Assembly: GCA_030654175.1 (NCBI GenBank)
Contig: JAURXZ010000016.1
Location: 62,001 to 126,000 of the forward strand
Source of the DNA: Bacteroidia bacterium
Lineage (GTDB): Bacteria > Bacteroidota > Bacteroidia > 2-12-FULL-35-15
Length of the DNA: 64,000 nt
Direction: 5' to 3'
Shown: positions 1-64,000 of the stretch, piece by piece
Position numbering within the stretch: position 1 is the first letter of the stretch
Layout: each line of letters begins with the position of its first letter
Notes under the pieces: generated by a model
Database searches by the model: none
What the model was told of the DNA's origin: nothing
The model's input: the letters and a program-made list of their open reading frames with translations, nothing else
Translations under genes and position numbers: made by a program

Positions 1-154
1 AGTATTGATGATGCGTCATTATTATGACATGAGTTTCAAAGAAATATCGGAACAAACCAATGTTAGTATCAACACAGCCTTGGGGCGTATGAGATATGCA
101 CTGATAAACCTTCGTAAGATGATAGAAGAAAAGGAAATAGTGGTTTCTTATTAG
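1..154 (+). CDS. RNA polymerase sigma-70 family factor, C-terminal end (truncated by window edge)
   Basis: An open frame enters from the left edge (first full codon at base 2) and stops at 152-154. The 50 visible residues include HYYDMSFKEISEQTNVS followed by INTALGRMRYALINLRK. This is the region 4 helix-turn-helix of sigma-70 factors, which contacts the -35-type promoter element. The sequence is typical of a Bacteroidota ECF-like sigma factor. The upstream region 2 lies outside the window, so the subgroup cannot be decided. A 62-aa small gene follows 125 bp downstream on the same strand. Confidence 0.85.
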   Translation, partial: VLMMRHYYDMSFKEISEQTNVSINTALGRMRYALINLRKMIEEKEIVVSY

Positions 155-279
155 ATTTCACCCTATTTTTGAAGTTAAATATAGTATCCCAACAATAAAT
201 TTGTTGGGATATTTTTTTTTCATACAATAAACTAAAAACCCTGCCGTTAAATATCAATTATAAACCAAATAAACCCTGA

Positions 280-468
280 ATGGCCAAAATCTCTACTAAA
301 AAAAACATTGCATCTTTTAACACAAAAATGAATAAAGAAGTTGATAACAGTAAAGAATTCCCTTATGAACCGGGAAATAATGTTATCGATAATATTCTAA
401 ATTATTCAAAAGCATTGAGCATCCGTAAATCAAAAAGTATGGAGCATTTTGAATTGGTGTTAAATTAA
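280..468 (+). CDS. small conserved-looking hypothetical protein (62 aa)
   Basis: A 62-residue, Lys/Asn/Ser-rich soluble protein with no signal peptide. Its C-terminal half reads NVIDNILNYSKALSIRKSKS and ends in ELVLN. From memory, small Bacteroidota proteins with a similar 'ILNYSKAL..KSKS' tail exist, but I could not search. It lies 125 bp after the sigma factor gene and is followed by a strong terminator at 494-532, which fits a genuine short transcription unit. The function is unknown. It could be co-transcribed with the sigma factor. Confidence 0.55.
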   Translation: MAKISTKKNIASFNTKMNKEVDNSKEFPYEPGNNVIDNILNYSKALSIRKSKSMEHFELVLN

Positions 469-493
469 GGTTAAACAAACATGCAAGAGTATT

Positions 494-532
494 AAAAAAC
501 GTTCTGTGAGAAGCTCACAGAACGTTTTTTTT
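494..532. terminator. bidirectional rho-independent terminator
   Basis: A perfect 13-bp stem (AACGTTCTGTGAG at 498-510, CTCACAGAACGTT at 514-526) with a 3-nt loop, T-rich on the right and A-rich on the left. It can end the small + gene before it and the patatin-like gene on the minus strand, whose stop codon begins at 533 directly beside the stem. Confidence 0.9.
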
Positions 533-2810
533 ATTTGAGGAGTTCCACAATGCGTTTGATAGCATCTTGATTTTCGGGAAGGAAAACAGAAGCGAAAACT
601 TTCTTTTTCTCTTTATTAGTAAGATGCCAACTCAAGGAGATATGATCGTTTTTTTCGTTCCTTAATTGAAGATCGATAAATTCAATTTTTGATTTGCACC
701 AGATATCCGCCATTTGGATCAGGGCATTCTGGTTGTAATCCTGCACATCAAAAAGATTGCCATAAAAGCTGCCCATTGGCCGGGTTAAGGCCTGCATCAA
801 GGTTTGAGATGGATTTTCTTCAATAGGGCTGTTTTTATGCTTATCGCGTATTTGAATTATCACTATTCCACTTGTATTTTCAGCGATCCAATCATTAAAC
901 GTTTTAATAAAACGCAGGGTGGTTTCCAACCCAAAATTATCGCGCAAACCTGCATCCATTATTTCAATGCGGGGCTCACTTGGTAATGAAACCACCGGAG
1001 AAATATATGGGAAAGTAGCACTCATTCGCAAAACACTGCTGAATACGATTTTGGATGCATCCTGTTCTTCAAAAAAGCGGGAATATTCAATAGCATCAAA
1101 AAGTTTATTATAACTGGTTTTATTAGTACGTGTGTTTTGAGTAAGAAATGAAATAGGTTGTGCTGATATCATTAATTTCCTTCCATCGTTTACTATTGAA
1201 GGAGAAAATATCATCATAGGAATAGCTGAGTTGGCCTCATCCAATTGATAATCTGATAATCTCTTATTAAACGCTTTATCTGTATTTTCTTCTAATCTAT
1301 GTTCAAACGCATAAGCTCGGTCTTTCGGATATCTGTTCCCATCAAGAGTAAAACTTTGCATAGGGAATAACCATTCGCTGGTTGCTATTTTAAATGCAAT
1401 AGGATTTAAAACATCATTTGAGATATTGGTTAAATACTTTTTGTGGTAATAATTTTTAATTTTATTATTTTGTTTTTGTAAATAGAGTTCGCGTAAATAA
1501 GAAGCGCCTATCATTCCACCTGACGAACCGGTAATTAATTGAGTTTGTTGCAAAAGCCTGCCATTTAAAATACTATCGGCATATTGCAAAGTATAAAACG
1601 TCCATAATGATGACCTCAGTCCTCCCCCACTTGTATTAACAAAAACCAGCTTAGGTTTTTTGAGCGGGTCATTTAATGAAGTGTTTTTTTGTTTCCATTT
1701 ATTTAAAATGCCTAACATATTTACAACATCCTTATCAAACAACTCATAGTCTTTGTCAATTTTTTTGAAATTATCGTAACTATAATCTGCTTTTTTGGTG
1801 TTATAATTCAAGCCATAAGCATGATCAACAGTCAGCAAATCAATTTTATGAACAAAATTAAATAAAAATAAAAACAAGATAAAAACAGGGATAGACCAGC
1901 CGCCCCACCATCGGTAGAAGGAACTGAATAACATACTAAACGTAGTAAAAAGCAAAAAAATACTTGCACCGGCTGGAATTTCAAATGTATTTATTTCACC
2001 AAAAAACCCCAATACAAGCAAACTAACGATCGAGATCATTTGAAAAATAAAAGCTACATGGTGATTACGCCTTATTACTTCTTTCAACATTTCTTTTTTA
2101 TAATGCTGAACTGATCGTACTAAACGTATAGAGGTAGGTGTACTAAAATATGTTTCCACATACCAATCCCTTGATTCTTTAACCAATTTCGGATTACGTT
2201 CTCCTGTAATAGCCTTTTTATCTGCCTTGTAAGGAATCTCTATTTTGTGTTGTATCCCATACAGCTTAAAAATATCTTTATTGCCTTTAAAGAAATAAGT
2301 GAAAGCTAAAAAAAGAAAAAATCCGAGTCCCGCTAAAAAAGCAACGATCATCAGAAGTATTTTAGCAGTTGACATAATACCTTCCCCATGAAGGAAAAAA
2401 TATATTTGAAAACAATAAAGGGTAATAAAAATGAGTGGAATAACAAAATTATTCAAACAATACTTCATGAAGGGAAACCGAAGGGACGCTAAGAACGGGA
2501 AACGGTAAGCATTTTGTATAAAGCTGGCAATATTGTAGGCCATTACAAAACCTCCACAGGAGAAACCAACAATAAAATAAGACAGGAAACTTATTTTATT
2601 GAAATATTCGGGGCCAAGAAAAAGATAAGCAATTCCATAATTCGGTGCAATATTATTGGTGATCATCCCAAATAACAATGACCAAAAAACAAGTAGTAAT
2701 AAGTTCTTTTTAAAGTCAAGCATTAAGAGTCTAAAAAAAAACGAATAATACAACCTTCGGAAAGTTGGGTGTTTCCGAACAGTAATGCTTACTACTTTAA
2801 AAAAGCTCAT
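531..2810 (-). CDS. patatin-like phospholipase family protein with N-terminal membrane domain
   Basis: A 759-aa protein. The first ~300 residues contain several strongly hydrophobic segments (about residues 33-60, 68-95, 110-135, 145-172, 258-300), so the N-terminal part is membrane-embedded. The C-terminal half carries the patatin signatures: a Gly-rich oxyanion motif GGGLRSS (~392), the nucleophile elbow GSSGG (~430), and an Asp of the catalytic dyad in DAGLRDNFG (~620). The family are Ser/Asp lipid acyl hydrolases. The substrate is unknown. The start lies only 3 bp from the ftcD stop, so it is probably translated from the same messenger, although no functional link to histidine breakdown is obvious. 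All visible catalytic residues are present. Confidence 0.85.
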   Translation of the reverse strand: MSFFKVVSITVRKHPTFRRLYYSFFFRLLMLDFKKNLLLLVFWSLLFGMITNNIAPNYGIAYLFLGPEYFNKISFLSYFIVGFSCGGFVMAYNIASFIQNAYRFPFLASLRFPFMKYCLNNFVIPLIFITLYCFQIYFFLHGEGIMSTAKILLMIVAFLAGLGFFLFLAFTYFFKGNKDIFKLYGIQHKIEIPYKADKKAITGERNPKLVKESRDWYVETYFSTPTSIRLVRSVQHYKKEMLKEVIRRNHHVAFIFQMISIVSLLVLGFFGEINTFEIPAGASIFLLFTTFSMLFSSFYRWWGGWSIPVFILFLFLFNFVHKIDLLTVDHAYGLNYNTKKADYSYDNFKKIDKDYELFDKDVVNMLGILNKWKQKNTSLNDPLKKPKLVFVNTSGGGLRSSLWTFYTLQYADSILNGRLLQQTQLITGSSGGMIGASYLRELYLQKQNNKIKNYYHKKYLTNISNDVLNPIAFKIATSEWLFPMQSFTLDGNRYPKDRAYAFEHRLEENTDKAFNKRLSDYQLDEANSAIPMMIFSPSIVNDGRKLMISAQPISFLTQNTRTNKTSYNKLFDAIEYSRFFEEQDASKIVFSSVLRMSATFPYISPVVSLPSEPRIEIMDAGLRDNFGLETTLRFIKTFNDWIAENTSGIVIIQIRDKHKNSPIEENPSQTLMQALTRPMGSFYGNLFDVQDYNQNALIQMADIWCKSKIEFIDLQLRNEKNDHISLSWHLTNKEKKKVFASVFLPENQDAIKRIVELLK

Positions 2811-2813
2811 AAA

Positions 2814-4496
2814 TTATATTTTACTATTAACAAGTTTCAAAATTTCGGTTTCGAGTTGTTGTGTTTGATCTACTATTACGTTGCCTTTTGAAATAAGTTG
2901 CGAAGCAAAATCTTTATCTGTAAGGTCTCTCGCATTTATTTTTACATTTAAATATGCGCCTATTACAGCAGAACGTGCGCACAATGCACCTACACCGGCA
3001 TCTGAAATGGAATTAGGGTTACCAATTTCGGCCATTTTTTTTATTATTTCCATTGATGCTCCTGCCAGTTCCATTACTTTGAATGGTATTTCAGTGGCAT
3101 ATTTTGTTGCATCTTCAATGGCTTGAGCGCGGGATATTTTTTCTTCAGCCGATGATTTAGGCATACCAAAGGCGGTCAAAATTTTATTGAAGGCCTTTGT
3201 GTCTTCATCCACTAGCTTTAATAATTCATTTTTATAGAATTGACCTTTTTCTGCCCAATCTGAAAATTCTTTCCAACGGTCGTCCCAACCTGGTTTATGT
3301 GATGAAAGGTTTGCTACCATTGTACCTAACGAAATACCCAACGAACCAATATATGCAGCAATGGAACCACCTCCGGGTGCAGGGCTTTCACTTGCTGTTT
3401 CATCAGCAAATTCAGTAAGATTCATCTTTATCAGACGTGCTGGTGATTCATTGTTCAATAAATATTCTATGATCCTCTCCTCGGGTATGAAAGGAGCTAA
3501 TTCATCTAATCCTAAGGATTTTACCGCAATTTTGATTAATTCTTTTTGGGAAACTCCGGTTGAACGATTTTGTTTTTCAAGAAAATATTTACCGGCATCC
3601 AGTATCGCTTTCAAGGGGATCAAACCAACCAGTTCAGAACCTGTTACCCGAATCCCACGCTCATTTGCTTTTTTACATACTTCGTCAAATGCAATATGAA
3701 CAGGGGTTATATTGATATTGGTTAAATTCATCGATATTTGAGCAACACCATATTCTTCAATGAACCAACCAATTGCTTTTACTGATTTTAAGGAACCCGG
3801 AATATTAACAGGGTTTCCTTTTTCATCAGTGACAATTTTTCCGGTAACCTGATTCCCCTCGCGCTTTACCCGCCCTGCTTCGCGCACATCAAATGCAATA
3901 GAATTGGCTCTTCGGGTAGATGTTGTGTTTAGATTAATGTTGTATGCAACCAAAAAATCGCGGGCGCCAATTACGGTAGAGCCTGATTTTATAGAGTGCT
4001 CGGCAGGTCCGAAATCCGGCTCCCATTCCGGTAATTTTATTTTTTTAAAAAAGCCTTCGTATTCCCCTCCACGAATAACAGAAAGATTATTGCGATCTTT
4101 ATTTGCTTGAGCTGCTTCGTATAAGTATATCGCTATGTTTAATTCTTTTCCAACTCTTGCGCCTAATTTTTTAGCATATTCAGCTGTTTCTTCCATTGAA
4201 ATCCCTGCAATAGGAATAAGCGGACAAACATCTGTAGCACCCATACGCGGATGCTCCCCTTTATGTTTGCTCATATCAATTAATTCACTTGCTTTTTTAA
4301 TAGCCTGAAAAGCAGCTTCAATAACAGCTTCAGGAGGCCCTACGAAAGTTACAACAGTTCGATTGGTGGCTTTCCCCGGATCTACATTCAATAATTTAAC
4401 ACCTTCTACCAATTCAATTTCATTGGTAATTTGTTTGATAATATTCATATCGTTCCCTTCACTGAAGTTAGGAACACATTCTATTAATTGGTTCAT
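2814..4496 (-). CDS. ftcD: bifunctional glutamate formimidoyltransferase / formimidoyltetrahydrofolate cyclodeaminase
   Basis: 560 aa. Residues 1 to ~300 form the formiminotransferase part: it starts with LIECVPNFSEG and has HKGEHPRMGATDVCPL around residues 78-93, which holds the catalytic His. Residues ~355-560 form the cyclodeaminase part, with the Gly-rich SPAPGGGSIAAYIGSLG loop. The enzyme moves the formimino group of N-formimino-L-glutamate to tetrahydrofolate, then deaminates it to 5,10-methenyl-THF. This is the last step of one branch of histidine degradation and feeds one-carbon metabolism. The length matches the fused (animal-type) form, which is common in Bacteroidota. hutI lies upstream on the same strand and the patatin-like gene 3 bp downstream. 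Confidence 0.95.
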   Translation of the reverse strand: MNQLIECVPNFSEGNDMNIIKQITNEIELVEGVKLLNVDPGKATNRTVVTFVGPPEAVIEAAFQAIKKASELIDMSKHKGEHPRMGATDVCPLIPIAGISMEETAEYAKKLGARVGKELNIAIYLYEAAQANKDRNNLSVIRGGEYEGFFKKIKLPEWEPDFGPAEHSIKSGSTVIGARDFLVAYNINLNTTSTRRANSIAFDVREAGRVKREGNQVTGKIVTDEKGNPVNIPGSLKSVKAIGWFIEEYGVAQISMNLTNINITPVHIAFDEVCKKANERGIRVTGSELVGLIPLKAILDAGKYFLEKQNRSTGVSQKELIKIAVKSLGLDELAPFIPEERIIEYLLNNESPARLIKMNLTEFADETASESPAPGGGSIAAYIGSLGISLGTMVANLSSHKPGWDDRWKEFSDWAEKGQFYKNELLKLVDEDTKAFNKILTAFGMPKSSAEEKISRAQAIEDATKYATEIPFKVMELAGASMEIIKKMAEIGNPNSISDAGVGALCARSAVIGAYLNVKINARDLTDKDFASQLISKGNVIVDQTQQLETEILKLVNSKI

Positions 4497-4553
4497 TGTT
4501 TTAATTTTTAGAAATCTGTTGACAAATATGATAATTATTATTTTACCTGAATG

Positions 4554-4610
4554 GCCACGAATTTCACTAATTTAAAATCAAAAACATCTTTAATTCGTGT
4601 AATTTGTGGC
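4554..4610. repeat. intergenic inverted repeat, GCCACGAATT family, copy 1
   Basis: Between ftcD and hutI. The ends GCCACGAATTTCAC and the complementary run ending in GTGTAATTTGTGGC form an imperfect ~20-bp hairpin. A second copy with the same ends and nearly the same core lies at 27098-27155. Repeats of this look are scattered between genes in many Bacteroidota (recollection, not searched). Confidence 0.75.
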
Positions 4611-4648
4611 AAGTATTTTATTTATTCGACTCTATGAAGAGACACTAT

Positions 4649-5896
4649 TTAGTTTATTACTTTCCCATTAATTATCACCGTTTCGATCAAATTACTTCCA
4701 AAGGAATAAGGAATAAATGAATAATTCGGAATTTCTTTTGTGATAAATACGTTTGCTTTTTTCCCAATGGCAATACTTCCATGTGTTTTACTCAATTCCA
4801 TTGCATAAGCTGAATTTATTGTAGCCGCATTGATGGCTTCTTCCGGAGTCATTTTATATTGAATGCAACAAAGGGAGATAATTAAATTCATATTACCACT
4901 TGGGCTGCTTCCGGGATTACAATCACTGGCAACGGCAACAGGCAAGCCTGCATCAATCATTTTACGTGCCGGTGGAAATGGCAAACTCAAAAAGAAAGCG
5001 GCACCCGGTAAAACGGTTGGCATTGTTTCCGAATTTAACAATGCTTCTATCTCTTTTTCACCAACAAATTCCAAATGATCAACGCTGATGGCACCAACCG
5101 CAACACCAGCCAATGTTCCACCAAAATTGCTCAATTGCTCTGCATGTACTTTGGGAGTCATCCCGTGCTTTTTACCGGCTGTAAGGATTTCAATAGTTTC
5201 CTCTTTTGTAAAATAATTTTGTTCACAGAATACATCGCAATAATCAGCCAGCTGTTCTTCAGCAATTACAGGCATTATCTCATTGATAAGTAACTTGATA
5301 TAATCACCCTTTCGTTCTTTATATTCAAGAGGAACCGCATGTGCACCAAGAAAAGTAGCTTTAATAGTGAGCGGAGAAAGTGTTTTTAATTTTTTGATCA
5401 CTCTCAGCATTTTTAATTCCGATTCGACACTTAAGCCATAACCACTTTTTATTTCAACAGCACCTGTCCCTTGCAACATAATTTCATTTAGCCGTAACAA
5501 AGCGCTTTCAACTAATTCCTCTTCTGTTGCCTCTTTCAATTTTTTTGCAGAATTTAAAATCCCACCACCTCTTTGAAAAATTTCCTCATAGGTTAATCCA
5601 TTGATACGGTCAACAAATTCGCCTTCCCTGCTTCCTGCGTAAACTATGTGAGTATGACTATCGCACCAGCATGGCAATACCAACTTATCTGTTGCATCAA
5701 TGATGGTTAGGTTTGTCCAATCGGAAATACCTTCCCAATCCTCCATTTTACCGAATCCTACAATCTTGTCATTTTCAAGTGCAAGCCAGGCATCATCAAT
5801 GCAAGAAAGGTTTTTCATTTCCTTCCCAACTATTTTCAATTGGGGACTTTCTTCAACCTGAACCAGCTGTTTTATATTTTTTATTAAAATTTTCAT
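4649..5896 (-). CDS. hutI: imidazolonepropionase
   Basis: 415 aa from the ATG at 5896 (MKILIKN). A longer reading would need a TTG start at 5905. It is an amidohydrolase-superfamily enzyme that hydrolyses 4-imidazolone-5-propanoate to N-formimino-L-glutamate, the third step of histidine degradation. Visible signatures are the metal-binding HTHIVYAGSREGEF motif, the substrate-loop segment EIKSGYGL, KVHAEQLS and ASDCNPGSSP. It sits upstream of ftcD, the next pathway enzyme. hutH and hutU are not in the window. The 152-bp gap to ftcD contains a hairpin repeat, so co-transcription is likely but not certain. Confidence 0.95.
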   Translation of the reverse strand: MKILIKNIKQLVQVEESPQLKIVGKEMKNLSCIDDAWLALENDKIVGFGKMEDWEGISDWTNLTIIDATDKLVLPCWCDSHTHIVYAGSREGEFVDRINGLTYEEIFQRGGGILNSAKKLKEATEEELVESALLRLNEIMLQGTGAVEIKSGYGLSVESELKMLRVIKKLKTLSPLTIKATFLGAHAVPLEYKERKGDYIKLLINEIMPVIAEEQLADYCDVFCEQNYFTKEETIEILTAGKKHGMTPKVHAEQLSNFGGTLAGVAVGAISVDHLEFVGEKEIEALLNSETMPTVLPGAAFFLSLPFPPARKMIDAGLPVAVASDCNPGSSPSGNMNLIISLCCIQYKMTPEEAINAATINSAYAMELSKTHGSIAIGKKANVFITKEIPNYSFIPYSFGSNLIETVIINGKVIN

Positions 5897-6012
5897 AATG
5901 AACAATATTTGCTAAAAGTAGGAGTTATTGCATAATTTAAAAATTAATACTGTCTAAAAAATAAAATTTATATCTTTCACTTCTACTAATAGAATTTTTC
6001 AATACAAAAAAC

Positions 6013-6042
6013 TTGCCCTGGGGCTTATTTAACCTAGATTTA
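6013..6042 (+). promoter_or_regulatory. candidate promoter for the TonB receptor gene
   Basis: TTG at 6013-6015, 19 bp, then TAGATTTA at 6035-6042, one base off the Bacteroidota -7 consensus TAnnTTTG. A start site about 7 bp downstream would leave only a few leader bases before the ATG at 6053. Spacing and sequence fit, but one mismatch makes this tentative. Confidence 0.4.
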
Positions 6043-6052
6043 CGTATCAAAA

Positions 6053-8413
6053 ATGAAAAAATATACTACTCAATTTTATCTCATTTGCCTTCTTATTTTT
6101 ATTTCCTTCACAATAAAAGCACAAACAAGTCAAAAATATACCATATCAGGCTTTATAAGCGAAAATGGCAGTAAGGAAAGTCTTCCTGGTGTAAATGTTT
6201 ATGCACCCAAGCTAAAAGCCGGTGCTACATCTAACAACTATGGCTTTTTCTCACTAACACTGCCAGCCGACTCGGTGGAACTGGTAGTAACCTATGTTGG
6301 TTATCAGCCCCAGATATTCAAACTTGATCTAAAAAAGAATATTCAGCTGGATGTTTCTTTAAAAACCAGTATTGATTTACAAACAGTTGAAATTTCTGCT
6401 GAAAAAGCGGAAAAAATAAGCCAGGAAGTACAAATGAGTAAAATTGACCTTCCTGTGGAACAAATAAAAAACCTGCCTGCATTATTAGGAGAAAAAGACG
6501 TATTAAAGGCAATCCAGCTATTACCCGGTGTACAAAAAGGAAGTGAAGGCAGCAGTGGTATTTATGTTCGTGGCGGGGGCCCGGATCAAAATCTGATTAT
6601 CCTGGATGACGCAACTGTATACAATGCGACACATTTATTCGGTTTTTTCTCATTATTCAATGGCGATGCATTAAAAAGTGTAGAACTTACCAAAGGCGGT
6701 TTTCCGGCACGTTATGGCGGACGTTTATCATCCGTTATTGAAATGCAAATGAAAGACGGAGATAAACAAAAGATCCGTGGAGAAGCAGGTATCGGCCTTA
6801 TCTCTTCAAGGTTAACATTGGAAGGGCCAATTATTAAAGACAAATTATCATTTTTGGTTTCTGCCAGAAGAACTTATATTGATGCCATTGCTCAGCCACT
6901 TATAAAAAAACAAACTGGCGTTAATACCGGTTATTATTTCTATGATTTTAATGCGAAACTTAACTATGTAATCGACTATAAAAATAAAATTTATCTGAGT
7001 GGCTATTTTGGTAAAGACAAATTTTATCTCAAAGATAAGGTTGATGCCAATTACAGCTCTGAAGCAAGCCTGGCATGGGGAAATGCGACAGGAACATTAA
7101 GATGGAACCACTTGATTAATGAGAAAATATTTTCAAATGTTTCACTCATTTATACAAATTTCCTGTTCGACATTGGGTTAAAAGAAAAATATAACGGTGA
7201 TTTTTACAACCTAAATTATTATTCAGGAATTAGAGATTATTCTGTTAAATGGGATGTGGATTATTCGCTTAGTTCCAAGCATTACATAAAAGGTGGATTA
7301 TTGGCCACTTACCATCGTTTTAGCCCTGGTGCAATTGTTATTAAAAGTTCTAATGCAGACGACAATTTCAATAAACCATCACAAATAAACACTTATGAAA
7401 CAGCTATTTATATTGAAGATGATTTTAAAATAAGTGATAAATGGCGTACAAATGCGGGTCTTCGACTGAGCAATTTTAATGTACGTAGCAAAAGTTATTT
7501 CAATCCAGAACCACGCATTGCTCTTCGTTATTTGTTGAAAACAGATTTATCGCTTAAAGCAAGTTTTGCCACAATGAATCAGTATTTGCATTTACTTTCA
7601 AACTCTGGAATAGGCTTACCAACAGACTTATGGGTACCTGCAACCGACAGAATAAAACCACAACAATCGCAACAAGGGGCTTTAGGAATAGCAAAAGACC
7701 TTACTATAAAAAATGCTGATTTTATGGCATCAATAGAGGGATATTATAAAAAATCTAAAAATGTAATTGGCTATGTTGACGGAGCATCTTTTTTTAGTGT
7801 TGACCCAACACAAAGTTCATCCGAATTTTCTTACGAAAGTATTGTTACCAGTGGGAATGCAGAAAGCTATGGTGCAGAATTTTTATTTCAAAAAAAATAT
7901 GGAAAATTTAGTGGCTGGATAGGCTATACTCTTTCGTGGACATGGCTACAATTTGATGCACTCAATTTTGGTAACAGATTTCCCGCACGTTATGATCGCA
8001 GACATGACCTTTCGGTTGTTGGTATTTACAAACTAAGCGACCATATTACTTTATCTGCAACGTGGGTTTACGGCACGGGAAATGCTATAACATTACCTTT
8101 GTCTAGCTATCAAGCTACTGTGCAAAGTAGTCATGCACTACCAGAATATAATAGTTCCTATACTGTCAATGATTATGGAGACAAAAACAGTTTTAGAATG
8201 TCGCCTTATCATCGCTTTGATATTGCAATTCAGTTTCATAAACAAAGAAAAAAATATGAGCGCACCTTTGAGTTAGGTGTTTATAATGCCTATAATCGTA
8301 AAAATCCATTTTTTTATTACACTGAATACGACCGTAACACACAACAAACCAAGCTAAAACAAGTAAGTTTATTTCCAATAATACCTTCTGTAAGTTGGAC
8401 ATGGAAATTTTAA
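6053..8413 (+). CDS. TonB-dependent receptor with N-terminal carboxypeptidase-regulatory-like domain
   Basis: 786 aa. A signal peptide (residues ~1-23, ending IKAQ) is followed by a carboxypeptidase-regulatory-like beta-sandwich (~28-110: ISGFISENGS, LPGVNVY, YGFFSLTLP). A plug domain follows (~125-230, with IYVRGGGPDQNLIILDDATV and KGGFPARYGGRLSSV), then a long beta-barrel ending in the aromatic WTWKF typical of outer-membrane proteins. It should import a bulky ligand across the outer membrane using TonB energy. The substrate cannot be read from sequence. A DUF4249 lipoprotein follows 33 bp downstream. This pairing is recurrent in Bacteroidota and suggests a joint uptake unit. Confidence 0.93.
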   Translation: MKKYTTQFYLICLLIFISFTIKAQTSQKYTISGFISENGSKESLPGVNVYAPKLKAGATSNNYGFFSLTLPADSVELVVTYVGYQPQIFKLDLKKNIQLDVSLKTSIDLQTVEISAEKAEKISQEVQMSKIDLPVEQIKNLPALLGEKDVLKAIQLLPGVQKGSEGSSGIYVRGGGPDQNLIILDDATVYNATHLFGFFSLFNGDALKSVELTKGGFPARYGGRLSSVIEMQMKDGDKQKIRGEAGIGLISSRLTLEGPIIKDKLSFLVSARRTYIDAIAQPLIKKQTGVNTGYYFYDFNAKLNYVIDYKNKIYLSGYFGKDKFYLKDKVDANYSSEASLAWGNATGTLRWNHLINEKIFSNVSLIYTNFLFDIGLKEKYNGDFYNLNYYSGIRDYSVKWDVDYSLSSKHYIKGGLLATYHRFSPGAIVIKSSNADDNFNKPSQINTYETAIYIEDDFKISDKWRTNAGLRLSNFNVRSKSYFNPEPRIALRYLLKTDLSLKASFATMNQYLHLLSNSGIGLPTDLWVPATDRIKPQQSQQGALGIAKDLTIKNADFMASIEGYYKKSKNVIGYVDGASFFSVDPTQSSSEFSYESIVTSGNAESYGAEFLFQKKYGKFSGWIGYTLSWTWLQFDALNFGNRFPARYDRRHDLSVVGIYKLSDHITLSATWVYGTGNAITLPLSSYQATVQSSHALPEYNSSYTVNDYGDKNSFRMSPYHRFDIAIQFHKQRKKYERTFELGVYNAYNRKNPFFYYTEYDRNTQQTKLKQVSLFPIIPSVSWTWKF

Positions 8414-8446
8414 TCAATGTATTATAAACACTATCAATTTATCATT

Positions 8447-9283
8447 ATGAACTATTACATAAAATTAATTGCTTTAAGTTTAATTATTGGTTTGAGCGCC
8501 TGCGAAAAAGATGCAGATGTGAAACTTCCTACAGTAGAATCCAAATTGGTTGTAAGCTCATTTATATCACCTATGGATACTATTATAAAAGTAAATGTTA
8601 CTTTAAGTCAACCCTTGTATAACAATTCAAATTCAAATAATTATTCAGCCATTAGCAATGCTACTGTTCAAATAAATGATGGAACAAATTCACAGACATT
8701 GGCTTACAATGCTACTGATAATTATTATTTTGCAAATACAACTATTTTTCCGCTATCTGTAGGAACCACCTATTACTTAACAGTTACTACACCTGACGGC
8801 AAAAGTGCAAATGCTAGCACAAGTATACCTAATTCAAATCAATCATTAAGCTATTCTGCTGAGCCAATTGTTGACCCAAACAATTCGAATCGTTATTTTT
8901 TCAATACTGAATGGAATGATCCATCAGGGGTAGAAAATTATTACAGAATTGTGTACTACGATAAATACTACTACGATGGCGCATTGGATACAAGTTATTA
9001 TAGTGCTTATTCAAACAATATATCAGATAAAGATAAAGATGGCAGTACAATTGCTGAATCATTTGAAATTTATGCATCTACAAGCACTACGGTGAATAAT
9101 GCTAATGGAGAACTTCAACTTATACATGCATCAAAAGAATACTACTTGTATCATTCAAAACTATTGAACATAGCCTTCTCTAGTGGGCCATTTTCAGAAC
9201 CCGTTCAAATGTATACAAATATAAACGGTGGATATGGTGTTTTTGCAGGATATAATCCCTATAAAGTGCATGTTTATCTGTAA
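8447..9283 (+). CDS. DUF4249 family lipoprotein
   Basis: 278 aa from the ATG at 8447, chosen because it starts directly at a lipoprotein signal (MNYYIKLIALSLIIGLSAC, lipobox LSAC with Cys at ~19). An upstream ATG at 8417 would only add ten residues before the signal. The mature protein is Ser/Thr/Asn/Tyr-rich with beta-sandwich character (KLVVSSFISPMDTIIKVNVTLSQ). This matches the DUF4249 family, usually encoded immediately after a TonB-dependent receptor, as here. It is likely an outer-membrane partner of that receptor. The biochemical role is unknown. Confidence 0.85.
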   Translation: MNYYIKLIALSLIIGLSACEKDADVKLPTVESKLVVSSFISPMDTIIKVNVTLSQPLYNNSNSNNYSAISNATVQINDGTNSQTLAYNATDNYYFANTTIFPLSVGTTYYLTVTTPDGKSANASTSIPNSNQSLSYSAEPIVDPNNSNRYFFNTEWNDPSGVENYYRIVYYDKYYYDGALDTSYYSAYSNNISDKDKDGSTIAESFEIYASTSTTVNNANGELQLIHASKEYYLYHSKLLNIAFSSGPFSEPVQMYTNINGGYGVFAGYNPYKVHVYL

Positions 9284-9339
9284 ATAAATTGTTTTAACAA
9301 TTGTTATGAATTTTTATTTCATAACCACCCCGTAATTGT

Positions 9340-9347
9340 TAAATTTG
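9340..9347 (+). promoter_or_regulatory. -7 promoter element of aroC
   Basis: TAAATTTG matches TAnnTTTG exactly and lies 17 bp before the aroC ATG. No convincing TTG is seen at the -33 distance. A short inverted repeat (GTTATGAA / TTCATAAC, about 9303-9325) precedes it. Confidence 0.45.
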
Positions 9348-9364
9348 TCTCTTTACAAAACACT

Positions 9365-10453
9365 ATGGCAGGCAACTCTTTTGGAAAATTATTTACACTC
9401 ACCAGCTTTGGTGAATCGCATGGCGAAGCTATGGGTGGAATAATTGACGGCTGCCCTGCCGGGTTGCTGATTGACGCTGATTTTATTCAAAAAGAACTTG
9501 ATAGAAGAAAGCCCGGCCAATCCCACATTGTTACACAACGCAAAGAAAACGATCAGGTAGAATTTCTTTCAGGAATATTCGAAGGTAAAACCATGGGAAC
9601 GCCAATAGGCTTTATTGTTAGTAACCTAGATCAAAGATCAAAGGATTACGACCACAATATAGATGTGTACCGGCCATCACATGCGGATTATACGTATGAT
9701 GTAAAGTATGGAATACGTGATCATCGTGGTGGTGGACGTTCATCTGCTCGTGAAACAGTGAGCCGAGTGGTTGCCGGTGCAATCGCAAAACTAATTTTAA
9801 AACGATACGGAATCACTATCAATGCCTATACTTCACAGGTTGGAGATATCAAATTATTGAAATCCTATCATGATCTGGATCTTACAAAAACTGAATCAAA
9901 TATTGTTAGATGTCCTGATGAATTGATTGCTGATACCATGATACAGAAGATAGAGCAGGTGCGCAAAGCAGGGGATACAATTGGAGGGGTTATTTCATGT
10001 GTAATAAAAGGAACACCAATAGGGCTTGGCGAACCCGTTTTCGACAAACTTCATGCTGATTTAGGGAAAGCAATGTTAAGCATAAACGCGGTAAAGGGGT
10101 TTGAATATGGAAGTGGGTTTGAAGGCGCAAAAATGAATGGTTCCCTGCATAATGATGCTTTTTTTCCCCTTTCCAATGGAAACGGGATAGGCCTGAGCTC
10201 AAACTTCTCAGGCGGAATACAAGGTGGCATCAGTAATGGAGAAGATATTTATTTCAGAGTTGCATTTAAACCTGTGGCAACAATTTTGCAAAAACAAAAC
10301 ACTGTAAATTCAAAAGGAGAAGCTGTTGAAATGACCGGCAAAGGAAGGCACGATCCTTGCGTATTGCCACGTGCTGTTCCTATTGTGGAAGCAATGGCTG
10401 CTTTAGTTTTGGTTGATCATTTATTAAGAGCTAAAACAAATAAATTAGTTTAA
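9365..10453 (+). CDS. aroC: chorismate synthase
   Basis: 362 aa, normal length for the family. It converts 5-enolpyruvylshikimate 3-phosphate to chorismate using reduced FMN, the last shikimate-pathway step, in the cytoplasm. Signatures: [18 protein letters not shown] near the N-terminus, the segment [21 protein letters not shown], the motif [10 protein letters not shown], and the C-terminal [18 protein letters not shown]. The gene stands alone with its own candidate -7 element. The following spacer carries TTTAAACTTT-type repeats. Confidence 0.97.
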
Positions 10454-10565
10454 AGTTTGAAAGTTGAAAGTTTTTGCTGCTCTAGTAACTCTATAATTTT
10501 AAACTTTAAACCACAAACTTTAAAACTTTAAACTTTAAAACTAAAATACTTTAAACTAAAAATAA
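10454..10565. repeat. AAACTTTAAA-type short repeat spacer
   Basis: The aroC-asmA spacer starts with AGTTTGAAAGTTGAAAGTTT and then carries several runs of AAACTTTAAA in the other sense (about 10498-10555), giving an imperfect long inverted repeat. It is low-complexity and AT-rich. I see no gene in it. Confidence 0.6.
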
Positions 10566-10567
10566 TT

Positions 10568-13411
10568 ATGACAACAGAAACACCGAAAAAGAAAAAAAGT
10601 TTGATTGGAAGAATCCTTAAATGGACGGGTATTACCTTACTGGTATTATTGATTTTAATAATTTCTGCTCCTTTTCTTTTCAAAAAGCAAATTGTACAAT
10701 TAGTAAAAGATAAAACGAATGAAAGTATCAATGCAAAAGTGAATTTCGGGGAATTTGATCTCACATTGATCAGTTCTTTTCCCGATTTTTCGCTTTCTGT
10801 TGACGATCTAAGTATAGCTAATGTTGGCGATTTTGAAGGTGACACCTTGCTGTATGCCAAAAATTTAACTATTGGTTTAAATTTAATGAGCGTGATCAAA
10901 GGAGATCAATATAAAATAAATACTATTTCAATTGACCAGCCGCGTATTCATGCTATTGTATTGAAAGATGGCAAGGCAAACTGGGATGTTACCAAACCGG
11001 CTGATACAACTGCTGCTCCTGCAGCATCTCTCCCACCAGCTGATGCGGCTCCGTTTAAAATGACCTTAAAAAAGTTTGAAATAAAAAACGGATACATTGT
11101 ATATGATGATGCTTCTTTAGATTTTAAAACCGAATTGGTTAATATGAATCACACCCTGAGTGGAGATTTTACTTCTGATAATTTTTTACTTGAAACACTT
11201 ACCGAAATTGAAAAGTTCTCCATGAGCTATGGTGGTGTTAGTTATATGAACAAGGTGAAAACACGCATTAAAATGGACATGGATGCAGACATGCCAAATT
11301 TCAAATTTACTTTTAAACAAAATGAATTTGCATTTAATGAATTAACTCTTGGTCTTGATGGGTACTTTGCAATGCCGAAAGAAGACATGGACATGGATCT
11401 GAAATTCAAGGCCAACCAAACAGAATTTAAAAATATACTATCACTTATTCCGGGTGTTTACACTGCGGATTTTGCTACTGTAAAAACTTCAGGTTTATTA
11501 GCATTGGATGGTTTTGCGAAAGGTATTTATAATGATAAAAAAATGCCTGCCTTTGGCCTGAAATTAACTATTAAAGATGCAATGTTCCAGTATCCTTCCT
11601 TGCCAAAAGCGGTAACAAATATTCAAGTTGATCTTGCTGTTAACAATAAAACGGGTGAGCCGGATGCTACTGTTATTGACTTAAATAAATTTCATATAGA
11701 AATGGCAGGTAACCCTGTTGATGCGAAGATGCACTTGTCAACTCCTATTTCTGATGCAAATATTAAAGCAGAAGTTTTAGCAAAAATAAATCTGGCATCT
11801 GTAAAAGATGTTATGCCGCTTGAAAAAGGTGATGATCTGAATGGTTTGATCAATGCTGATGTAAAAATGAATGGGCGCATGTCGTCAATTGAAAAAGAAC
11901 AATACGAAAAATTTGATGCTCATGGAACCATTGCCGTTTCGGACATGAATTATAAAACTGCTTCATTAAATTATCCTACAAAAATCAACAAGTTAAATTT
12001 AAATTTCACACCAAAATTTGTTGAGCTTACTCAATTTGATGCAAAAATTGGAAAGAGTGATATTCAGATGGATGGAAAGATCGAAAACTTTTTGCAATAT
12101 GCTTTAAAAGATTCCATGCTGGCCGGTTCATTTAATTTAAAATCATCACTACTTGATATAAATGAATTAATGGCTGAAGATGAAACGGCTGCAAAACCTG
12201 CTCCCGTTGCCGTTGACACGGCTCCAATGACTGTGGTTGAAGTACCTTCCAATTTAAATGTGAGATTAAATGCAAACATTGGAAAAATGCTTTACGACAA
12301 TTTAGTGATCAGTGCTATTTCAGGTGGTGTAAAAGTAAAAGATAGCAAACTAAGCCTCGAAAACTTAAAAATGGATCTGAAAGAGCTGGAAGGAACAATG
12401 GCATTAAGTGGTGTGTATAACACCCAGAATGTTAAAAAACCAACTGTTGATTTTGATATTGCTATTTCAAATTTTGATATTCCAAAAACATTTAAAGCGT
12501 TCAATAGTGTTCAAAAGCTTGCTCCTATTGGTAAATATGCCAAAGGTAAATTCGGGACAACATTAAAATTTGTTGCAACTCTGGATTCACACATGGAACC
12601 TGATATGAAAACACTCACAGGAGGAGGAAAACTAATGGCAACCAGCGTTTCGGTTGAAGGATTCGAACCGATCAATAAATTAGCTGATGCATTAAAACAA
12701 GAGAAATATAAAAAAATAACATTCGAAAATGTTAATGCAAGTTATAAATTTAAAGACGGAAGAGTGGAAGTAGAAGAGATGCCAATAAAGATGGGTAACA
12801 TATCAGGTAACGTAAAAGGATCGACAGGTTTTGATCAAACAATTGATTATACCTGGGTGATTGAAATACCAAGAGCAGAATTTGGAGCTCAGGCGAATGC
12901 CGCTGTTGGCAGCCTGGTTGATCAGCTAAACAAACAGGCCGGAACCAGTGTAAAGTTGAGCGACAAAATAAAAGTAAAAGCGATATTTGGTGGAACCGTT
13001 ACAAAACCAACTATAAAAACGGATCTATTAGGTATGGCAGACAAAGGTGAAATAAAAGAACAAGTGAAGGAGCAGGTAAAAGAGCTGGTAACTAAAGGTG
13101 TTGACATGGCAAAAGAAAAAGCACGTGCTGAAGCAGACAAGATCATGAGAGATGCGCAAGCGCAAGCTGATAAGATAAAAGCGGAAGCTCAGGTATTGGC
13201 TGATAAAACAAAAACAGAAGGCTATGCTGCAATAGATAAAACGGTTTCTGATGCAAAAAATCCGATCGCAAAAGGTATCGCTAAACAGGCTGCTCCGGCT
13301 GCTAAAAAAGAAGTAGATAAAAAAGTTGCGAAAATTTTAGACGAAGCAAATAATAAAGCCAACAGCATTTTAACAAATGCTAAAGCAGAATCGGATAAAA
13401 AGTTACAATAA
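10568..13411 (+). CDS. AsmA family protein (inter-membrane lipid-transport type)
   Basis: 947 aa. A basic N-terminus (TETPKKKKS) and one transmembrane helix (~18-41, WTGITLLVLLILIISAPFLF) anchor the protein with a large periplasmic body. The long beta-rich body with repeating 'DGxxxxxNFLQYAL' and 'L..GKANWDV' elements and the C-terminal ITFENVNASYKFKDGRV region match AsmA/AsmA_2-type proteins. Two Pro/Ala-rich linkers lie near 145-160 and 540-560. The last ~130 residues are a Lys/Ala/Glu-rich helical tail (ADKIKAEAQVLADKTKTEG) that looks like a coiled coil and is unusual for the family. AsmA proteins are thought to bridge inner and outer membrane for phospholipid movement. That role is inferred here. 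Confidence 0.85.
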   Translation: MTTETPKKKKSLIGRILKWTGITLLVLLILIISAPFLFKKQIVQLVKDKTNESINAKVNFGEFDLTLISSFPDFSLSVDDLSIANVGDFEGDTLLYAKNLTIGLNLMSVIKGDQYKINTISIDQPRIHAIVLKDGKANWDVTKPADTTAAPAASLPPADAAPFKMTLKKFEIKNGYIVYDDASLDFKTELVNMNHTLSGDFTSDNFLLETLTEIEKFSMSYGGVSYMNKVKTRIKMDMDADMPNFKFTFKQNEFAFNELTLGLDGYFAMPKEDMDMDLKFKANQTEFKNILSLIPGVYTADFATVKTSGLLALDGFAKGIYNDKKMPAFGLKLTIKDAMFQYPSLPKAVTNIQVDLAVNNKTGEPDATVIDLNKFHIEMAGNPVDAKMHLSTPISDANIKAEVLAKINLASVKDVMPLEKGDDLNGLINADVKMNGRMSSIEKEQYEKFDAHGTIAVSDMNYKTASLNYPTKINKLNLNFTPKFVELTQFDAKIGKSDIQMDGKIENFLQYALKDSMLAGSFNLKSSLLDINELMAEDETAAKPAPVAVDTAPMTVVEVPSNLNVRLNANIGKMLYDNLVISAISGGVKVKDSKLSLENLKMDLKELEGTMALSGVYNTQNVKKPTVDFDIAISNFDIPKTFKAFNSVQKLAPIGKYAKGKFGTTLKFVATLDSHMEPDMKTLTGGGKLMATSVSVEGFEPINKLADALKQEKYKKITFENVNASYKFKDGRVEVEEMPIKMGNISGNVKGSTGFDQTIDYTWVIEIPRAEFGAQANAAVGSLVDQLNKQAGTSVKLSDKIKVKAIFGGTVTKPTIKTDLLGMADKGEIKEQVKEQVKELVTKGVDMAKEKARAEADKIMRDAQAQADKIKAEAQVLADKTKTEGYAAIDKTVSDAKNPIAKGIAKQAAPAAKKEVDKKVAKILDEANNKANSILTNAKAESDKKLQ

Positions 13412-13435
13412 TAACTCTGCTTTTACGTTTTCATT

Positions 13436-13487
13436 TTCTCCCCCTTCTATCCCTTTCTTGATTTTGAAAGGGATAGAAGGGGGAGAA
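13436..13487 (+). terminator. 22-bp perfect hairpin after the AsmA gene
   Basis: The left arm at 13436-13457 (TTCTCCCCCTTCTATCCCTTTC) is exactly complementary to 13466-13487 with an 8-nt loop. It lies 25 bp after the AsmA stop. No long T-run follows on either strand, so it may be a transcript-end stabiliser or repeat element rather than a classical terminator. Confidence 0.55.
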
Positions 13488-13583
13488 CAGCTTTTGTTAA
13501 ACTGTTTTTCAAAATATGTAAATTCAGTTTTTCTTTAAAATAAATAATTGATTCTTTGCATTTTTTAATGCAAATATAGTTTT

Positions 13584-15599
13584 ATGAAAAAAATAAAAAA
13601 TATACTTTTCCTTTGTTTGTTATTGATTTCATTTGTTTCTCTGTCGCAAGATGAAACAAAATGTCAGGAACTTGATAATAAAAAAGCCGAAAAAATTTAT
13701 AAGCAAGGACTTGATAAAAAATTCAAAAAAGAAGAGCGACTGGCATTCCTTAAACAAGCCATGGAAATGGAACCCGATTATGTAGATGCTAATTTTGCTT
13801 ATGCACAAGAGCGTATTAAAACATTAATATATGAAAACGCCTCGTTCAAGCAAACAGAACCTTACTTTAAAAAGGTGATTGAAATTTGTCCAAAATATCA
13901 TTCCGACCCCTATTATTACCTTGGTTTTATTTATTATGAAGAAGAAAATTGGGAAGAATCGGCAAAATACCTGAAAGAGTTTTTGAATTTTAAAGACGAT
14001 GATGAAAAAAAGTACAATAAAAATTACGATGCTTTCTTATATCAATCAAAACAAATGATGCGCTATGCAAAATTGTATAACGAAATATTCAAAAACCCAG
14101 TACCCTTCGATCCACACCCGGTAGCAGGGATATGTACAGAAAGAGATGAGTACCTGCCTATTATTTCTGCAGATAATGAAATGATGCTTTTTACCCGGAA
14201 ACAACCATTTGTGGATAAAAATGCTCTTGTTCCATCTGATAAGGAACAAGAATTGTTCAGCTATAGTATGCGTAATCCGGAGACCGGAGAATTTGACAAA
14301 GGAAAACGCATGCCTCATCCATTTAATAAAAACGGAAGTGAAGGTGGCGCCACCATGTCGATTGACAATAAGCATTTATTCTTTACAGTATGTAAAAATG
14401 AAGGAGGGGCACAGATCAATTGTGATATTTATTATTCCGATAAAAAAAATGGAGAGTGGACGGAAGCAAAAAAAGTAGAAGGTATCAATGACCCGATGTA
14501 TTGGGATTCCCAGCCATCACTTGCCTCAGATGGGAAAACACTTTATTTTTGCAGTGACCGTAAAGGTGGACGTGGCGGTGTTGATCTTTATAAAACCGTC
14601 AAAAATGTTGCAACGGGCATTTGGAGTGCTCCCGAAAATCTTGGTCCGATCATTAATACTAGTGGTAATGAAATGTCCCCGTTTGTACACTCCGATTTCC
14701 AGACGCTGTATTTTTCATCTGATGGACACCCGGGCGTTGGTGGCAATGATATTTTTATCGCACGAAAAGATACCAGTAACAAATGGACAGAACCCAAAAA
14801 CATGGGTGTACCTATTAATACTACAGCAGATGATTTGGGCTTTTTTGTGAGTACAGACGGACGTTTAGGTTACTTTGCATCCAATCTGCCTTCGCGTGCA
14901 AAAGGTAAAGCAATTGGAGGGTATGATATTTTCTCTTTTGAATTATACAAAGAAGCTCGTCCGGATGCTGTCAGTTTTTTAAAAGGAAAAATTGACGACA
15001 ATGGTAATGGGAAAAATAAAGCGTTTAATGTAGAAGTAAAAGATGCATCCAATAAAAAAGTAACGGAGGCTATGGTAGATACTTCAACAGGTGAATATAT
15101 GGTGGTGGTAAATACAAAAGTTAAAAACGATTTGATCATCACTGTAAAAAAGGAAAACTACGCTTTTAGCTCTCAATTAATATCAAAAGATTCGCTTGTA
15201 AATTCTAAACCTGCAAAAGTGAATAATATGCAGGTAGATACTATAAAGCTTGGGCAAACCTATACGCTTAATAATATTTATTACAAAACTAATTCTGCCG
15301 ATCTGGATCCGAGATCCTTGATCGTCATCGATGAATTTGTGGAATTTTTAAAAGCAAACCCTAACATAAAAATTGAGGTTTACGGGCATACAGACTCACA
15401 AGGTGACGACAAATCGAATCTTGCACTTTCCACTGACCGTGCCTTTAGTGTTCGGGACCTGTTGCTCGAAAAAGGGATAGCTGAAAAAAGATTAAAAAAC
15501 TTTAAAGGTTTTGGAGCATCCCAACCTATTGCAGACAACCTTACAGAAGCAGGCAGGGCAAAAAACAGGAGAACAGAATTTGTGATCGCGGAGAAATAA
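13584..15599 (+). CDS. PorE-like protein: TPR, beta-propeller (PD40), regulatory-like and OmpA domains
   Basis: 671 aa. Signal peptide ~1-21 (LLLISFVSLSQ). TPR-like helices span ~30-150 (EKIYKQGLDKKFKKEER, YYYLGFIYYEEENWEESAKY). WD40-like PD40 propeller strands span ~170-440 (LFFTVCKNEGG, TLYFCSDRKGGRGGVDLY, TLYFSSDGHPGVGGNDIF, GYFASNLPS). A carboxypeptidase-regulatory-like module spans ~455-530. The C-terminal OmpA domain is at ~560-671, with YGHTDSQGDDKSNLALS and AGRAKNRRTEF, including the peptidoglycan-contact Asp and Arg. This domain order is that described for PorE, which anchors the type IX secretion machine to peptidoglycan. Bacteroidota usually carry several such paralogues, so this may or may not be the secretion-system copy. 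Confidence 0.88.
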   Translation: MKKIKNILFLCLLLISFVSLSQDETKCQELDNKKAEKIYKQGLDKKFKKEERLAFLKQAMEMEPDYVDANFAYAQERIKTLIYENASFKQTEPYFKKVIEICPKYHSDPYYYLGFIYYEEENWEESAKYLKEFLNFKDDDEKKYNKNYDAFLYQSKQMMRYAKLYNEIFKNPVPFDPHPVAGICTERDEYLPIISADNEMMLFTRKQPFVDKNALVPSDKEQELFSYSMRNPETGEFDKGKRMPHPFNKNGSEGGATMSIDNKHLFFTVCKNEGGAQINCDIYYSDKKNGEWTEAKKVEGINDPMYWDSQPSLASDGKTLYFCSDRKGGRGGVDLYKTVKNVATGIWSAPENLGPIINTSGNEMSPFVHSDFQTLYFSSDGHPGVGGNDIFIARKDTSNKWTEPKNMGVPINTTADDLGFFVSTDGRLGYFASNLPSRAKGKAIGGYDIFSFELYKEARPDAVSFLKGKIDDNGNGKNKAFNVEVKDASNKKVTEAMVDTSTGEYMVVVNTKVKNDLIITVKKENYAFSSQLISKDSLVNSKPAKVNNMQVDTIKLGQTYTLNNIYYKTNSADLDPRSLIVIDEFVEFLKANPNIKIEVYGHTDSQGDDKSNLALSTDRAFSVRDLLLEKGIAEKRLKNFKGFGASQPIADNLTEAGRAKNRRTEFVIAEK

Positions 15600-15683
15600 G
15601 AATACCAATAACAAATCTTTACGAATTTACGAATCTGTGTGTTAACAAAGCAAACTAAATTGGCAATTCGTTTTTTGATCCCA

Positions 15684-16199
15684 TTATCCTTTACTGTTCC
15701 GTTTTTTATAATACTCTTTGTCTGCGATGTATAGTGTTTTAGTTACTTCTGCATATTTGATTCCGTTTTCATCCTGAAAGTCTGTTACCAAATCAATTGA
15801 ACATTTTTTATCCGACTCTACCTTAGCTATTATTTCCGATAAGATCTCATCAGTAATTAAAAACCGCGCGAATACATTTTTCTTAATGGGTTTCAAAAAT
15901 CTTATTGATGCCGCTTTATCCCATACTACATAGTCCTTACCAAGAATATTTATAAGTTGTATCATATAAATCGGATCTAAAGCCCCATAAATACTTCCGC
16001 CAAAAACTGAACCTACGTAATTCTTCGTTTTCCAGGTCAATCCAAGAGAGATATGGACATCGCGCCAATCAGCTGAAAAAAAGTAAATCCGACCTCCTGT
16101 TCTTCTATATGCCGGAAAAAAATTAAATCCAATGCGATATATGGTGGAGCTGAAATTTTCTTTTCTGTCTGTAATAAATAGGGGGCTTTTTCTTTTCAT
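15684..16199 (-). CDS. DUF4442 domain protein (hotdog-fold, thioesterase-like)
   Basis: 171 aa. The motifs RRTGGRIYFFSADWRDVHISL, NYVGSVFGGSIYGALDPIY and YVVWDKAASIRFLKP are the conserved blocks of the DUF4442 family, which adopts the hotdog fold of acyl-CoA thioesterases such as PaaI. No confirmed substrate is known for the family. The gene is convergent with the PorE-like gene (85-bp gap) and divergent from the CAP-like gene. No signal peptide, so cytoplasmic. Confidence 0.82.
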   Translation of the reverse strand: MKRKSPLFITDRKENFSSTIYRIGFNFFPAYRRTGGRIYFFSADWRDVHISLGLTWKTKNYVGSVFGGSIYGALDPIYMIQLINILGKDYVVWDKAASIRFLKPIKKNVFARFLITDEILSEIIAKVESDKKCSIDLVTDFQDENGIKYAEVTKTLYIADKEYYKKRNSKG

Positions 16200-16550
16200 A
16201 TCTCAACAACTAAAAAATTACATAAAAAAACGAGTGAAACCAATAAAAAATAATGTTCAGCATTATGAAAAAGTAGAAATAAAAACAGCTAAACTGTCAA
16301 CAAAAGTAATTAAAAGCACAAACCTCAATGCATTTGTTACAATCATAAAATATTTATTACCCATTTTGCAGGCCCTATTTATATTTTTATTATATTTAAA
16401 AATCAATATTACAATTGATCAAAAGGTTCAACATGCCAAGTGTTATTGTTCATAAAATATGATTAATATATTTTCTTTTTTGAGACCTAAAAAATATATT
16501 TGTTTAAAATCTTCTTAAATTGGTCTAAACCACAAAAGGAATTCGTTAAG
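16200..16550. other. AT-rich divergent intergenic region
   Basis: 351 bp between the DUF4442 and CAP-like genes. It is very AT-rich. The only clear element is TATATTTG at 16495-16502, an exact match to the TAnnTTTG -7 box oriented toward the CAP-like gene. If used, transcription starts near 16509, downstream of the first possible in-frame ATG at 16500, which is why I take the ATG at 16551 as start. An open frame at 16132-16455 overlaps the DUF4442 N-terminus and looks like a chance frame. Confidence 0.5.
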
Positions 16551-19061
16551 ATGAATTCTTTTTTTAAAAAATTATCATTAATGTCCGATACTATTAACCA
16601 GCGCAAAAATCGTTCTTCAAGAGAATCAGCTTTAAATAATAAAAAAAGGTTCAGAAAAAACACTCTTATTTTATTTCTGACTTTATTATCCTCACTGAGT
16701 TTCGCCCAAAAAACAGATCCTCCCAAAACTGAATCAGAATCCGAAATTGATACAGATATTGACTATACCGCGCAACTGGTACTTGACGGTTTAAATAAAA
16801 TAAGAACTGAAAATTCTACTGATTCTCTTGAATTTAATGAAATGCTTTCTAAAGCCAGCATTATTCAATCGAACGATATGGCTGAAAAAGGCAAGGCTAT
16901 TTTAGAGAACAGTAAAGGAAAATACAAAACAACCGCCAAACGCGTTATTGCTATGGGCGGGACAAAAAATACCGAAGAAATCGTTTTATCATTATCTGCA
17001 TTAAAAGATAAAAAACAATTAACACCACAAGAAATTGCCGATGCTGTAATTTCAAAATGGAGATCCGGAAAAAAAGAACTAGTCACTATTAAAAATGGAA
17101 ATTACATTTATGCGAGTCCGAGTGTTAAGATAGATGCCGCAGGTAAAAAAGTATTCATCTCTGTGGTTTTTGGAAGCTTTAATACATTCAATGCAGGAGT
17201 AAAAAAGAGAAAAGAGCTAACAGTACGGTTCACAAAGAAAAACAAAAAAATAAAAGCGGCTGATGAAAAAGCTTGCAAAAACTGCGAAAAATTTAAGGAT
17301 TACGAAGGACTGGTAAACGGATTATATTTAGAAAACGGGAAAATATTTCTAAAATATGATAATATGAAAGCTTTCTCAAAATTGATATCAAAACCAAAAG
17401 ATGGATTGGCTGTGGATATTGTACAACGTGCACAATATGAAAAACCTGATTATAACATTCTGAATACTAACTTATTGAGTAAAGGTGTATTAACTAAAAC
17501 TGTTACCACATCTAAACTATTTAGTAAAAATCGGATCAAGCCTGAAAAAAAAGGAGGGAAAGTTGAAACATTGGATGTGCAGCTGGGAATATTACCTAAA
17601 AAACTTGCTCCAGGCAGTGCTTATGAACTAAATTTATTGGTTATCCAAAATGGGAAATTGTGTAAAACTATCATAAAATCATATGTGGAGCAAGGTGACC
17701 AGAATTCTACAACTACTCTTAAAATGCTGTTAATGCCTGATAGTGCTGCGTATTTAAAACCGCCATTTCAACCTAAAGCAGATAACGCCACATTGAAATT
17801 TTCGATTCAATTTGAAAAAAACAAATTCGAATATAAAGAAGAGGATATCTTGCCTTTCTTAAATGCACTTCAAGAGCCTGATTTTATTATTCAGGGACTT
17901 TACATTACCGCTTTTTCATCCATTGAAGGTAACGCAGCAGAAAATATTAAACTTCAAAAAAAGCGTTCAGAAAACATTATTAAAGCATTAGCGAAACTGC
18001 AAAAAGAAGGTGTTGTAACTACCATAAAAACCGATGATTCCTGGTCGCTGTTTCAAATGAGCATGGAAGGTGGGGCCTATGACACTTTATCTAAAATGAC
18101 CAAAGAACAGGCGATAAATGAGATCAATTCAAAGCCGGGGTTATCAGTGGAATTAGAACCTTTTTTGTCGAAACAGAGATTTGGCGAAATTGTGATGGAT
18201 GTTACTTATGATATTGCAGGACCGAAAGAGCAAAAATTTTCATTAAGTAAATTTAATCAAGCTTCAAAAAAAGGCGACATCACTCAATCTTATAAAATTC
18301 AATATTACATAGGAGACCAAATCCGTAAGAAGAAATATACACCCGATGCATTCACCAAAATGGAAATCCCTAACCAGGTGAAATTTTCAGGAGTATTGAA
18401 TAATCAGGTGGTATTGCGCTATATGGCTAAAAATAATAAACTAACAGAAGAGGATCAAAAAGAAATGAATAAACTTTATGCTCTTGATCCTTCAAATAAT
18501 TACATCGATTTTAATTCTTTATTGTGTGGCGTAAAACTGGATACATCAATTGGTGATTCAAAAGAAAGAACAATTACTCAAAAACGTATTGATGCACTTT
18601 ACAAAACGGATGTGCCTAAAAAATACCTGGATGCTTTAAATATTGAGTGGCAATTTAAAATTATTGATGCAATGGATACTGTTGAAGGTTCAGAGCCTGT
18701 AATTCAAGCATGCACCGAAAAAGTGAAATCATTTTACAATTTAAAAGAAGCAAGTTGGCAAAATAACTTAAAGCTATCCTATATATTTGCCCGCTTTAAA
18801 GATTATAAATTTGCAGCTAATTTATTAGCCGATTTCGTAAAAAAAGGTACCCCTAATGAACAAGTATTATTTGCGTACATTTCGTATTGTGCACAAATGC
18901 CTGAACTGATCAAGTCCCGTTTATTTGTAACGGCATTGGAGAAGGCAAAAAAAACAAATCCGGAACGCTATTGTAAATTATTCGGAGAACCGAATTTAAC
19001 TTTCCAGGTATTCGATAACCCATTTGTAAAAGAAAACTATGCTAATTCGAAGTGTAATTAG
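16551..19061 (+). CDS. secreted protein with CAP-like N-terminal and OmpA-like central regions
   Basis: 836 aa from the ATG at 16551, preceded by AAAGGA about 10 bp upstream. ATG 16581 is an alternative. A signal anchor or peptide follows a basic stretch (RKNTLILFLTLLSSLSFAQ, ~37-55). Residues ~75-210 resemble a CAP/SCP domain: QLVLDGLNKIRTENSTDSL, then ASIIQSNDMAEKGKA and a 'VISKWRSGKKEL' block. A central segment (~420-500) containing FSIQFEKNKFEYKEEDILPF, ITAFSSIEGNAAENIKLQKKR and SENIIKALAKL has the layout of OmpA-type peptidoglycan-binding domains. The C-terminal 250 residues are helical, perhaps TPR-like, with no family I recognise. It is probably periplasmic or outer-membrane-associated. 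The domain calls are inferred from pattern only. Confidence 0.65.
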   Translation: MNSFFKKLSLMSDTINQRKNRSSRESALNNKKRFRKNTLILFLTLLSSLSFAQKTDPPKTESESEIDTDIDYTAQLVLDGLNKIRTENSTDSLEFNEMLSKASIIQSNDMAEKGKAILENSKGKYKTTAKRVIAMGGTKNTEEIVLSLSALKDKKQLTPQEIADAVISKWRSGKKELVTIKNGNYIYASPSVKIDAAGKKVFISVVFGSFNTFNAGVKKRKELTVRFTKKNKKIKAADEKACKNCEKFKDYEGLVNGLYLENGKIFLKYDNMKAFSKLISKPKDGLAVDIVQRAQYEKPDYNILNTNLLSKGVLTKTVTTSKLFSKNRIKPEKKGGKVETLDVQLGILPKKLAPGSAYELNLLVIQNGKLCKTIIKSYVEQGDQNSTTTLKMLLMPDSAAYLKPPFQPKADNATLKFSIQFEKNKFEYKEEDILPFLNALQEPDFIIQGLYITAFSSIEGNAAENIKLQKKRSENIIKALAKLQKEGVVTTIKTDDSWSLFQMSMEGGAYDTLSKMTKEQAINEINSKPGLSVELEPFLSKQRFGEIVMDVTYDIAGPKEQKFSLSKFNQASKKGDITQSYKIQYYIGDQIRKKKYTPDAFTKMEIPNQVKFSGVLNNQVVLRYMAKNNKLTEEDQKEMNKLYALDPSNNYIDFNSLLCGVKLDTSIGDSKERTITQKRIDALYKTDVPKKYLDALNIEWQFKIIDAMDTVEGSEPVIQACTEKVKSFYNLKEASWQNNLKLSYIFARFKDYKFAANLLADFVKKGTPNEQVLFAYISYCAQMPELIKSRLFVTALEKAKKTNPERYCKLFGEPNLTFQVFDNPFVKENYANSKCN

Positions 19062-19087
19062 GTTCAACAAAAATTGAATTAAATTAC

Positions 19088-19126
19088 AAACCCCATAGAA
19101 ACTTGCTTTCTATGGGGTTTGTTTTG
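19088..19126. terminator. rho-independent terminator between convergent genes
   Basis: A 14-bp perfect stem AAACCCCATAGAAA (19088-19101) / TTTCTATGGGGTTT (19107-19120), 5-nt loop, then GTTTTG. It lies 27 bp after the stop of the CAP-like gene and can serve the convergent minus-strand gene as well. Confidence 0.85.
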
Positions 19127-19179
19127 CTCTGTAGATTTTTGCTTCCCAAAGGAAAGATTAATTAACCTTTGCTTAAAAA

Positions 19180-20019
19180 TTAAAACTTCTCAAATACACC
19201 CAATCCAAACAAAGCAAAATCATATTTAACAGGATCAACAGGATCAAACTTTTTCAAATTGCCGGTTAATTCCTCAACAGCTTTCCAATCGTTTTGTTTA
19301 CGGCTTAACAAGCCTAATTTGCGTGCAACATTACCGGAGTGTACATCCAATGGGCACATCAAATAGGCGGTAAGAGGAAGATCGTTCTTTAAAATCAGTT
19401 CTTTTCTTTTTCCAGTGTGAGTAGCGGTATTGGCCCACAATCCAAAATCGATATTGCGTTTATCATTACGTATCATCCATCGCAAATACATGCAAAGCCT
19501 TTTAGAGGATGAATTTTCGGAAGGATTGGAAACATGTTTCCCCGTTCGGGCAGGATGAGAAATTGAAAAAAAAATGTCACGAAAACCGGTTATTGAACTT
19601 AATAAGTTTAAGCCTTCATTCGCATTATCAATTGAACTCATACCAAAGGCATTTTGCAGCCCTCCATGTTGCTTATAAATGTTTTGTAATGATCTCAGAA
19701 AAAATACAGTATCAATACCATTAAAAGTGCGGTGCTTGAAATCTGAAAAGCGAGTGAAATCTTTTTCTTTTGCATTCATCACAAAATCAAATGGACTGTT
19801 ATCCATCAATTTCATCAGTTTTTTTGCATTATTAATAATGGTGACACGCTGTCCCCAAGCGATTGTAGCAGCAAGAAATCCTGCAATTTCAATATCTTCT
19901 TTTTTTGTGAATTGATGTGGAATAGAAATGGGATCAGATTCAATAAAATCAAGGCGATTGTATTTATCAACCTTTTCTTCAAGAAACTCTTTTAATTCAA
20001 CTGGATTTAACTTTATCAT
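19180..20019 (-). CDS. TIGR02757 (DUF2400) family protein
   Basis: 279 aa. Family blocks are visible: DFIESDPISIPHQFTKKEDIEIAGFLAATIAWGQR near the N-terminus, the central FKHRTFNGIDTVFFLRSL, and the C-terminal LPLTAYLMCPLDVHSGNVARKLGLL. Members are common in Bacteroidota and some Proteobacteria and have no assigned function. The central helical architecture loosely recalls HhH-type DNA glycosylases, but that is a guess. No signal peptide. The gene is convergent with the CAP-like gene across a shared terminator. Confidence 0.85.
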   Translation of the reverse strand: MIKLNPVELKEFLEEKVDKYNRLDFIESDPISIPHQFTKKEDIEIAGFLAATIAWGQRVTIINNAKKLMKLMDNSPFDFVMNAKEKDFTRFSDFKHRTFNGIDTVFFLRSLQNIYKQHGGLQNAFGMSSIDNANEGLNLLSSITGFRDIFFSISHPARTGKHVSNPSENSSSKRLCMYLRWMIRNDKRNIDFGLWANTATHTGKRKELILKNDLPLTAYLMCPLDVHSGNVARKLGLLSRKQNDWKAVEELTGNLKKFDPVDPVKYDFALFGLGVFEKF

Positions 20020-20159
20020 TCTTACCGAAAGCGGATATAAAAGCCAATAAACATTATTTTATATAAAGTGAACAGACATAATGCCAGATTCTGATGATAG
20101 CTCTGATGCGCTTAAAAAGAGCGTTTGTTCAAGTTTTTTTGACCAATATTTCAACGCCA

Positions 20160-20627
20160 TTACTTAGTTTTTCTCCACATTAAGAAAACAATTAAACCAA
20201 GCACTACTATTATTGGTGATAATATTGTCCATAAGGAGATCACTGTTATTTCATGATTATAACTGAATCCTTCGGCAAAAATAGCTAAGGCCTGATCCTT
20301 GTCAAATTTCTTTTTGAAACTAACTTCTCCATTAATGAAATTTAGAGGTTTCTCTTCACCATTAATGATAAATGTAATTTTGTTTTTGTTGAATAACAGC
20401 CGGGTATGCTGAGGATTTTTAAATCTCAGTTTTACATCAACATCAGAAAAAGGGAAAACTATAGAAGGAATAGAAACTTCAATATCTTCATTATCGATAC
20501 GTTCAATGATAATGGAATTGTCGATATTATCATTATTATCAGATGGTACAGGTTCATTTTTTGCAAATGAACCAAATGATAATAAACTAACGAATAAATA
20601 CAGAATTCGGAAACGTAATTTTTTCAT
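20160..20627 (-). CDS. hypothetical exported protein with C-terminal membrane anchor
   Basis: 155 aa. Signal peptide ~1-22 (ILYLFVSLLSFGSFA), an acidic Asn/Asp/Ile-rich stretch, a small beta-rich domain (FPFSDVDVKLRFKNPQHTRLLF, KITFIINGEEKPLNF), and a C-terminal transmembrane helix (~130-150, ILSPIIVVLGLIVFLMW) followed by the basic RKTK. The topology suggests an extracytoplasmic domain anchored in the inner membrane. I do not recognise the family. It is flanked by same-strand genes with 140 bp and 224 bp gaps. Confidence 0.6.
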   Translation of the reverse strand: MKKLRFRILYLFVSLLSFGSFAKNEPVPSDNNDNIDNSIIIERIDNEDIEVSIPSIVFPFSDVDVKLRFKNPQHTRLLFNKNKITFIINGEEKPLNFINGEVSFKKKFDKDQALAIFAEGFSYNHEITVISLWTILSPIIVVLGLIVFLMWRKTK

Positions 20628-20785
20628 GTTTTAAAATAGGTTTGATAACAAATATAACCGTTTTAAAACTGTTTCCCAAAACAATAAAAAATAACATTAA
20701 AAAATGAAACAAAATCATTTCGATGAAACCAATTATCATACGAAATAAATAGAAGAATACGGGTCAACCAGACTTGTTATAAAAT

Positions 20786-20812
20786 ACTCCTGCCGAAGGA
20801 AATGGCAGGAGT
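20786..20812 (-). terminator. rho-independent terminator of the 46-aa gene
   Basis: Stem ACTCCTGCC (20786-20794) / GGCAGGAGT (20804-20812) with a 9-nt loop. On the minus strand it is followed by ATTTTAT and lies about 40 bp after the stop of the small gene at 20851. The U-tract is short but the placement is right. Confidence 0.6.
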
Positions 20813-20850
20813 ACTTAATTTTAAATTAATAAAGGGAAATGCGCCAACCC

Positions 20851-20991
20851 CTAATCAATAATCTTTGCGTCCGGATAACGCTCTTGCCAGGATTTTAAAG
20901 CAAACGCACTTCGGACAGTGACAGTAGTTTTTTCGTCAATTTGTAATTTAAATTTTGGACGATTATCGATAATTATTTTTTTAGCTTTCAT
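20851..20991 (-). CDS. 46-aa small protein
   Basis: A complete short frame: ATG at 20991, TAG at 20851. The protein starts MKAKKIIIDNRPKFKLQIDE, continues KTTVTVRSAFALKSWQERYP and ends DAKIID. The composition is protein-like (alternating polar and hydrophobic residues, one Trp). It sits upstream of its own terminator, away from other genes. It has no signal peptide. I recall similar 40-50-aa Bacteroidota proteins with the pattern 'I.....FKLQID.K....V.....W..RYPDAK', but could not verify this. The function is unknown. Confidence 0.6.
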   Translation of the reverse strand: MKAKKIIIDNRPKFKLQIDEKTTVTVRSAFALKSWQERYPDAKIID

Positions 20992-21090
20992 GTTTTTTAT
21001 TTATTTACTTATACAAACACAATATCTCGGCCAATTATGGCATGTTAACATATATTAACAATTACCAAACGGTCCTTCGATCACATTTTA

Positions 21091-23721
21091 TTATACCTTT
21101 TCCTTTTTTATTCTTTTATCCTCTTCAATAGGATTTCTAAACACAAATTCATTGTTGAACAGATCTAAAACGATATTTGCACTTTTCTGAACTTTGCCGG
21201 CCAATATTTGTTTTGACAGCTCATTCAATACACGTTTCTGAATAACCCGTTTGATAGGTCGTGCACCAAATTGCGGGTCAAAACCAAGTTGTGCCAACCA
21301 GTCAATGGCATCAGCAGTTGCCGTAAGGTGGATGTCATTTTCTTCTAATATTTTGGCAACACCATTGAATTGAAGTTCAACGATACGATGTACATCCTCA
21401 CGATCAAGCGGAGTAAACATAATTGTTTCATCAATTCTGTTTAAAAATTCAGGACGTAAGTTTTTCTTCAATAGTTCAAACACTTCAATTTTTGTTCTTG
21501 CCATTATTTCATCCCTATTTTTCTCATTCATCTTTTCAAAATTTTCCTGAATAAGATGCGATCCCATATTGGAGGTCATAATGATAATGGTGTTCTTGAA
21601 ATTTACGATACGGCCCTTGTTATCCGTTAGTCTTCCATCATCTAAAACCTGCAACAACACATTAAACACATCAGGGTGCGCTTTTTCGATCTCATCCAAC
21701 AATACCACACTATAAGGCCTTCTGCGAACAGCCTCCGTCAACTGACCACCTTCCTCATAACCAATATATCCCGGAGGAGCACCAACCAAGCGACTTACAG
21801 AGTGCCTTTCCTGGTATTCGCTCATATCAATACGCGTCATACTGTTTTCATTGTTAAATAAAAATTCTGCTAAGGCTTTGGCCAATTCAGTTTTACCAAC
21901 ACCGGTGGTACCTAAAAAAATGAACGAGCCAATAGGACGCTTTGAATCCTGCAATCCAGCCCTGCTTCTACGAACCGCATCACTGATCGCTTCAATGGCT
22001 TCGTACTGACCAACTACACGTTTGTGTAATTCATCCTCTAAATGCAATAGTTTTTCACGCTCACTCTGTAACATCCTTGAAACGGGGATACCTGTCCAGA
22101 TAGCAATAACACCGGCAATATCTTCAGCATCAACTTCCTCCTTTATCATTTGAGAACCGCTTTTTTTCATTTCGGCCAATTTACTTTCAAATGATTTTAA
22201 TTCTGTTTCAGCTACTTGAATTTTCCCGTAACGGATCTCAGCTACTTTACCATAATCACCGCTGCGTTCGGCTTGTTCGGCTTCAAATTTTAAATTTTCA
22301 ATTTGCTCTTTTACTTTTTGAATACCATCAACCACCTCTTTTTCACCTTGCCATTTTGCTCGCAGATCCGCACGCTGATCAGCTAATTCAGCAATTTCCT
22401 TATTCAGGTCCTCTAATTTTTTCTTGTCATTTTCACGTTTGATCGCTTCACGTTCAATTTCTAACTGACGGATCTTACGCTCCAAAACATCCAGTTCAAT
22501 TGGCATTGAATTAATTTGCATTCTTAATTTTGAAGCAGCTTCATCCATCAGATCGATTGCTTTGTCGGGCAGAAAACGATCATTTATATAACGTTGCGAA
22601 AGCTCTACAGCTGCAATAATGGCTTCATCCTTAATACGCACTTTATGATGCGTTTCGTATTTTTCTTTGATACCACGTAAAATCGAAATTGCATCCTCTG
22701 CACTTGGTTCATCAACCATCACCTTCTGGAAACGTCTTTCCAGTGCTTTATCTTTCTCAAAATATTTTTGAAATTCGCTAAGTGTTGTTGCCCCTATTGC
22801 ACGTAACTCACCACGTGCCAAAGCAGGTTTCAGGATATTAGCTGCATCCATAGCCCCTTCTCCACCTCCGGCACCAACAAGAGTATGAATTTCATCTATA
22901 AATAAAATAATTTCACCTTCAGCAGCAATAACCTCTTTTACAACAGATTTTAAACGCTCTTCAAATTCGCCTTTGTATTTTGCACCTGCAATCAGCGAGC
23001 CCATATCCAACGAAAATATTTGTTTTGATTTTAAATTCTCAGGCACATCACCATTAATGATACGATGCGCTAAACCTTCAGCAATAGCGGTTTTACCAAC
23101 ACCCGGCTCACCAACTAAAATTGGATTGTTCTTGGTTCTGCGCGATAGAATTTGAAGTACTCTTCGTATCTCCTCGTCCCTACCGATAACAGGATCAAGC
23201 TTTCCTTTTTTTGCCTGTTCATTTAAGTTAATGGCAAATTTATTAAGTGTGTTGTAAGTATCTTCAGCTGTTTGACTGGTTACTTTAGCTCCTTTGCGAA
23301 GTTCGGCAATAGCAGTTTTCAGATCTTTTTCGTTAACACCATTATCTTTTAGCAATTGAGAAATGGTATCCTTTGTAGAAAGTATTGCAAGCAGTAAATG
23401 TTCAATAGAAACATATTCATCTCCAAATTCTTTCAGATACGTAGAAGCCTTTGAAATAGCTTGATTCGCATGATTTGATAAGAAAGGTTGTCCGCCTGAA
23501 ACTTTTGGATAACCTTCTACAATTTTATCCAATGCCAAAGAAAACATTTGTGTGTTGACATTAAGCTTCTTTAGCAGGAACGGGGTTACGTTTTCATCTA
23601 CTTCCAAAATGCCTTTTAATATATGCCCGTTTTCAATGGCTTGCTGACCATTTACGGTTGCGATCTGCATAGCTTGTTGAACTGATTCCTGCGATTTGAT
23701 TGTAAAGTTGTTAAGATTCAT
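21091..23721 (-). CDS. clpB: ATP-dependent disaggregase chaperone ClpB
   Basis: 876 aa, full length. Two Clp N-terminal repeats (~1-145) are followed by AAA+ domain 1 with Walker A GEPGVGKTA (~203) and Walker B ILFIDEIHTLVGAG. The coiled-coil M-domain (~400-525, rich in E/K/R/L) distinguishes ClpB from ClpC/ClpA. AAA+ domain 2 has GTTGVGKTELAKALAEF (~605) and VLLDEIEKAHPDV, followed by the C-terminal domain. With DnaK/DnaJ it pulls polypeptides from aggregates after heat stress. I saw no CIRCE-like element or sigma-32-type promoter in the 94 bp upstream before the repeat element. Confidence 0.97.
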   Translation of the reverse strand: MNLNNFTIKSQESVQQAMQIATVNGQQAIENGHILKGILEVDENVTPFLLKKLNVNTQMFSLALDKIVEGYPKVSGGQPFLSNHANQAISKASTYLKEFGDEYVSIEHLLLAILSTKDTISQLLKDNGVNEKDLKTAIAELRKGAKVTSQTAEDTYNTLNKFAINLNEQAKKGKLDPVIGRDEEIRRVLQILSRRTKNNPILVGEPGVGKTAIAEGLAHRIINGDVPENLKSKQIFSLDMGSLIAGAKYKGEFEERLKSVVKEVIAAEGEIILFIDEIHTLVGAGGGEGAMDAANILKPALARGELRAIGATTLSEFQKYFEKDKALERRFQKVMVDEPSAEDAISILRGIKEKYETHHKVRIKDEAIIAAVELSQRYINDRFLPDKAIDLMDEAASKLRMQINSMPIELDVLERKIRQLEIEREAIKRENDKKKLEDLNKEIAELADQRADLRAKWQGEKEVVDGIQKVKEQIENLKFEAEQAERSGDYGKVAEIRYGKIQVAETELKSFESKLAEMKKSGSQMIKEEVDAEDIAGVIAIWTGIPVSRMLQSEREKLLHLEDELHKRVVGQYEAIEAISDAVRRSRAGLQDSKRPIGSFIFLGTTGVGKTELAKALAEFLFNNENSMTRIDMSEYQERHSVSRLVGAPPGYIGYEEGGQLTEAVRRRPYSVVLLDEIEKAHPDVFNVLLQVLDDGRLTDNKGRIVNFKNTIIIMTSNMGSHLIQENFEKMNEKNRDEIMARTKIEVFELLKKNLRPEFLNRIDETIMFTPLDREDVHRIVELQFNGVAKILEENDIHLTATADAIDWLAQLGFDPQFGARPIKRVIQKRVLNELSKQILAGKVQKSANIVLDLFNNEFVFRNPIEEDKRIKKEKV

Positions 23722-23820
23722 GTTTTTATTTTTTACTGAAGTTTCGGATTCTATTTTTTATTTTAAATATATAATGTTTACCAAATTCAAATAAGTAACG
23801 TAAATTTAAAATTCATCATT

Positions 23821-23910
23821 GGGGCGTTCCCTTTCTTAAAAGAGAAAGGGCGGGCTTTGCGCTCCAATCTTTTCTAAAAAGAAAAGGATTTCCACTGCAA
23901 TCCCTAACGC
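23821..23910 (+). repeat. dispersed hairpin element, copy 1 of 3
   Basis: 90 bp starting GGGGCGTTCCC and ending AATCCCTAACGC. It contains a first hairpin CCCTTTCT / AGAAAGGG and a second hairpin CTTTTCT / AGAAAAG, flanked by the near-direct repeats TTTGCGCTCCAATC and TTTCCACTGCAATC. Sister copies lie at 30438-30538 and 39632-39733. It lies between clpB and the 137-aa gene, antisense to both. Confidence 0.9.
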
Positions 23911-23915
23911 AAAAA

Positions 23916-24329
23916 CTAGCAGTTTTTTATTTTTTCAATTTTATTATTTCTCTCCAATGAAAATGTTTTTTCTGTCTGATCTACATAATTGAAAATTATT
24001 AAAACGCGCTGATACAATTCTTTTGATCTTTGCTTCTCGCCTTTCTGTTCGTATAATTCAGCGGTAATCAACAATACATCTCCCAAATAATTTAAATGAA
24101 CAGAACTATATTTTTTTTCTTTTATTAATGTTTCAACAAAATTATTTAAAGGAAGAGACAGTAGATTTTCAATATCCAAGTCAAATGTACTTTCAACAGT
24201 TTCCTGAGCTATTACAATCCCTTCATCAACTTTTCCGAGTTCTTTTAATTTTAGTATATCAGAAATAATTTTTGCAACGGCTCGTCCTAATTCTTCTAAT
24301 TGGCGTTTAATAAAATCGCGTTGTATCAT
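23916..24329 (-). CDS. hypothetical helical protein (137 aa)
   Basis: 137 aa, almost entirely amphipathic helix: it starts MIQRDFIKRQLEELGRAVAK, and a TPR-like pair occupies ~85-120 (LGDVLLITAELYEQKGEKQR, SKELYQRVLIIFNY). No signal peptide or membrane segment. I recall related Firmicutes and Bacteroidota proteins with an 'I.RQIEELG..LAK' start (DUF6483-like), but this is unverified. The function is unknown. It is upstream of clpB on the same strand, but a 194-bp gap with a hairpin element separates them. Confidence 0.65.
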   Translation of the reverse strand: MIQRDFIKRQLEELGRAVAKIISDILKLKELGKVDEGIVIAQETVESTFDLDIENLLSLPLNNFVETLIKEKKYSSVHLNYLGDVLLITAELYEQKGEKQRSKELYQRVLIIFNYVDQTEKTFSLERNNKIEKIKNC

Positions 24330-24381
24330 TAAGTTTCAGATTTCCATTTTGTAAAGAACAAAAATTATTCCTTTGTAAAAA

Positions 24382-24558
24382 ATGAGTTTAATCAAGGGAG
24401 AAAATGATTTTAATCAGCCGAAATGGCGGAAAGGATGGGTTTCAGATGACGTTTTGTCGCTACAACACCCAATTTGTATAGTAGATTGGAGAATGATGAA
24501 AACGCTTATTTTTGGGAAAATAGATGCTTTCGTAATTCAAGGGGTAAAAACAAAATAG
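24382..24558 (+). CDS. possible 58-aa small protein
   Basis: An open frame from ATG 24382 to TAG 24556-24558, starting MSLIKGENDFNQPKWRKGWV and containing SLQHPICIVDWRMMK. It is divergent from the 137-aa gene and its 3' end overlaps the inverted repeat at 24552-24637. The composition is plausible (three Trp), but no ribosome-binding or promoter signal is evident and I do not recognise it. It may be a decayed gene fragment. Confidence 0.3.
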   Translation: MSLIKGENDFNQPKWRKGWVSDDVLSLQHPICIVDWRMMKTLIFGKIDAFVIQGVKTK

Positions 24559-24637
24559 AACACAGATAACACAGATTTAAAGGATCTTCACTGATTTTAT
24601 CCTTTTTATAATCATCCGTTTTATCTGGTTCTATTTT
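24552..24637. repeat. 86-bp imperfect inverted repeat (ACACAGATAAC type)
   Basis: The ends AAAATAGAAC and GTTCTATTTT are perfectly complementary. Further in, CAGATAACACAGAT pairs imperfectly with ATCCGTTTTATCTG, and AAAGGAT with ATCCTTT around the centre. It lies between the possible 58-aa gene and the pirin gene. Confidence 0.7.
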
Positions 24638-24667
24638 GGATAATTTAATTCGATGAAACACGCTTTA

Positions 24668-25378
24668 TTAATTCATTGGAACATCTATCACCAGGATCTC
24701 TGCATCTTTAGTAATATCAATTTTAAAATTGTCGGTTTCCCATATTCCTAAAGCATCTCTTTTTTCAAGGTTATTACTTTCAATTTTTGCTTCGCCTTCA
24801 ATCACAAAAACATAAGCACCATTTCCTTTGTGTTGGATATTATAATCAACAGAGCTTCCTGCTTTAAATTTCCCTAAAGAAAAATAAGCATCCTGATTGA
24901 TCCACATCACATCAGATGATTTTACAGGCGCTACAATGGTTTTAAATTTCCCGGTTTTCTCTTCCTCTGTAAATACACGCTGATCATAACGCGGAGTAAT
25001 GTTACGCTCTTTAGGAAACACCCAAATTTGCAATAAATTAATTTCTTCCGTTTTAGAATGATTGTATTCCGAATGTGAAATCCCTGATCCTGCACTCATC
25101 GCTTGTATTTCATGTGGATGAATTACACCAATGTTGCCCATACTATCACGATGTTCCAATGCACCTTTAAGTGGAATGGTAACAATCTCCATATTGTCGT
25201 GAGGGTGTGTTCCAAAGCCCATCCCCGGGGCAACAATATCATCGTTTAATACTCGTAATAATCCAAAATGAGTTTTGTTTGGGTTATGATAGCTTGCAAA
25301 ACTGAATGAATGTCGGGCGTTTAACCAACCATGGTCAGCATGTCCCCTGTCTGTTGATCTATGAAAAACGGTTTTCAT
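24668..25378 (-). CDS. pirin family protein
   Basis: 236 aa. The N-terminal cupin carries the pirin hallmarks: RGHADHGWLNARHSFSF, metal-binding HPHDNMEIVTIPLKGALEH, and GSGISHSEYNHS. The C-terminal half has the second, more degenerate cupin. Bacterial pirins bind a metal ion and some (YhhW/YhaK type) act as quercetin dioxygenases. Others have unknown roles. The gene is last in the marR-yceI-isomerase-like-pirin set, 24 bp after the preceding gene, so it is probably controlled by the MarR regulator at 26525-26977. Confidence 0.93.
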   Translation of the reverse strand: MKTVFHRSTDRGHADHGWLNARHSFSFASYHNPNKTHFGLLRVLNDDIVAPGMGFGTHPHDNMEIVTIPLKGALEHRDSMGNIGVIHPHEIQAMSAGSGISHSEYNHSKTEEINLLQIWVFPKERNITPRYDQRVFTEEEKTGKFKTIVAPVKSSDVMWINQDAYFSLGKFKAGSSVDYNIQHKGNGAYVFVIEGEAKIESNNLEKRDALGIWETDNFKIDITKDAEILVIDVPMN

Positions 25379-25402
25379 TTGTTTATCCTTTTTTAACTGT
25401 TG

Positions 25403-25699
25403 TTAATTCATTATTATTTTTGGCAACTCTGTTGAAACACTACTTTGAAAAGCCAATTCGAAAAATTTTGGTTTCATATAATCTATCAATGGAAACGAAG
25501 AAATTATCGTTTTGGCAATTGCTTCTGATTTTGCAGAAACCGTAACCCATAGCGTTGAGCGGTCAATAGCCAAGGCATATTGAAGTATTTTACCCTGATC
25601 CATCAATTCATCTATTTTAGCACGTTGCGCAGGAATCAATGCAATAAATTCTACTGATAATTCTTTTGGCAACTGTATCATAACCATATAAGCATTCAT
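25403..25699 (-). CDS. muconolactone isomerase / YciI-like small protein
   Basis: 98 aa. The pattern MVMIQLPKELSVEFIALIPA, then RAKIDELMDQGKILQYALA, then STLWVTVSAKSEAIAKTIISS, matches small ferredoxin-like alpha/beta proteins of the muconolactone delta-isomerase type. Family members here are often of unknown role rather than true catechol-pathway enzymes, and no other beta-ketoadipate gene is nearby. It sits between yceI and pirin in the same direction. The 24-bp gap to pirin suggests co-transcription. Confidence 0.65.
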   Translation of the reverse strand: MNAYMVMIQLPKELSVEFIALIPAQRAKIDELMDQGKILQYALAIDRSTLWVTVSAKSEAIAKTIISSFPLIDYMKPKFFELAFQSSVSTELPKIIMN

Positions 25700-25893
25700 A
25701 TTCTCTGAATTTAATTTAATAAATTACATCAAAATTAACCACATATAAACATAGAAATAAAAATTTCGAAACAAAATTTTAGCTGCTCATAGCTTTCTTC
25801 ACTCTTTGGCGAAGAAAAAAACTATCTTTTTTTTCCTTATTTAGGTCTTTTAGCCGCTATACTATGTATCTATGTTGTTAATTAAAGCAGCCC
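25700..25893. other. spacer with no recognised element
   Basis: 194 bp between yceI and the isomerase-like gene, AT-rich, with no clear hairpin terminator or promoter. Transcription through it from the yceI promoter is possible. Confidence 0.4.
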
Positions 25894-26445
25894 CTATTTA
25901 GGTGTTACAATTTCTATTTCTGCCTGAAGTTTAACTACTTTGCCAACCATTGCATTACCGGCTTCAAGTAGAGTATTCCAGTTCAAACCAAAATCGAAAC
26001 GGTCGATGGAGCTTTCAAGTGTGAAACCTGCACGGATATTACCCCAGGGATCAATAACCTGCCCACCGAAATTAACTTTAAATTCAATAGATCTTGTAAT
26101 GCCTTTGATAGTGATATCACCGATTAGTTTGTAATCCTCCTCATTTATCTTAGCCATTGATCTTGAAACGAATTTGATAGAAGGAAACTGGGTAGCAACA
26201 AAAAAATCGGCAGAGCGAAGATGGTTATCTCTGTCTTTCATGTTTGTGTTAATACTATTTACATCAATTTCGAGCTCAATTTTCGCATCTAAAAAATCAT
26301 GCCCGTTAGATTCTACTTTTAATTTGTAGTTCTCGAACGTACCTTTTGTCTGGCTTATTACCATGTGTTTCACAGCGAAGTGAACACTTGAATGAGTTGG
26401 GTCAAGCGACCATACTTTTACTTCATTTTTTACAGTTGTTTCCAT
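25894..26445 (-). CDS. YceI family protein
   Basis: 183 aa. VWSLDPTHSSVHFAVKHMVI at the N-terminus, then GTFENYK, a central DIELEIDVNSINTNMKDRDN-like block with HLRSADFF, the strand FPSIKFVSRSM, and the C-terminal DRFDFGLNWN. These are the marks of YceI lipocalin-like barrels, which bind isoprenoid or similar amphiphiles. No signal peptide, so this is a cytoplasmic form as often found beside MarR and pirin genes in Bacteroidota. A 12-bp palindrome identical to one upstream of marR lies 49 bp before the start codon. Confidence 0.93.
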   Translation of the reverse strand: METTVKNEVKVWSLDPTHSSVHFAVKHMVISQTKGTFENYKLKVESNGHDFLDAKIELEIDVNSINTNMKDRDNHLRSADFFVATQFPSIKFVSRSMAKINEEDYKLIGDITIKGITRSIEFKVNFGGQVIDPWGNIRAGFTLESSIDRFDFGLNWNTLLEAGNAMVGKVVKLQAEIEIVTPK

Positions 26446-26493
26446 TTTTTTTGCTTTTTTAATTTAATTACTAATTACAAACCTATACAAATA

Positions 26494-26505
26494 ATGTATA
26501 TACAT
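26494..26505. promoter_or_regulatory. candidate MarR operator upstream of yceI
   Basis: Perfect palindrome ATGTATATACAT. The identical 12-mer occurs at 27031-27042 upstream of marR. On the minus strand it runs straight into TATTTGTAT, which resembles a -7 box, so a bound dimer would block the promoter. Confidence 0.65.
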
Positions 26506-26524
26506 ACATCTGATCAAATTTTTT

Positions 26525-26977
26525 TTAACTCCTTAATTTATCTAAAAGTAAATTGATCTGTTCAGCTTCCTCTTCAGATAATTTTTTTAATTCCTCATTT
26601 ATAAAACATTCTTCCAATTTATCCAATTCGATAAGCAGATCTAATCCTTTTTTAGTGATCGCAACATTAACTGCTCTTCTGTCATCCGGGCAAATAGCTC
26701 GTTCCACTAATTTTTTCAATCTTAATTTTTCCACCAATCGGGAAGCATTCGAATTTTTGTCGAGCATGCGGTCAATTAATAAATTAACAGTTGCCGGTTT
26801 TGGGTGCTGACCACGAAGGATACGTAAAATATTATATTGCTGGCTGGAAATGCCATAAGGTTTTAACTGACTTGCGTGTTTTGAAGTAAGCCAGCCACTG
26901 GTAAACAAAATATTTATGAGCATTTTTTGATACTCACTTTTAAATTTGGTTTGTTTTATTTCGTTACCGATTTTCAT
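26525..26977 (-). CDS. MarR family transcriptional regulator
   Basis: 150 aa from the ATG at 26977 (MKIGNEIKQ). The frame extends upstream only through a TTG. A winged helix-turn-helix is seen: GISSQQYNILRILRGQHPKP, VNLLIDRMLDKNSNASRLVEKL, then the wing ICPDDRRAVNVAITKKG. It probably represses its own gene and the downstream yceI/isomerase-like/pirin genes, inferred from the identical palindromes in front of both units. The inducing ligand is unknown. Similar regulators respond to phenolics or oxidants. Confidence 0.9.
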   Translation of the reverse strand: MKIGNEIKQTKFKSEYQKMLINILFTSGWLTSKHASQLKPYGISSQQYNILRILRGQHPKPATVNLLIDRMLDKNSNASRLVEKLRLKKLVERAICPDDRRAVNVAITKKGLDLLIELDKLEECFINEELKKLSEEEAEQINLLLDKLRS

Positions 26978-27030
26978 TTCGCTTTTATTACAGTACAAAG
27001 ATACTAAAAAAATAAATACAAATACATTAT

Positions 27031-27042
27031 ATGTATATACAT
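27031..27042. promoter_or_regulatory. candidate MarR operator upstream of marR
   Basis: ATGTATATACAT, identical to 26494-26505, 54 bp before the marR ATG. On the minus strand it is followed a few bases later by TATTTGTAT, as at the yceI site. Confidence 0.65.
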
Positions 27043-27097
27043 TTATTTTAAATTTTATAAAAAATCAATAAAAATCAAATCCGTTTTTCAAAGAATT

Positions 27098-27155
27098 GCC
27101 ACGAATTTCACAAATTTCAGATCAGAAAATGTCTTTAATTCGTGCAATTCGTGGC
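27098..27155. repeat. intergenic inverted repeat, GCCACGAATT family, copy 2
   Basis: Ends GCCACGAATTTCAC and GTGCAATTCGTGGC, with a core shared with the copy at 4554-4610 (both contain TCTTTAATTCGTG). Between serS and marR. Confidence 0.75.
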
Positions 27156-27191
27156 AAGTTTTGTTTTTTTAGGTGACTCAATCAACAGACA

Positions 27192-28463
27192 CTAATTGAT
27201 CAAACTAAAACCGGTGTATGGTATCAATGCTTTCGGAATTTTGATCCCTTCAGGCGTTTGATTATTCTCCAATAAAGATGCAACTATCCGTGGCAAAGCC
27301 AAGGCGCTGCCATTGAGGGTATGCGCCAATTGTGTTTTTGCATCACCTTCTTTAAATCGTAATTTCATTCTATTGCTCTGAAACGTTTCAAAATTAGAAA
27401 CAGAACTAACTTCCAACCACTTCTCCTGAGCTGCGGAAAACGTTTCAAAATCGTATGTTAAGGCAGATGCAAAGCTCATATCTCCACCACAAAGCTTAAG
27501 AATACGAAACGGTAATTCCAGATCACGTAACAAACCTGCTACATACTCACGCATATCCTCTAATGTTTGATACGATTTATCGGGATGTGCAATTTGTACA
27601 ATTTCTACTTTATCAAACTGGTGCAAACGGTTCAGTCCACGAACATCTTTTCCATAACTACCTGCTTCCCTACGAAAACAAGGTGTATAGCCACACATCT
27701 TAATAGGCAATTGATCCGATTTTACAATAACATCGCGGTAAATGTTTGTGATAGGTACTTCTGCGGTAGGGATCAAATATAAATTATCAATTGTTGAATG
27801 GTACATCTGCCCTTCTTTGTCGGGCAACTGGCCTGTTGCATACCCGGAGGCTTCATTCACCATTATTGGTGGCTGAATTTCCAAATATCCGGCTGCAGTG
27901 GCTTTGTCGAGAAAAAAATTGATCAAAGCGCGTTGCAAACGGGCAACTTTCCCTTTATACACAGGGAATCCGGCACCGGTTAGTTTTACACCCAATTCAA
28001 AATCGATCAGGTCGTACTGCTCGGCAAGCTCCCAATGCGGTTTTGCGCCAGCGTGTAGTTTAGGGATCTCTCCCTCCTGATGTATATTTTCATTATCGGC
28101 AGGAGTTTTACCTTTAGGTACTTTTAAACTTGGTGTATTGGGTATGGTCACCAATAAATTATATTGTTGCTCTTCAATGATCTTAAGCTGTTCAGCAAGT
28201 TTACCGGAACTTTCTTTTACAGCGATACTTTTATTTTTCAGCTCATCCGCTTCCGCTTTTTTACCCTGTTTATACAGATCCCCAACTTGTTTGGCAATAA
28301 CGTTTGCTTCGTTTAACAATGTATCCAGCTCATTTTGAGTACGTCTCCGGTCATTATCAAATTCAAGAACTTTTTCAAGAATAGGTTTGGCATCAATATT
28401 TTTAAGTGCCAAACGTTGTATGGCTTCGTCTTTTTTTTCGCGGATGTAATTAAGTTGTAGCAT
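27192..28463 (-). CDS. serS: seryl-tRNA synthetase
   Basis: 423 aa. An N-terminal coiled-coil arm (~25-105, Lys/Glu/Leu-rich) grips tRNA-Ser. The class II catalytic core follows, with motif 2 CFRREAGSYGKDVRGLNRLHQF and motif 3 NGSALALPRIVASLLEN. The segment IPTAEVPITN matches the serine-specific family. It charges tRNA-Ser with serine in the cytoplasm. It lies downstream of rpmA on the same strand, 142 bp away, behind a terminator. Confidence 0.97.
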   Translation of the reverse strand: MLQLNYIREKKDEAIQRLALKNIDAKPILEKVLEFDNDRRRTQNELDTLLNEANVIAKQVGDLYKQGKKAEADELKNKSIAVKESSGKLAEQLKIIEEQQYNLLVTIPNTPSLKVPKGKTPADNENIHQEGEIPKLHAGAKPHWELAEQYDLIDFELGVKLTGAGFPVYKGKVARLQRALINFFLDKATAAGYLEIQPPIMVNEASGYATGQLPDKEGQMYHSTIDNLYLIPTAEVPITNIYRDVIVKSDQLPIKMCGYTPCFRREAGSYGKDVRGLNRLHQFDKVEIVQIAHPDKSYQTLEDMREYVAGLLRDLELPFRILKLCGGDMSFASALTYDFETFSAAQEKWLEVSSVSNFETFQSNRMKLRFKEGDAKTQLAHTLNGSALALPRIVASLLENNQTPEGIKIPKALIPYTGFSLIN

Positions 28464-28540
28464 GTAATGAGTTATGAGTATTTGGGATCTGAGATTTCAG
28501 CAATATGTGCTTGAATTTCAATGGCCTTTTTAAAGAAATA

Positions 28541-28581
28541 AAAATAAAAATCTCCTTAACTTCTACTGAAGCTGAGGAGAT
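28541..28581 (-). terminator. rho-independent terminator of rplU-rpmA
   Basis: Minus-strand stem ATCTCCT (28581-28575) with inner CTTC/GAAG pairing and AGGAGAT (28556-28550), followed by TTTTATTTTTATTT. It lies about 25 bp after the rpmA stop. Confidence 0.8.
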
Positions 28582-28605
28582 CTTTAAGAAAACTGTTAAA
28601 TAACC

Positions 28606-28869
28606 TTATGCTTGAGCAAATGGAATAATAGAAACATATGATTTATCATCACGTTTCTTTTTAAATTCCACAGTACCGTCAACTAAAGCAAATAAAGTAT
28701 GGTCTTTACCAATACCCATGTTTGCTCCTGGTCTGTGTTTAGTACCTCTCTGACGTACAACAATATTACCTGAGATAGCTAATTGACCACCATAAATTTT
28801 AACGCCTAAACGTTTACTATGTGATTCGCGGCCGTTATTAGTACTACCGGCTCCTTTTTTATGTGCCAT
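28606..28869 (-). CDS. rpmA: 50S ribosomal protein L27
   Basis: 87 aa. It starts [24 protein letters not shown] and contains [24 protein letters not shown]. Both are L27 hallmarks, and the N-terminal arm reaches the peptidyl-transferase centre. The start lacks the cleavable extension seen in Firmicutes. It follows rplU by 53 bp in the standard L21-L27 order and is closed by a terminator. Confidence 0.97.
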
Positions 28870-28922
28870 TTTTTTATTAGATTAAAAAATTAAGAACTAA
28901 GAATTGAAACAAACAATTCAAA

Positions 28923-29414
28923 TTATTTTGCTGCTTTTTTAGGAGCTGCTTTTTTTGCCGGTGCTTTTTTAGCTGGAGCTCCTTCTGCTGCTGCTGCTTT
29001 TTTTGCAGGCGCTTTTTTAGCTTTCACTTCTTCAACTACCTCAACAACTTTAGCTTTTGGAGCTTTTTTCTCATAAGCAACCTCATCTTTCAATGTTTCG
29101 CCTTTTGCTAAAACACCTTGAATAAGAATTTGAGATAATTGCTGACGGTGACCATTTGATTTTTGGTAACCTTTTCTGCGTTTTTTCTTAAATACGATGA
29201 CTTTGTCACCTTTTAGATGGGCAATAACTGTTGCAGCTACTTTTGCACCATCCACTGAAGGAGTTCCAATTTGAACTTTTCCATCAGTATCGATCAACAA
29301 AACTTTGTCGAACTCTACTTTGGACCCTTCGCTAGCATCTAGGCGGTTTACGTAAACTTTAGTTCCACGTGATACCTTAAATTGTTGCCCGGCTATTTCT
29401 ACGATTGCGTACAT
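28923..29414 (-). CDS. rplU: 50S ribosomal protein L21 with long Lys/Ala/Pro-rich C-terminal tail
   Basis: 163 aa. Residues 1 to ~104 form a normal L21 ([37 protein letters not shown]). The remaining ~58 residues are an extension made of repeated KKAPAKKAA-type units with an acidic insert (VVEVVEEVK), resembling histone H1-like tails. The core should bind 23S rRNA near L20. The tail is likely disordered and basic, with unknown purpose. It is the first gene of the rplU-rpmA operon. Confidence 0.95.
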
Positions 29415-29484
29415 AATTATGGGTTTATTTGTTAATACTATCCAAGCAAAAACTTTCTTGGGGGCACGAAATTACGAATTTATT

Positions 29485-30378
29485 TTATTCCGGCAAAGAT
29501 TTCGGGCTTTTTTTCTTATTTACCAGATAAACCCCTGCCAAAATCAAGCCGATCCATGCAAAATGTACCGGCAATACGGATTCGTTATCAAAAAGCCCCC
29601 AACCCATTGCCACTATTGGAATTAAGTAGGTTACAGAGGAAGCAAAAATGGGACTGGTATTTTTGATCAACACATTGAAAATAATTACTGAGATGGCTGT
29701 CCCGAATATTGCCAGAATAGATATAAAACCCAAACTTTGTAAGGCTACCGGGTTGGTTACTAATCTATGCGTAAAATCGGTTGTAAACAAATATGCACCT
29801 GCAAACGGACCGATGAACATCATTGCCCAAACGGTGGCAGTTGTTGAATTTACCTCACTTAGATACTTTTTAATGATATTTACACTCAACGCATAACAAA
29901 TGGTGGCCAATACCACATAAAAAATAAATAAAAGGTCACTATCAAAAGCTTCTTGTTTACCAACCATCAGCAAACCCAGTGCACCAACAAAGCCAATGGC
30001 AATACCAAGCGCATTGATCCAGCCGGTTTTTGCTTTAAATAACATTACTCCTATCAGCAAGGTAAACAATGGCGTTAATGAATTAAGCGCGCCCGTAAGT
30101 GAACTGCTGATGCCTGTTTCGGCATTGGTAAATAAAAATGCAGGTATAAGGTTACCTATCACTCCCATTCCAATAAATGCTTTCCAATGTTTTAATGACT
30201 CTTTTTTTACGTGTTTAAAAATCAAGGGCGACAAAAACAGAAATGCAATGAATATCCTCAATGCAGCCACCTGACCACTCGAAAACACTTCCATGCCCCG
30301 TTTCATCAAAATAAATGAACTACCCCAAATCAGGGCAAGTAAAATCAGAATAAACCAATTGATAAATTTAGTGTTCAT
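29485..30378 (-). CDS. EamA/DMT family transporter
   Basis: 297 aa with about ten hydrophobic helices arranged as two EamA repeats. It starts with WFILILLALIWGSSFILMKRG and has the repeat pattern 'SLTGALNSLTPLFTLLIGV' and, in the second half, 'FASSVTYLIPIVAMGWGLF'. DMT-superfamily exporters of this kind move amino acids, nucleotides or other small metabolites across the inner membrane. The substrate cannot be predicted. The tail ends in KKKSPKSLPE. It is on the same strand as rplU, 70 bp upstream of it. Confidence 0.9.
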   Translation of the reverse strand: MNTKFINWFILILLALIWGSSFILMKRGMEVFSSGQVAALRIFIAFLFLSPLIFKHVKKESLKHWKAFIGMGVIGNLIPAFLFTNAETGISSSLTGALNSLTPLFTLLIGVMLFKAKTGWINALGIAIGFVGALGLLMVGKQEAFDSDLLFIFYVVLATICYALSVNIIKKYLSEVNSTTATVWAMMFIGPFAGAYLFTTDFTHRLVTNPVALQSLGFISILAIFGTAISVIIFNVLIKNTSPIFASSVTYLIPIVAMGWGLFDNESVLPVHFAWIGLILAGVYLVNKKKSPKSLPE

Positions 30379-30437
30379 GGTAAGTATAAAACGGGTTCAA
30401 TAAATAAACAATTCCAATCTGCCCATGCATATTCATT

Positions 30438-30538
30438 GGGGCGTTCCCTTTCTGAAAAAGAAAGGTCGGGCTTTACGCTTCAATCTTCCCTGACGCTAAT
30501 TAGCGCCAGGGAAGGATTTACGCTGCAATCCCTAACGC
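30438..30538 (+). repeat. dispersed hairpin element, copy 2 of 3
   Basis: 101 bp with the shared ends GGGGCGTTCCC and AATCCCTAACGC. Hairpin 1 is CCTTTCT / AGAAAGG. Hairpin 2 is CTTCCCTGACGCTAAT / ATTAGCGCCAGGGAAG, nearly perfect. The 14-mers TTTACGCTTCAATC and TTTACGCTGCAATC flank hairpin 2 as direct repeats. It lies between the divergent EamA and tryptophan dioxygenase genes. Confidence 0.9.
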
Positions 30539-30579
30539 AAATTCACCATCGACTCAGGTTATAGCGTACAAAGATATGT

Positions 30580-30707
30580 GTTACTAATTGATAATGTATA
30601 ATTGATAATGAATAATTGAAACAAATCCATGAAACTGTATTGAATTGGTTGTTTACTGTTTGGTTGCCTTTTCTCATTGTCAATAATCAATTGTCAATAA
30701 TCAATTG
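30580..30707. repeat. TTGATAAT / CAATTGTCAATAAT short repeats
   Basis: Three TTGATAAT-like units near 30587-30620 face two CAATAATCAATTG units at 30681-30706 in inverse sense, giving an AT-rich imperfect inverted repeat across 125 bp. With copy 2 of the hairpin element they fill most of the 380-bp gap. I see no gene there. Confidence 0.55.
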
Positions 30708-30735
30708 CCCTTTATCCATTTTTATAATAACTTTG
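30705..30735 (+). promoter_or_regulatory. promoter of tryptophan 2,3-dioxygenase gene
   Basis: TTG at 30705-30707, a 20-bp spacer, then TAACTTTG at 30728-30735, an exact match to the Bacteroidota TTG-N~19-TAnnTTTG promoter. It lies 24 bp before the ATG. Confidence 0.75.
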
Positions 30736-30758
30736 TGCCTCATTTTTAAACTTTTATT

Positions 30759-31727
30759 ATGGAACTGAAACCCGAAATAATTGAACGTATAGAATTATTG
30801 GATAAAAAGTACCAGGCCATGGGCCAAAATCTTACTTCTTATCTTGATGGTTTACTTTATGCCGATTACCTGACTTACTGGGACTACATTCATCTTGATA
30901 CTTTATTAACTCTACAAACGCCAAAAACAAATATTCCTGATGAAAATATTTTCATCATGTATCATCAGATAACAGAACTCTATTTTAAACTTTGTCTGCA
31001 TGAATACAATCAACTGGCGGAAAAAGAAAATATAGATGCTACTTTTTTTATTGAACGTGTAAACCGCATTAATCGCTATTTTGAAGCTCTTATTACTTCA
31101 TTTGATGTGATGGTTGACGGAATGGACCCGAAGCAGTTCTTAAAATTCAGGATGAGTTTATTACCTGCAAGTGGCTTTCAATCCGGGCAATACAGGAAAA
31201 TAGAAATTTGTTCCACTACATTTAAAAATCTGGTTGCGAAAGATATTCGCCCTACTTTTTCGGATGATATATCAGATGAGCAGATTGAAAAAATGTATCA
31301 GCACATTTACTGGAGAGAGGGAGCAACTGAACTAGCATCCGGTAAAAAAACATTAACACTTGTTCAGTTTGAAGAAAAATATTCCGAACAATTTGTTCAA
31401 CTTGCGAAAAAACTGAAACACACAAATTTGTTAGGATTATATAAATCACTGCCTGCTTCAGATCAAAAAAGTGAACCGGTAATGCTTGCGCTGCGCCAGT
31501 TAGATGTAAATATCAATATTAATTGGCCTTTATCACATTACAAATCCGCTGTACGTTATTTGCAGGCCGATCCTGAAGACATTGCTGCTACTGGTGGAAC
31601 CAATTGGCAAAAATATTTACCTCCACGTTTTCAAAAACGCATCTTTTTTCCTGAACTATGGAATGAAAATGAGACCAATGAATGGGGCAAAGGTTGGGTA
31701 AAAAGCGTTGTATTTGGTCAGTCTTAA
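30759..31727 (+). CDS. kynA: tryptophan 2,3-dioxygenase
   Basis: 322 aa. Family blocks: IMYHQITELYFKL, LPASGFQSGQYRKIEI, the heme-ligand region WPLSHYKSAVRYL, and ATGGTNWQKYLPP, the counterpart of the usual GTGGSSG..YL. The heme enzyme opens the indole ring of L-tryptophan to N-formylkynurenine, starting the kynurenine route to NAD or to catabolism. No other kynurenine-pathway gene is in the window. It is a single-gene unit with a clear promoter and terminator. Confidence 0.93.
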   Translation: MELKPEIIERIELLDKKYQAMGQNLTSYLDGLLYADYLTYWDYIHLDTLLTLQTPKTNIPDENIFIMYHQITELYFKLCLHEYNQLAEKENIDATFFIERVNRINRYFEALITSFDVMVDGMDPKQFLKFRMSLLPASGFQSGQYRKIEICSTTFKNLVAKDIRPTFSDDISDEQIEKMYQHIYWREGATELASGKKTLTLVQFEEKYSEQFVQLAKKLKHTNLLGLYKSLPASDQKSEPVMLALRQLDVNININWPLSHYKSAVRYLQADPEDIAATGGTNWQKYLPPRFQKRIFFPELWNENETNEWGKGWVKSVVFGQS

Positions 31728-31753
31728 CTTACTTACAAATTTATTTTAAATGC

Positions 31754-31795
31754 AAAAAAAGCTGACAGGTTTTGAAAACCTGTCAGCTTTTTTGT
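31754..31795. terminator. bidirectional terminator between kynA and preA
   Basis: Stem AAAGCTGACAGGTTTT / AAAACCTGTCAGCTTT with a very short loop, A-run before and T-run after. It serves the convergent genes kynA (+) and preA (-). Confidence 0.9.
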
Positions 31796-31829
31796 TTATT
31801 GAACTAATTATATTAGTTATTGATATCGC

Positions 31830-33098
31830 TTAATGATCATTTAAAGGCAAGCCTCTTTTCTGATATTCAATCCAATTAAGGTACTCATCACCTTTTCTTT
31901 GTTCTACCATGGTAATACAATCGTTAACCGGACAAACAATTTTACATAAATTACAGCCTACACACTCTTCTTCTTTAATTGTATAAGTGTTGTATGGATT
32001 TCCTTTCTCTACTGCAATTGACTGATGTGAGGTGTCTTCACAAGAAATATAACACAATCCGCAATGAATACATTTATCCTGATCGATATTAGCTACAATG
32101 TGAAAATTGATGTCCAACTCTTCCCATTTTGTAATTTTCGGAACTGATAAACCTACAAAATCATCAATGCTCTTATATCCTTTTTCGTCCATCCAGTTGC
32201 TCATACCATCACATAAGTCGGTAATGATCTTGAATCCGCTGATCATTGCTGCTGTACATACCTGCACGTTACTTGCACCAAGCAACATAAATTCTACGGC
32301 ATCTTTCCAGGTTGTGATTCCTCCAATACCGGAGATAGGTATGTTCCGCATTCTTTCTTCCTGAGCCAGTGTTGTTAGCATTTTCAAAGCAATTGGCTTT
32401 ACTGCAGGACCGCAATATCCACCAAACACAGATTGTCCACCAACATTTGGATTTGGAACAAGTGTATCTAAATCGATTCCTGTAACGGATTGTATCGTAT
32501 TGATAAGCGAAAGCGCATTGGTACCACCTTCAATAGCAGCTAATCCACCCGGAACAGCAGAATGCACGTTGGGAGTAAGTTTGGTAATAACCGGAATTGT
32601 TGCCACTTCCATCACCCATTCAACCACCATTTTTGCGATTTCAGGATCTTGCCCAACAGCAGCACCCATACCTCTTTCAACCATTCCATGTGGGCATCCG
32701 AAATTTAATTCTAATCCATGAGCTCCTGTATCCTGAGCTTTTTTAACCATTTCGTGCCAGCTTTTTCTGTCATTATCGGCCATCAATGAAATGATCATAG
32801 CACGATCAGGAAACAATTTTAATACTTCTCTGATCTCTTGCAGATTTATCTCTAAAGGTCTGTCAGAAATAAGTTCTATGTTGTTAAAACCTACCGCTTT
32901 TCTACCGTTATAATTTAATGCCGAATATCTGGAAGAAACATTTTTTACCTGAGAACCCAATGTTTTCCATACTACCCCACCCCATCCGGCTTCGAAGGCA
33001 CGAATTACATTTATTTTTTTATCAGTTGGTGGAGCAGAAGCTAACCAAAAAGGATTTGGCGATTTTATGCCAAGAAAGTTTGATTGTAAATTTGCCAT
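31830..33098 (-). CDS. preA: NAD-dependent dihydropyrimidine dehydrogenase, catalytic subunit PreA
   Basis: 422 aa. An N-terminal FMN-binding TIM barrel of the dihydroorotate/dihydropyrimidine dehydrogenase type (NPFWLASAPPTD, GLELNFGCPHGM, TKLTPNVHS, ISGIGGITTW) is followed by a ferredoxin-like pair of 4Fe-4S clusters (CIHCGLCYISC and CVGCNLCKIVCPV). With PreT it reduces uracil or thymine to the 5,6-dihydro form, the first step of reductive pyrimidine breakdown. It lies 46 bp after preT. Confidence 0.95.
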   Translation of the reverse strand: MANLQSNFLGIKSPNPFWLASAPPTDKKINVIRAFEAGWGGVVWKTLGSQVKNVSSRYSALNYNGRKAVGFNNIELISDRPLEINLQEIREVLKLFPDRAMIISLMADNDRKSWHEMVKKAQDTGAHGLELNFGCPHGMVERGMGAAVGQDPEIAKMVVEWVMEVATIPVITKLTPNVHSAVPGGLAAIEGGTNALSLINTIQSVTGIDLDTLVPNPNVGGQSVFGGYCGPAVKPIALKMLTTLAQEERMRNIPISGIGGITTWKDAVEFMLLGASNVQVCTAAMISGFKIITDLCDGMSNWMDEKGYKSIDDFVGLSVPKITKWEELDINFHIVANIDQDKCIHCGLCYISCEDTSHQSIAVEKGNPYNTYTIKEEECVGCNLCKIVCPVNDCITMVEQRKGDEYLNWIEYQKRGLPLNDH

Positions 33099-33105
33099 TG
33101 TTGTT

Positions 33106-33135
33106 AATTTGATAATTTGATAATGTGCTAATTTG
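33106..33135. repeat. TTAATTTGATAAT repeat unit
   Basis: GTTAATTTGATAATTTGATAATG followed by GCTAATTTGAAAAT in the short preT-preA spacer. The same units, partly inverted, occur at 46661-46718. This is an AT-rich spacer repeat of unknown role. Confidence 0.5.
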
Positions 33136-33144
33136 AAAATTGAT

Positions 33145-34488
33145 TTATTTTACCCCTAAAAATCCCAAGATCCCCTTGGCTCCATCTTTCCCTGCCTGTA
33201 CAGCATCTACAACCTCTTTACCACCATTTACGGAATCGCCACCTGCAAATACACCTTTTAAATTAGTTTCACCATTATTATTGATTGAAATTTTTCCACT
33301 TTTATTTTGAACAGATGACTTACTCACAAGTTCTTCAAAAGGAATTTGGCCTGCAGCTTTGATCACCATATCAACATCTATAGTAAAAGTTTCACCTGTA
33401 TCAACAGGCGCTCTTCTGCCTGAAGCATCAGGTTCACCAAGCTTCATTTTATTACAGACAAGTTTTTTCACTTTACCATTTTCACCTGTAATTTCTTTTG
33501 GACTTGCTAACCAAATAAAAGAACAACCGTCAAGCTTAGCTAAATCAAGCTCTACATCCGTACATGGCTTTTCATTTTCAGTCCTGCGATAGATCATGGT
33601 CACTTCCTTTGCGCCTAATCTTTTTGATTGTGTAGCAGCATCAATTGCTGTCATACCCATACCGATCACTGCAACGTTATCACCAACTGCAATTTTTGAA
33701 TAATCATTGGTACGAAGGTCATAAATAAATGAAATCGCATCAACAACGCCATCCAGATCTTCACCTGGAATATCCAATGAACGTGCAATCCCAACACCTA
33801 TTCCCAAAAACACTGCATCATATTTTTTTTGAAGATCGGCCAGTGTAATGTCTTTGCCAAGCTCTTTTTTATATTGAACATCAATACCACCGATGGATAG
33901 AATATAATCCACTTCATCTTTACAAAACTCCGGAGTAACCTTATAAGCAGCAACTCCGTAAGTCATTAATCCTCCGCCTTTTTCTTCTTTTTCAAAAATG
34001 GTAACATCAACCCCTTGAAGGGAAAGAGCATGTGCACAAGCCAATCCGGCCGGACCAGCACCTACAACGGCCACTTTTTTTCCATTGGAAGGTTTACGTT
34101 CAAACAGTTTCCATTTTCCTTGTATTGCTTTTTCGGTAGAATACCGTTGAAGTTTAGCAATTGAAATAGGCTCTTCTTCAAGCAGATTATAAACACATGC
34201 TCCTTCGCAAAGCTTTTCTACCGGGCAAACTTTAGAACATCCGCCCCCCATAATATTGGAAGTGAAAATTGTTTTTGCTGAACCTTTAATATTTCCGGAA
34301 GAAATTTGTTTAATAAATAAAGGAACATCAATGCTGGTAGGGCATGATTTGGTACAGGGTGCATCGTAACAATTAATACACCTGTCTGCTTCAATTGCAG
34401 CGCCCTCAGCATGTTCAAAAGGAGGATGAACGTCTGAGAATTTTTCTACTAAAACCTCTTTGGATAAACGATTGTTTTGGATTGACAT
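33145..34488 (-). CDS. preT: NAD-dependent dihydropyrimidine dehydrogenase, electron-transfer subunit PreT
   Basis: 447 aa. An N-terminal cysteine-rich domain with two 4Fe-4S sites (CINCYDAPCTKSCPTSIDVP and GGGCSKVCPVEKLCEGACV), then an FAD Rossmann motif (VAVVGAGPAGLACAHALS) and an NAD(P) motif (VAVIGMGMTAIDAA). This is the layout of PreT and the glutamate synthase small subunit. Its position 46 bp upstream of preA assigns it to the PreTA complex. It passes electrons from NAD(P)H to PreA. Confidence 0.92.
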   Translation of the reverse strand: MSIQNNRLSKEVLVEKFSDVHPPFEHAEGAAIEADRCINCYDAPCTKSCPTSIDVPLFIKQISSGNIKGSAKTIFTSNIMGGGCSKVCPVEKLCEGACVYNLLEEEPISIAKLQRYSTEKAIQGKWKLFERKPSNGKKVAVVGAGPAGLACAHALSLQGVDVTIFEKEEKGGGLMTYGVAAYKVTPEFCKDEVDYILSIGGIDVQYKKELGKDITLADLQKKYDAVFLGIGVGIARSLDIPGEDLDGVVDAISFIYDLRTNDYSKIAVGDNVAVIGMGMTAIDAATQSKRLGAKEVTMIYRRTENEKPCTDVELDLAKLDGCSFIWLASPKEITGENGKVKKLVCNKMKLGEPDASGRRAPVDTGETFTIDVDMVIKAAGQIPFEELVSKSSVQNKSGKISINNNGETNLKGVFAGGDSVNGGKEVVDAVQAGKDGAKGILGFLGVK

Positions 34489-34575
34489 TTAGTATTTATG
34501 TTTAATGATTTAGAAATGTTGTAAGTTGTATTTTAAATGTTAAATGTGTTATTCATTTAAAATTCAACATAATTT

Positions 34576-35031
34576 TTAAAGTTGAGTTGACGATTCTGTC
34601 ACTTCTTTTTTAATTAAAACAGTATCTTTAGGAGCCATAACTAAAGCTGTTCCTTCAATCACATTTTTTTGATCCTGATTTTTACAAATTGTGCTCAACA
34701 ATACCTGGCTTCCTTTTGGGAAATCAATTACTTCAATATGAGCTGTAATTATATCATTCATAAATACAGGAGCAACAAATTTCATATTCTGACTCAAGTA
34801 AATTGTCCCATTACCCGGTAAATTTTTAGCTATTGCAGCGGAGATAAGACTTCCAACTAAAAATCCATGTGCGATTTTCTGCTTAAAAATACTGTTTTTT
34901 GCATACTCAGCATCAAGATGGATAGGATTATCATCGCCTGAAATTTTCGCAAAAAGGATAACCTCTTCTTCGGTAATTGATTTAGTAAATTGAGTTTTAT
35001 CTCCAATTTTCAAGGTCTTAATGTCAGCCAT
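34576..35031 (-). CDS. MaoC-type (R)-specific enoyl-CoA hydratase-like protein
   Basis: 151 aa single hotdog domain. FAKISGDDNPIHLDAEYAKNS carries the hydratase-2 motif with the catalytic Asp and His, followed by KIAHGFLVGSLISAAIAKNLPG and YLSQNMKFVAPVF. Such enzymes hydrate trans-2-enoyl-CoA to (R)-3-hydroxyacyl-CoA, supplying polyhydroxyalkanoate synthesis or peripheral beta-oxidation. It sits between the nitrilase and preT genes, where no hydratase is needed for the standard pathway, so its role there is open. Confidence 0.88.
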   Translation of the reverse strand: MADIKTLKIGDKTQFTKSITEEEVILFAKISGDDNPIHLDAEYAKNSIFKQKIAHGFLVGSLISAAIAKNLPGNGTIYLSQNMKFVAPVFMNDIITAHIEVIDFPKGSQVLLSTICKNQDQKNVIEGTALVMAPKDTVLIKKEVTESSTQL

Positions 35032-35200
35032 AGGATACAGTTTTACAGGTTATAGGCCCCTTTGAATCTCCCCAAAGGGAGACTTTAAGAGCAACATAAT
35101 TTATGATTGATTTCTTTTTTTGTAATAAGTCATTTAAGCTTAATGTCTACTCCCTGCATTTATCCTGAGCCTTTGCTACAGGAAGGAGGTAGAGTGGGGC
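35032..35200. other. spacer with short hairpin, CCCTTTG / CAAAGGG
   Basis: 169 bp between the nitrilase and MaoC genes. CCCTTTG (35058-35064) pairs with CAAAGGG (35073-35079). The hairpin is too weak and lacks the T-run of a clear terminator. A C-rich tract precedes the nitrilase stop. No gene seen. Confidence 0.4.
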
Positions 35201-36067
35201 TTACAACTCCGTTAATCTTCCGTATGTTTCAGGTCTTCTGTCTCTGAAAAATTGCCAAGTACCTCTCACTTCTTCAATCACATCAAGATCAAAATCGGCA
35301 ATTAATAATTCATCTTTATCTTCTGAAGCGCATGCGAATATCTGTCCGCGTGGATCCACAAAATAAGAGTTACCGTAAAACTTACCAAGGTTCCAAGGTT
35401 TTTCAACACCAACTCTATTGATACACCCCATAAAATAACCGTTTGCAGCAGCATGGGCAGGCTGTTCCAACTTCCATAAATATTGAGATAACCCCTGAAC
35501 AGTTGCAGAAGGGTTGTAAACTATTTCAGCACCATTTAAGCCAAGGCATCTTGCACCATCAGGAAAATGTCTGTCGTAACAAATATAAACTCCAACTTTT
35601 GCATACTTTGTTTGAAACACAGGATAACCAAGGTTTCCTGGCTTGAAGAAAAACTTTTCCCAGAAACCAGATGTTTGAGGAATATGATTTTTTCTGTATT
35701 TACCAAGGTAAGTTCCATCAGCATCAATCACTGCTGCTGTGTTATACAAAACGCCTTCCTGCTCCTTTTCATAAATAGGAACAATAATTACCATGTTGTA
35801 TTTTTTAGCATAAACAGACATTAAATCTGTAGTTGGTCCCGGTACTGATTCCGCGGAAGCATACCATTTTTTATCCTGGCCCGGACAGAAATAAGGTGTA
35901 TTAAATATTTCCTGTAGACATAAGATCTGAACTCCTTTTCTACCCGCTTCTTCAATATACGGAATGTGCTTTTGCACCATTGCATCACAAATTTCCTTTA
36001 TGGTTCCTTCTCCTTCTGTTAATGGAAGGCTCATTTGAATAAGTCCAGATTTAATAATTCTTGCCAT
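35201..36067 (-). CDS. nitrilase-family beta-ureidopropionase (N-carbamoyl-beta-alanine amidohydrolase)
   Basis: 288 aa. The nitrilase Glu-Lys-Cys triad is visible: LCLQEIFNTPYFC, GKYRKNHIPQ and VYICYDRHFPDGARCLGL. The sequence LSQYLWKLEQPAHAAANGYF and the C-terminal GTWQFFRDRRPETYG resemble eukaryotic-type beta-ureidopropionases. Placed 87 bp after the dihydropyrimidinase gene, it should hydrolyse N-carbamoyl-beta-alanine to beta-alanine, CO2 and ammonia. The specificity is inferred from context as well as sequence. Confidence 0.9.
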   Translation of the reverse strand: MARIIKSGLIQMSLPLTEGEGTIKEICDAMVQKHIPYIEEAGRKGVQILCLQEIFNTPYFCPGQDKKWYASAESVPGPTTDLMSVYAKKYNMVIIVPIYEKEQEGVLYNTAAVIDADGTYLGKYRKNHIPQTSGFWEKFFFKPGNLGYPVFQTKYAKVGVYICYDRHFPDGARCLGLNGAEIVYNPSATVQGLSQYLWKLEQPAHAAANGYFMGCINRVGVEKPWNLGKFYGNSYFVDPRGQIFACASEDKDELLIADFDLDVIEEVRGTWQFFRDRRPETYGRLTEL

Positions 36068-36154
36068 AGTTAATTAGTTTAGAGTTATAAATATAAAATT
36101 GGTTTTTACAGTTTTTTAAGTTCGCAAATATTAATAATATGTTAACGATTTTAT

Positions 36155-37537
36155 TTAAATAATTCCAGCTGATTTCCCTCTTTTTATAAATTTGCCGTAC
36201 CCCTTATCAACTAACAATTTATTATTATCCACAGCTACTTTGCCTCTTAAAATTATTGTTTTGCACTTACCAGTTATTTCCCATCCTTCATAACCTGAAT
36301 AATCACAATTCATGTGATGGGTATTTACTGAAATTGTATGTTTTTCATTCGGGTCCAAAATCACGATATCGGCATCAGAACCAACAGCAATGGTACCTTT
36401 TTGAGGATACATCCCAAAAATTTTGGCAACATTGGTTGATGTTACTTCTACAAATTTATTCAGACTTATCTTATCTTTTTTTACACCTTCTGAGAATAAT
36501 AATTCCATCCGGTGTTCAATAGCAGGGTGTCCATTGGGGATCTTTGAGAAATCGTTTTCTCCCATCTTTTTTTGTTCCCACATAAACGGACAATGATCAG
36601 TAGCAACTACCTGAACAATTCCCTGATTGATGCCAGCCCATAAAGTAGCCTGATCTTTTTTCTCCCTTAATGGAGGACTCATCACCCATTTGGCAGATTC
36701 AAACCCTTTGTCGTAAAGAGAAGCATCGAGTACTAAATATTGAATACAGGTCTCCACAAAAACTTTTTGATTTCTTTTTGAAGCATCTCTGATATGGTTA
36801 AGCGCGCCTTCGCAAGTCATGTGAACCACATAGGCAGGAACGCCAGTGTATTGAGCCATATCAGCAAACCTTCCGGTAGCTTCGGATTCAGTTATTTCCG
36901 GCTGGGAAATATAGTGATATAATGGAGAAAGTTTTCCTTCAGCTTTATGTTTTGCAACAAGGTAGTCGATCATATCGCCATTGGTTGCATGTGTCGTAAC
37001 CATTCCACCTTGCTTTTTCACTTCATTCATCAAACCAACCATTTGTCGGTCGTCAATCATTAAAGCGCCTTTATAAGCCATGAATGTTTTGAAAGAAGTG
37101 ATGCCTTCTTTTTCAATCATGTCTTTTATTTCAGCTTTGGTATTCTCGTTGAAATCGGTCACAGCCATGTGAAAAGAATAATCTCCGACAGCGTTTCCAT
37201 CCGAGCGGCCTTTCCATTCATTTAATGCTGAGTATAAAGATTTGCCTTGCGTTTGAAGAATAAAATCGATCACCATCGTAGTACCACCAAAAAGAGCTGC
37301 GCGTGTACCTGTTTCGTAATTATCGCTGGAATAGGTACCCATGAAGGGCATGTCCAGATGAACATGTGGGTCAATACCACCGGGCATAACTAATTTATTT
37401 TTGGCGTCTATAACCTGATCGGCATTAATAGAAAGGTTTTTACCAATAGTAACAATTTTTTCGTTTTCGATATAAACATCTGCAATGTAATCATCAGCAG
37501 CAGTTATGATCCTTCCGTTTTTAATTAGTAATGACAT
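36155..37537 (-). CDS. hydA: dihydropyrimidinase
   Basis: 460 aa. A cyclic amidohydrolase with the metal ligands PGGIDPHVHLDMPFMG, the carboxylated Lys region SFKTFMAYKGALM, TTHATNGDMIDY and VVATDHCPF. It opens 5,6-dihydrouracil to N-carbamoyl-beta-alanine. It is the first gene of the minus-strand pyrimidine set (hydA, nitrilase, MaoC, preT, preA), upstream of which lies the 326-bp divergent region shared with the ceramidase gene. Confidence 0.95.
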   Translation of the reverse strand: MSLLIKNGRIITAADDYIADVYIENEKIVTIGKNLSINADQVIDAKNKLVMPGGIDPHVHLDMPFMGTYSSDNYETGTRAALFGGTTMVIDFILQTQGKSLYSALNEWKGRSDGNAVGDYSFHMAVTDFNENTKAEIKDMIEKEGITSFKTFMAYKGALMIDDRQMVGLMNEVKKQGGMVTTHATNGDMIDYLVAKHKAEGKLSPLYHYISQPEITESEATGRFADMAQYTGVPAYVVHMTCEGALNHIRDASKRNQKVFVETCIQYLVLDASLYDKGFESAKWVMSPPLREKKDQATLWAGINQGIVQVVATDHCPFMWEQKKMGENDFSKIPNGHPAIEHRMELLFSEGVKKDKISLNKFVEVTSTNVAKIFGMYPQKGTIAVGSDADIVILDPNEKHTISVNTHHMNCDYSGYEGWEITGKCKTIILRGKVAVDNNKLLVDKGYGKFIKRGKSAGII

Positions 37538-37863
37538 AAATGTTTTTTTTAATTAACACGAAGTTGAATTAAATAAATTAAAAACCAAATCTAATGAAAA
37601 TATTTTAGAGGTTCAATATCATTAACAGATAATTTAAGATTTTCTTGAATAAAATTTGCTTATATTTAACACTAGTAATAATAAAAAACTGGTACTGCAT
37701 TTTTGAAAAAATAAATTTCCGGAGATCTACTTTTATACTTAAAAAAATAAAAACGATTTTAGATTTTTTGATCCCAACAGAATGAAATCAATCTTTTCAA
37801 CATTATCAGCAAAACAATTAAAATTCCAAGGATAATAATTAGTAAAACAATAAAAATTCGTTC
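37538..37863. other. AT-rich divergent intergenic region
   Basis: 326 bp between hydA (-) and the ceramidase-family gene (+). It is extremely AT-rich, with no exact TAnnTTTG box with proper spacing and no strong hairpin. A minus-strand frame at 37759-37941 encodes an Ile/Leu-rich stretch (RIFIVLLIIILGILIVLLIM), but its only ATG lies inside the ceramidase gene, so it is probably chance. Confidence 0.5.
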
Positions 37864-39588
37864 ATGTTTGAAACAGGCACAGGAATAGGTGATATCACCG
37901 CATTTAAAAAAGGTATTGGAATGATGGGATATGGTATGCATTTCAATACTGTTGAAGAAATTGAAACACCTCTTTTTGCAAGAGCCTTTGTAATAAAAGA
38001 TCCTTCAACACAAAAAAAAGTGGTGTTTGTAAATGCTGAAATATGTTTCATTACAATCTCGATTAAAAGCGGTGTTATAAAAAAACTAAAGGAAAAATAT
38101 CATGAATTTGGTTATACGCACGATAATGTAATTTTAACGGCACAGCACACCCACAGCGCCCCGGGAGGATATTCGCATTATGCTTTTTACAATTTAAGTA
38201 TTCCTGGATTTGTTCCGGAAGTATATGAGACTATTGTAAATGGTATAGTGGAAGCAATTGTAAAAGCGGAAAATACTATTCAGCCTGCTGATCTTTATTT
38301 GAATACCGGCACATTTGAACCGGAACTTGAAGTAGCCTTCAATCGCTCAATTAAGGCATACAATGCCAATCCTGAGGTGCAAAAAATTGATGCCGATAAA
38401 ACACATCTTGCAGTTGACCGGGAAATGACCTTACTAAGAATAGAAGGGCTGAACGGAGAAAAAATTGGAATGATCAATTGGTTTGGTGTTCACACAACAA
38501 GTATTTCAAATGATAATACTAAAATTTGCGCTGATAATAAAGGATATGCTTCGGCCTATTTTGAAGAAGATATCCGTTCCGGAAATGAACAGAAAAATTT
38601 CATAGCTGCATTCGCACAGGGGGCTACGGGTGATATAAGCCCTAATTTCATCTGGGATACAAATAAAAAATGGATGCGCGGGAAGTTTGAAGATGATTTT
38701 GAAAGTGCTAAATTCAACGGAAGATTGCAATATACAAAGGCAAAGGAAATTTACGATACAGCCCTGAAAAACCAACCGTTGAAAAATGAAATTGATTATG
38801 TGAACATGTCTTTTGACTTTTCAAATATTGTACCGGATACCGAATTTACAAATGGACAAAAAGCACAAACGGGCCCAGCTTGCCATGGTGTGGCCTTTTT
38901 TGTAGGAACCGCAGAAGCCCGTGGAATGAATGATACACTTGCTGCAATTGCACGTTTTTTCTCTCGTACCGTAAAAATTTATGAACTTATTAAAGCTAAG
39001 TTTTTATCGGAAGAAAAAGGAAATAAAATTCGCAATAAGTACGAAATACAAGGGAAAAAAGATATTCTGTTTGAAACAGGAGAAGGAAGAGTGCTTGGTA
39101 CGTCTAACATCAGCAACCTTATTATTCCTTCGTGGGTAGATAAAGGAATTAAAACTTTTAAAACACAATACCGCGATGGTGCTTTGAAAGCGCCTTGGAT
39201 ACCACAAATACTTCCCTTACAAATAATAATTATCGGTGAACTGGCTATTGCTTCTTTTCCTGGCGAAATTACAACGATTGCAGGACTCAGGCTGAAGAAT
39301 ACCATTCAAGGTATTTTGGAAAAGAAAGGGATCAAAAAAGTAATAATATCGCCTTATGCGAATGCCTTTTGCGGTTATGTTACTACTTATGAAGAATATC
39401 AATGTCAACTTTATGAAGGCGGGCACACGGTTTTTGGGGAATGGACCTTGGCTGCTTTTCAAACTAAGTTTAAAGAATTAGCATTACAACTTCTTAAAGA
39501 ACCGAAGGACCGTATAATCGACAAAAGTGTTGTACCTATTGAATTTACTAAAGAAGAGCTAAGTAAAAGAAGTTATTTGGATGTTTAA
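37864..39588 (+). CDS. neutral/alkaline non-lysosomal ceramidase family protein
   Basis: 574 aa. The N-terminal GTGIGDITAFKKGIGMMGYG resembles the neutral ceramidase start. TAQHTHSAPGGYSHY carries zinc-ligand histidines, and AFAQGATGDISPNF matches the GD(V/I)SPN catalytic-serine motif of the family. GELAIASFPGEITTIAG belongs to the C-terminal part of the catalytic domain. Known relatives cleave the amide bond of ceramide. No signal peptide is present, and an in-frame stop at 37843 rules out an upstream extension. The protein therefore appears cytoplasmic, unlike secreted pathogen enzymes. Because many Bacteroidota make sphingolipids, a role in internal sphingolipid turnover is possible. Other amide substrates cannot be excluded. 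Confidence 0.82.
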   Translation: MFETGTGIGDITAFKKGIGMMGYGMHFNTVEEIETPLFARAFVIKDPSTQKKVVFVNAEICFITISIKSGVIKKLKEKYHEFGYTHDNVILTAQHTHSAPGGYSHYAFYNLSIPGFVPEVYETIVNGIVEAIVKAENTIQPADLYLNTGTFEPELEVAFNRSIKAYNANPEVQKIDADKTHLAVDREMTLLRIEGLNGEKIGMINWFGVHTTSISNDNTKICADNKGYASAYFEEDIRSGNEQKNFIAAFAQGATGDISPNFIWDTNKKWMRGKFEDDFESAKFNGRLQYTKAKEIYDTALKNQPLKNEIDYVNMSFDFSNIVPDTEFTNGQKAQTGPACHGVAFFVGTAEARGMNDTLAAIARFFSRTVKIYELIKAKFLSEEKGNKIRNKYEIQGKKDILFETGEGRVLGTSNISNLIIPSWVDKGIKTFKTQYRDGALKAPWIPQILPLQIIIIGELAIASFPGEITTIAGLRLKNTIQGILEKKGIKKVIISPYANAFCGYVTTYEEYQCQLYEGGHTVFGEWTLAAFQTKFKELALQLLKEPKDRIIDKSVVPIEFTKEELSKRSYLDV

Positions 39589-39631
39589 GAATTTATTTTT
39601 TTAACGAATTTATTTTTTATAAAATTGATTC

Positions 39632-39733
39632 GGGCGTTTCCCTTTCTGAAAAAGAAAGGGTCGGGCTTTTCGCTTCAATCTTCCTTACCGCCAATTGGCG
39701 GTAAGGAAGGATTTACGCTACAATCTCTAACGC
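39632..39733 (+). repeat. dispersed hairpin element, copy 3 of 3
   Basis: 102 bp. Hairpin 1 is CCCTTTCT / AGAAAGGG. Hairpin 2 is CTTCCTTACCGCCAA / TTGGCGGTAAGGAAG, a perfect 30-bp palindrome. The right end reads AATCTCTAACGC. It lies between two same-strand genes, filling the ceramidase-aldolase spacer. Confidence 0.9.
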
Positions 39734-39775
39734 GGCATTATCGATAAAAGAGACAACATATATTTAAAAACATTC

Positions 39776-40972
39776 ATGGATAAATTTTCAAGAAATTATA
39801 ATTATTACAAAGAGATTTTTAAAGATACTCCCATGCCTTTTGCTTTTGTTGATATGGAGTTGTTCAACAAAAACAGTGAAGACATTATAAAAAGAGCTGG
39901 AGATAAAAAAATCAGAATTGCCTCAAAATCCATACGCAGTTTGCATCTGATAAAAAAAATCCTTTCTTCAAATTCAATATTTCAAGGCGTAATGTGTTAT
40001 CATCCTTTGGAAGCTATTTATCTTAGCGAAAATGGCTTAGATGATCTATTGATCGCTTACCCCATTTTTAATGAACAACATATTTCCGCAATTTGTAAAG
40101 AGATAAAAAAAGGAAAAACAATAATTGCAATGGTTGATCTGCCGGAACAGGCCGAGCAGCTTAATCGAATTGCAGAACAGGAAAATTGCATTCTTCCCAT
40201 ATGTATGGACATTGATATGTCGAGCGATTTTGGCTTTTTGCATTTTGGAGTAAGGCGTTCCAAAATATCAACAGTAAAAAAAGCGATGGAATTATTTCAT
40301 CAAATAAAAAAACTAAAGAACTTGCGACTGGATGGAATAATGGGCTATGAAGCACAAATAGCAGGCGTTGGTGATTTGACAGACAGCGCAATTAAAAATT
40401 TTGTAATACCTCTTTTGAAAAAAAAGTCGATAAAAAATATTTGTAAACTACGATCAGAAATTGTAGCCGAAATCCAATCACAAGGTCATAAATTAAAGTT
40501 TGTAAATGGCGGAGGAACGGGCAGCATGGAGACAACGATAGCAGAATCCTGTATAACTGAAATTACTGTTGGCTCCGGATTTTATTCTCCGGGGCTATTT
40601 GATAATTATAGCAATTTCCAACATTTACCAGCCGCTGCTTACGCAATTGAAATCACACGTAACCCAAAGCCTGATATTTATACATGTTATGGCGGAGGAT
40701 ATACAGCATCCGGCTCTATGGAGAAAAATAAGATTCCAAAGCCATATCTGCCTGTTGGAGCAACATTAATTGAAACAGAGGGTGCAGGAGAAGTGCAAAC
40801 ACCAATAGTTTATAAAGGAACAGAAAAATTAAAATTAGGTGATCCCGTTTTTATGCGGCATGCAAAAGCCGGTGAATTATGCGAACGGTTTAATACCCTA
40901 TTGCTGGTAGCCGATGGGGAAATTACCGAAGAAGTGAAGACCTATCGCGGGGATGGGAAATGTTTTTTGTAA
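39776..40972 (+). CDS. D-threonine aldolase-like / amino acid deaminase-aldolase PLP enzyme
   Basis: 398 aa. An alanine-racemase-type fold III PLP enzyme: the cofactor Lys lies in IRIASKSIRS, followed by GVMCYHPLEAIYL, ICMDIDMSSDF and GIMGYEAQIAGVGD. KFVNGGGTGSMETT is the phosphate-binding loop region and VYKGTEKLKLGDPVFMRHAKAGE the C-terminal metal-site region. Relatives are D-threonine aldolases, D-serine dehydratases and 'amino acid deaminase/aldolase' proteins. The exact reaction cannot be fixed. It is 53 bp upstream of the flavin oxidase gene, suggesting an operon. Confidence 0.82.
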   Translation: MDKFSRNYNYYKEIFKDTPMPFAFVDMELFNKNSEDIIKRAGDKKIRIASKSIRSLHLIKKILSSNSIFQGVMCYHPLEAIYLSENGLDDLLIAYPIFNEQHISAICKEIKKGKTIIAMVDLPEQAEQLNRIAEQENCILPICMDIDMSSDFGFLHFGVRRSKISTVKKAMELFHQIKKLKNLRLDGIMGYEAQIAGVGDLTDSAIKNFVIPLLKKKSIKNICKLRSEIVAEIQSQGHKLKFVNGGGTGSMETTIAESCITEITVGSGFYSPGLFDNYSNFQHLPAAAYAIEITRNPKPDIYTCYGGGYTASGSMEKNKIPKPYLPVGATLIETEGAGEVQTPIVYKGTEKLKLGDPVFMRHAKAGELCERFNTLLLVADGEITEEVKTYRGDGKCFL

Positions 40973-41024
40973 AAGCGCTCAAAATGTTTTAATTCATTTA
41001 ATTATAATTTATTAGTTTTACTCC

Positions 41025-42332
41025 ATGTCAAATTCACAACAAAACAACTGGAGCAACTGGTCTGGCTCAGTCCAATGCAACCCAAAAGAAATTAAAACCC
41101 CTTCATCTCAGGAAGAAATACTATCTATCATTAACAATTGTGCCGAACAAAAATCCACCATACGTGTAGTTGGCTCCGGACATTCTTTTACAGGATTAGT
41201 AGGCACGCAAGGAACAATTATTTCTTTGGACCTTTTACAAGGTTTAGAAAATATTGATACAGAAAAAAAAACAGCAACTGTACTTGCAGGAACAAAGTTA
41301 AAATCACTTGGCGAATTATTATTGAGTAATAACCTGGCTCAAAAAAATCTTGGTGATATCGATGTACAGTCTATTGCAGGAGCTGCCAGTACCGGAACTC
41401 ATGGCACGGGAGTTACACTTGGCAGTGTTTCAACTCAAATCCTTGAAATTACTTTGATTACTGCAAAGGGGGAAATTATGGTTTGTTCTGAAAATCAAAA
41501 TAAAGATATTTTCAAAGCTGCACAGGTTTCTCTTGGAACCTTAGGAATTATCACCAAAATAAAACTTCAACTGGTACCTGCTTATAAATTAAAATATGTG
41601 CGAACAAAAGCCAATCTTGACGATTGTTTGAACAATATTGAAAAACATAAAAGTGAAAATAGAAATTTTGAGTTTTACTGGTTTCCACACACCAACGGTG
41701 TGCAAATGAAAACATTGAATATTACTTATGAAGAACCTACGAAGAGCTCCTTCATGAAATATTTTAATGATATGGTCCTTGAAAACGGAGCATTTAAAGT
41801 ATTGAGTGAATTGTGCAGAATGTTCCCTTCTTTTTGTAAAAGAGTAAGTAAGATCTCCGCAGGTGCTGTTTCTACTGGTGTTGATATTAATTACAGCACC
41901 AAGATATATGCTACTCCGCGCTTAGTAAAATTCCAGGAAATGGAATATAACCTGCCTGCAGAAAAAGCTGTGGAAGCATTGAACGAAATGCGAGATTGTA
42001 TTAATGCTGCTAATTTCAAAGTGCATTTTCCAATTGAAGTCCGGTTTGTAAAAGCAGATGATATGTATTTAAGTCCTGCTTACCAAAGGGATTCGGTGTA
42101 TATAGCGGTTCACATGTATAAGGGTATGGAATACAAAACATATTTTGATGCAATGGAAACAATTTTCAAAAAGTACAATGGAAGACCGCATTGGGGAAAG
42201 ATGCATACAAGAACAGCGAAAGAGCTTTCTCAATTGTATCCTATGTGGAATAAGTTTCAGGAAATACGAAACGAGCTTGATCCAAAAGGATTGTTTATGA
42301 ACGATTATCTTAAAAAATTAATGGTGGAATAA
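41025..42332 (+). CDS. FAD-linked oxidoreductase, D-arabinono-1,4-lactone oxidase type
   Basis: 435 aa, VAO/aldonolactone-oxidase family. The N-terminal FAD-binding domain has IRVVGSGHSFTGL, whose His is the usual covalent flavin attachment site, and the loop GAASTGTHGTG. The C-terminal ALO domain ends with RPHWGKMHTRTA and LDPKGLFMNDYLKKL, the family signature. Such enzymes oxidise sugar lactones or sugar alcohols. The substrate here is unknown. The stop codon lies inside the 17-bp stem of the terminator. Likely co-transcribed with the preceding PLP enzyme. Confidence 0.88.
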   Translation: MSNSQQNNWSNWSGSVQCNPKEIKTPSSQEEILSIINNCAEQKSTIRVVGSGHSFTGLVGTQGTIISLDLLQGLENIDTEKKTATVLAGTKLKSLGELLLSNNLAQKNLGDIDVQSIAGAASTGTHGTGVTLGSVSTQILEITLITAKGEIMVCSENQNKDIFKAAQVSLGTLGIITKIKLQLVPAYKLKYVRTKANLDDCLNNIEKHKSENRNFEFYWFPHTNGVQMKTLNITYEEPTKSSFMKYFNDMVLENGAFKVLSELCRMFPSFCKRVSKISAGAVSTGVDINYSTKIYATPRLVKFQEMEYNLPAEKAVEALNEMRDCINAANFKVHFPIEVRFVKADDMYLSPAYQRDSVYIAVHMYKGMEYKTYFDAMETIFKKYNGRPHWGKMHTRTAKELSQLYPMWNKFQEIRNELDPKGLFMNDYLKKLMVE

Positions 42333-42356
42333 AAAAATATTTTTTATTCCACCATT
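42320..42356. terminator. bidirectional terminator overlapping a stop codon
   Basis: Perfect 17-bp arms (42320-42336 and 42340-42356) with a 3-nt loop and central A6/T6 runs. The left arm includes the last codons and the TAA (42330-42332) of the flavoprotein gene. The right side serves ettA, whose stop is at 42386. Confidence 0.85.
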
Positions 42357-42385
42357 TATTTTTTTAAAGAATACAAACTAAAATT

Positions 42386-44062
42386 TTATACCACTAGTTT
42401 TTTATAACGCACACGTTTCGGTTCTACATTGCCTAAGCGTTTTTTCTTATTTTCTTCGTATTCAGAGTACCCTCCTTCAAAATAATACACTTGTGAATTA
42501 CCTTCAAAGGCAAGGATATGCGTACAAACACGATCAAGGAACCAACGATCGTGGGAGATGATTACAGCACAACCAGCATAGTTCTCTAAACCTTCTTCCA
42601 ATGCACGAAGAGTATTTACATCCAGATCGTTTGTTGGCTCATCCAGTAGTAAAACGTTCGCTTCTTTTTTTAAGGTCATGGCTAAATGCAAACGGTTGCG
42701 TTCACCACCGGAAAGTATTCCACATTTTTTTCCCTGATCGGAACCATTGAAATTGAATTTAGAAACGTAAGCTCGGGAATTCATAGTTTGCCCACCAATT
42801 ACGATATTTTCACTTCCACCGGTCAACACTTCAAAAACTGTTTTATTAGGGTCAATATCAGCGTGAGATTGATCAACATAACCGATCTTTACCGTTGAAC
42901 CAATTTTAAATTCACCGGTATCAGGAGTTTCTTCTTTCATGATCATACGGAACAACGTAGTTTTACCGGCACCGTTAGGCCCAATGATACCAACAATTCC
43001 GGCAGGAGGTAATTTAAAATTTAAATGTTCGTATAATAATTTATCACCAAATGCTTTTGATACATCAATGGCTTCAATTACTTCGTTACCTAAACGAGGA
43101 CCATTCGGAATAAATAATTCTAATTTTTCTTCCGTTGCTTTTGAATCGGCACCAAGCATTTTTTCATAATTCTCTAAACGCGCTTTTGATTTAGATTGGC
43201 GACCTTTTGCACCTTGACGCACCCAATCCAATTCTCGTAATAACGTTTTTTGTCTCTTACTTTCTGTTTTCTCCTCTTGCGCTAAACGTTTTTGTTTTTG
43301 CTCCAACCAATCAGAATAATTTCCTTTCCATGGAATACCTTCACCACGGTCCAATTCAAGGATCCAACCTGCTACATTATCAAGGAAATAACGATCGTGA
43401 GTAACAGCAATTACAGTTCCTTTATAATTTTTTAAATGTTGCTCCAACCAATCAACAGATTCTGCATCCAAGTGGTTGGTAGGCTCATCTAATAATAAAA
43501 TTTCAGGTTCCTGGATCAATAAACGACATAAGGCAACACGTCTGCGCTCACCACCCGATAAATTCAATACAGGAGTATCGCTTTCCGGACAACGCAAAGC
43601 CTCCATTGCCTGTTCTAAACGGTTATCCAAATTCCACAGATCAAACTGATCTATCTGATCTTGCAATTTTGCCTGACGGTTAATGAGCTTATCCATCTCA
43701 TCAGCAGTCATTTCTTCGGCAAATTTGTTATTTACTGCTTCATATTCATTTAGAATATCCATATGCTCCTGAGCTCCTTCACGAACGATCTCAATAACAG
43801 TTTTTGAATTATCTAACTGTGGCTCCTGCTCAAGCATTCCAATTTTATAACCCGGAGAAAAGTGAATTTCTCCCTGGTAGTTTTTTTCAACTCCGGCAAT
43901 GATCTTCAGCAATGTGGATTTACCGGAACCATTTAAACCTAAAATACCAATTTTAGCACCGTAATAAAATGACAGGTAAATATCTTTCAAGATCGTTTTA
44001 CCTGCGGGTAACGTGCGACTCACGTTTACCATCGAAAAAATAATTTGTCTGCCTTCTGACAT
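42386..44062 (-). CDS. ettA: energy-dependent translational throttle protein EttA (ABC-F ATPase)
   Basis: 558 aa with two ABC domains and no membrane segment. Walker A motifs GLNGSGKST and GPNGAGKTT, signatures LSGGERRRVALCRLL and LSGGERNRLHLAMTL, Walker B LLLDEPTNHLDAES and LLLDEPTNDLDVNT. The inter-domain linker (~240-310) is Lys/Arg-rich and carries RQGAKGRQSKSKARLENYEK. EttA binds the ribosomal E site and gates entry into elongation according to the ATP/ADP ratio. The length and linker fit EttA rather than Uup or antibiotic-resistance ABC-F proteins. Confidence 0.95.
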   Translation of the reverse strand: MSEGRQIIFSMVNVSRTLPAGKTILKDIYLSFYYGAKIGILGLNGSGKSTLLKIIAGVEKNYQGEIHFSPGYKIGMLEQEPQLDNSKTVIEIVREGAQEHMDILNEYEAVNNKFAEEMTADEMDKLINRQAKLQDQIDQFDLWNLDNRLEQAMEALRCPESDTPVLNLSGGERRRVALCRLLIQEPEILLLDEPTNHLDAESVDWLEQHLKNYKGTVIAVTHDRYFLDNVAGWILELDRGEGIPWKGNYSDWLEQKQKRLAQEEKTESKRQKTLLRELDWVRQGAKGRQSKSKARLENYEKMLGADSKATEEKLELFIPNGPRLGNEVIEAIDVSKAFGDKLLYEHLNFKLPPAGIVGIIGPNGAGKTTLFRMIMKEETPDTGEFKIGSTVKIGYVDQSHADIDPNKTVFEVLTGGSENIVIGGQTMNSRAYVSKFNFNGSDQGKKCGILSGGERNRLHLAMTLKKEANVLLLDEPTNDLDVNTLRALEEGLENYAGCAVIISHDRWFLDRVCTHILAFEGNSQVYYFEGGYSEYEENKKKRLGNVEPKRVRYKKLVV

Positions 44063-44293
44063 TGTTAAAATAAATTAATGGATTAGGGATCTGGTGAAAT
44101 AGAGAATTTTGAACTGAAAATTAAAGAATATTGGTAGTAACAAATTCTCTAATTCGCCTTTTCATTAAATCTCTATTGTTATAAAGTGTAAATATCGGAA
44201 ATTTATTGGAAAAAATAAAGGAGTATTTTAAAGCAGATTGATTTTATTGAACGAATACATTATGTACATTCGTGCTTAAGACAAACGAAAAAA

Positions 44294-44935
44294 ATGGAAT
44301 TTATAGACGAAAAAATAGAAGCCTATGCATTAGCGCATTCTCAGGCCGAATCAGATATCTTAAAAAAACTCAACAGGGAAACTCACGCCAATGTGATGAT
44401 GCCGCGAATGCTCTCGGGGCACATGCAAGGTAACCTGTTGAACATGCTGAGTAAAATGATACAACCAAAACAAATTCTTGAGATCGGAACATATACCGGT
44501 TATTCGGGTATTTGCCTTGCACAAGGGTTACAGGAGAATGGGAAATTACATACTATCGACATTAATGAGGAATTAGAATTGCTGGTTCGTAAGTTTTTTG
44601 AAGCGGCCGGATTAAGCAATAAAATCAATTATTACATTGGTAATGCCGTAGAAATTATTCCAACTATCAAGGAAACATTTGATCTGGTTTTTATTGATGC
44701 TGACAAAAAAAATTATTCCACGTACTACGATCAGGTTTTTGAGAAAGTTAGAAGCGGGGGCTACATTATAGCCGATAATGTGCTATGGAGCGGTAAAGTA
44801 TTGGATGCTCCCGAAAAAATGGATACAGATACTAAAAACATTGACGCGTTCAATAAAAAAATCCATAATGATGATCGTGTCGAACACATGCTGTTGCCTG
44901 TAAGGGATGGTTTAATGATCGTTAGAAAAAAATAA
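44294..44935 (+). CDS. class I SAM-dependent O-methyltransferase (caffeoyl-CoA type)
   Basis: 213 aa. ILEIGTYTGYSGICLAQGL is the SAM-binding motif I. DLVFIDADKKNYSTYYDQV includes metal-ligand acidic residues, and GGYIIADNVLWSGKV carries the downstream Asp-Asn metal ligands typical of cation-dependent O-methyltransferases. It methylates a catechol-like hydroxyl, with unknown substrate. An imperfect inverted repeat (CGAAT..ATTCG, 44252-44272) precedes the gene. The threonine aldolase gene follows 57 bp later. Confidence 0.9.
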   Translation: MEFIDEKIEAYALAHSQAESDILKKLNRETHANVMMPRMLSGHMQGNLLNMLSKMIQPKQILEIGTYTGYSGICLAQGLQENGKLHTIDINEELELLVRKFFEAAGLSNKINYYIGNAVEIIPTIKETFDLVFIDADKKNYSTYYDQVFEKVRSGGYIIADNVLWSGKVLDAPEKMDTDTKNIDAFNKKIHNDDRVEHMLLPVRDGLMIVRKK

Positions 44936-44992
44936 AAGCCCCACCGGCCCTCCCAAAAGGAAAGGAGACGAAGTGGTTTATACTAATAAAAT

Positions 44993-46009
44993 ATGATAAT
45001 AGATCTAAGAAGCGACACGGTCACGAAACCATCAAAAGGCATGTTAGATGCTATGTTCAATGCGGAAGTTGGTGATGATGTTTTTGGTGAAGAGCCAACT
45101 GTTAATGCGCTGGAAGAAAAAGTCGCAAAATTATTTGGCAAAGAAGCAGCATTGTTTTGCCCTTCAGGAACAATGACCAATCAAATAGGGATCAAATTAC
45201 ATACTCAACCCGGTGATGAAGTGCTTTGTGATGCTACAGCACATATTTATAATTACGAGGGCGGAGGAATTTCTTTTAATTCCGGTGCGCAGGCAAAATT
45301 ATTACAAGGCGTACGGGGACAAATTTCTGCACAACAAGTTGTGGAAAATATAAATCCGAATTATGACTGGTTAACACGAACCAGCCTTGTATGCATCGAA
45401 AACACAGCCAATAAAGCGGGTGGCAGTTATTATTCACTTCAACAAATGCAAGAACTTGCAAATGTGTGTAAAGAAAACAAGTTAAACTACCATTTGGATG
45501 GCGCACGGATTTTTAATGCCATTATTGAAAACGATTACACTCCATCAGATATTGGAAAATTATTCGATTCTATCTCTGTTTGTTTATCCAAAGGTTTGGG
45601 TGCACCTGTAGGCTCTCTTTTACTGGGCGATAAAGAATTCATCCGCAAAGCACGAAGAGTGCGTAAAGTTTTTGGTGGAGGAATGCGACAAGCCGGTTAC
45701 CTTGCTGCTGCAGGTATTTATGCATTGGATAATAATTTAACCCGTTTAAAAGAAGATCACAAACGGGCGAAACAATTGAGTGTAGTAATTAATGGATTAG
45801 ACTATGTTGATAGTGTATTACCGGTAGATACCAATATTATAATTTTTAATTTGAAAGAAAATATAAGACCGGATCTATTTTTGCAACAGCTAGCCTCAAA
45901 CAATATAAAGGCTACCAGCTTTGGTAAACAAGCAATTCGTTTTGTTACACATTTGGATTTTACAGATGAGATGCTGGAGAAAGTGGAAAATACCTTGAAA
46001 AATATTTAA
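44993..46009 (+). CDS. ltaE: low-specificity L-threonine aldolase
   Basis: 338 aa, fold type I PLP enzyme. It starts [20 protein letters not shown], followed by [32 protein letters not shown], the aromatic/His segment [10 protein letters not shown]-like [19 protein letters not shown], and the PLP Lys region [14 protein letters not shown]. It splits L-threonine or allo-threonine into glycine and acetaldehyde. The last ~100 bp of this gene are duplicated as a remnant 10.4 kb downstream (56373-56475), see findings. Confidence 0.94.
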
Positions 46010-46143
46010 TTTCAAGGAACGAAGTAACAATATGATTCTCATTTAGCATGTTATTTATAATCTCAGCTTCTATAGCGAAATAATGTTTCCGCTTTATCCT
46101 GAGATATGATGCAACCATATCCAAACTTAAAGCATCTAATAGA

Positions 46144-46163
46144 GCTTAACTTTGAGGTTAAGC
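46144..46163 (+). promoter_or_regulatory. -7-like box inside an inverted repeat
   Basis: GCTTAAC (46144-46150) and GTTAAGC (46157-46163) are perfectly complementary around TTTGAG. TAACTTTG (46147-46154) matches TAnnTTTG. It lies 43 bp before the small secreted protein gene. No TTG is seen at the -33 distance, so this may be a regulated promoter or chance. Confidence 0.35.
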
Positions 46164-46205
46164 CAAACAATTTGGTCAATTTATTAAAACTATAAACTAT
46201 ATCTT

Positions 46206-46637
46206 ATGCAAAAATTGCCTTCCCTGTTTTTATTAATGATATTAATATTATTGGGCTTTAACAATAATGCCTTGGTAGCAAAACCTGAAAACAATAGCAC
46301 TTTTAAGGTCAAAATACAGGATCAAAAAGAAGCGAAAGGACAAACTTATATAATTATTGATAAGGGCAGTGTTACAGATATCCAGCCCTATATTGATGCC
46401 TTGAATAATTCTGACATGAGCAATCACCGACTGCTTAATAAGCGATATACAGTGGTTTTTAAAACCGGAGTTAAAGTGGAATTGTTTTCTGCCTCCGAAA
46501 TTTCGAAAAGTGGCCGTTTAATTATTTTATCTGACTATCTTGAAAATTTTGATGCCTCGCGCCAGGAGCCAATTTTTGCTTTAGGGGCTAATAATTTTAT
46601 AATTGAATATCATACGTCTTCTGCCAAGCATCACTAA
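46206..46637 (+). CDS. hypothetical secreted protein (143 aa)
   Basis: 143 aa with signal peptide ~1-25 (LPSLFLLMILILLGFNNNALVA). The mature part is ~118 residues of mixed alpha/beta character (KVKIQDQKEAKGQTYIIIDK, LNKRYTVVFKTGVKVELFSA, FALGANNFIIEYHTS), no Cys, no recognised domain. It lies 91 bp upstream of the giant adhesin-like gene in the same direction and is enclosed with it between ltaE and the ltaE remnant, so the two may have arrived and function together. The function is unknown. Confidence 0.65.
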   Translation: MQKLPSLFLLMILILLGFNNNALVAKPENNSTFKVKIQDQKEAKGQTYIIIDKGSVTDIQPYIDALNNSDMSNHRLLNKRYTVVFKTGVKVELFSASEISKSGRLIILSDYLENFDASRQEPIFALGANNFIIEYHTSSAKHH

Positions 46638-46660
46638 AAAATCTAATTTAATAATTGCTT

Positions 46661-46718
46661 ATTTGTTAATTTGAAAAGGTGCTACTGAAATTATCAAATT
46701 AATAAATCATCAAATTAA
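46661..46718. repeat. TTAATTTGA / TCAAATTAA inverted repeat upstream of the giant gene
   Basis: TTAATTTGA at 46666-46674 faces two copies of TCAAATTAA at 46694-46702 and 46710-46718. This is the same motif family as 33106-33135. It occupies the 91-bp spacer before the giant gene. Confidence 0.55.
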
Positions 46719-46728
46719 AAATATATGA

Positions 46729-49700
46729 ATGAAAAAATTACTCTTTACCCTTATTTCATTAATTCTGCTTGTAAATTTCAATTTATTTGCCCAACCGGCT
46801 AATAATAATTGTAATACTGCTCAAAGTTTAGGGTCTTTACCTACAACCGGATCCTGCAGTGGTGGACTCCAAAATGGCGCACCTGTTACTGTTTCAGGAA
46901 CAACTATTGGAGCAACTGCTACAAACCCTGCTATTTCAATACTTAATTGCCAGAGCGGATCAGCCGATCAGGCGGCTCCTGCTCTTGATGTATGGTATTC
47001 TTTTGTTGCCACAGGAACAACAGTTAATGTAACTATTACACCCGGTACTCCGGCTCTAGCAACACCTAATATTGGTCTTTGGACAGGATCATGCTCTAAT
47101 TTACAGGCATGGGGATGCGGGATCGGAAACACAAGCGGAAATTTATCAGCTTCCTTTACTCAAATTGTTATTGGTCAAACCTATTATATACAGGTTAGTG
47201 GAAATAATTCTACCGGAAGTGGTAACTTCAATTTATCTGTAGATAATGATATCGATTGTAATAATTGTAATACTATTGCTTCTATAACTGCAAGCCCTAC
47301 TCCCATTTTAGGCGCCTATCTTCCCGGACAGGTTGTTACTTTTTGTTATACGGTTTCGGACTGGAGCCAGCAAAATACCAACTGGTTTCACGGGATACAG
47401 ATCTCCATGGGTGCAGGATGGACAGGGACAATCTCTGGTACTGTACCTGCTGCAACCTGTCAGAGTATTACCGGTTATGATGGGGCTTGGATCTACTCCA
47501 ATACGGGTTTAGGTACTACTTTCGGACCGGGCTTTTATTTCGAAACAGTTTCAGGAGCCACTGACGCATCAAACAACTTTGGGGACAATTGCAGTGGAGC
47601 AGGAAAAAGCTGGACCTTTTGCTGGAATTTAACGGTTGATCCCGGCTGCGCTGTGGGATCCGATCTGAGTGTAACAGTAAACACAAGTGGTGATGGGGAA
47701 TCCGGTTCATGGTACAGTACTGGTTGTACTGGCGATCCTGCATTAGTTTTGCCCGCCCAGGGCGCTTGTTGCCAACCAACCATGACCAGCAGCCCCACTT
47801 GTATTGGACAATCTACAGGTACCGCAACTGCTACACCGGTTGGAGCAGGAACCTTTACCTATTCATGGGCTCCTGGCGGACAATTAACACAAACCGCAAC
47901 AGGATTAGCTGCCGGAACTTATACAGTCACTCTTACCAATACAGCCACACTTTGTGCTATAACCAATACAGTAATAGTTTCCACTACTCCATTACCCGTA
48001 TCAAATGCAGGCGCAGACATTTCATTATGTTCCGGAATTTCAGGTTCACTGGGAGCTGCAGCTATTTTAGGAAATACCTATTTATGGACACCGGGTACAG
48101 GTTTAAGCAGCACTACTTCGGCAAATCCAACTGTAACATTAACAAATACAGGATCAACAACAATTACCAGCACCTATACAATTACAACAACTAACACTGC
48201 CACCGGTTGCGTATCAACCGATCAGGTTATCGTGTCTGTTAAACCATCACCTGTTCTGATAATACCGGCCAATATCAGTCAGTGTGCCGGAACAATAGTA
48301 GCTGCCACTGTATTATCCAGTACCCCTTTAGGTGCTTCATACACCTGGACAAATTCAAATACAGCAATAGGCCTTGCTGCAAGCGGTACAGGAAATGTAC
48401 CTTCATTTACATCTGCAAATACAACAACAAGCCCGATAACCGCTACAATCACCATTACACCAACACTTAACGGTTGTACAGGCCCTCCGGCAACATATAC
48501 GATCACTATTCAGCCTTCAGCAATTTCCACATTTACACAAAGCCCAAACCAGTGTTTGGCAGGTAATAGCTTCTCTTTTACAAATACAGGGTCCAGCGCT
48601 TCAGGCTATACCTTTTCCTGGAACTTTGGTGGTGGCGGAGCAAATCCGGCAACTTCGATATCTAATAATCAGGCCGGAGTTACTTATTCAAGTCCGGGAA
48701 CCTATTCAATTACCCATATTGTTACTTCTGCCGGTGGCTGTAGCTCCACCTCCACCTCTACTGTTACCATATATTCGACACCAACCGCCATTGTTACAAT
48801 TCCTGTAAGCGCTTCCTGTGGTTTAAACGATGGATCAGTCACACTCGGGGCTGTTACCGGAGGTACTGCCGGCTATACCTATTCTTTTAATGGAAGTGGA
48901 TTTACTTCTTCAACAAATTATACCGCTTTGGCCCCCGGAACTTATACTGTTATTGTAAAAGATGCTAATGGATGCACCTTTACCACCACTGTTACCATAA
49001 CCACTACGCCAGGTCCAACAGCTTTGGCAGTAACTACTGTAAATTCCACCTGCGGTGCATCCAATGGTGCTATTAATATTGGGGCGGTTACAGGAGGAGT
49101 GGGCCCTTATACCTATTCAGTAAATGGTAGCGCTTTTACCACCACAACGAGTTATACAGGCTTTGCTGCCGGAACATACACAGTTATTGTAAAAGAAACA
49201 CAAGGTTGCCCATTTTCTGTAACGGCTACTATTATTAATACTCCCGGGCCAACGGCCTTAGCGACTTCCACTATTAATTCTACCTGTGGTAATTCAAACG
49301 GTACTGTTAATATTGGTGCTGTTACCGGTGGTACGGCCACTTATGTTTATTCATTCAATGGAAGCGCCTTTTCCGCAACGGTGAGTTATACCGGCTTAGC
49401 ACCAGGCACTTATTCAACTATTGTAAAGGATGCCAATGGTTGTACCTATACCACTTCTTCTACTATTGCTAATACTCCGGGGCCCACAGCTTTAGCTGTT
49501 AGCAATGTTAATGCCACTTGTGGTAACTCCAACGGAATAATTAATATAGGCGCTGTAACTGGTGGTATTGGTCCATATACCTATTCAGTGAATGCAGGTG
49601 CATACAGTGCATCAACAAGTTACCCAGGCTATGCTGCAGGTACGTATACTGTTATAGTAAAAGATGCGAATGGTTGTACTTTCAGCAATACAGCTACTGT

Positions 49701-52700
49701 AGTTGATGTACCGGGACCTACTGCTATTGTTATAACCACCAATAATTCCAATTGTGGAGCAAGTAATGGAGATATTGATCTTGGCAGTGTTACCGGAGGT
49801 ACCCCTACATACACTTATTCTGTAAATGGAAGTTCTTTTGATGGAACAACAAACTATAATGGATTTTCGGAAGGCACATACACTGTTATAGTAAAAGATG
49901 CAAATGGTTGCACTTTCACTACCTCTGCCTTTGTAAGTAGTAATAGCGGCCCTACTGCACTAGCAGTAAGTTCAACAAATTCAACATGTGGCTCAAGCAA
50001 TGCAACTGTTACCATTGGCACTGTTACCGGTGGAACAGGTCCTTATACTTACTCCTTTGATGGAAGCGGATATACTGCTACATTAAATTACCCGGGTTTG
50101 CCTGCCGGAACATACAATGTTATTGTAAAAGATTTCAATGGTTGTACATTTGCAACCTCTGTAATTGTTACTAATTTCCCTGTGCCTACTGCACTTGCAG
50201 TTACTACCATCAACTCCACTTGTGGTGCCGCAAATGGTATAATTAATATCGGGACGGTTACCGGAGGGGCGGGACCTTTTACCTATTCTGTAGATGCAAG
50301 TGCTTTTTCTTCTGTTTTGGTCTATTCCGGTTTTTCTGCCGGCACCTATAATGTGATCGTAAAAGATTTCAATGGTTGTACCTTCAATACTACCGCTACC
50401 GTAGTTGATACTCCGGGACCTACTGCAATTGCAACAACTTTAACAAATACTACATGTGGTAATTCCATTGGATCTGTTGTTCTGGGAGCTGTTACCGGTG
50501 GTACCTCCTTATTTACTTATTCTTTCGATGCAAGTCCCTTCACTTCAACTACTGTTTATGCTTCCTTAGCAGCAGGCAGTTATTCAATTATTGTTAAAGA
50601 TAATAACGGATGTACCTTTACTACTTCAGCAACGCTAACCGACACACCGGGACCTACTGCCCTTGCAACCAGTATCACTAATACTACTTGTGGCAGCAGC
50701 AACGGAACTATCACCATTGGCGCCACTACAGGTGGTACTCCATCCTATACGTATTCATTCAATGGAGGGGGCTTTACTTCCACTTCCAGCTTTACCGGTT
50801 TGGCTGCAACTACTTATTCTGTTATAGTTAAAGATGCCAACGGATGTACATTTACTGTTAATCCTGTTATAATTAATACTCCCGGTCCCACTGCTTTAGC
50901 CACTTCAACAACAGATGCTTCTTGTGGGGCAAGCAATGGCTCCGTTACAATGGGTGCCACTACCGGAGGTACAGCTCCTTATACATACTCAGTAAATGGC
51001 AGTACTTTCACAAGTTCGACTCTTTACAATGGATTAGCTGCAAATACTTACCCTGTGATCGTTCAGGATGCTTTTGGCTGCTCATTTTCTACATCAGTCA
51101 CTATTAACGACCTGAGCGGATTAACCGCCTCCCTTACCGCTCAAACAAATGTTAGCTGCAAGGATGGGAATAATGGTAGCGTAACAATCACAGCCGGTGG
51201 TTCTACAGGACCATATAGCTATTCAATAGATGGAGGAGTTTTTGGACCTAGCGGAACCTTCAGTGGATTGACACAAGGAGTTTATGCAGTAATGGCAAAA
51301 GATGGCAATGGATGTACAGTTTCCATAACAATTACAATAACACAACCATCAGAACTTACAGGTGTTATCACTTTACAAACGGATGTTAATTGTTTCGGAG
51401 GAGACAATGGTGCAGTTGCCGTAACTGCAAGTGGCGGCACTATCGATTATACCTATTCAATAGATGGAGGTGTATTTGGAAGTAATCCTTCATTTACTAA
51501 TTTGCTTGCAGGATCTCATGCGGTGGTTATTAAAGATGCGAACGGATGTACTGTAAACGTTTCGGTTACCATCACTCAGCCAACGGCATTATTATTGTCA
51601 TCATCATCAACCAGTGCCACATGTACCGCATCAAATGGTTCTGCTACTATTGTTGCTTCGGGTGCAACACCGATCTATACTTATTTATGGACTCCGGGCG
51701 GACAAACAACTTCAACCTCAAATAACATAACTGCCGGGACCTATTCAGTTCTTGTTACAGATGCTAATGGGTGTGCGCAAACTGCACCTGTTGTTGTTGG
51801 TGTTAATTCTGGTGGAACAGCTTCCATTTCTGCAAGTAACAATGTAACATGTACAGGTGCTAATAATGGAAATGCAACTGTTTCAATGAGCACGGGAGCT
51901 ACGCCTCCTTATACTTATTCATGGATCCCTTCCGGCCAGGCCACAGTTACTGCCATCGGCCTCGCTCCGGGGCTGCAAACGGTTACAGTTACTGATGGGA
52001 ATGGCTGCATCGCCACAACCGGTATTGTTATTACAGAACCAATTATTATCTCTGCTTTATTTACAAATGTGCATCTTACATGTAACGGCCTGAATAATGG
52101 CTTGTCAACTGTTTATGCGATAGGGGGAACTGCTCCCTATACTTATTTATGGTCTCCAACATCACAAACTACCCAGACAGCCGGTGGTTTGACTGCCGGT
52201 ACATACACCTGCACCATTACTGATGCGAATGGTTGTACAAAAATGGAAACAACAAGTATTACCCAACCTGTGGCGATTGTATTAACCGAAACCCATGCTG
52301 ATGCTAATTGTAACCTTTCAAATGGTTCCGCTACAGTTTCGGCAACAGGAGGTGTTGGATCATATACCTTTTCATGGAGCACAGTTCCTGTTCAAACTAG
52401 TGCAACTGTAACAGGGCTTGCATCAAATACATATGTTGCAACAGTGACTGATTTAAACGGATGTTCTCAAAACATACCGGTTACGGTTAATAACCTCGCA
52501 GGGCCAATTGCTACTGTATTCAGTACTACAAATGTTGCCTGTAAAAACCAACATAATGGAAATGTGACGGTAACAGTTAGTGGCGGCACAAATCCTTATA
52601 CCTATTTATGGTCGGACGGTCAAACATTTCCAACTGCCACTAACCTCGCAGCAGGAACATTTACACTTACTGCAACAGATGTTAATGGCTGTGTTGCAAC

Positions 52701-55700
52701 AATTTCAGCTATCATCACAGAACCGTTAGCGCTTACAACCACAATTACATCTGCTAACCCGGTATGTTTTGGAGCTTCTAACGGAACAATTGCCTCTACT
52801 GTAAGCGGTGGAACAGGTGGATATTCATATTTGTGGTCGCCCGGTGGCGCAACTACAAGCACCATATCAGGACTTGCTGCCGGTGCCTATATTTTGCAGG
52901 TAACCGATGCAAACGGGTGTATTGCGGTTACAAACGTTACGCTCAATAATCCCCCTTTAATTGCAGCAAATACAACTACAACAAATGTTACCTGCAGCGG
53001 CTTATGCAATGGAACAGCAACCGTTAGTCTATCTTCAGGCACCGGCCCTATTACTTATTTATGGAATGATGTTAATGCCCAGGCCACTCCAACGGCCACC
53101 TCATTATGTGCCGGTACTTATACGGTAACAGCTATAGACGCTAATGGTTGCAGCGCAACCGCAACAGCCTCTATAACAAGTCCTGCTGCATTAACAGTTA
53201 ACATCAGCTCTTCAGGAAATGTGTCCTGTTATGGTGCCTGTGACGGATTCGCATTGGCAGCAGTAACTGGCGGTTCAGCTCCGTTCAGCTTTTTGTGGAA
53301 TCCCGGTGGAACATCAGGAGCTTCAGTAAATAACCTCTGTGCGAACACCTATACGGCTACTGTTACAGATGGTAATGGTTGCACTGCGACTGTTAACGTA
53401 GTTATCACTCAACCAAATCCATTTACTGCTACTATTAACAATACCAATGTATCCTGCTTTAATGCTTGTGATGCACAGGCAACTGCTGTTTATTCAGGAG
53501 GTACGGGGCCTTATACATTCATGTGGACACCTTCTTTACAAACCAATGCAATTGCTACTGGACTTTGTGCGGGCATCCAGAACCTAGAGATAACAGATTC
53601 CCATGGTTGTGCTGCCACCAATTCGGTAGTGATCACTGAACCAACACTTCTTGCTGTTTCTACTTCAACCAACGCGGATTGTGGAACAGCAAATGGAGCG
53701 GCATGCGCACAGGTCATCGGTGGTTTCCCTCCTTTTGTATATTTATGGAATGATCCGGCAATACAAACTACAAGTTGTGCTTCCGCTTTAAATGCAGGAG
53801 TTTATACCATTTCAATAACAGATGCCCATGGTTGCAGCATTACAAAAATTGCAAACGTAAATGATAATGATGCCCCAGTGGTCACAATACCTACCAGTAC
53901 AGATATTACATGCAATGGTGCAAATAATGGCAGTGCTCAGGGAAGTATTTTAGGGGGCATCCTGCCATACACTATCAACTGGGCTCCCGGTGGCATGAAC
54001 ACCACTTTTATAAATAACTTAGCGGGGGGGATTTATTCCCTTATCGTTACTGACTCAGTTGGCTGTACAGGATCTGCTTCCGTAACAATCAACGAGCCTG
54101 CACCTTTGAACACAGGTATCATATCATTTATAAATGCCAGTTGTAATTTATCCTGTGACGGATCTGCCACAGTACTTGCTAATGGAGGGAATGCACCATA
54201 CACCTACCTTTGGAATGATGTGGGAACACAAACTTCATCTACTGCCACAGGATTATGTGCTCAAAATTATTCAGTAACCACTACTGATGCAAAAGCTTGC
54301 ACAAGTATTTCCATTGCCGAAATACTACAGCCTGCCCCAATCAGCATCTCCCTTGTTTCTTTAACAAATGTAATATGCAATGGTGGTAATAATGGTCAGA
54401 TAACTATCAGTGCTACCGGTGGAACCCAGGGATATACTTTCTCATGGGTACCTTCGGTTGGATCAAGTTCAATGATTACAAACCTTTTTGCAGGTACTTA
54501 TCAGGTAACTGTTACGGACTTAAATGGCTGTTCCAAAACAGTAAGTTTTAACATACTTGAGCCTGCACCGTTGGTTTTAACGGCTAATTCAAATCCCAGC
54601 ACCTGTAGTAACCCCAATGGAAGTGCGGGAGTGAGTGTGACCGGTGGCATTGCTCCCTATAATTATTTATGGACTCCAACGGGATCAACCACTGCAATTA
54701 TTACAAATGTAATTGCGGGTACTTATAACGTAACAGTCACTGGTTTTAATGGTTGTATTGCAACAGGGAGTTCAACAATACTTGATCTTTCCGGACCATC
54801 AATAAATAGCATTTCATATACACAACCTATATGTAATGGTACTTCTACCGGCACTGCCACTGTTGTTGCCAGCGGAGGCCAGCCTCTCTATACGTATTCA
54901 TGGACCGGACCGGGTGCTCAGACATCACAAACAGCTTCTGCACTACCAGCCGGACCTTTTACTATTATCGTGAAGGACCAAAATAATTGTACTGCTACAG
55001 GATATATCTTAATTCCACAACCCACACCTGTTCAGGTTATTACAAGTCCAACTGATACGATCTGTATCGGACAACTTGGTCAGATATATGGTGCCGGATC
55101 TGGTGGAACTCCGCTTTATTCACCTAACGGACCACCAACTTATACATATTCATGGCTTCCTGCTTCTTTCGATACTACCGGAGGACCATTTCCTGTTACA
55201 CCAACAATTACTTCCACCTATACGGTTATTGCAACAGATTCTAACGGTTGTGCTTCGCCACCAACTATTACCACGGTATTCGTTAATCCTCAAATTGCAG
55301 TTACAGCAACAGATGTTTCTCTATGTAACGGGGATTCTGTATCTATCAATGCGACTGCAACTGGTGGTAATGGTGGACCATATACTTATTCCTGGAATAA
55401 TGGTTCATCCACACAATCACAAACGGTTTACCCTACTGCCGGTACTTCGGTAAATTATATTGTTACTGCTAACGATATTGGTTGTTCAATCGAAGTTACA
55501 GATACAGCAACTGTTATTATTAATCCGCTGGCAGTTTCATTTATGACTGTTCCTGATACAGCCGGCTGTGATGACTTTACAGCACAATTCACCGGGATCA
55601 GTAATATTGGAACTACTTATACCTGGAACTTTGGTGATGGAACATCTGTACAAACAGGTAATCCGCTCTCTCATACTTATGTAACACCGGGCATTTACGA

Positions 55701-56328
55701 TGTATCAGTTACCGTTACTACTGATTCGGGATGTGTTTCTATAATCACCACCAACCAGTTTATTGATGTTTACCCGTCTCCCACTGCAGGTTTTACTTCT
55801 TTGCCTTTACAGCCAACTACAATTGAACCATTGGTGACCTTTACGGATCAATCATTGGGAGCTTCAAATTGGTACTGGGATTTTATTTACAACATAGCTC
55901 CTGTGGGTTTATATACAGATACATTACAAAACCCGTCATTCTCATATCCTGATGTGGGTTCGTATATTGTGCAACAGGTGGTTCATAATAATTTTGGGTG
56001 CTACGATACGGCCTACAACACCGTTAAAGTTATTCCCGAATATATATTTTTCGCGCCAAATGCGTTTACTCCATCAGATCCTGATGGAATAAATGATCTT
56101 TTTTTGCCAAAAGGTGTTGGTATTGATCCTGATAATTTTAAAATGATGATCTTCGACCGTTGGGGTAATCTTATCTATGATACTACAGATCTGGCAAAAG
56201 GCTGGAATGGCAGAGCCAATGGCGGAAAAGATGTTGCTCAGATTGATGTGTATGTCTGGAAGATACTAACAAAAGACTACAAGGGAGGGCATCACTCTTA
56301 TGTTGGTACTGTTTCGATTGTAAAGTAA
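46729..56328 (+). CDS. giant SprB-repeat surface protein with gliding-associated (type IX secretion, B-type) C-terminal domain
   Basis: 3199 aa. Signal peptide ~1-22 (LISLILLVNFNLFAQ). A jelly-roll/pre-peptidase-like domain spans ~25-175. A second cysteine-containing domain spans ~180-350 (WFHGIQISMGAGW, KSWTFCWNLTVDPGC). Ig/PKD-like modules span ~350-680. An array of ten ~78-aa repeats of one type (~684-1460) carries (T/S)CG.SNG....GAVTGG, Y.YS(F/V)NGS, TY(T/S)VIVKDANGCTF. An array of about 17 SprB-type repeats follows (~1461-2768: CNG.NNG...V.A.GG, PYTYLWSPGG, TVTDANGC), then Ig-like and two PKD modules (WNFGDGT ~2960). The C-terminal gliding-associated domain (~3103-3199) has FAPNAFTPSDPDGINDLF and IFDRWGNLIYDT. 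Such proteins are exported by the type IX system and act as surface adhesins. It is visibly richer in G+C than its neighbours. No PorP/SprF partner gene lies beside it. Confidence 0.93.
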   Translation: MKKLLFTLISLILLVNFNLFAQPANNNCNTAQSLGSLPTTGSCSGGLQNGAPVTVSGTTIGATATNPAISILNCQSGSADQAAPALDVWYSFVATGTTVNVTITPGTPALATPNIGLWTGSCSNLQAWGCGIGNTSGNLSASFTQIVIGQTYYIQVSGNNSTGSGNFNLSVDNDIDCNNCNTIASITASPTPILGAYLPGQVVTFCYTVSDWSQQNTNWFHGIQISMGAGWTGTISGTVPAATCQSITGYDGAWIYSNTGLGTTFGPGFYFETVSGATDASNNFGDNCSGAGKSWTFCWNLTVDPGCAVGSDLSVTVNTSGDGESGSWYSTGCTGDPALVLPAQGACCQPTMTSSPTCIGQSTGTATATPVGAGTFTYSWAPGGQLTQTATGLAAGTYTVTLTNTATLCAITNTVIVSTTPLPVSNAGADISLCSGISGSLGAAAILGNTYLWTPGTGLSSTTSANPTVTLTNTGSTTITSTYTITTTNTATGCVSTDQVIVSVKPSPVLIIPANISQCAGTIVAATVLSSTPLGASYTWTNSNTAIGLAASGTGNVPSFTSANTTTSPITATITITPTLNGCTGPPATYTITIQPSAISTFTQSPNQCLAGNSFSFTNTGSSASGYTFSWNFGGGGANPATSISNNQAGVTYSSPGTYSITHIVTSAGGCSSTSTSTVTIYSTPTAIVTIPVSASCGLNDGSVTLGAVTGGTAGYTYSFNGSGFTSSTNYTALAPGTYTVIVKDANGCTFTTTVTITTTPGPTALAVTTVNSTCGASNGAINIGAVTGGVGPYTYSVNGSAFTTTTSYTGFAAGTYTVIVKETQGCPFSVTATIINTPGPTALATSTINSTCGNSNGTVNIGAVTGGTATYVYSFNGSAFSATVSYTGLAPGTYSTIVKDANGCTYTTSSTIANTPGPTALAVSNVNATCGNSNGIINIGAVTGGIGPYTYSVNAGAYSASTSYPGYAAGTYTVIVKDANGCTFSNTATVVDVPGPTAIVITTNNSNCGASNGDIDLGSVTGGTPTYTYSVNGSSFDGTTNYNGFSEGTYTVIVKDANGCTFTTSAFVSSNSGPTALAVSSTNSTCGSSNATVTIGTVTGGTGPYTYSFDGSGYTATLNYPGLPAGTYNVIVKDFNGCTFATSVIVTNFPVPTALAVTTINSTCGAANGIINIGTVTGGAGPFTYSVDASAFSSVLVYSGFSAGTYNVIVKDFNGCTFNTTATVVDTPGPTAIATTLTNTTCGNSIGSVVLGAVTGGTSLFTYSFDASPFTSTTVYASLAAGSYSIIVKDNNGCTFTTSATLTDTPGPTALATSITNTTCGSSNGTITIGATTGGTPSYTYSFNGGGFTSTSSFTGLAATTYSVIVKDANGCTFTVNPVIINTPGPTALATSTTDASCGASNGSVTMGATTGGTAPYTYSVNGSTFTSSTLYNGLAANTYPVIVQDAFGCSFSTSVTINDLSGLTASLTAQTNVSCKDGNNGSVTITAGGSTGPYSYSIDGGVFGPSGTFSGLTQGVYAVMAKDGNGCTVSITITITQPSELTGVITLQTDVNCFGGDNGAVAVTASGGTIDYTYSIDGGVFGSNPSFTNLLAGSHAVVIKDANGCTVNVSVTITQPTALLLSSSSTSATCTASNGSATIVASGATPIYTYLWTPGGQTTSTSNNITAGTYSVLVTDANGCAQTAPVVVGVNSGGTASISASNNVTCTGANNGNATVSMSTGATPPYTYSWIPSGQATVTAIGLAPGLQTVTVTDGNGCIATTGIVITEPIIISALFTNVHLTCNGLNNGLSTVYAIGGTAPYTYLWSPTSQTTQTAGGLTAGTYTCTITDANGCTKMETTSITQPVAIVLTETHADANCNLSNGSATVSATGGVGSYTFSWSTVPVQTSATVTGLASNTYVATVTDLNGCSQNIPVTVNNLAGPIATVFSTTNVACKNQHNGNVTVTVSGGTNPYTYLWSDGQTFPTATNLAAGTFTLTATDVNGCVATISAIITEPLALTTTITSANPVCFGASNGTIASTVSGGTGGYSYLWSPGGATTSTISGLAAGAYILQVTDANGCIAVTNVTLNNPPLIAANTTTTNVTCSGLCNGTATVSLSSGTGPITYLWNDVNAQATPTATSLCAGTYTVTAIDANGCSATATASITSPAALTVNISSSGNVSCYGACDGFALAAVTGGSAPFSFLWNPGGTSGASVNNLCANTYTATVTDGNGCTATVNVVITQPNPFTATINNTNVSCFNACDAQATAVYSGGTGPYTFMWTPSLQTNAIATGLCAGIQNLEITDSHGCAATNSVVITEPTLLAVSTSTNADCGTANGAACAQVIGGFPPFVYLWNDPAIQTTSCASALNAGVYTISITDAHGCSITKIANVNDNDAPVVTIPTSTDITCNGANNGSAQGSILGGILPYTINWAPGGMNTTFINNLAGGIYSLIVTDSVGCTGSASVTINEPAPLNTGIISFINASCNLSCDGSATVLANGGNAPYTYLWNDVGTQTSSTATGLCAQNYSVTTTDAKACTSISIAEILQPAPISISLVSLTNVICNGGNNGQITISATGGTQGYTFSWVPSVGSSSMITNLFAGTYQVTVTDLNGCSKTVSFNILEPAPLVLTANSNPSTCSNPNGSAGVSVTGGIAPYNYLWTPTGSTTAIITNVIAGTYNVTVTGFNGCIATGSSTILDLSGPSINSISYTQPICNGTSTGTATVVASGGQPLYTYSWTGPGAQTSQTASALPAGPFTIIVKDQNNCTATGYILIPQPTPVQVITSPTDTICIGQLGQIYGAGSGGTPLYSPNGPPTYTYSWLPASFDTTGGPFPVTPTITSTYTVIATDSNGCASPPTITTVFVNPQIAVTATDVSLCNGDSVSINATATGGNGGPYTYSWNNGSSTQSQTVYPTAGTSVNYIVTANDIGCSIEVTDTATVIINPLAVSFMTVPDTAGCDDFTAQFTGISNIGTTYTWNFGDGTSVQTGNPLSHTYVTPGIYDVSVTVTTDSGCVSIITTNQFIDVYPSPTAGFTSLPLQPTTIEPLVTFTDQSLGASNWYWDFIYNIAPVGLYTDTLQNPSFSYPDVGSYIVQQVVHNNFGCYDTAYNTVKVIPEYIFFAPNAFTPSDPDGINDLFLPKGVGIDPDNFKMMIFDRWGNLIYDTTDLAKGWNGRANGGKDVAQIDVYVWKILTKDYKGGHHSYVGTVSIVK

Positions 56329-56372
56329 TCATTAATAACCCAAAGCCCTACATGCCCTTTCCTAGGGGCAAT
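56329..56372. other. 3' flank of the giant gene
   Basis: A short C-rich stretch (CATGCCCTTTCCTAGGGGCA) containing CCCT/AGGG pairing that could act as a weak transcript end. No T-run. Confidence 0.3.
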
Positions 56373-56475
56373 ACCAATAACCATAAAAGCCTGTGACTTT
56401 GGTAAGCAAGCATTTTGTTTTGTTACACATTTACTTTTTACAGATGAGATGCTTGAGAAAGCAGAGAAATTTTAA
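56373..56475 (+). pseudogene. remnant of the 3' end of ltaE (threonine aldolase)
   Basis: From 56389 the frame reads ACDFGKQAFCFVTHL then [13 protein letters not shown] and a TAA at 56473-56475. The intact gene ends [19 protein letters not shown] then [13 protein letters not shown]. Over 75 aligned bases I count about 62 identities (83%) and 19 of 25 identical residues. Weaker similarity extends some bases upstream. Nothing of the first ~300 codons is present. It cannot make an enzyme and is a decayed duplicate, separated from ltaE by the small secreted protein gene and the giant gene. Confidence 0.85.
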
Positions 56476-56725
56476 AATAAATTCAAGTTTATTCTTAAGA
56501 AAATAATTCCGGTATTAGTAATTTAAAAATTCATTAATAAGGATATAAACATTTTCATTTTGTAGATAAATTTCCACGATTTAACGGGTTCATATCCTCT
56601 CATTTCCATTGCATAGTTATAAAACCGGTTGGCACATTTTTGTAATTCATAATCATTACAAAAGGTAATCCGCTTCCCTTTTGTAATGAAATATTATGAA
56701 GAGGAAAATATAAAATCAAAAAAAA
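56476..56725. other. upstream region of the ester cyclase-like gene
   Basis: 250 bp, AT-rich. Apart from the three-arm inverted repeat at 56637-56687, I see no gene, no exact TAnnTTTG box and no terminator. Confidence 0.5.
56637..56687 (+). promoter_or_regulatory. three-arm inverted repeat (possible switch or operator)
   Basis: TTTTTGTAAT (56637-56646), ATTACAAAAGG (56655-56665) and CCTTTTGTAAT (56677-56687). The middle arm can pair with the left arm (9-10 bp, 8-nt loop) or the right arm (11 bp, 11-nt loop), but not both. It lies 38 bp before the ester cyclase-like gene. Confidence 0.55.
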
Positions 56726-57205
56726 ATGACAACAGAAACATTAACCAATAACAAAAAAAGTACTACATCAGAAACATTAGAAAGCAACAAAAAAATTGTA
56801 CGCCAAACATTTGAAGTGTTCGAAAAAAATGACATGAAAATTCTTGATACGCTATACGATCAGGGTAACGTAAAACTGCACTTTCCCGGAACAACGGGGC
56901 TGATGAGTTATGATGACTATAAAAAGATGAACACTGATTATATTAAGGCCTTTCCGGATTCGAAAGTAAACGTTGATCTTCAAATTGCAGAAGGTGAATA
57001 TGTTTGTACATATGTTACTTTTAGCGGAACTCACAAAGGAGAATTCCAGGGGTTCCCGGCAAGTAATAAAAAAGTTAAATTAACAACTACAACAATTGAT
57101 AGAATTGTAAATGGTAAAATTGTAGAAGAATGGACCGAGTTCGATCAAATGAGTTTGTTGCAGCAAATTGGAGCTGTTCCGGAAATGAACACTGCCAAAC
57201 GTTAA
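56726..57205 (+). CDS. SnoaL-like / ester cyclase family protein
   Basis: 159 aa. A single NTF2-like alpha+beta barrel: RQTFEVFEKNDMKILDTLYD, LHFPGTTGLMSYDDYKKMNT, KAFPDSKVNVDLQIAEGEYV, THKGEFQGFPASNKKV and GKIVEEWTEFDQMSLLQQIG. The last block is characteristic of SnoaL-like 'ester cyclase' proteins. True members catalyse polyketide ring closure, but most homologues in genomes like this have unknown small-molecule roles. The N-terminal 24 residues are Thr/Lys/Asn-rich and probably disordered. The gene is monocistronic, with a terminator after it. Confidence 0.85.
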   Translation: MTTETLTNNKKSTTSETLESNKKIVRQTFEVFEKNDMKILDTLYDQGNVKLHFPGTTGLMSYDDYKKMNTDYIKAFPDSKVNVDLQIAEGEYVCTYVTFSGTHKGEFQGFPASNKKVKLTTTTIDRIVNGKIVEEWTEFDQMSLLQQIGAVPEMNTAKR

Positions 57206-57227
57206 TTTCATTAAAAATATATAAATA

Positions 57228-57260
57228 AAAAGGGTGCAAAAAATTGCACCCTTTTATATT
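57228..57260. terminator. bidirectional terminator
   Basis: AAAAGGGTGCAA (57228-57239) / TTGCACCCTTTT (57244-57255) with a 4-nt loop, A-rich before and T-rich after. Between the convergent ester cyclase-like gene and asnB. Confidence 0.9.
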
Positions 57261-57339
57261 TATTATTGGTTATCAAACATTCCTTATCAGGAAAATCATC
57301 ACCCTAAATTTAGAATTCATTAAATAGTGAAACTCCAAA

Positions 57340-59007
57340 CTATTTATATCCTTCCACATGAACGCTTTTAACAGAGCGCCCCGATGGGTCTATCATGTTT
57401 TTAAAAGAAGCATCCCATGCAAGCGCTTCAGGAGTACTGCATGCAACGGAAGGAACCGAAGGCACACACGATGCTGCTGAATCAGATGGGAAATGTTCTG
57501 AGAAAATTGAACGATAATAATATTCTTCTTTCGACATTGGAGGATTGATCGGGAATCTGAATTTAGCATTCAATTGCTGCTCATCAGTTACCTTTGTTGC
57601 AACCAGAGCTTTTAAGGAATCGATCCAATTGTATCCTACACCATCTGAAAATTGTTCTTTTTGTCTCCATGCAACACTGGCAGGTAAATAGCTTTCAAAG
57701 GCTTTACGTAAAACCCATTTTTCCATTTTACCATCTTTCGCCATTTTATCCTCAGGGTTTAAACGCATGGCAATATCCATAAATTCTTTATCAAGAAAAG
57801 GAACTCTGCCTTCAACCCCCCATGCAGCAAGCGCTTTATTGGCTCTTAAACAATCATACAAATGCAATTTGCTTAATTTTCTTACTGTTTCTTCATGAAA
57901 GGCTTTTGCATTTGGTGCTTTGTGAAAATATAAATAACCTCCGAAAAGCTCATCAGCACCTTCACCGGAAAGAACCATTTTTATACCCATCGATTTTATT
58001 ACCCTTGCCAACAAGTACATAGGTGTAGAAGCACGAATAGTGGTTACATCATACGTTTCCAAATGATAGATAACATCAGCGATTGCATCCAAACCTTCCT
58101 GAACTGTAAAATGAACTTCGTGATGAATGGTTCCAATATGCTCTGCTACTTTTTTAGCAGCGATCAGGTCAGGGGAACCGATCAATCCAACAGCGAATGA
58201 GTGCAATTGGGGCCACCATGCATCCTGTGTATCACCGGATTCAATACGTTTGTTTGCATATTTTTTTGCGATCGCAGAAACGATAGAAGAATCTAAACCA
58301 CCCGAAAGCAGGACACCATAGGGTACATCCGACATTAATTGTCTGTGAACAGATGCTTCTAACTCAGTACGTATCAGATCAATATTTGTTTGATTGTTTT
58401 TTACCGCGTCAAATTCAACCCAGTCGCGTTCATACCATTTTGTCATTACACCTTCTTTACTATCCCAGTAATGACCGGGAAGGAAAAGTTCAATTTTATT
58501 ACAATAACCTTCGAGTGCTTTTAATTCTGATGCAACATAAAAATTGCCGAATTTATCCCAACCGATATACAATGGTATAACTCCAATATGATCGCGTGCG
58601 ATCAGGTATGAATCGTTTTCAACGTCATACAACGCAAAACCAAATATTCCATTTAAGTCTTCTATAAACTTCGGTCCTTTTTTGCGATACAAAGCCAAAA
58701 TAACTTCACAATCGGATTTAGTTTGAAATTCATACTCACCCTCCAGTTGCTTCCTTAATTCCTGGTGATTGTATATTTCACCGTTAACGGCCAAAACCAA
58801 CTTTTTATCTTTACTGAATAAGGGTTGCCCTCCTGACTGAGGATCAACGATGGCAAGTCGTTCGTGCGCTAATATTGCTTTTTCTCCGCAATAGATCCCT
58901 GACCAATCCGGTCCGCGATGACGGATTTTTTTTGACATTTCAAGAACCTGAGTTCTCAACTCTTTAGAATCTACTTTCAGATCAAATACTCCTACAATTC
59001 CACACAT
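57340..59007 (-). CDS. asnB: asparagine synthetase B (glutamine-hydrolysing)
   Basis: 555 aa from the ATG at 59007, chosen because MCGIVGVFD places the glutaminase nucleophile at Cys2. An upstream ATG at 59067 would bury it. The N-terminal class II glutamine amidotransferase domain shows RHRGPDWSG and LAVNGEIYNHQELR. The C-terminal synthetase domain has the ATP PP-loop LLSGGLDSSIVSAIA and LSGEGADELFGGY. It makes asparagine from aspartate, glutamine and ATP. It is divergent from an Lrp/AsnC-type regulator gene, a classical arrangement. Confidence 0.96.
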   Translation of the reverse strand: MCGIVGVFDLKVDSKELRTQVLEMSKKIRHRGPDWSGIYCGEKAILAHERLAIVDPQSGGQPLFSKDKKLVLAVNGEIYNHQELRKQLEGEYEFQTKSDCEVILALYRKKGPKFIEDLNGIFGFALYDVENDSYLIARDHIGVIPLYIGWDKFGNFYVASELKALEGYCNKIELFLPGHYWDSKEGVMTKWYERDWVEFDAVKNNQTNIDLIRTELEASVHRQLMSDVPYGVLLSGGLDSSIVSAIAKKYANKRIESGDTQDAWWPQLHSFAVGLIGSPDLIAAKKVAEHIGTIHHEVHFTVQEGLDAIADVIYHLETYDVTTIRASTPMYLLARVIKSMGIKMVLSGEGADELFGGYLYFHKAPNAKAFHEETVRKLSKLHLYDCLRANKALAAWGVEGRVPFLDKEFMDIAMRLNPEDKMAKDGKMEKWVLRKAFESYLPASVAWRQKEQFSDGVGYNWIDSLKALVATKVTDEQQLNAKFRFPINPPMSKEEYYYRSIFSEHFPSDSAASCVPSVPSVACSTPEALAWDASFKNMIDPSGRSVKSVHVEGYK

Positions 59008-59045
59008 AGTATTGCTTTTTAATTTATGGTTCGATTTATCGGTTG

Positions 59046-59078
59046 CAAAGTTAGATAATAAACTCAATAAGTATCAAA
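59046..59078 (-). promoter_or_regulatory. asnB promoter
   Basis: Read on the minus strand: TTTG (59078-59075), 21 bp, TAACTTTG (59053-59046), an exact match to the Bacteroidota consensus. The start site would lie about 30 bp before the asnB ATG at 59007, which also supports that start codon. Confidence 0.8.
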
Positions 59079-59097
59079 AAAGTAATAAAATGAAAGT

Positions 59098-59141
59098 ATT
59101 ATTATTAATTCGATAAAATAATAATCAATTTATTATATTTG
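59098..59141 (+). promoter_or_regulatory. Lrp/AsnC-type operator candidate and regulator promoter
   Basis: ATTATTATT (59098-59106) and AATAATAAT (59117-59125) form a 9-bp inverted repeat, followed by TATATTTG (59134-59141), an exact -7 box 21 bp before the regulator ATG. Placement upstream of the -7 box suits autoregulation, and the same site is close to the asnB promoter. Confidence 0.55.
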
Positions 59142-59162
59142 TCATAAATTAAACCGCAATAA

Positions 59163-59645
59163 ATGGCTCAAAATTTTCAAATTGATAAATTAGACAGGCA
59201 GATCCTTTCCATACTTATTAAAGATTCTACTGTTCCTTATACTGAAATTGCCAAAGACCTCCTTATATCAGCAGGTACCGTGCATGTGAGGATGAAAAAA
59301 CTCACGGAACTTGGTGTGGTGGTTGGTTCTCATCTTGAGATCAATCCACTCAAAGCCGGTTATGACATTTGTGCTTTCCTGGGGATATTTCTTGAAAAAG
59401 GTTCTGAATACCATGATTGTGTTTCACGCATGAAAAAAATCCCGGAGATAGTTGAATTGCATTATACAACGGGCGTTTACAGCATGTTTGCCAAAATAAT
59501 TTGTAGGGACACCCAACACCTGCGTGAGGTATTAAATGAACATATTCAGCCTATTAAAGGTGTTCAACGGACAGAAACATTTATTTCGTTAGAAGAAAGT
59601 ATTAAACGGCAGGTGGAAATAAGAGAGAAAAAATCGCGTGTATAA
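59163..59645 (+). CDS. Lrp/AsnC family transcriptional regulator
   Basis: 160 aa. N-terminal helix-turn-helix (KLDRQILSILIKDSTVPYTE, IAKDLLISAGTVHVRMKKL) and C-terminal ligand-binding RAM domain (AGYDICAFLGIFLEKGSEYH, HYTTGVYSMFAKIICRDTQH). The divergent position to asnB, 155 bp apart, suggests it senses asparagine or another amino acid and controls asnB and itself. AsnC proper regulates asnA in enterobacteria. The ligand here is inferred, not shown. Confidence 0.93.
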   Translation: MAQNFQIDKLDRQILSILIKDSTVPYTEIAKDLLISAGTVHVRMKKLTELGVVVGSHLEINPLKAGYDICAFLGIFLEKGSEYHDCVSRMKKIPEIVELHYTTGVYSMFAKIICRDTQHLREVLNEHIQPIKGVQRTETFISLEESIKRQVEIREKKSRV

Positions 59646-59670
59646 ATTAAGAAGCCATGGATGTTTTAAG

Positions 59671-59745
59671 GTTTTGCCGAAAAGGCGCTAAGACGCTCAG
59701 AAAAAAAACTTAAAACTTTGCGCCTTTGCGTCTTAGCGGTAAAAA
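59671..59745. repeat. intergenic hairpin repeat (GCGTCTTAGCG type)
   Basis: CGCTAAGACGC (59686-59696) is perfectly complementary to GCGTCTTAGCG (59728-59738). Outer TTTTGCCG and CGGTAAAA pair nearly perfectly, and AAGGCGC recurs inverted as GCGCCTT. It lies between the convergent regulator and HAD genes. A similar 'CTTTGCGCCTTTGCGTCTTAGCG' string is, as I recall, frequent in environmental bacterial genomes. Confidence 0.75.
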
Positions 59746-59750
59746 TAAAA

Positions 59751-60395
59751 TCATATTAACAACTTTTTTAAAGCACTCACTTCATTCACAATATAAGTAG
59801 GCTTTTCAAATTGTAATTCTTCCAGCGAACCATATCCATAAGTAACAGAAATTGTATCGATCCCAAAATGTTTAGCACCAATGGTATCAAATTTCCTGTC
59901 ACCTATCATTACCAGATTTTCTAAATTTATGTTTGAGTTCTTATCTACAATTTCCTGGATAATATCTTTTTTTTCTGTTCGTGTACCATCTAAGTTACTA
60001 CCAATAATAGTTTTGAAATGATGATGAATATTAAAATGATGTAAAATTTCTTCGGCAAAAACAGTAGGCTTTGAAGTAGCAACAAAAAGTGTCTTATTGC
60101 TTTTGGTCAAATGTTCTAACAGTCCGGGAATACCATTGTACAACAGATTTTCGAATTTACCTTTTACCGAATAATATTCGCGATATACAGCAACGGCTTC
60201 AAAAGCTTTTTCTTCGGTTATAAAAATTTCCTGAAATGATTTATGCAATGGCGGTCCAATAAAATGGAGCAATTCGTGGTCTTCCCTTTTTATTCCATAA
60301 CGATTTAATGCAAATTGTATGGAATTAATAATTCCCTCCTGTGGATCGGTGAGGGTACCATCCAGATCAAAAAGTATATGGGTGTATTGTTTCAT
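59751..60395 (-). CDS. HAD-superfamily phosphatase (phosphoglycolate phosphatase-like)
   Basis: 214 aa. The HAD motifs are ordered: motif I LFDLDGTLTDPQEGI near the N-terminus with a class-1 helical cap after it, motif II VATSKP, motif III Lys in the GTRTEKKDII region, and motif IV MIGDRKFDTIGAK. The closest types are Gph/5'-nucleotidase-like hydrolases. The substrate is uncertain. It has no clear operon partner. Confidence 0.88.
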   Translation of the reverse strand: MKQYTHILFDLDGTLTDPQEGIINSIQFALNRYGIKREDHELLHFIGPPLHKSFQEIFITEEKAFEAVAVYREYYSVKGKFENLLYNGIPGLLEHLTKSNKTLFVATSKPTVFAEEILHHFNIHHHFKTIIGSNLDGTRTEKKDIIQEIVDKNSNINLENLVMIGDRKFDTIGAKHFGIDTISVTYGYGSLEELQFEKPTYIVNEVSALKKLLI

Positions 60396-60623
60396 TGTTT
60401 ATAATTTCAGAAGCAAAGGTTGTAAATTAAAAACAAACCGTTCCTTTTTTTATCAAAAACATTTTTTCATAAAAATAAAATCACATTGACTACAACGCAG
60501 ATTTAACTTATGGCATGTTTTTTTTATACTTTTTTTAGAAAGCAGGTTAATAACATTGTACAATCGATGAAAAAAAATTAATAAAAGAAAGTAATCACCG
60601 GCAAAATACAAATAAGCAAGATC

Positions 60624-61319
60624 ATGATTCGAAATGTAAAAAAAATAATCGGTTACACGCTAGGAACCATAGACGGGAAAATAGGAGAAGTAAAAGACTT
60701 TTATTTTGACGATAAAACCCGGACCATCCGTTATTTAATTGTTGAAACCGGTAGTTTATTTTTTAAACGCAAGGTTCTGATATCTACACAGGCATTAGTA
60801 CCATCTGATTGGAATAAGGAAATACTTCCGGTTAATCTTAACATCCAGCAGGTAGAGAATAGTCCTGAAATAGATATCGAAAAACCTGTTTCACGCCAGC
60901 AGGAAATGGAATTGAATAAACATTATTCCTGGAAAGATTATAGGACCGAGGACTTTAATGTTGGAAGTATTAATAATGATGATCAGCATTTACGAAGCTT
61001 TGAGGAGGTTATAAATTACAAAGTAAAAGCCAATAATGGTGAAGTTGGCAAAATAAACGATTTTTTAATTGACGACACTACATGGGAAATTAATTTTATT
61101 GTTGTTGATGCCCTTCTAACCCCTCCGGCAAAGTTTGTTCCTGTATTATCCAAATTAATAAAAGAAATACAATGGGAGAATGCAACAATACTAATTGATT
61201 CAACGGTAGAAAAAATAAAAAACAGTCCGCAATACTTTACAGATGAACCAATCGATGAGGCTTATGTGGAATCTGTTTACAATTATTATGGAATTCCTTT
61301 ATTACAAAAACAGTATTAG
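60624..61319 (+). CDS. PRC-barrel domain protein (two barrels)
   Basis: 231 aa with two PRC-barrel-like modules: ~8-75 (IIGYTLGTIDGKIGEVKDFY, TRTIRYLIVETG) and ~125-190 (VINYKVKANNGEVGKINDFL, TWEINFIVVDA). No signal peptide or membrane segment. PRC-barrel proteins range from photosynthetic H subunits to RNA-maturation factors. In Bacteroidota such two-barrel proteins are uncharacterised and often associated with stress genes, which I cannot confirm here. It is monocistronic, ahead of a terminator-like hairpin. Confidence 0.85.
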   Translation: MIRNVKKIIGYTLGTIDGKIGEVKDFYFDDKTRTIRYLIVETGSLFFKRKVLISTQALVPSDWNKEILPVNLNIQQVENSPEIDIEKPVSRQQEMELNKHYSWKDYRTEDFNVGSINNDDQHLRSFEEVINYKVKANNGEVGKINDFLIDDTTWEINFIVVDALLTPPAKFVPVLSKLIKEIQWENATILIDSTVEKIKNSPQYFTDEPIDEAYVESVYNYYGIPLLQKQY

Positions 61320-61341
61320 AATTTTCAGATTAAATTTAACA

Positions 61342-61377
61342 TTTGCAATAAAGTTTATCACATTTAATTTACATTTG
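61342..61377 (+). promoter_or_regulatory. candidate proC promoter
   Basis: TACATTTG at 61370-61377 matches TAnnTTTG exactly. TTTG at 61342-61345 lies 24 bp upstream, slightly beyond the usual spacing. It would start transcription near 61384, before the hairpin at 61401-61420. Confidence 0.45.
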
Positions 61378-61400
61378 TGAAATTAGTTAAGATCAAGTAT

Positions 61401-61431
61401 AGCTAACCATAAGGTTAGCTCTGCTTTTTTT
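61401..61431 (+). terminator. terminator hairpin between the PRC-barrel gene and proC
   Basis: AGCTAACC (61401-61408) / GGTTAGCT (61413-61420), 4-nt loop, then CTGCTTTTTTT. It is 82 bp after the PRC-barrel stop and 35 bp before the proC ATG. It may end the upstream gene or attenuate a proC leader transcript. Confidence 0.8.
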
Positions 61432-61454
61432 AAGAATTTCCAAATATATTAAAT

Positions 61455-62255
61455 ATGAAAATTACAATTGTAGGCTGTGGTAATATGGGATTGATATATG
61501 CCCGTGCATTCCTTAAATATAATATTGTTTCGAAAGAAAATTTATTGCTTGCCGAAAAAAACGAGACCAGAAAACAGGAATTACTAAAACTCAATGTTGG
61601 TGAAGTAACTGTTGTGAATGACCCTAAAATTGCTGAAAGCGATATTATCATTATTGCCGTGAAGCCACAGGATTTTGATGAACTTGCAACAGAATTAAAA
61701 CCCATTTTACATTCCGCAAAATGTATTATTTCCATTATGGCCGGAATGAAATTAACAAGAATAGAAGCAGCTTTAAATAATTCAAATATTATACGTGCAA
61801 TGCCTAATTCTCCTGCTGAATTAGGAATGGGAATGACCGCTTTTACGGCAAATAAAGCCGTACCTATTGAACAAATCAGAAAAGCAGAAAATTTATTAGG
61901 AACAACAGGCAGGTGTGTATTTCTTGAAAATGAAGACCTTTTAGATGCTGTTACTGCATTGAGCGGTAGCGGACCTGCTTATTTCTTTTATGTTGTTAAA
62001 CACATGATAGAAGCCGGAAAAGAAATGGGATTTGATGAAGCTACTTCCGCAATGTTTGTAAAACAAACCATGTTGGGTTCTTTCCATTTAATCAATAACG
62101 CCAATAAATCACTGGATGAATTAATAAAAGCGGTGGCTTCAAAAGGAGGAACTACGGAAGCTGCACTTACTATTTTTAATGAGGCTCAAGTTGGAGAAAA
62201 TATTCAGAAAGGTATTGTTAAGGCGAGAGATAGGAGTGTTGAGTTATCGCGGTAA
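61455..62255 (+). CDS. proC: pyrroline-5-carboxylate reductase
   Basis: 266 aa. An N-terminal Rossmann motif ITIVGCGNMGLIYARAFLK binds NAD(P)H. IIAVKPQDFDEL and IIRAMPNSPAELGMGMTAF are family blocks. ALSGSGPAYFFYVVKHMIEA and KAVASKGGTTEAALTIF mark the C-terminal dimerisation and active-site helices. It reduces 1-pyrroline-5-carboxylate to L-proline, the last step of proline synthesis. The length is typical. It has an unusual hairpin in its leader. Confidence 0.95.
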   Translation: MKITIVGCGNMGLIYARAFLKYNIVSKENLLLAEKNETRKQELLKLNVGEVTVVNDPKIAESDIIIIAVKPQDFDELATELKPILHSAKCIISIMAGMKLTRIEAALNNSNIIRAMPNSPAELGMGMTAFTANKAVPIEQIRKAENLLGTTGRCVFLENEDLLDAVTALSGSGPAYFFYVVKHMIEAGKEMGFDEATSAMFVKQTMLGSFHLINNANKSLDELIKAVASKGGTTEAALTIFNEAQVGENIQKGIVKARDRSVELSR

Positions 62256-62354
62256 TAATCTTGGTATTTCTGGGCCTAACGGTTTGCGAAGCGATGTGGC
62301 CAATTTCTTAAACAAAATTATAAAATTACAGGTGGCAAAAAACGAATAAAAAAT

Positions 62355-62381
62355 AAATTCATTCCTCCGTGAATTTTTTTT
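62355..62381 (+). terminator. weak terminator candidate downstream of proC
   Basis: AAATTCA (62355-62361) / TGAATTT (62370-62376) with an 8-nt loop, followed by a T-run. It is 100 bp after the proC stop. The stem is short and AT-rich. The rest of the 62256-62508 gap holds no gene I can see. Confidence 0.4.
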
Positions 62382-62508
62382 GTCCTGATAGATTTTCATT
62401 GCGAATGTCACTAAGCCCCCACACACTTCCATCGCTTCAGCTTAGCGCCTAAGGGGTATCAATTAACAGTCAACCTCCATTAAGCACAATCAAATAAATA
62501 TATCATTT

Positions 62509-63147
62509 TCATTTGATGATCTCAAAATAATTTGGGTAAAGTCTTGTCAACTTTTTGGTTTGATAAGTTAAAATTATGATTTGAGAACCATTGACTTCTA
62601 TCTTCATAGGCTGGGGGGGCAATTGTCCAGATATAATTTCAACTATTTGCTCCTTTTTATTTTTTTCCTTAATAAGGAATTTATTTTTTGTGAACGAACT
62701 GGTACTTGGGGCTCCGTCAATAGACTCTCCGCCTTTGTAAGTAACTGAAAAACCATGAAAAGGTAATTCCAGATCCTCTACTTTTAAAGTAATCTTATTA
62801 AAATCAGGAAAAAGCAGCGCATCGATATCTTGGTACAAACCTGATTCAAGTTCACTATTTCCAATATTGAAACCAGTTGATGGTGTTTTGAACCTTTTTT
62901 GATAAATCTCTATTTTTTGAATCCTTTTTTCACAGGTAAACGAAAGATTAATTTGTTCAGCCTTGGCACCAAAAGAAATCATCATCTCACCATTTGTTGG
63001 GATTTTCTCAATACGCTCCATCAAACTCTTGATCATATTGATATCATCTATCAAAACTGACTTTACAATTTTATTATCTGAAATGCTGACAAATTTTTTT
63101 ATTTCAAGGGAGGTGCAATTTTTATATAAAAACCAATGTCTTTCCAT
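62509..63147 (-). CDS. hypothetical protein (212 aa)
   Basis: 212 aa, no signal peptide or transmembrane segment. Beta-rich and basic: SISDNKIVKSVLIDDINMIK near the N-terminus, INLSFTCEKRIQKIEIYQKR in the middle, and MKIEVNGSQIIILTYQTKKL near the C-terminus. The alternating pattern suggests a soluble beta-sheet domain. I do not recognise the family. It lies between proC (convergent) and ispG (same strand, 103 bp upstream). Confidence 0.65.
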   Translation of the reverse strand: MERHWFLYKNCTSLEIKKFVSISDNKIVKSVLIDDINMIKSLMERIEKIPTNGEMMISFGAKAEQINLSFTCEKRIQKIEIYQKRFKTPSTGFNIGNSELESGLYQDIDALLFPDFNKITLKVEDLELPFHGFSVTYKGGESIDGAPSTSSFTKNKFLIKEKNKKEQIVEIISGQLPPQPMKIEVNGSQIIILTYQTKKLTRLYPNYFEIIK

Positions 63148-63250
63148 AGTAGTTTGTGAAATTAAATTTTTATAATCAATAAAATCAAATTATGTTCATT
63201 ATAAACATTTTAATGTTTTAAAAAAATTATTTTCAATCGAACACATAACC

Positions 63251-64000
63251 TTACACCTTCTCCACCCAATCCCCATATTTCTTAATTAAATCAACCAAAG
63301 CATCCACAGCCTTTTCAGAACCAATATTACGTTCTACCACTTCTCTGCCCTTGTATAAAGTAATTTTCCCAACACCTGTACCAACATACCCATAATCGGC
63401 ATCAGCCATTTCGCCCGGGCCATTTACAATACAACCCATAATACCAATTTTAACACCTTTTAGGTGGTCGGTGCGGTTACGGATCTTTGCGGTTGTTTCC
63501 TGCAGATCAAAAAGTGTTCTTCCACATGATGGACATGAAATATACTCTGTTTTGGAGATGCGGGTACGAGTGGCTTGTAATATGCCAAAAGAAGTGGCAT
63601 TTACATTTTTGGGAGAGGTGCAATTATTTTGATTAATCCATATTCCATCACCAAATCCGTCTAAAAACAATGCGCCTATATCAGTGGAAGAATGTAATTG
63701 AAATTTCTCTTCTGAAAGGTTACTATAATTACGTTTTATAATAACCGGAACACTAGAATTGTTATTCATCAATTCAATGAACATTCTGCGTTGCTCTGCC
63801 ATTCCGTGTTCATTGGACGTTTCAAAAACAAATACAACCGTATTGTCGAATGGTTGAAATGTTGAACTGTTGAAATATTGGATCAAAAAATCGATGTCAA
63901 CACTTACAAAATTCAATTCAGTTGACTTTTTAACTGTGGTAAAAAACTCATTATCAGAAAATAATGGATAACACCTTGTTGTATCCTCCAAATCTTGCCA
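63251..64000 (-). CDS. ispG: (E)-4-hydroxy-3-methylbut-2-enyl-diphosphate synthase, C-terminal part (truncated by window edge)
   Basis: 249 codons are visible including the stop. The frame stays open to base 64000, so the N-terminal TIM barrel lies outside. The C-terminal 4Fe-4S domain shows the cluster ligands SCPSCGRT and GIMGCIVNGPGEMADADYGY, with TLYKGREVVERNIGSEKAV at the end. The preceding part (GIWINQNNCTS, SFGILQATRTRISKTEYI) is the insert typical of the long, plant-like IspG found in Bacteroidota. It converts MEcPP to HMBPP in the non-mevalonate isoprenoid pathway. Confidence 0.95.
   Translation of the reverse strand, partial: WQDLEDTTRCYPLFSDNEFFTTVKKSTELNFVSVDIDFLIQYFNSSTFQPFDNTVVFVFETSNEHGMAEQRRMFIELMNNNSSVPVIIKRNYSNLSEEKFQLHSSTDIGALFLDGFGDGIWINQNNCTSPKNVNATSFGILQATRTRISKTEYISCPSCGRTLFDLQETTAKIRNRTDHLKGVKIGIMGCIVNGPGEMADADYGYVGTGVGKITLYKGREVVERNIGSEKAVDALVDLIKKYGDWVEKV

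Follow-up and report, generated by a model that had tools for sequence, protein, structure and literature searches.

The window analysed here, a stretch of 64,000 nucleotides from a Bacteroidia bacterium, encodes a giant surface protein which is likely to be a type IX-secreted fibrillar adhesin made of SprB repeats, with a fixed cell-proximal rod, an adjustable segment and a tip. Its C-terminus would attach the adhesin to the outer membrane. Units U11 to U27 would form the rod, each unit having its own place and some of them an extra cysteine pair, and array 1 would be the adjustable segment between rod and tip, amplified from one unit that stood in the slot immediately preceding the rod. This model builds on what can be read from the sequence comparisons, namely the fixed unit order, the cysteine pattern, the copy numbers and the sister relation of array 1 to the pre-rod unit of relatives lacking this array. 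The rod would be stiff and specific, and how far the N-terminal tip reaches would depend on the length of array 1.

The initial annotation had placed the protein at 48779-55030, a span which holds for the repeats but not for the ORF, which runs from 46729 to 56328 (3199 aa). Pfam SprB (PF13573) matched 28 stretches, with 532.8 bits over the protein (cut-off 28, E 3e-164). The N-terminal domain had no Pfam or NCBIfam family above cut-off; a weak GBD_T9SS_assoc match reached 15.3 bits for a cut-off of 27. Additional repeat units, absent from the initial annotation, were also noticed on either side: U00, at residues 347-424, which has a counterpart at the same place in four relatives (G012, G008b, G016a and G002a, 0.72-0.83), and two degenerate units following U27. 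Tandem Repeats Finder reported no array inside the ORF. The longest exact direct repeat within the gene is 23 bp and another genome, G012, displays a nearly identical 30-unit spacing, so that an assembly artefact is an unlikely source of the arrays.

Table. Features of the adhesin gene and of the gene upstream of it (positions in the window).
Feature	Coordinates	Strand	Residues	Remark
orf143	46206..46637	+		small protein with signal-peptide-like start; 91 bp upstream of the adhesin gene, same strand
Giant adhesin gene	46729..56328	+		3199 aa
N-terminal, presumed tip domain	46729..47763	+	1-345	signal-peptide-like start (by eye)
U00	47767..48000	+	347-424	lone W-type SprB unit
Linker	48001..48780	+	425-684	PKD-like domains
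Array 1 (variable block), U01-U10	48781..51120	+	685-1464	ten units of exactly 78 aa
U10	50887..51120	+		last array-1 unit
U11-U12	51121..51588	+		open the frozen block; carry YSIDGG
U13-U27	51589..55029	+		W-type units of the frozen block
U19, U20, U21	52960..53649	+		extra pair of cysteines, C17 and C51 (unit columns)
U22	53650..53874	+		extra pair of another kind, C22 and C46
U24	54106..54339	+		extra pair C17 and C51, as in U19-U21
Two degenerate SprB/PKD-like units	55030..55503	+	2768-2925
PKD domain	55576..55740	+	2950-3004	best-scoring stretch
CHU_C type IX (type B) secretion signal domain	56053..56277	+	3109-3183

Secretion by the type IX system, as proposed in the initial annotation, is borne out by the C-terminal CHU_C-type domain (PF13585, 39.5 bits, cut-off 27) and by the presence in the genome of the SprA translocon (2611 bits). 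The NCBIfam type B sorting model TIGR04131 scored 34.2 bits, just below its cut-off of 35, and GldJ gave one near full-length match of 440.9 bits, just below 458.2. The genome also holds 23 PorP/SprF-type matches, and published pull-downs suggest that PorP/SprF-like barrels hold type B proteins (PMC9143113). The adhesin is most likely type IX-secreted and C-terminally anchored, as judged from these domains. SprB, the gliding adhesin of Flavobacterium johnsoniae, shares with it the SprB repeats, the type B type IX C-terminal domain and a giant size. SprB is a 669-kDa protein, compared to 3199 aa here, and its gene is adjoined by the cognate sprF (PMC9143113), whereas the contig of the window adhesin (C21) carries none of the 23 PorP_SprF matches. 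The window adhesin also differs by its two arrays, which evolve in different ways, and by its slot-fixed cysteine pattern.

The frozen block, U11 to U27, was found gap-free, with 17 units spaced by 75-78 aa, in 16/16 relatives. Its mean identity is 0.641 in register, against 0.371-0.406 when shifted by one to three units, and 258 of 272 units had their own slot as best match. Some slots are kept weakly: U26 was unaligned by identity in 5/16 relatives, and U17 and U27 in one each. The cysteine code of the block reads '........EEEe.E...', and its core EEEe.E is present in all 16 relatives, with one extra E at slot 18 in eight of them and at slot 17 in one. The C17/C51 pair of U19, U20, U21 and U24, as well as the pair at columns 22 and 46 of U22, are likewise kept in 16/16. 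The two cysteines of the C17/C51 pair go together: in non-redundant units, C51 occurs in 31/33 with C17 and in 0/160 without it, and among 394 units of 24 further loci, 205 have C17, 207 have C51 and 203 have both. The paired cysteines are predicted to form disulfides. The EEEe.E string was recovered in 5 of the 24 loci examined across the class, and it is also present in loci of three other class families (f37, f8 and f23). The extra pairs are mostly absent from paralogues of the same genome. One relative was dropped before these counts (G044, 55% C-terminal identity for a limit of 56%), together with the fragment G008b|L030|1, the end of the G008a protein; five relatives (G009b, G018, G048, G002b and G044) are cut by a contig start.

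The two successive arrays seen in the initial annotation were confirmed, with ten units (U01-U10) carrying CG...YS(F/V), each of exactly 78 aa, followed by 17 units of 75-78 aa; the switch itself exists but lies at residue 1465 rather than at about 1461. Array 1 is indeed the more uniform, with a mean amino-acid identity of 0.578 within it, against 0.372 within U13-U27 and 0.320 between the two. In a unit tree of 56 rows built from the window and its G012 orthologue, the arrays separate with no random mixing: array 1 forms one clade (support 99/100), and 3 changes suffice for the four labels, compared with an average of 21.7 when these are shuffled. U11 and U12 carry YSIDGG, as previously annotated, and U13-U27 have a W near the same place. 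These two units group beside array 1 in the unit tree (92/91), and five of their six segments (three from U11 and two from U12) resemble array 1 more closely, the first third of U12 being slightly nearer the second array (0.322 vs 0.292). The annotation had regarded them as a hybrid junction; this does not hold, because relatives without array 1 have both units in the same slots. It was also noticed that U11 and U12 share their 78-aa length with array 1, a point absent from the initial annotation.

The length variation anticipated for the first array was observed between relatives. Among arrays that are complete, compared between species and paralogues with one genome per species, array 1 has 10 units in five proteins (the window and four relatives), 20 in one and 30 in one. 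The last units of nine array-1 proteins form one clade (86), U10 being the last unit in the window. Seven relatives that lack array 1 have, ahead of U11, a unit that falls in a clade sister to array 1, the joint clade being supported at 99/96 in one tree and 97 in another; six of these relatives have one such unit and G008b has two. U10 is basal in one unit tree, and this basal place is absent from a second tree. These trees suggest that array 1 probably arose by amplification of one unit located directly ahead of the rod; the change would have gone from one unit to many, a direction read from trees of single units with 76 columns. On the frozen-block tree, a minimum of 3 changes is required for the front array and 1 change for the N-terminal type (that of the window or another), G002b being left out of both counts and G009b, G018 and G048 also out of the N-terminal one.

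The tip seems to be associated with the small upstream gene. No family matched orf143 above cut-off. In 36 genomes of the genus, 18/18 of its matches immediately precede, in the same orientation, a gene whose N-terminal domain is related, and orf143 is the only one of the window's seven flanking proteins with matches in the relatives' stretches. The small orf143 product, whose gene goes with one type of tip, may be secreted and work with the tip, which itself would bind a surface.

The initial annotation took the uniformity of array 1 as a sign of recent amplification. It is indeed conceivable that the array results from recent unequal recombination in this strain and is still changing in length, as in Periscope proteins, since its units are the more uniform in protein and their number differs among relatives. 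Some of these also bear traces of such events, with a five-unit block duplicated in G043b (base identity 0.815) and units 2, 4 and 7 homogenised in G012 (0.768 vs 0.667 in the window). We consider this explanation quite improbable for the window, where array-1 units share only 0.62 of their bases on average (maximum 0.684), the longest exact repeat is as short as given above and silent sites are near saturation. At identical residues, the same codon is used at 0.441 inside array 1, for 0.396 expected from codon usage, and at 0.550 when units of the window are paired with those in the same slots of G012. The silent-site excess is 0.074 inside the array and 0.253 in the same-slot comparison with G012. 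Codon agreement being higher between the same slots of the two species than inside the array, the array-1 units had largely diverged before the species split. Furthermore, in the five proteins with ten-unit arrays, same-slot identity exceeded other-slot identity in 10/10 pairs, with at most 4/2000 shuffles as high. The ten-unit order is partly common to the window and four relatives, own slot being the best match for just 3/10 array-1 units against G009a, G043a or G008a. Periscope proteins (SasG, Rib, Sgo_0707, CdrA) similarly have a stalk built from folded domains in tandem; the number of these varies and would determine how far the N-terminal domain reaches. Their DNA repeats are long and highly similar (PMC8201768), unlike those of the window; here one of two blocks varies, and this was observed between species or paralogues. 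A uniform array is by itself no proof of recent amplification.

A rod with constrained positions also has to be weighed against the view that an old repeat protein merely keeps its order and that the arrays represent two neutral duplication ages. Divergence without further duplication already yields a fixed unit order, and the genome contains many SprB-repeat ORFs. This view is nevertheless rather unlikely, as, within the same proteins, the 17-unit block kept a constant number of units in all 16 relatives whereas the adjacent block varied both in number and in kind, and as the cysteine pairs are slot-fixed where slot identity drops to about 0.4-0.6, also outside the window's family. A third proposal stems from the fold. 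The modelled stretches consist of beta-sandwich-like units with mean pLDDT of 93.4 and 86.3, U22 being of lower confidence in the U19-U22 model (mostly 57-79 per block). For both models, the best Foldseek PDB matches, and nearest solved structures, were fragments of GhpA, the grappling hook protein of Aureispira sp. CCB-QB1 (PDB 9fly, 9flw, 9fls; E 5.3e-11 and 2.2e-11). GhpA hooks are multimers, and the window protein could be the subunit of such a hook instead of a gliding or attachment adhesin. VIA-align gave GhpA a Z of 11.0 (rmsd 6.2, 283 residues aligned); because a fibronectin fragment tied with it (Z 10.6), the match may simply reflect the common Ig/FN3-like arrangement. The likeness is one of fold only, GhpA being absent from PDB sequence profile searches at E <=0.1, where the relatives found were none or weak ones (Hoc, phage decoration or neck proteins), and we regard a hook subunit as very unlikely.

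Two further candidates were rejected. Within array 1 of the window, a higher-order repeat of five units gave p 0.0064 for lag 5 alone and 0.147 when corrected over lags 1-7. A near-identical array broken by contigs C34 and C40 had been guessed from regular spacing; the first 19 adjacent unit pairs of C40 have 0.60-0.82 of their bases in common, and neither the last 20-127 bases of C34 nor the first 77 and 127 bases of C40 had an exact match in the other contig (one orientation).

Giant repeat adhesins are often viewed as interchangeable stalks. Among the matches listed in the literature (titles and abstract openings, with subscription literature thinly covered), nothing concerned a fixed unit order or cysteine pattern in SprB repeats. 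As a tentative generalization, which may possibly apply, the cell-proximal blocks of SprB-type giants would be defined parts and not spacers: a 17-domain rod whose slots have interfaces of their own and whose disulfide pattern (EEEe.E) is fixed and retained in several class families, perhaps for lateral packing or force transmission, with a founder slot at its outer end acting as a length dial and tips exchanged together with their own small secreted partner. The predicted disulfides are open to checking. Within one gene family, each protein would combine a positionally constrained block and a growing block, which makes it testable which parts must keep their order and which set length, and hints at the places where surface proteins of this kind are able to change in length and those where they are not.

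The probable giant adhesin is encoded by a single ORF, whose parts are listed in the table together with the small gene upstream of it and paralogous giants on another contig (C34) of the same genome. Its N-terminal domain matched no family above cut-off in Pfam or NCBIfam, and PF13573 matched 28 stretches of the ORF (E 3e-164). Unit length is exactly 78 aa in each of U01-U10 (array 1), 78 aa in U11-U12 and 75-78 aa in U13-U27. Mean amino-acid identity was 0.578 within U01-U10, 0.372 within U13-U27 and 0.320 between the two sets. In a tree built on 56 units, drawn from the window's ORF and its orthologue in the related genome G012, array 1 formed a single clade (support 99/100), which bears out the initial annotation in its claim of two distinct repeat arrays in one protein; every unit of U11-U27 paired with the unit occupying the same slot in the other species.

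Positions of the adhesin features, the upstream gene and the C34 paralogues
Feature	Position	Strand	Remark
orf143	46206-46637		signal-peptide-like start
Giant adhesin ORF	46729-56328	+	3199 aa
Signal-peptide-like stretch	start of the ORF	+	by eye
N-terminal domain	residues 1-345	+	
Lone SprB-type unit	residues 347-424	+	
PKD-like linkers	after the lone unit, ahead of the 27-unit run	+	
27 consecutive units U01-U27	residues 685-2767; 48781-55029	+	
Two degenerate units, then PKD domain, then CHU_C type IX secretion domain	3' of U27	+	
Paralogous giants L037, L038, L039, L047, L062, L064	C34:239402-284989 and C34:502320-508247		

To look at the protein in relatives, 36 genomes of the genus were searched with the N-terminal domain, which, apart from the window itself, yielded 4 close matches at 70-77% identity and another 25 that were weaker; a search with the last 427 residues of the protein found many more. 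Sixteen relatives with more than 56% identity at the C-terminus were retained, G044 (55%) and one tail fragment being left out. When aligned without gaps from the unit following U27, the block U11-U27 was matched in 16/16 relatives, with a mean identity of 0.641 in register vs 0.371-0.406 at shifts of one to three units and a constant spacing of 75-78 aa. Own slot was the best match for 258 of the 272 units, and we refer to this stretch as the frozen block.

Nearly all units have cysteines at columns 13 and 65. An additional pair at columns 17 and 51 was present in U19, U20, U21 and U24, and one at columns 22 and 46 in U22, each in all 16 relatives; U18 carried an additional pair in 8/16 and U17 in 1/16. 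Among 193 non-redundant units of the family, C51 accompanied C17 in 31/33 units vs 0/160 units devoid of C17, and C22 and C46 co-occurred in 3/3. Additional pairs were rare among 196 non-redundant units taken from further proteins of this genome, with C17 and C51 still together in 5/6. The simplest reading is that these pairs form a second, predicted disulfide at fixed places. The resulting string EEEe.E (E, columns 17/51; e, columns 22/46) was found in 5 of 24 further loci. These were picked after searching 395 genomes across the class, and the frequency is biased because the search model includes those cysteines. Two of the five belong to another protein family of the genus, and the bacterial families f37, f8 and f23 contribute one apiece; most remaining loci displayed other patterns. 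A paralogue on own-genome contig C16 (L046) has a different order, '.EEE.EE...'.

Array 1 comprises 10 units in the window, G012, G009a, G043a and G008a, 20 in G016b and 30 in G043b, and is incomplete in G009b and G018, where the contig start cuts through it. Across the seven proteins with a complete array, among them those of L053, L059 and the window, the number was always 10, 20 or 30. Seven relatives (G008b, G016a, G002a, G041, G048, G049 and G005) have no array 1, and G002b, which starts at U11, is uninformative. In these seven, the unit directly ahead of U11 falls in a sister clade of array 1, the joint clade being supported at 99/96 in one tree and 97 in a second; such units number one in six relatives (G048 being cut at its start) and two in G008b. 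The final units of nine array-1 proteins also form one clade (support 86). From these trees we infer that array 1 probably arose by amplification of a single unit at the slot preceding U11. On the frozen-block tree, at least three changes are needed for the front array and one for the N-terminal type.

Recent amplification of array 1, as had been suggested initially, did not hold for the window. At identical residues, codon agreement was 0.441 within array 1, where codon usage predicts 0.396, and 0.385 within U13-U27 (0.394 predicted); for corresponding array-1 slots compared between the window and G012 it was 0.550. When the expectation was calculated from the codon usage of each gene, the excess was 0.074 within the array vs 0.253 between species, indicating that the units had largely diverged ahead of the species split. 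Among five ten-unit proteins, same-slot identity exceeded other-slot identity in 10/10 pairs (a level reached in no more than 4 of 2000 shuffles), and best matches fell on the diagonal for 8/10 units of the window against G012, but only 3/10 against G009a, G043a and G008a; the ten-unit order is therefore old, and less strictly kept than that of the frozen block. Younger events were seen in G043b (a five-unit block, 0.815 base identity) and in G012 (units 2, 4 and 7 homogenised). A core swap was seen in array 1: F/Y occupied column 50 in 0/43 units having F at column 36, vs 30/50 units having V there (100 non-independent units of seven proteins).

The upstream gene, orf143, had no family match above cut-off. 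Its 18 matches in the 36 genomes all lay directly upstream, on the same strand, of a gene encoding a related N-terminal domain, as found by comparing the positions of both searches; these genes include ~1530-aa proteins with few SprB units (G023, L034: six). It went undetected at 12/30 N-terminal-domain matches, all at most 46% identical. Where an array-1 protein has another type of N-terminus (G009a, G043a, G043b, G008a and G016b), no orf143 match was found in the 1.1-2.6 kb examined upstream of it, so that orf143 seems, from gene neighbourhood, to go with the tip type rather than with the array.

Type B C-terminal domains have been suggested to bind PorP/SprF-like outer-membrane barrels (PMC9143113), and SprB to be SprF-anchored and moved along the cell (PMC12635249). 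The genome encodes SprA, 23 PorP/SprF-like matches, none of them on the window's contig, and a GldJ-like protein scoring slightly below cut-off. By analogy with type B anchoring, and given SprA and the PorP/SprF-like matches, U11-U27 would be expected close to the cell, with the N-terminal domain forming the tip. Structure prediction by AlphaFold2 gave chains of all-strand units for U10-U13 (mean pLDDT 93.4) and U19-U22 (86.3, U22 lower); the best Foldseek matches were fragments of the grappling hook protein GhpA, but a fibronectin fragment reached a tied Z.

The component parts of the adhesin are of known kinds. For SprB-repeat proteins, no description was found, in the portions of the literature searched, of a division between a frozen block with a cysteine code and a block that can grow. 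Periscope proteins depend on long, highly similar DNA repeats (PMC8201768), which the gene in the window does not have. Elsewhere in the genome, an array of ~20 units spaced by exactly 81 aa begins at the edge of contig C40 (L044:1-6059), its adjacent units having ~0.60-0.82 of bases in common, and an open SprB-array frame occurs at one end of contigs C21 (that of the window), C34, C40 and C44. Five giant genes of C34, complete in the examined stretches, have 18, 18, 18, 34 and 42 units. The two longest resemble the 18-unit plan in which slots 4-5, as a two-unit block, and slots 6-9, as a four-unit block, have been copied further, with order kept at the first slots and at slots 10-17; the fit to the plan is less clean for the most distant of the three 18-unit giants. 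Such proteins may thus commonly combine ends that are fixed with inner blocks that can grow.
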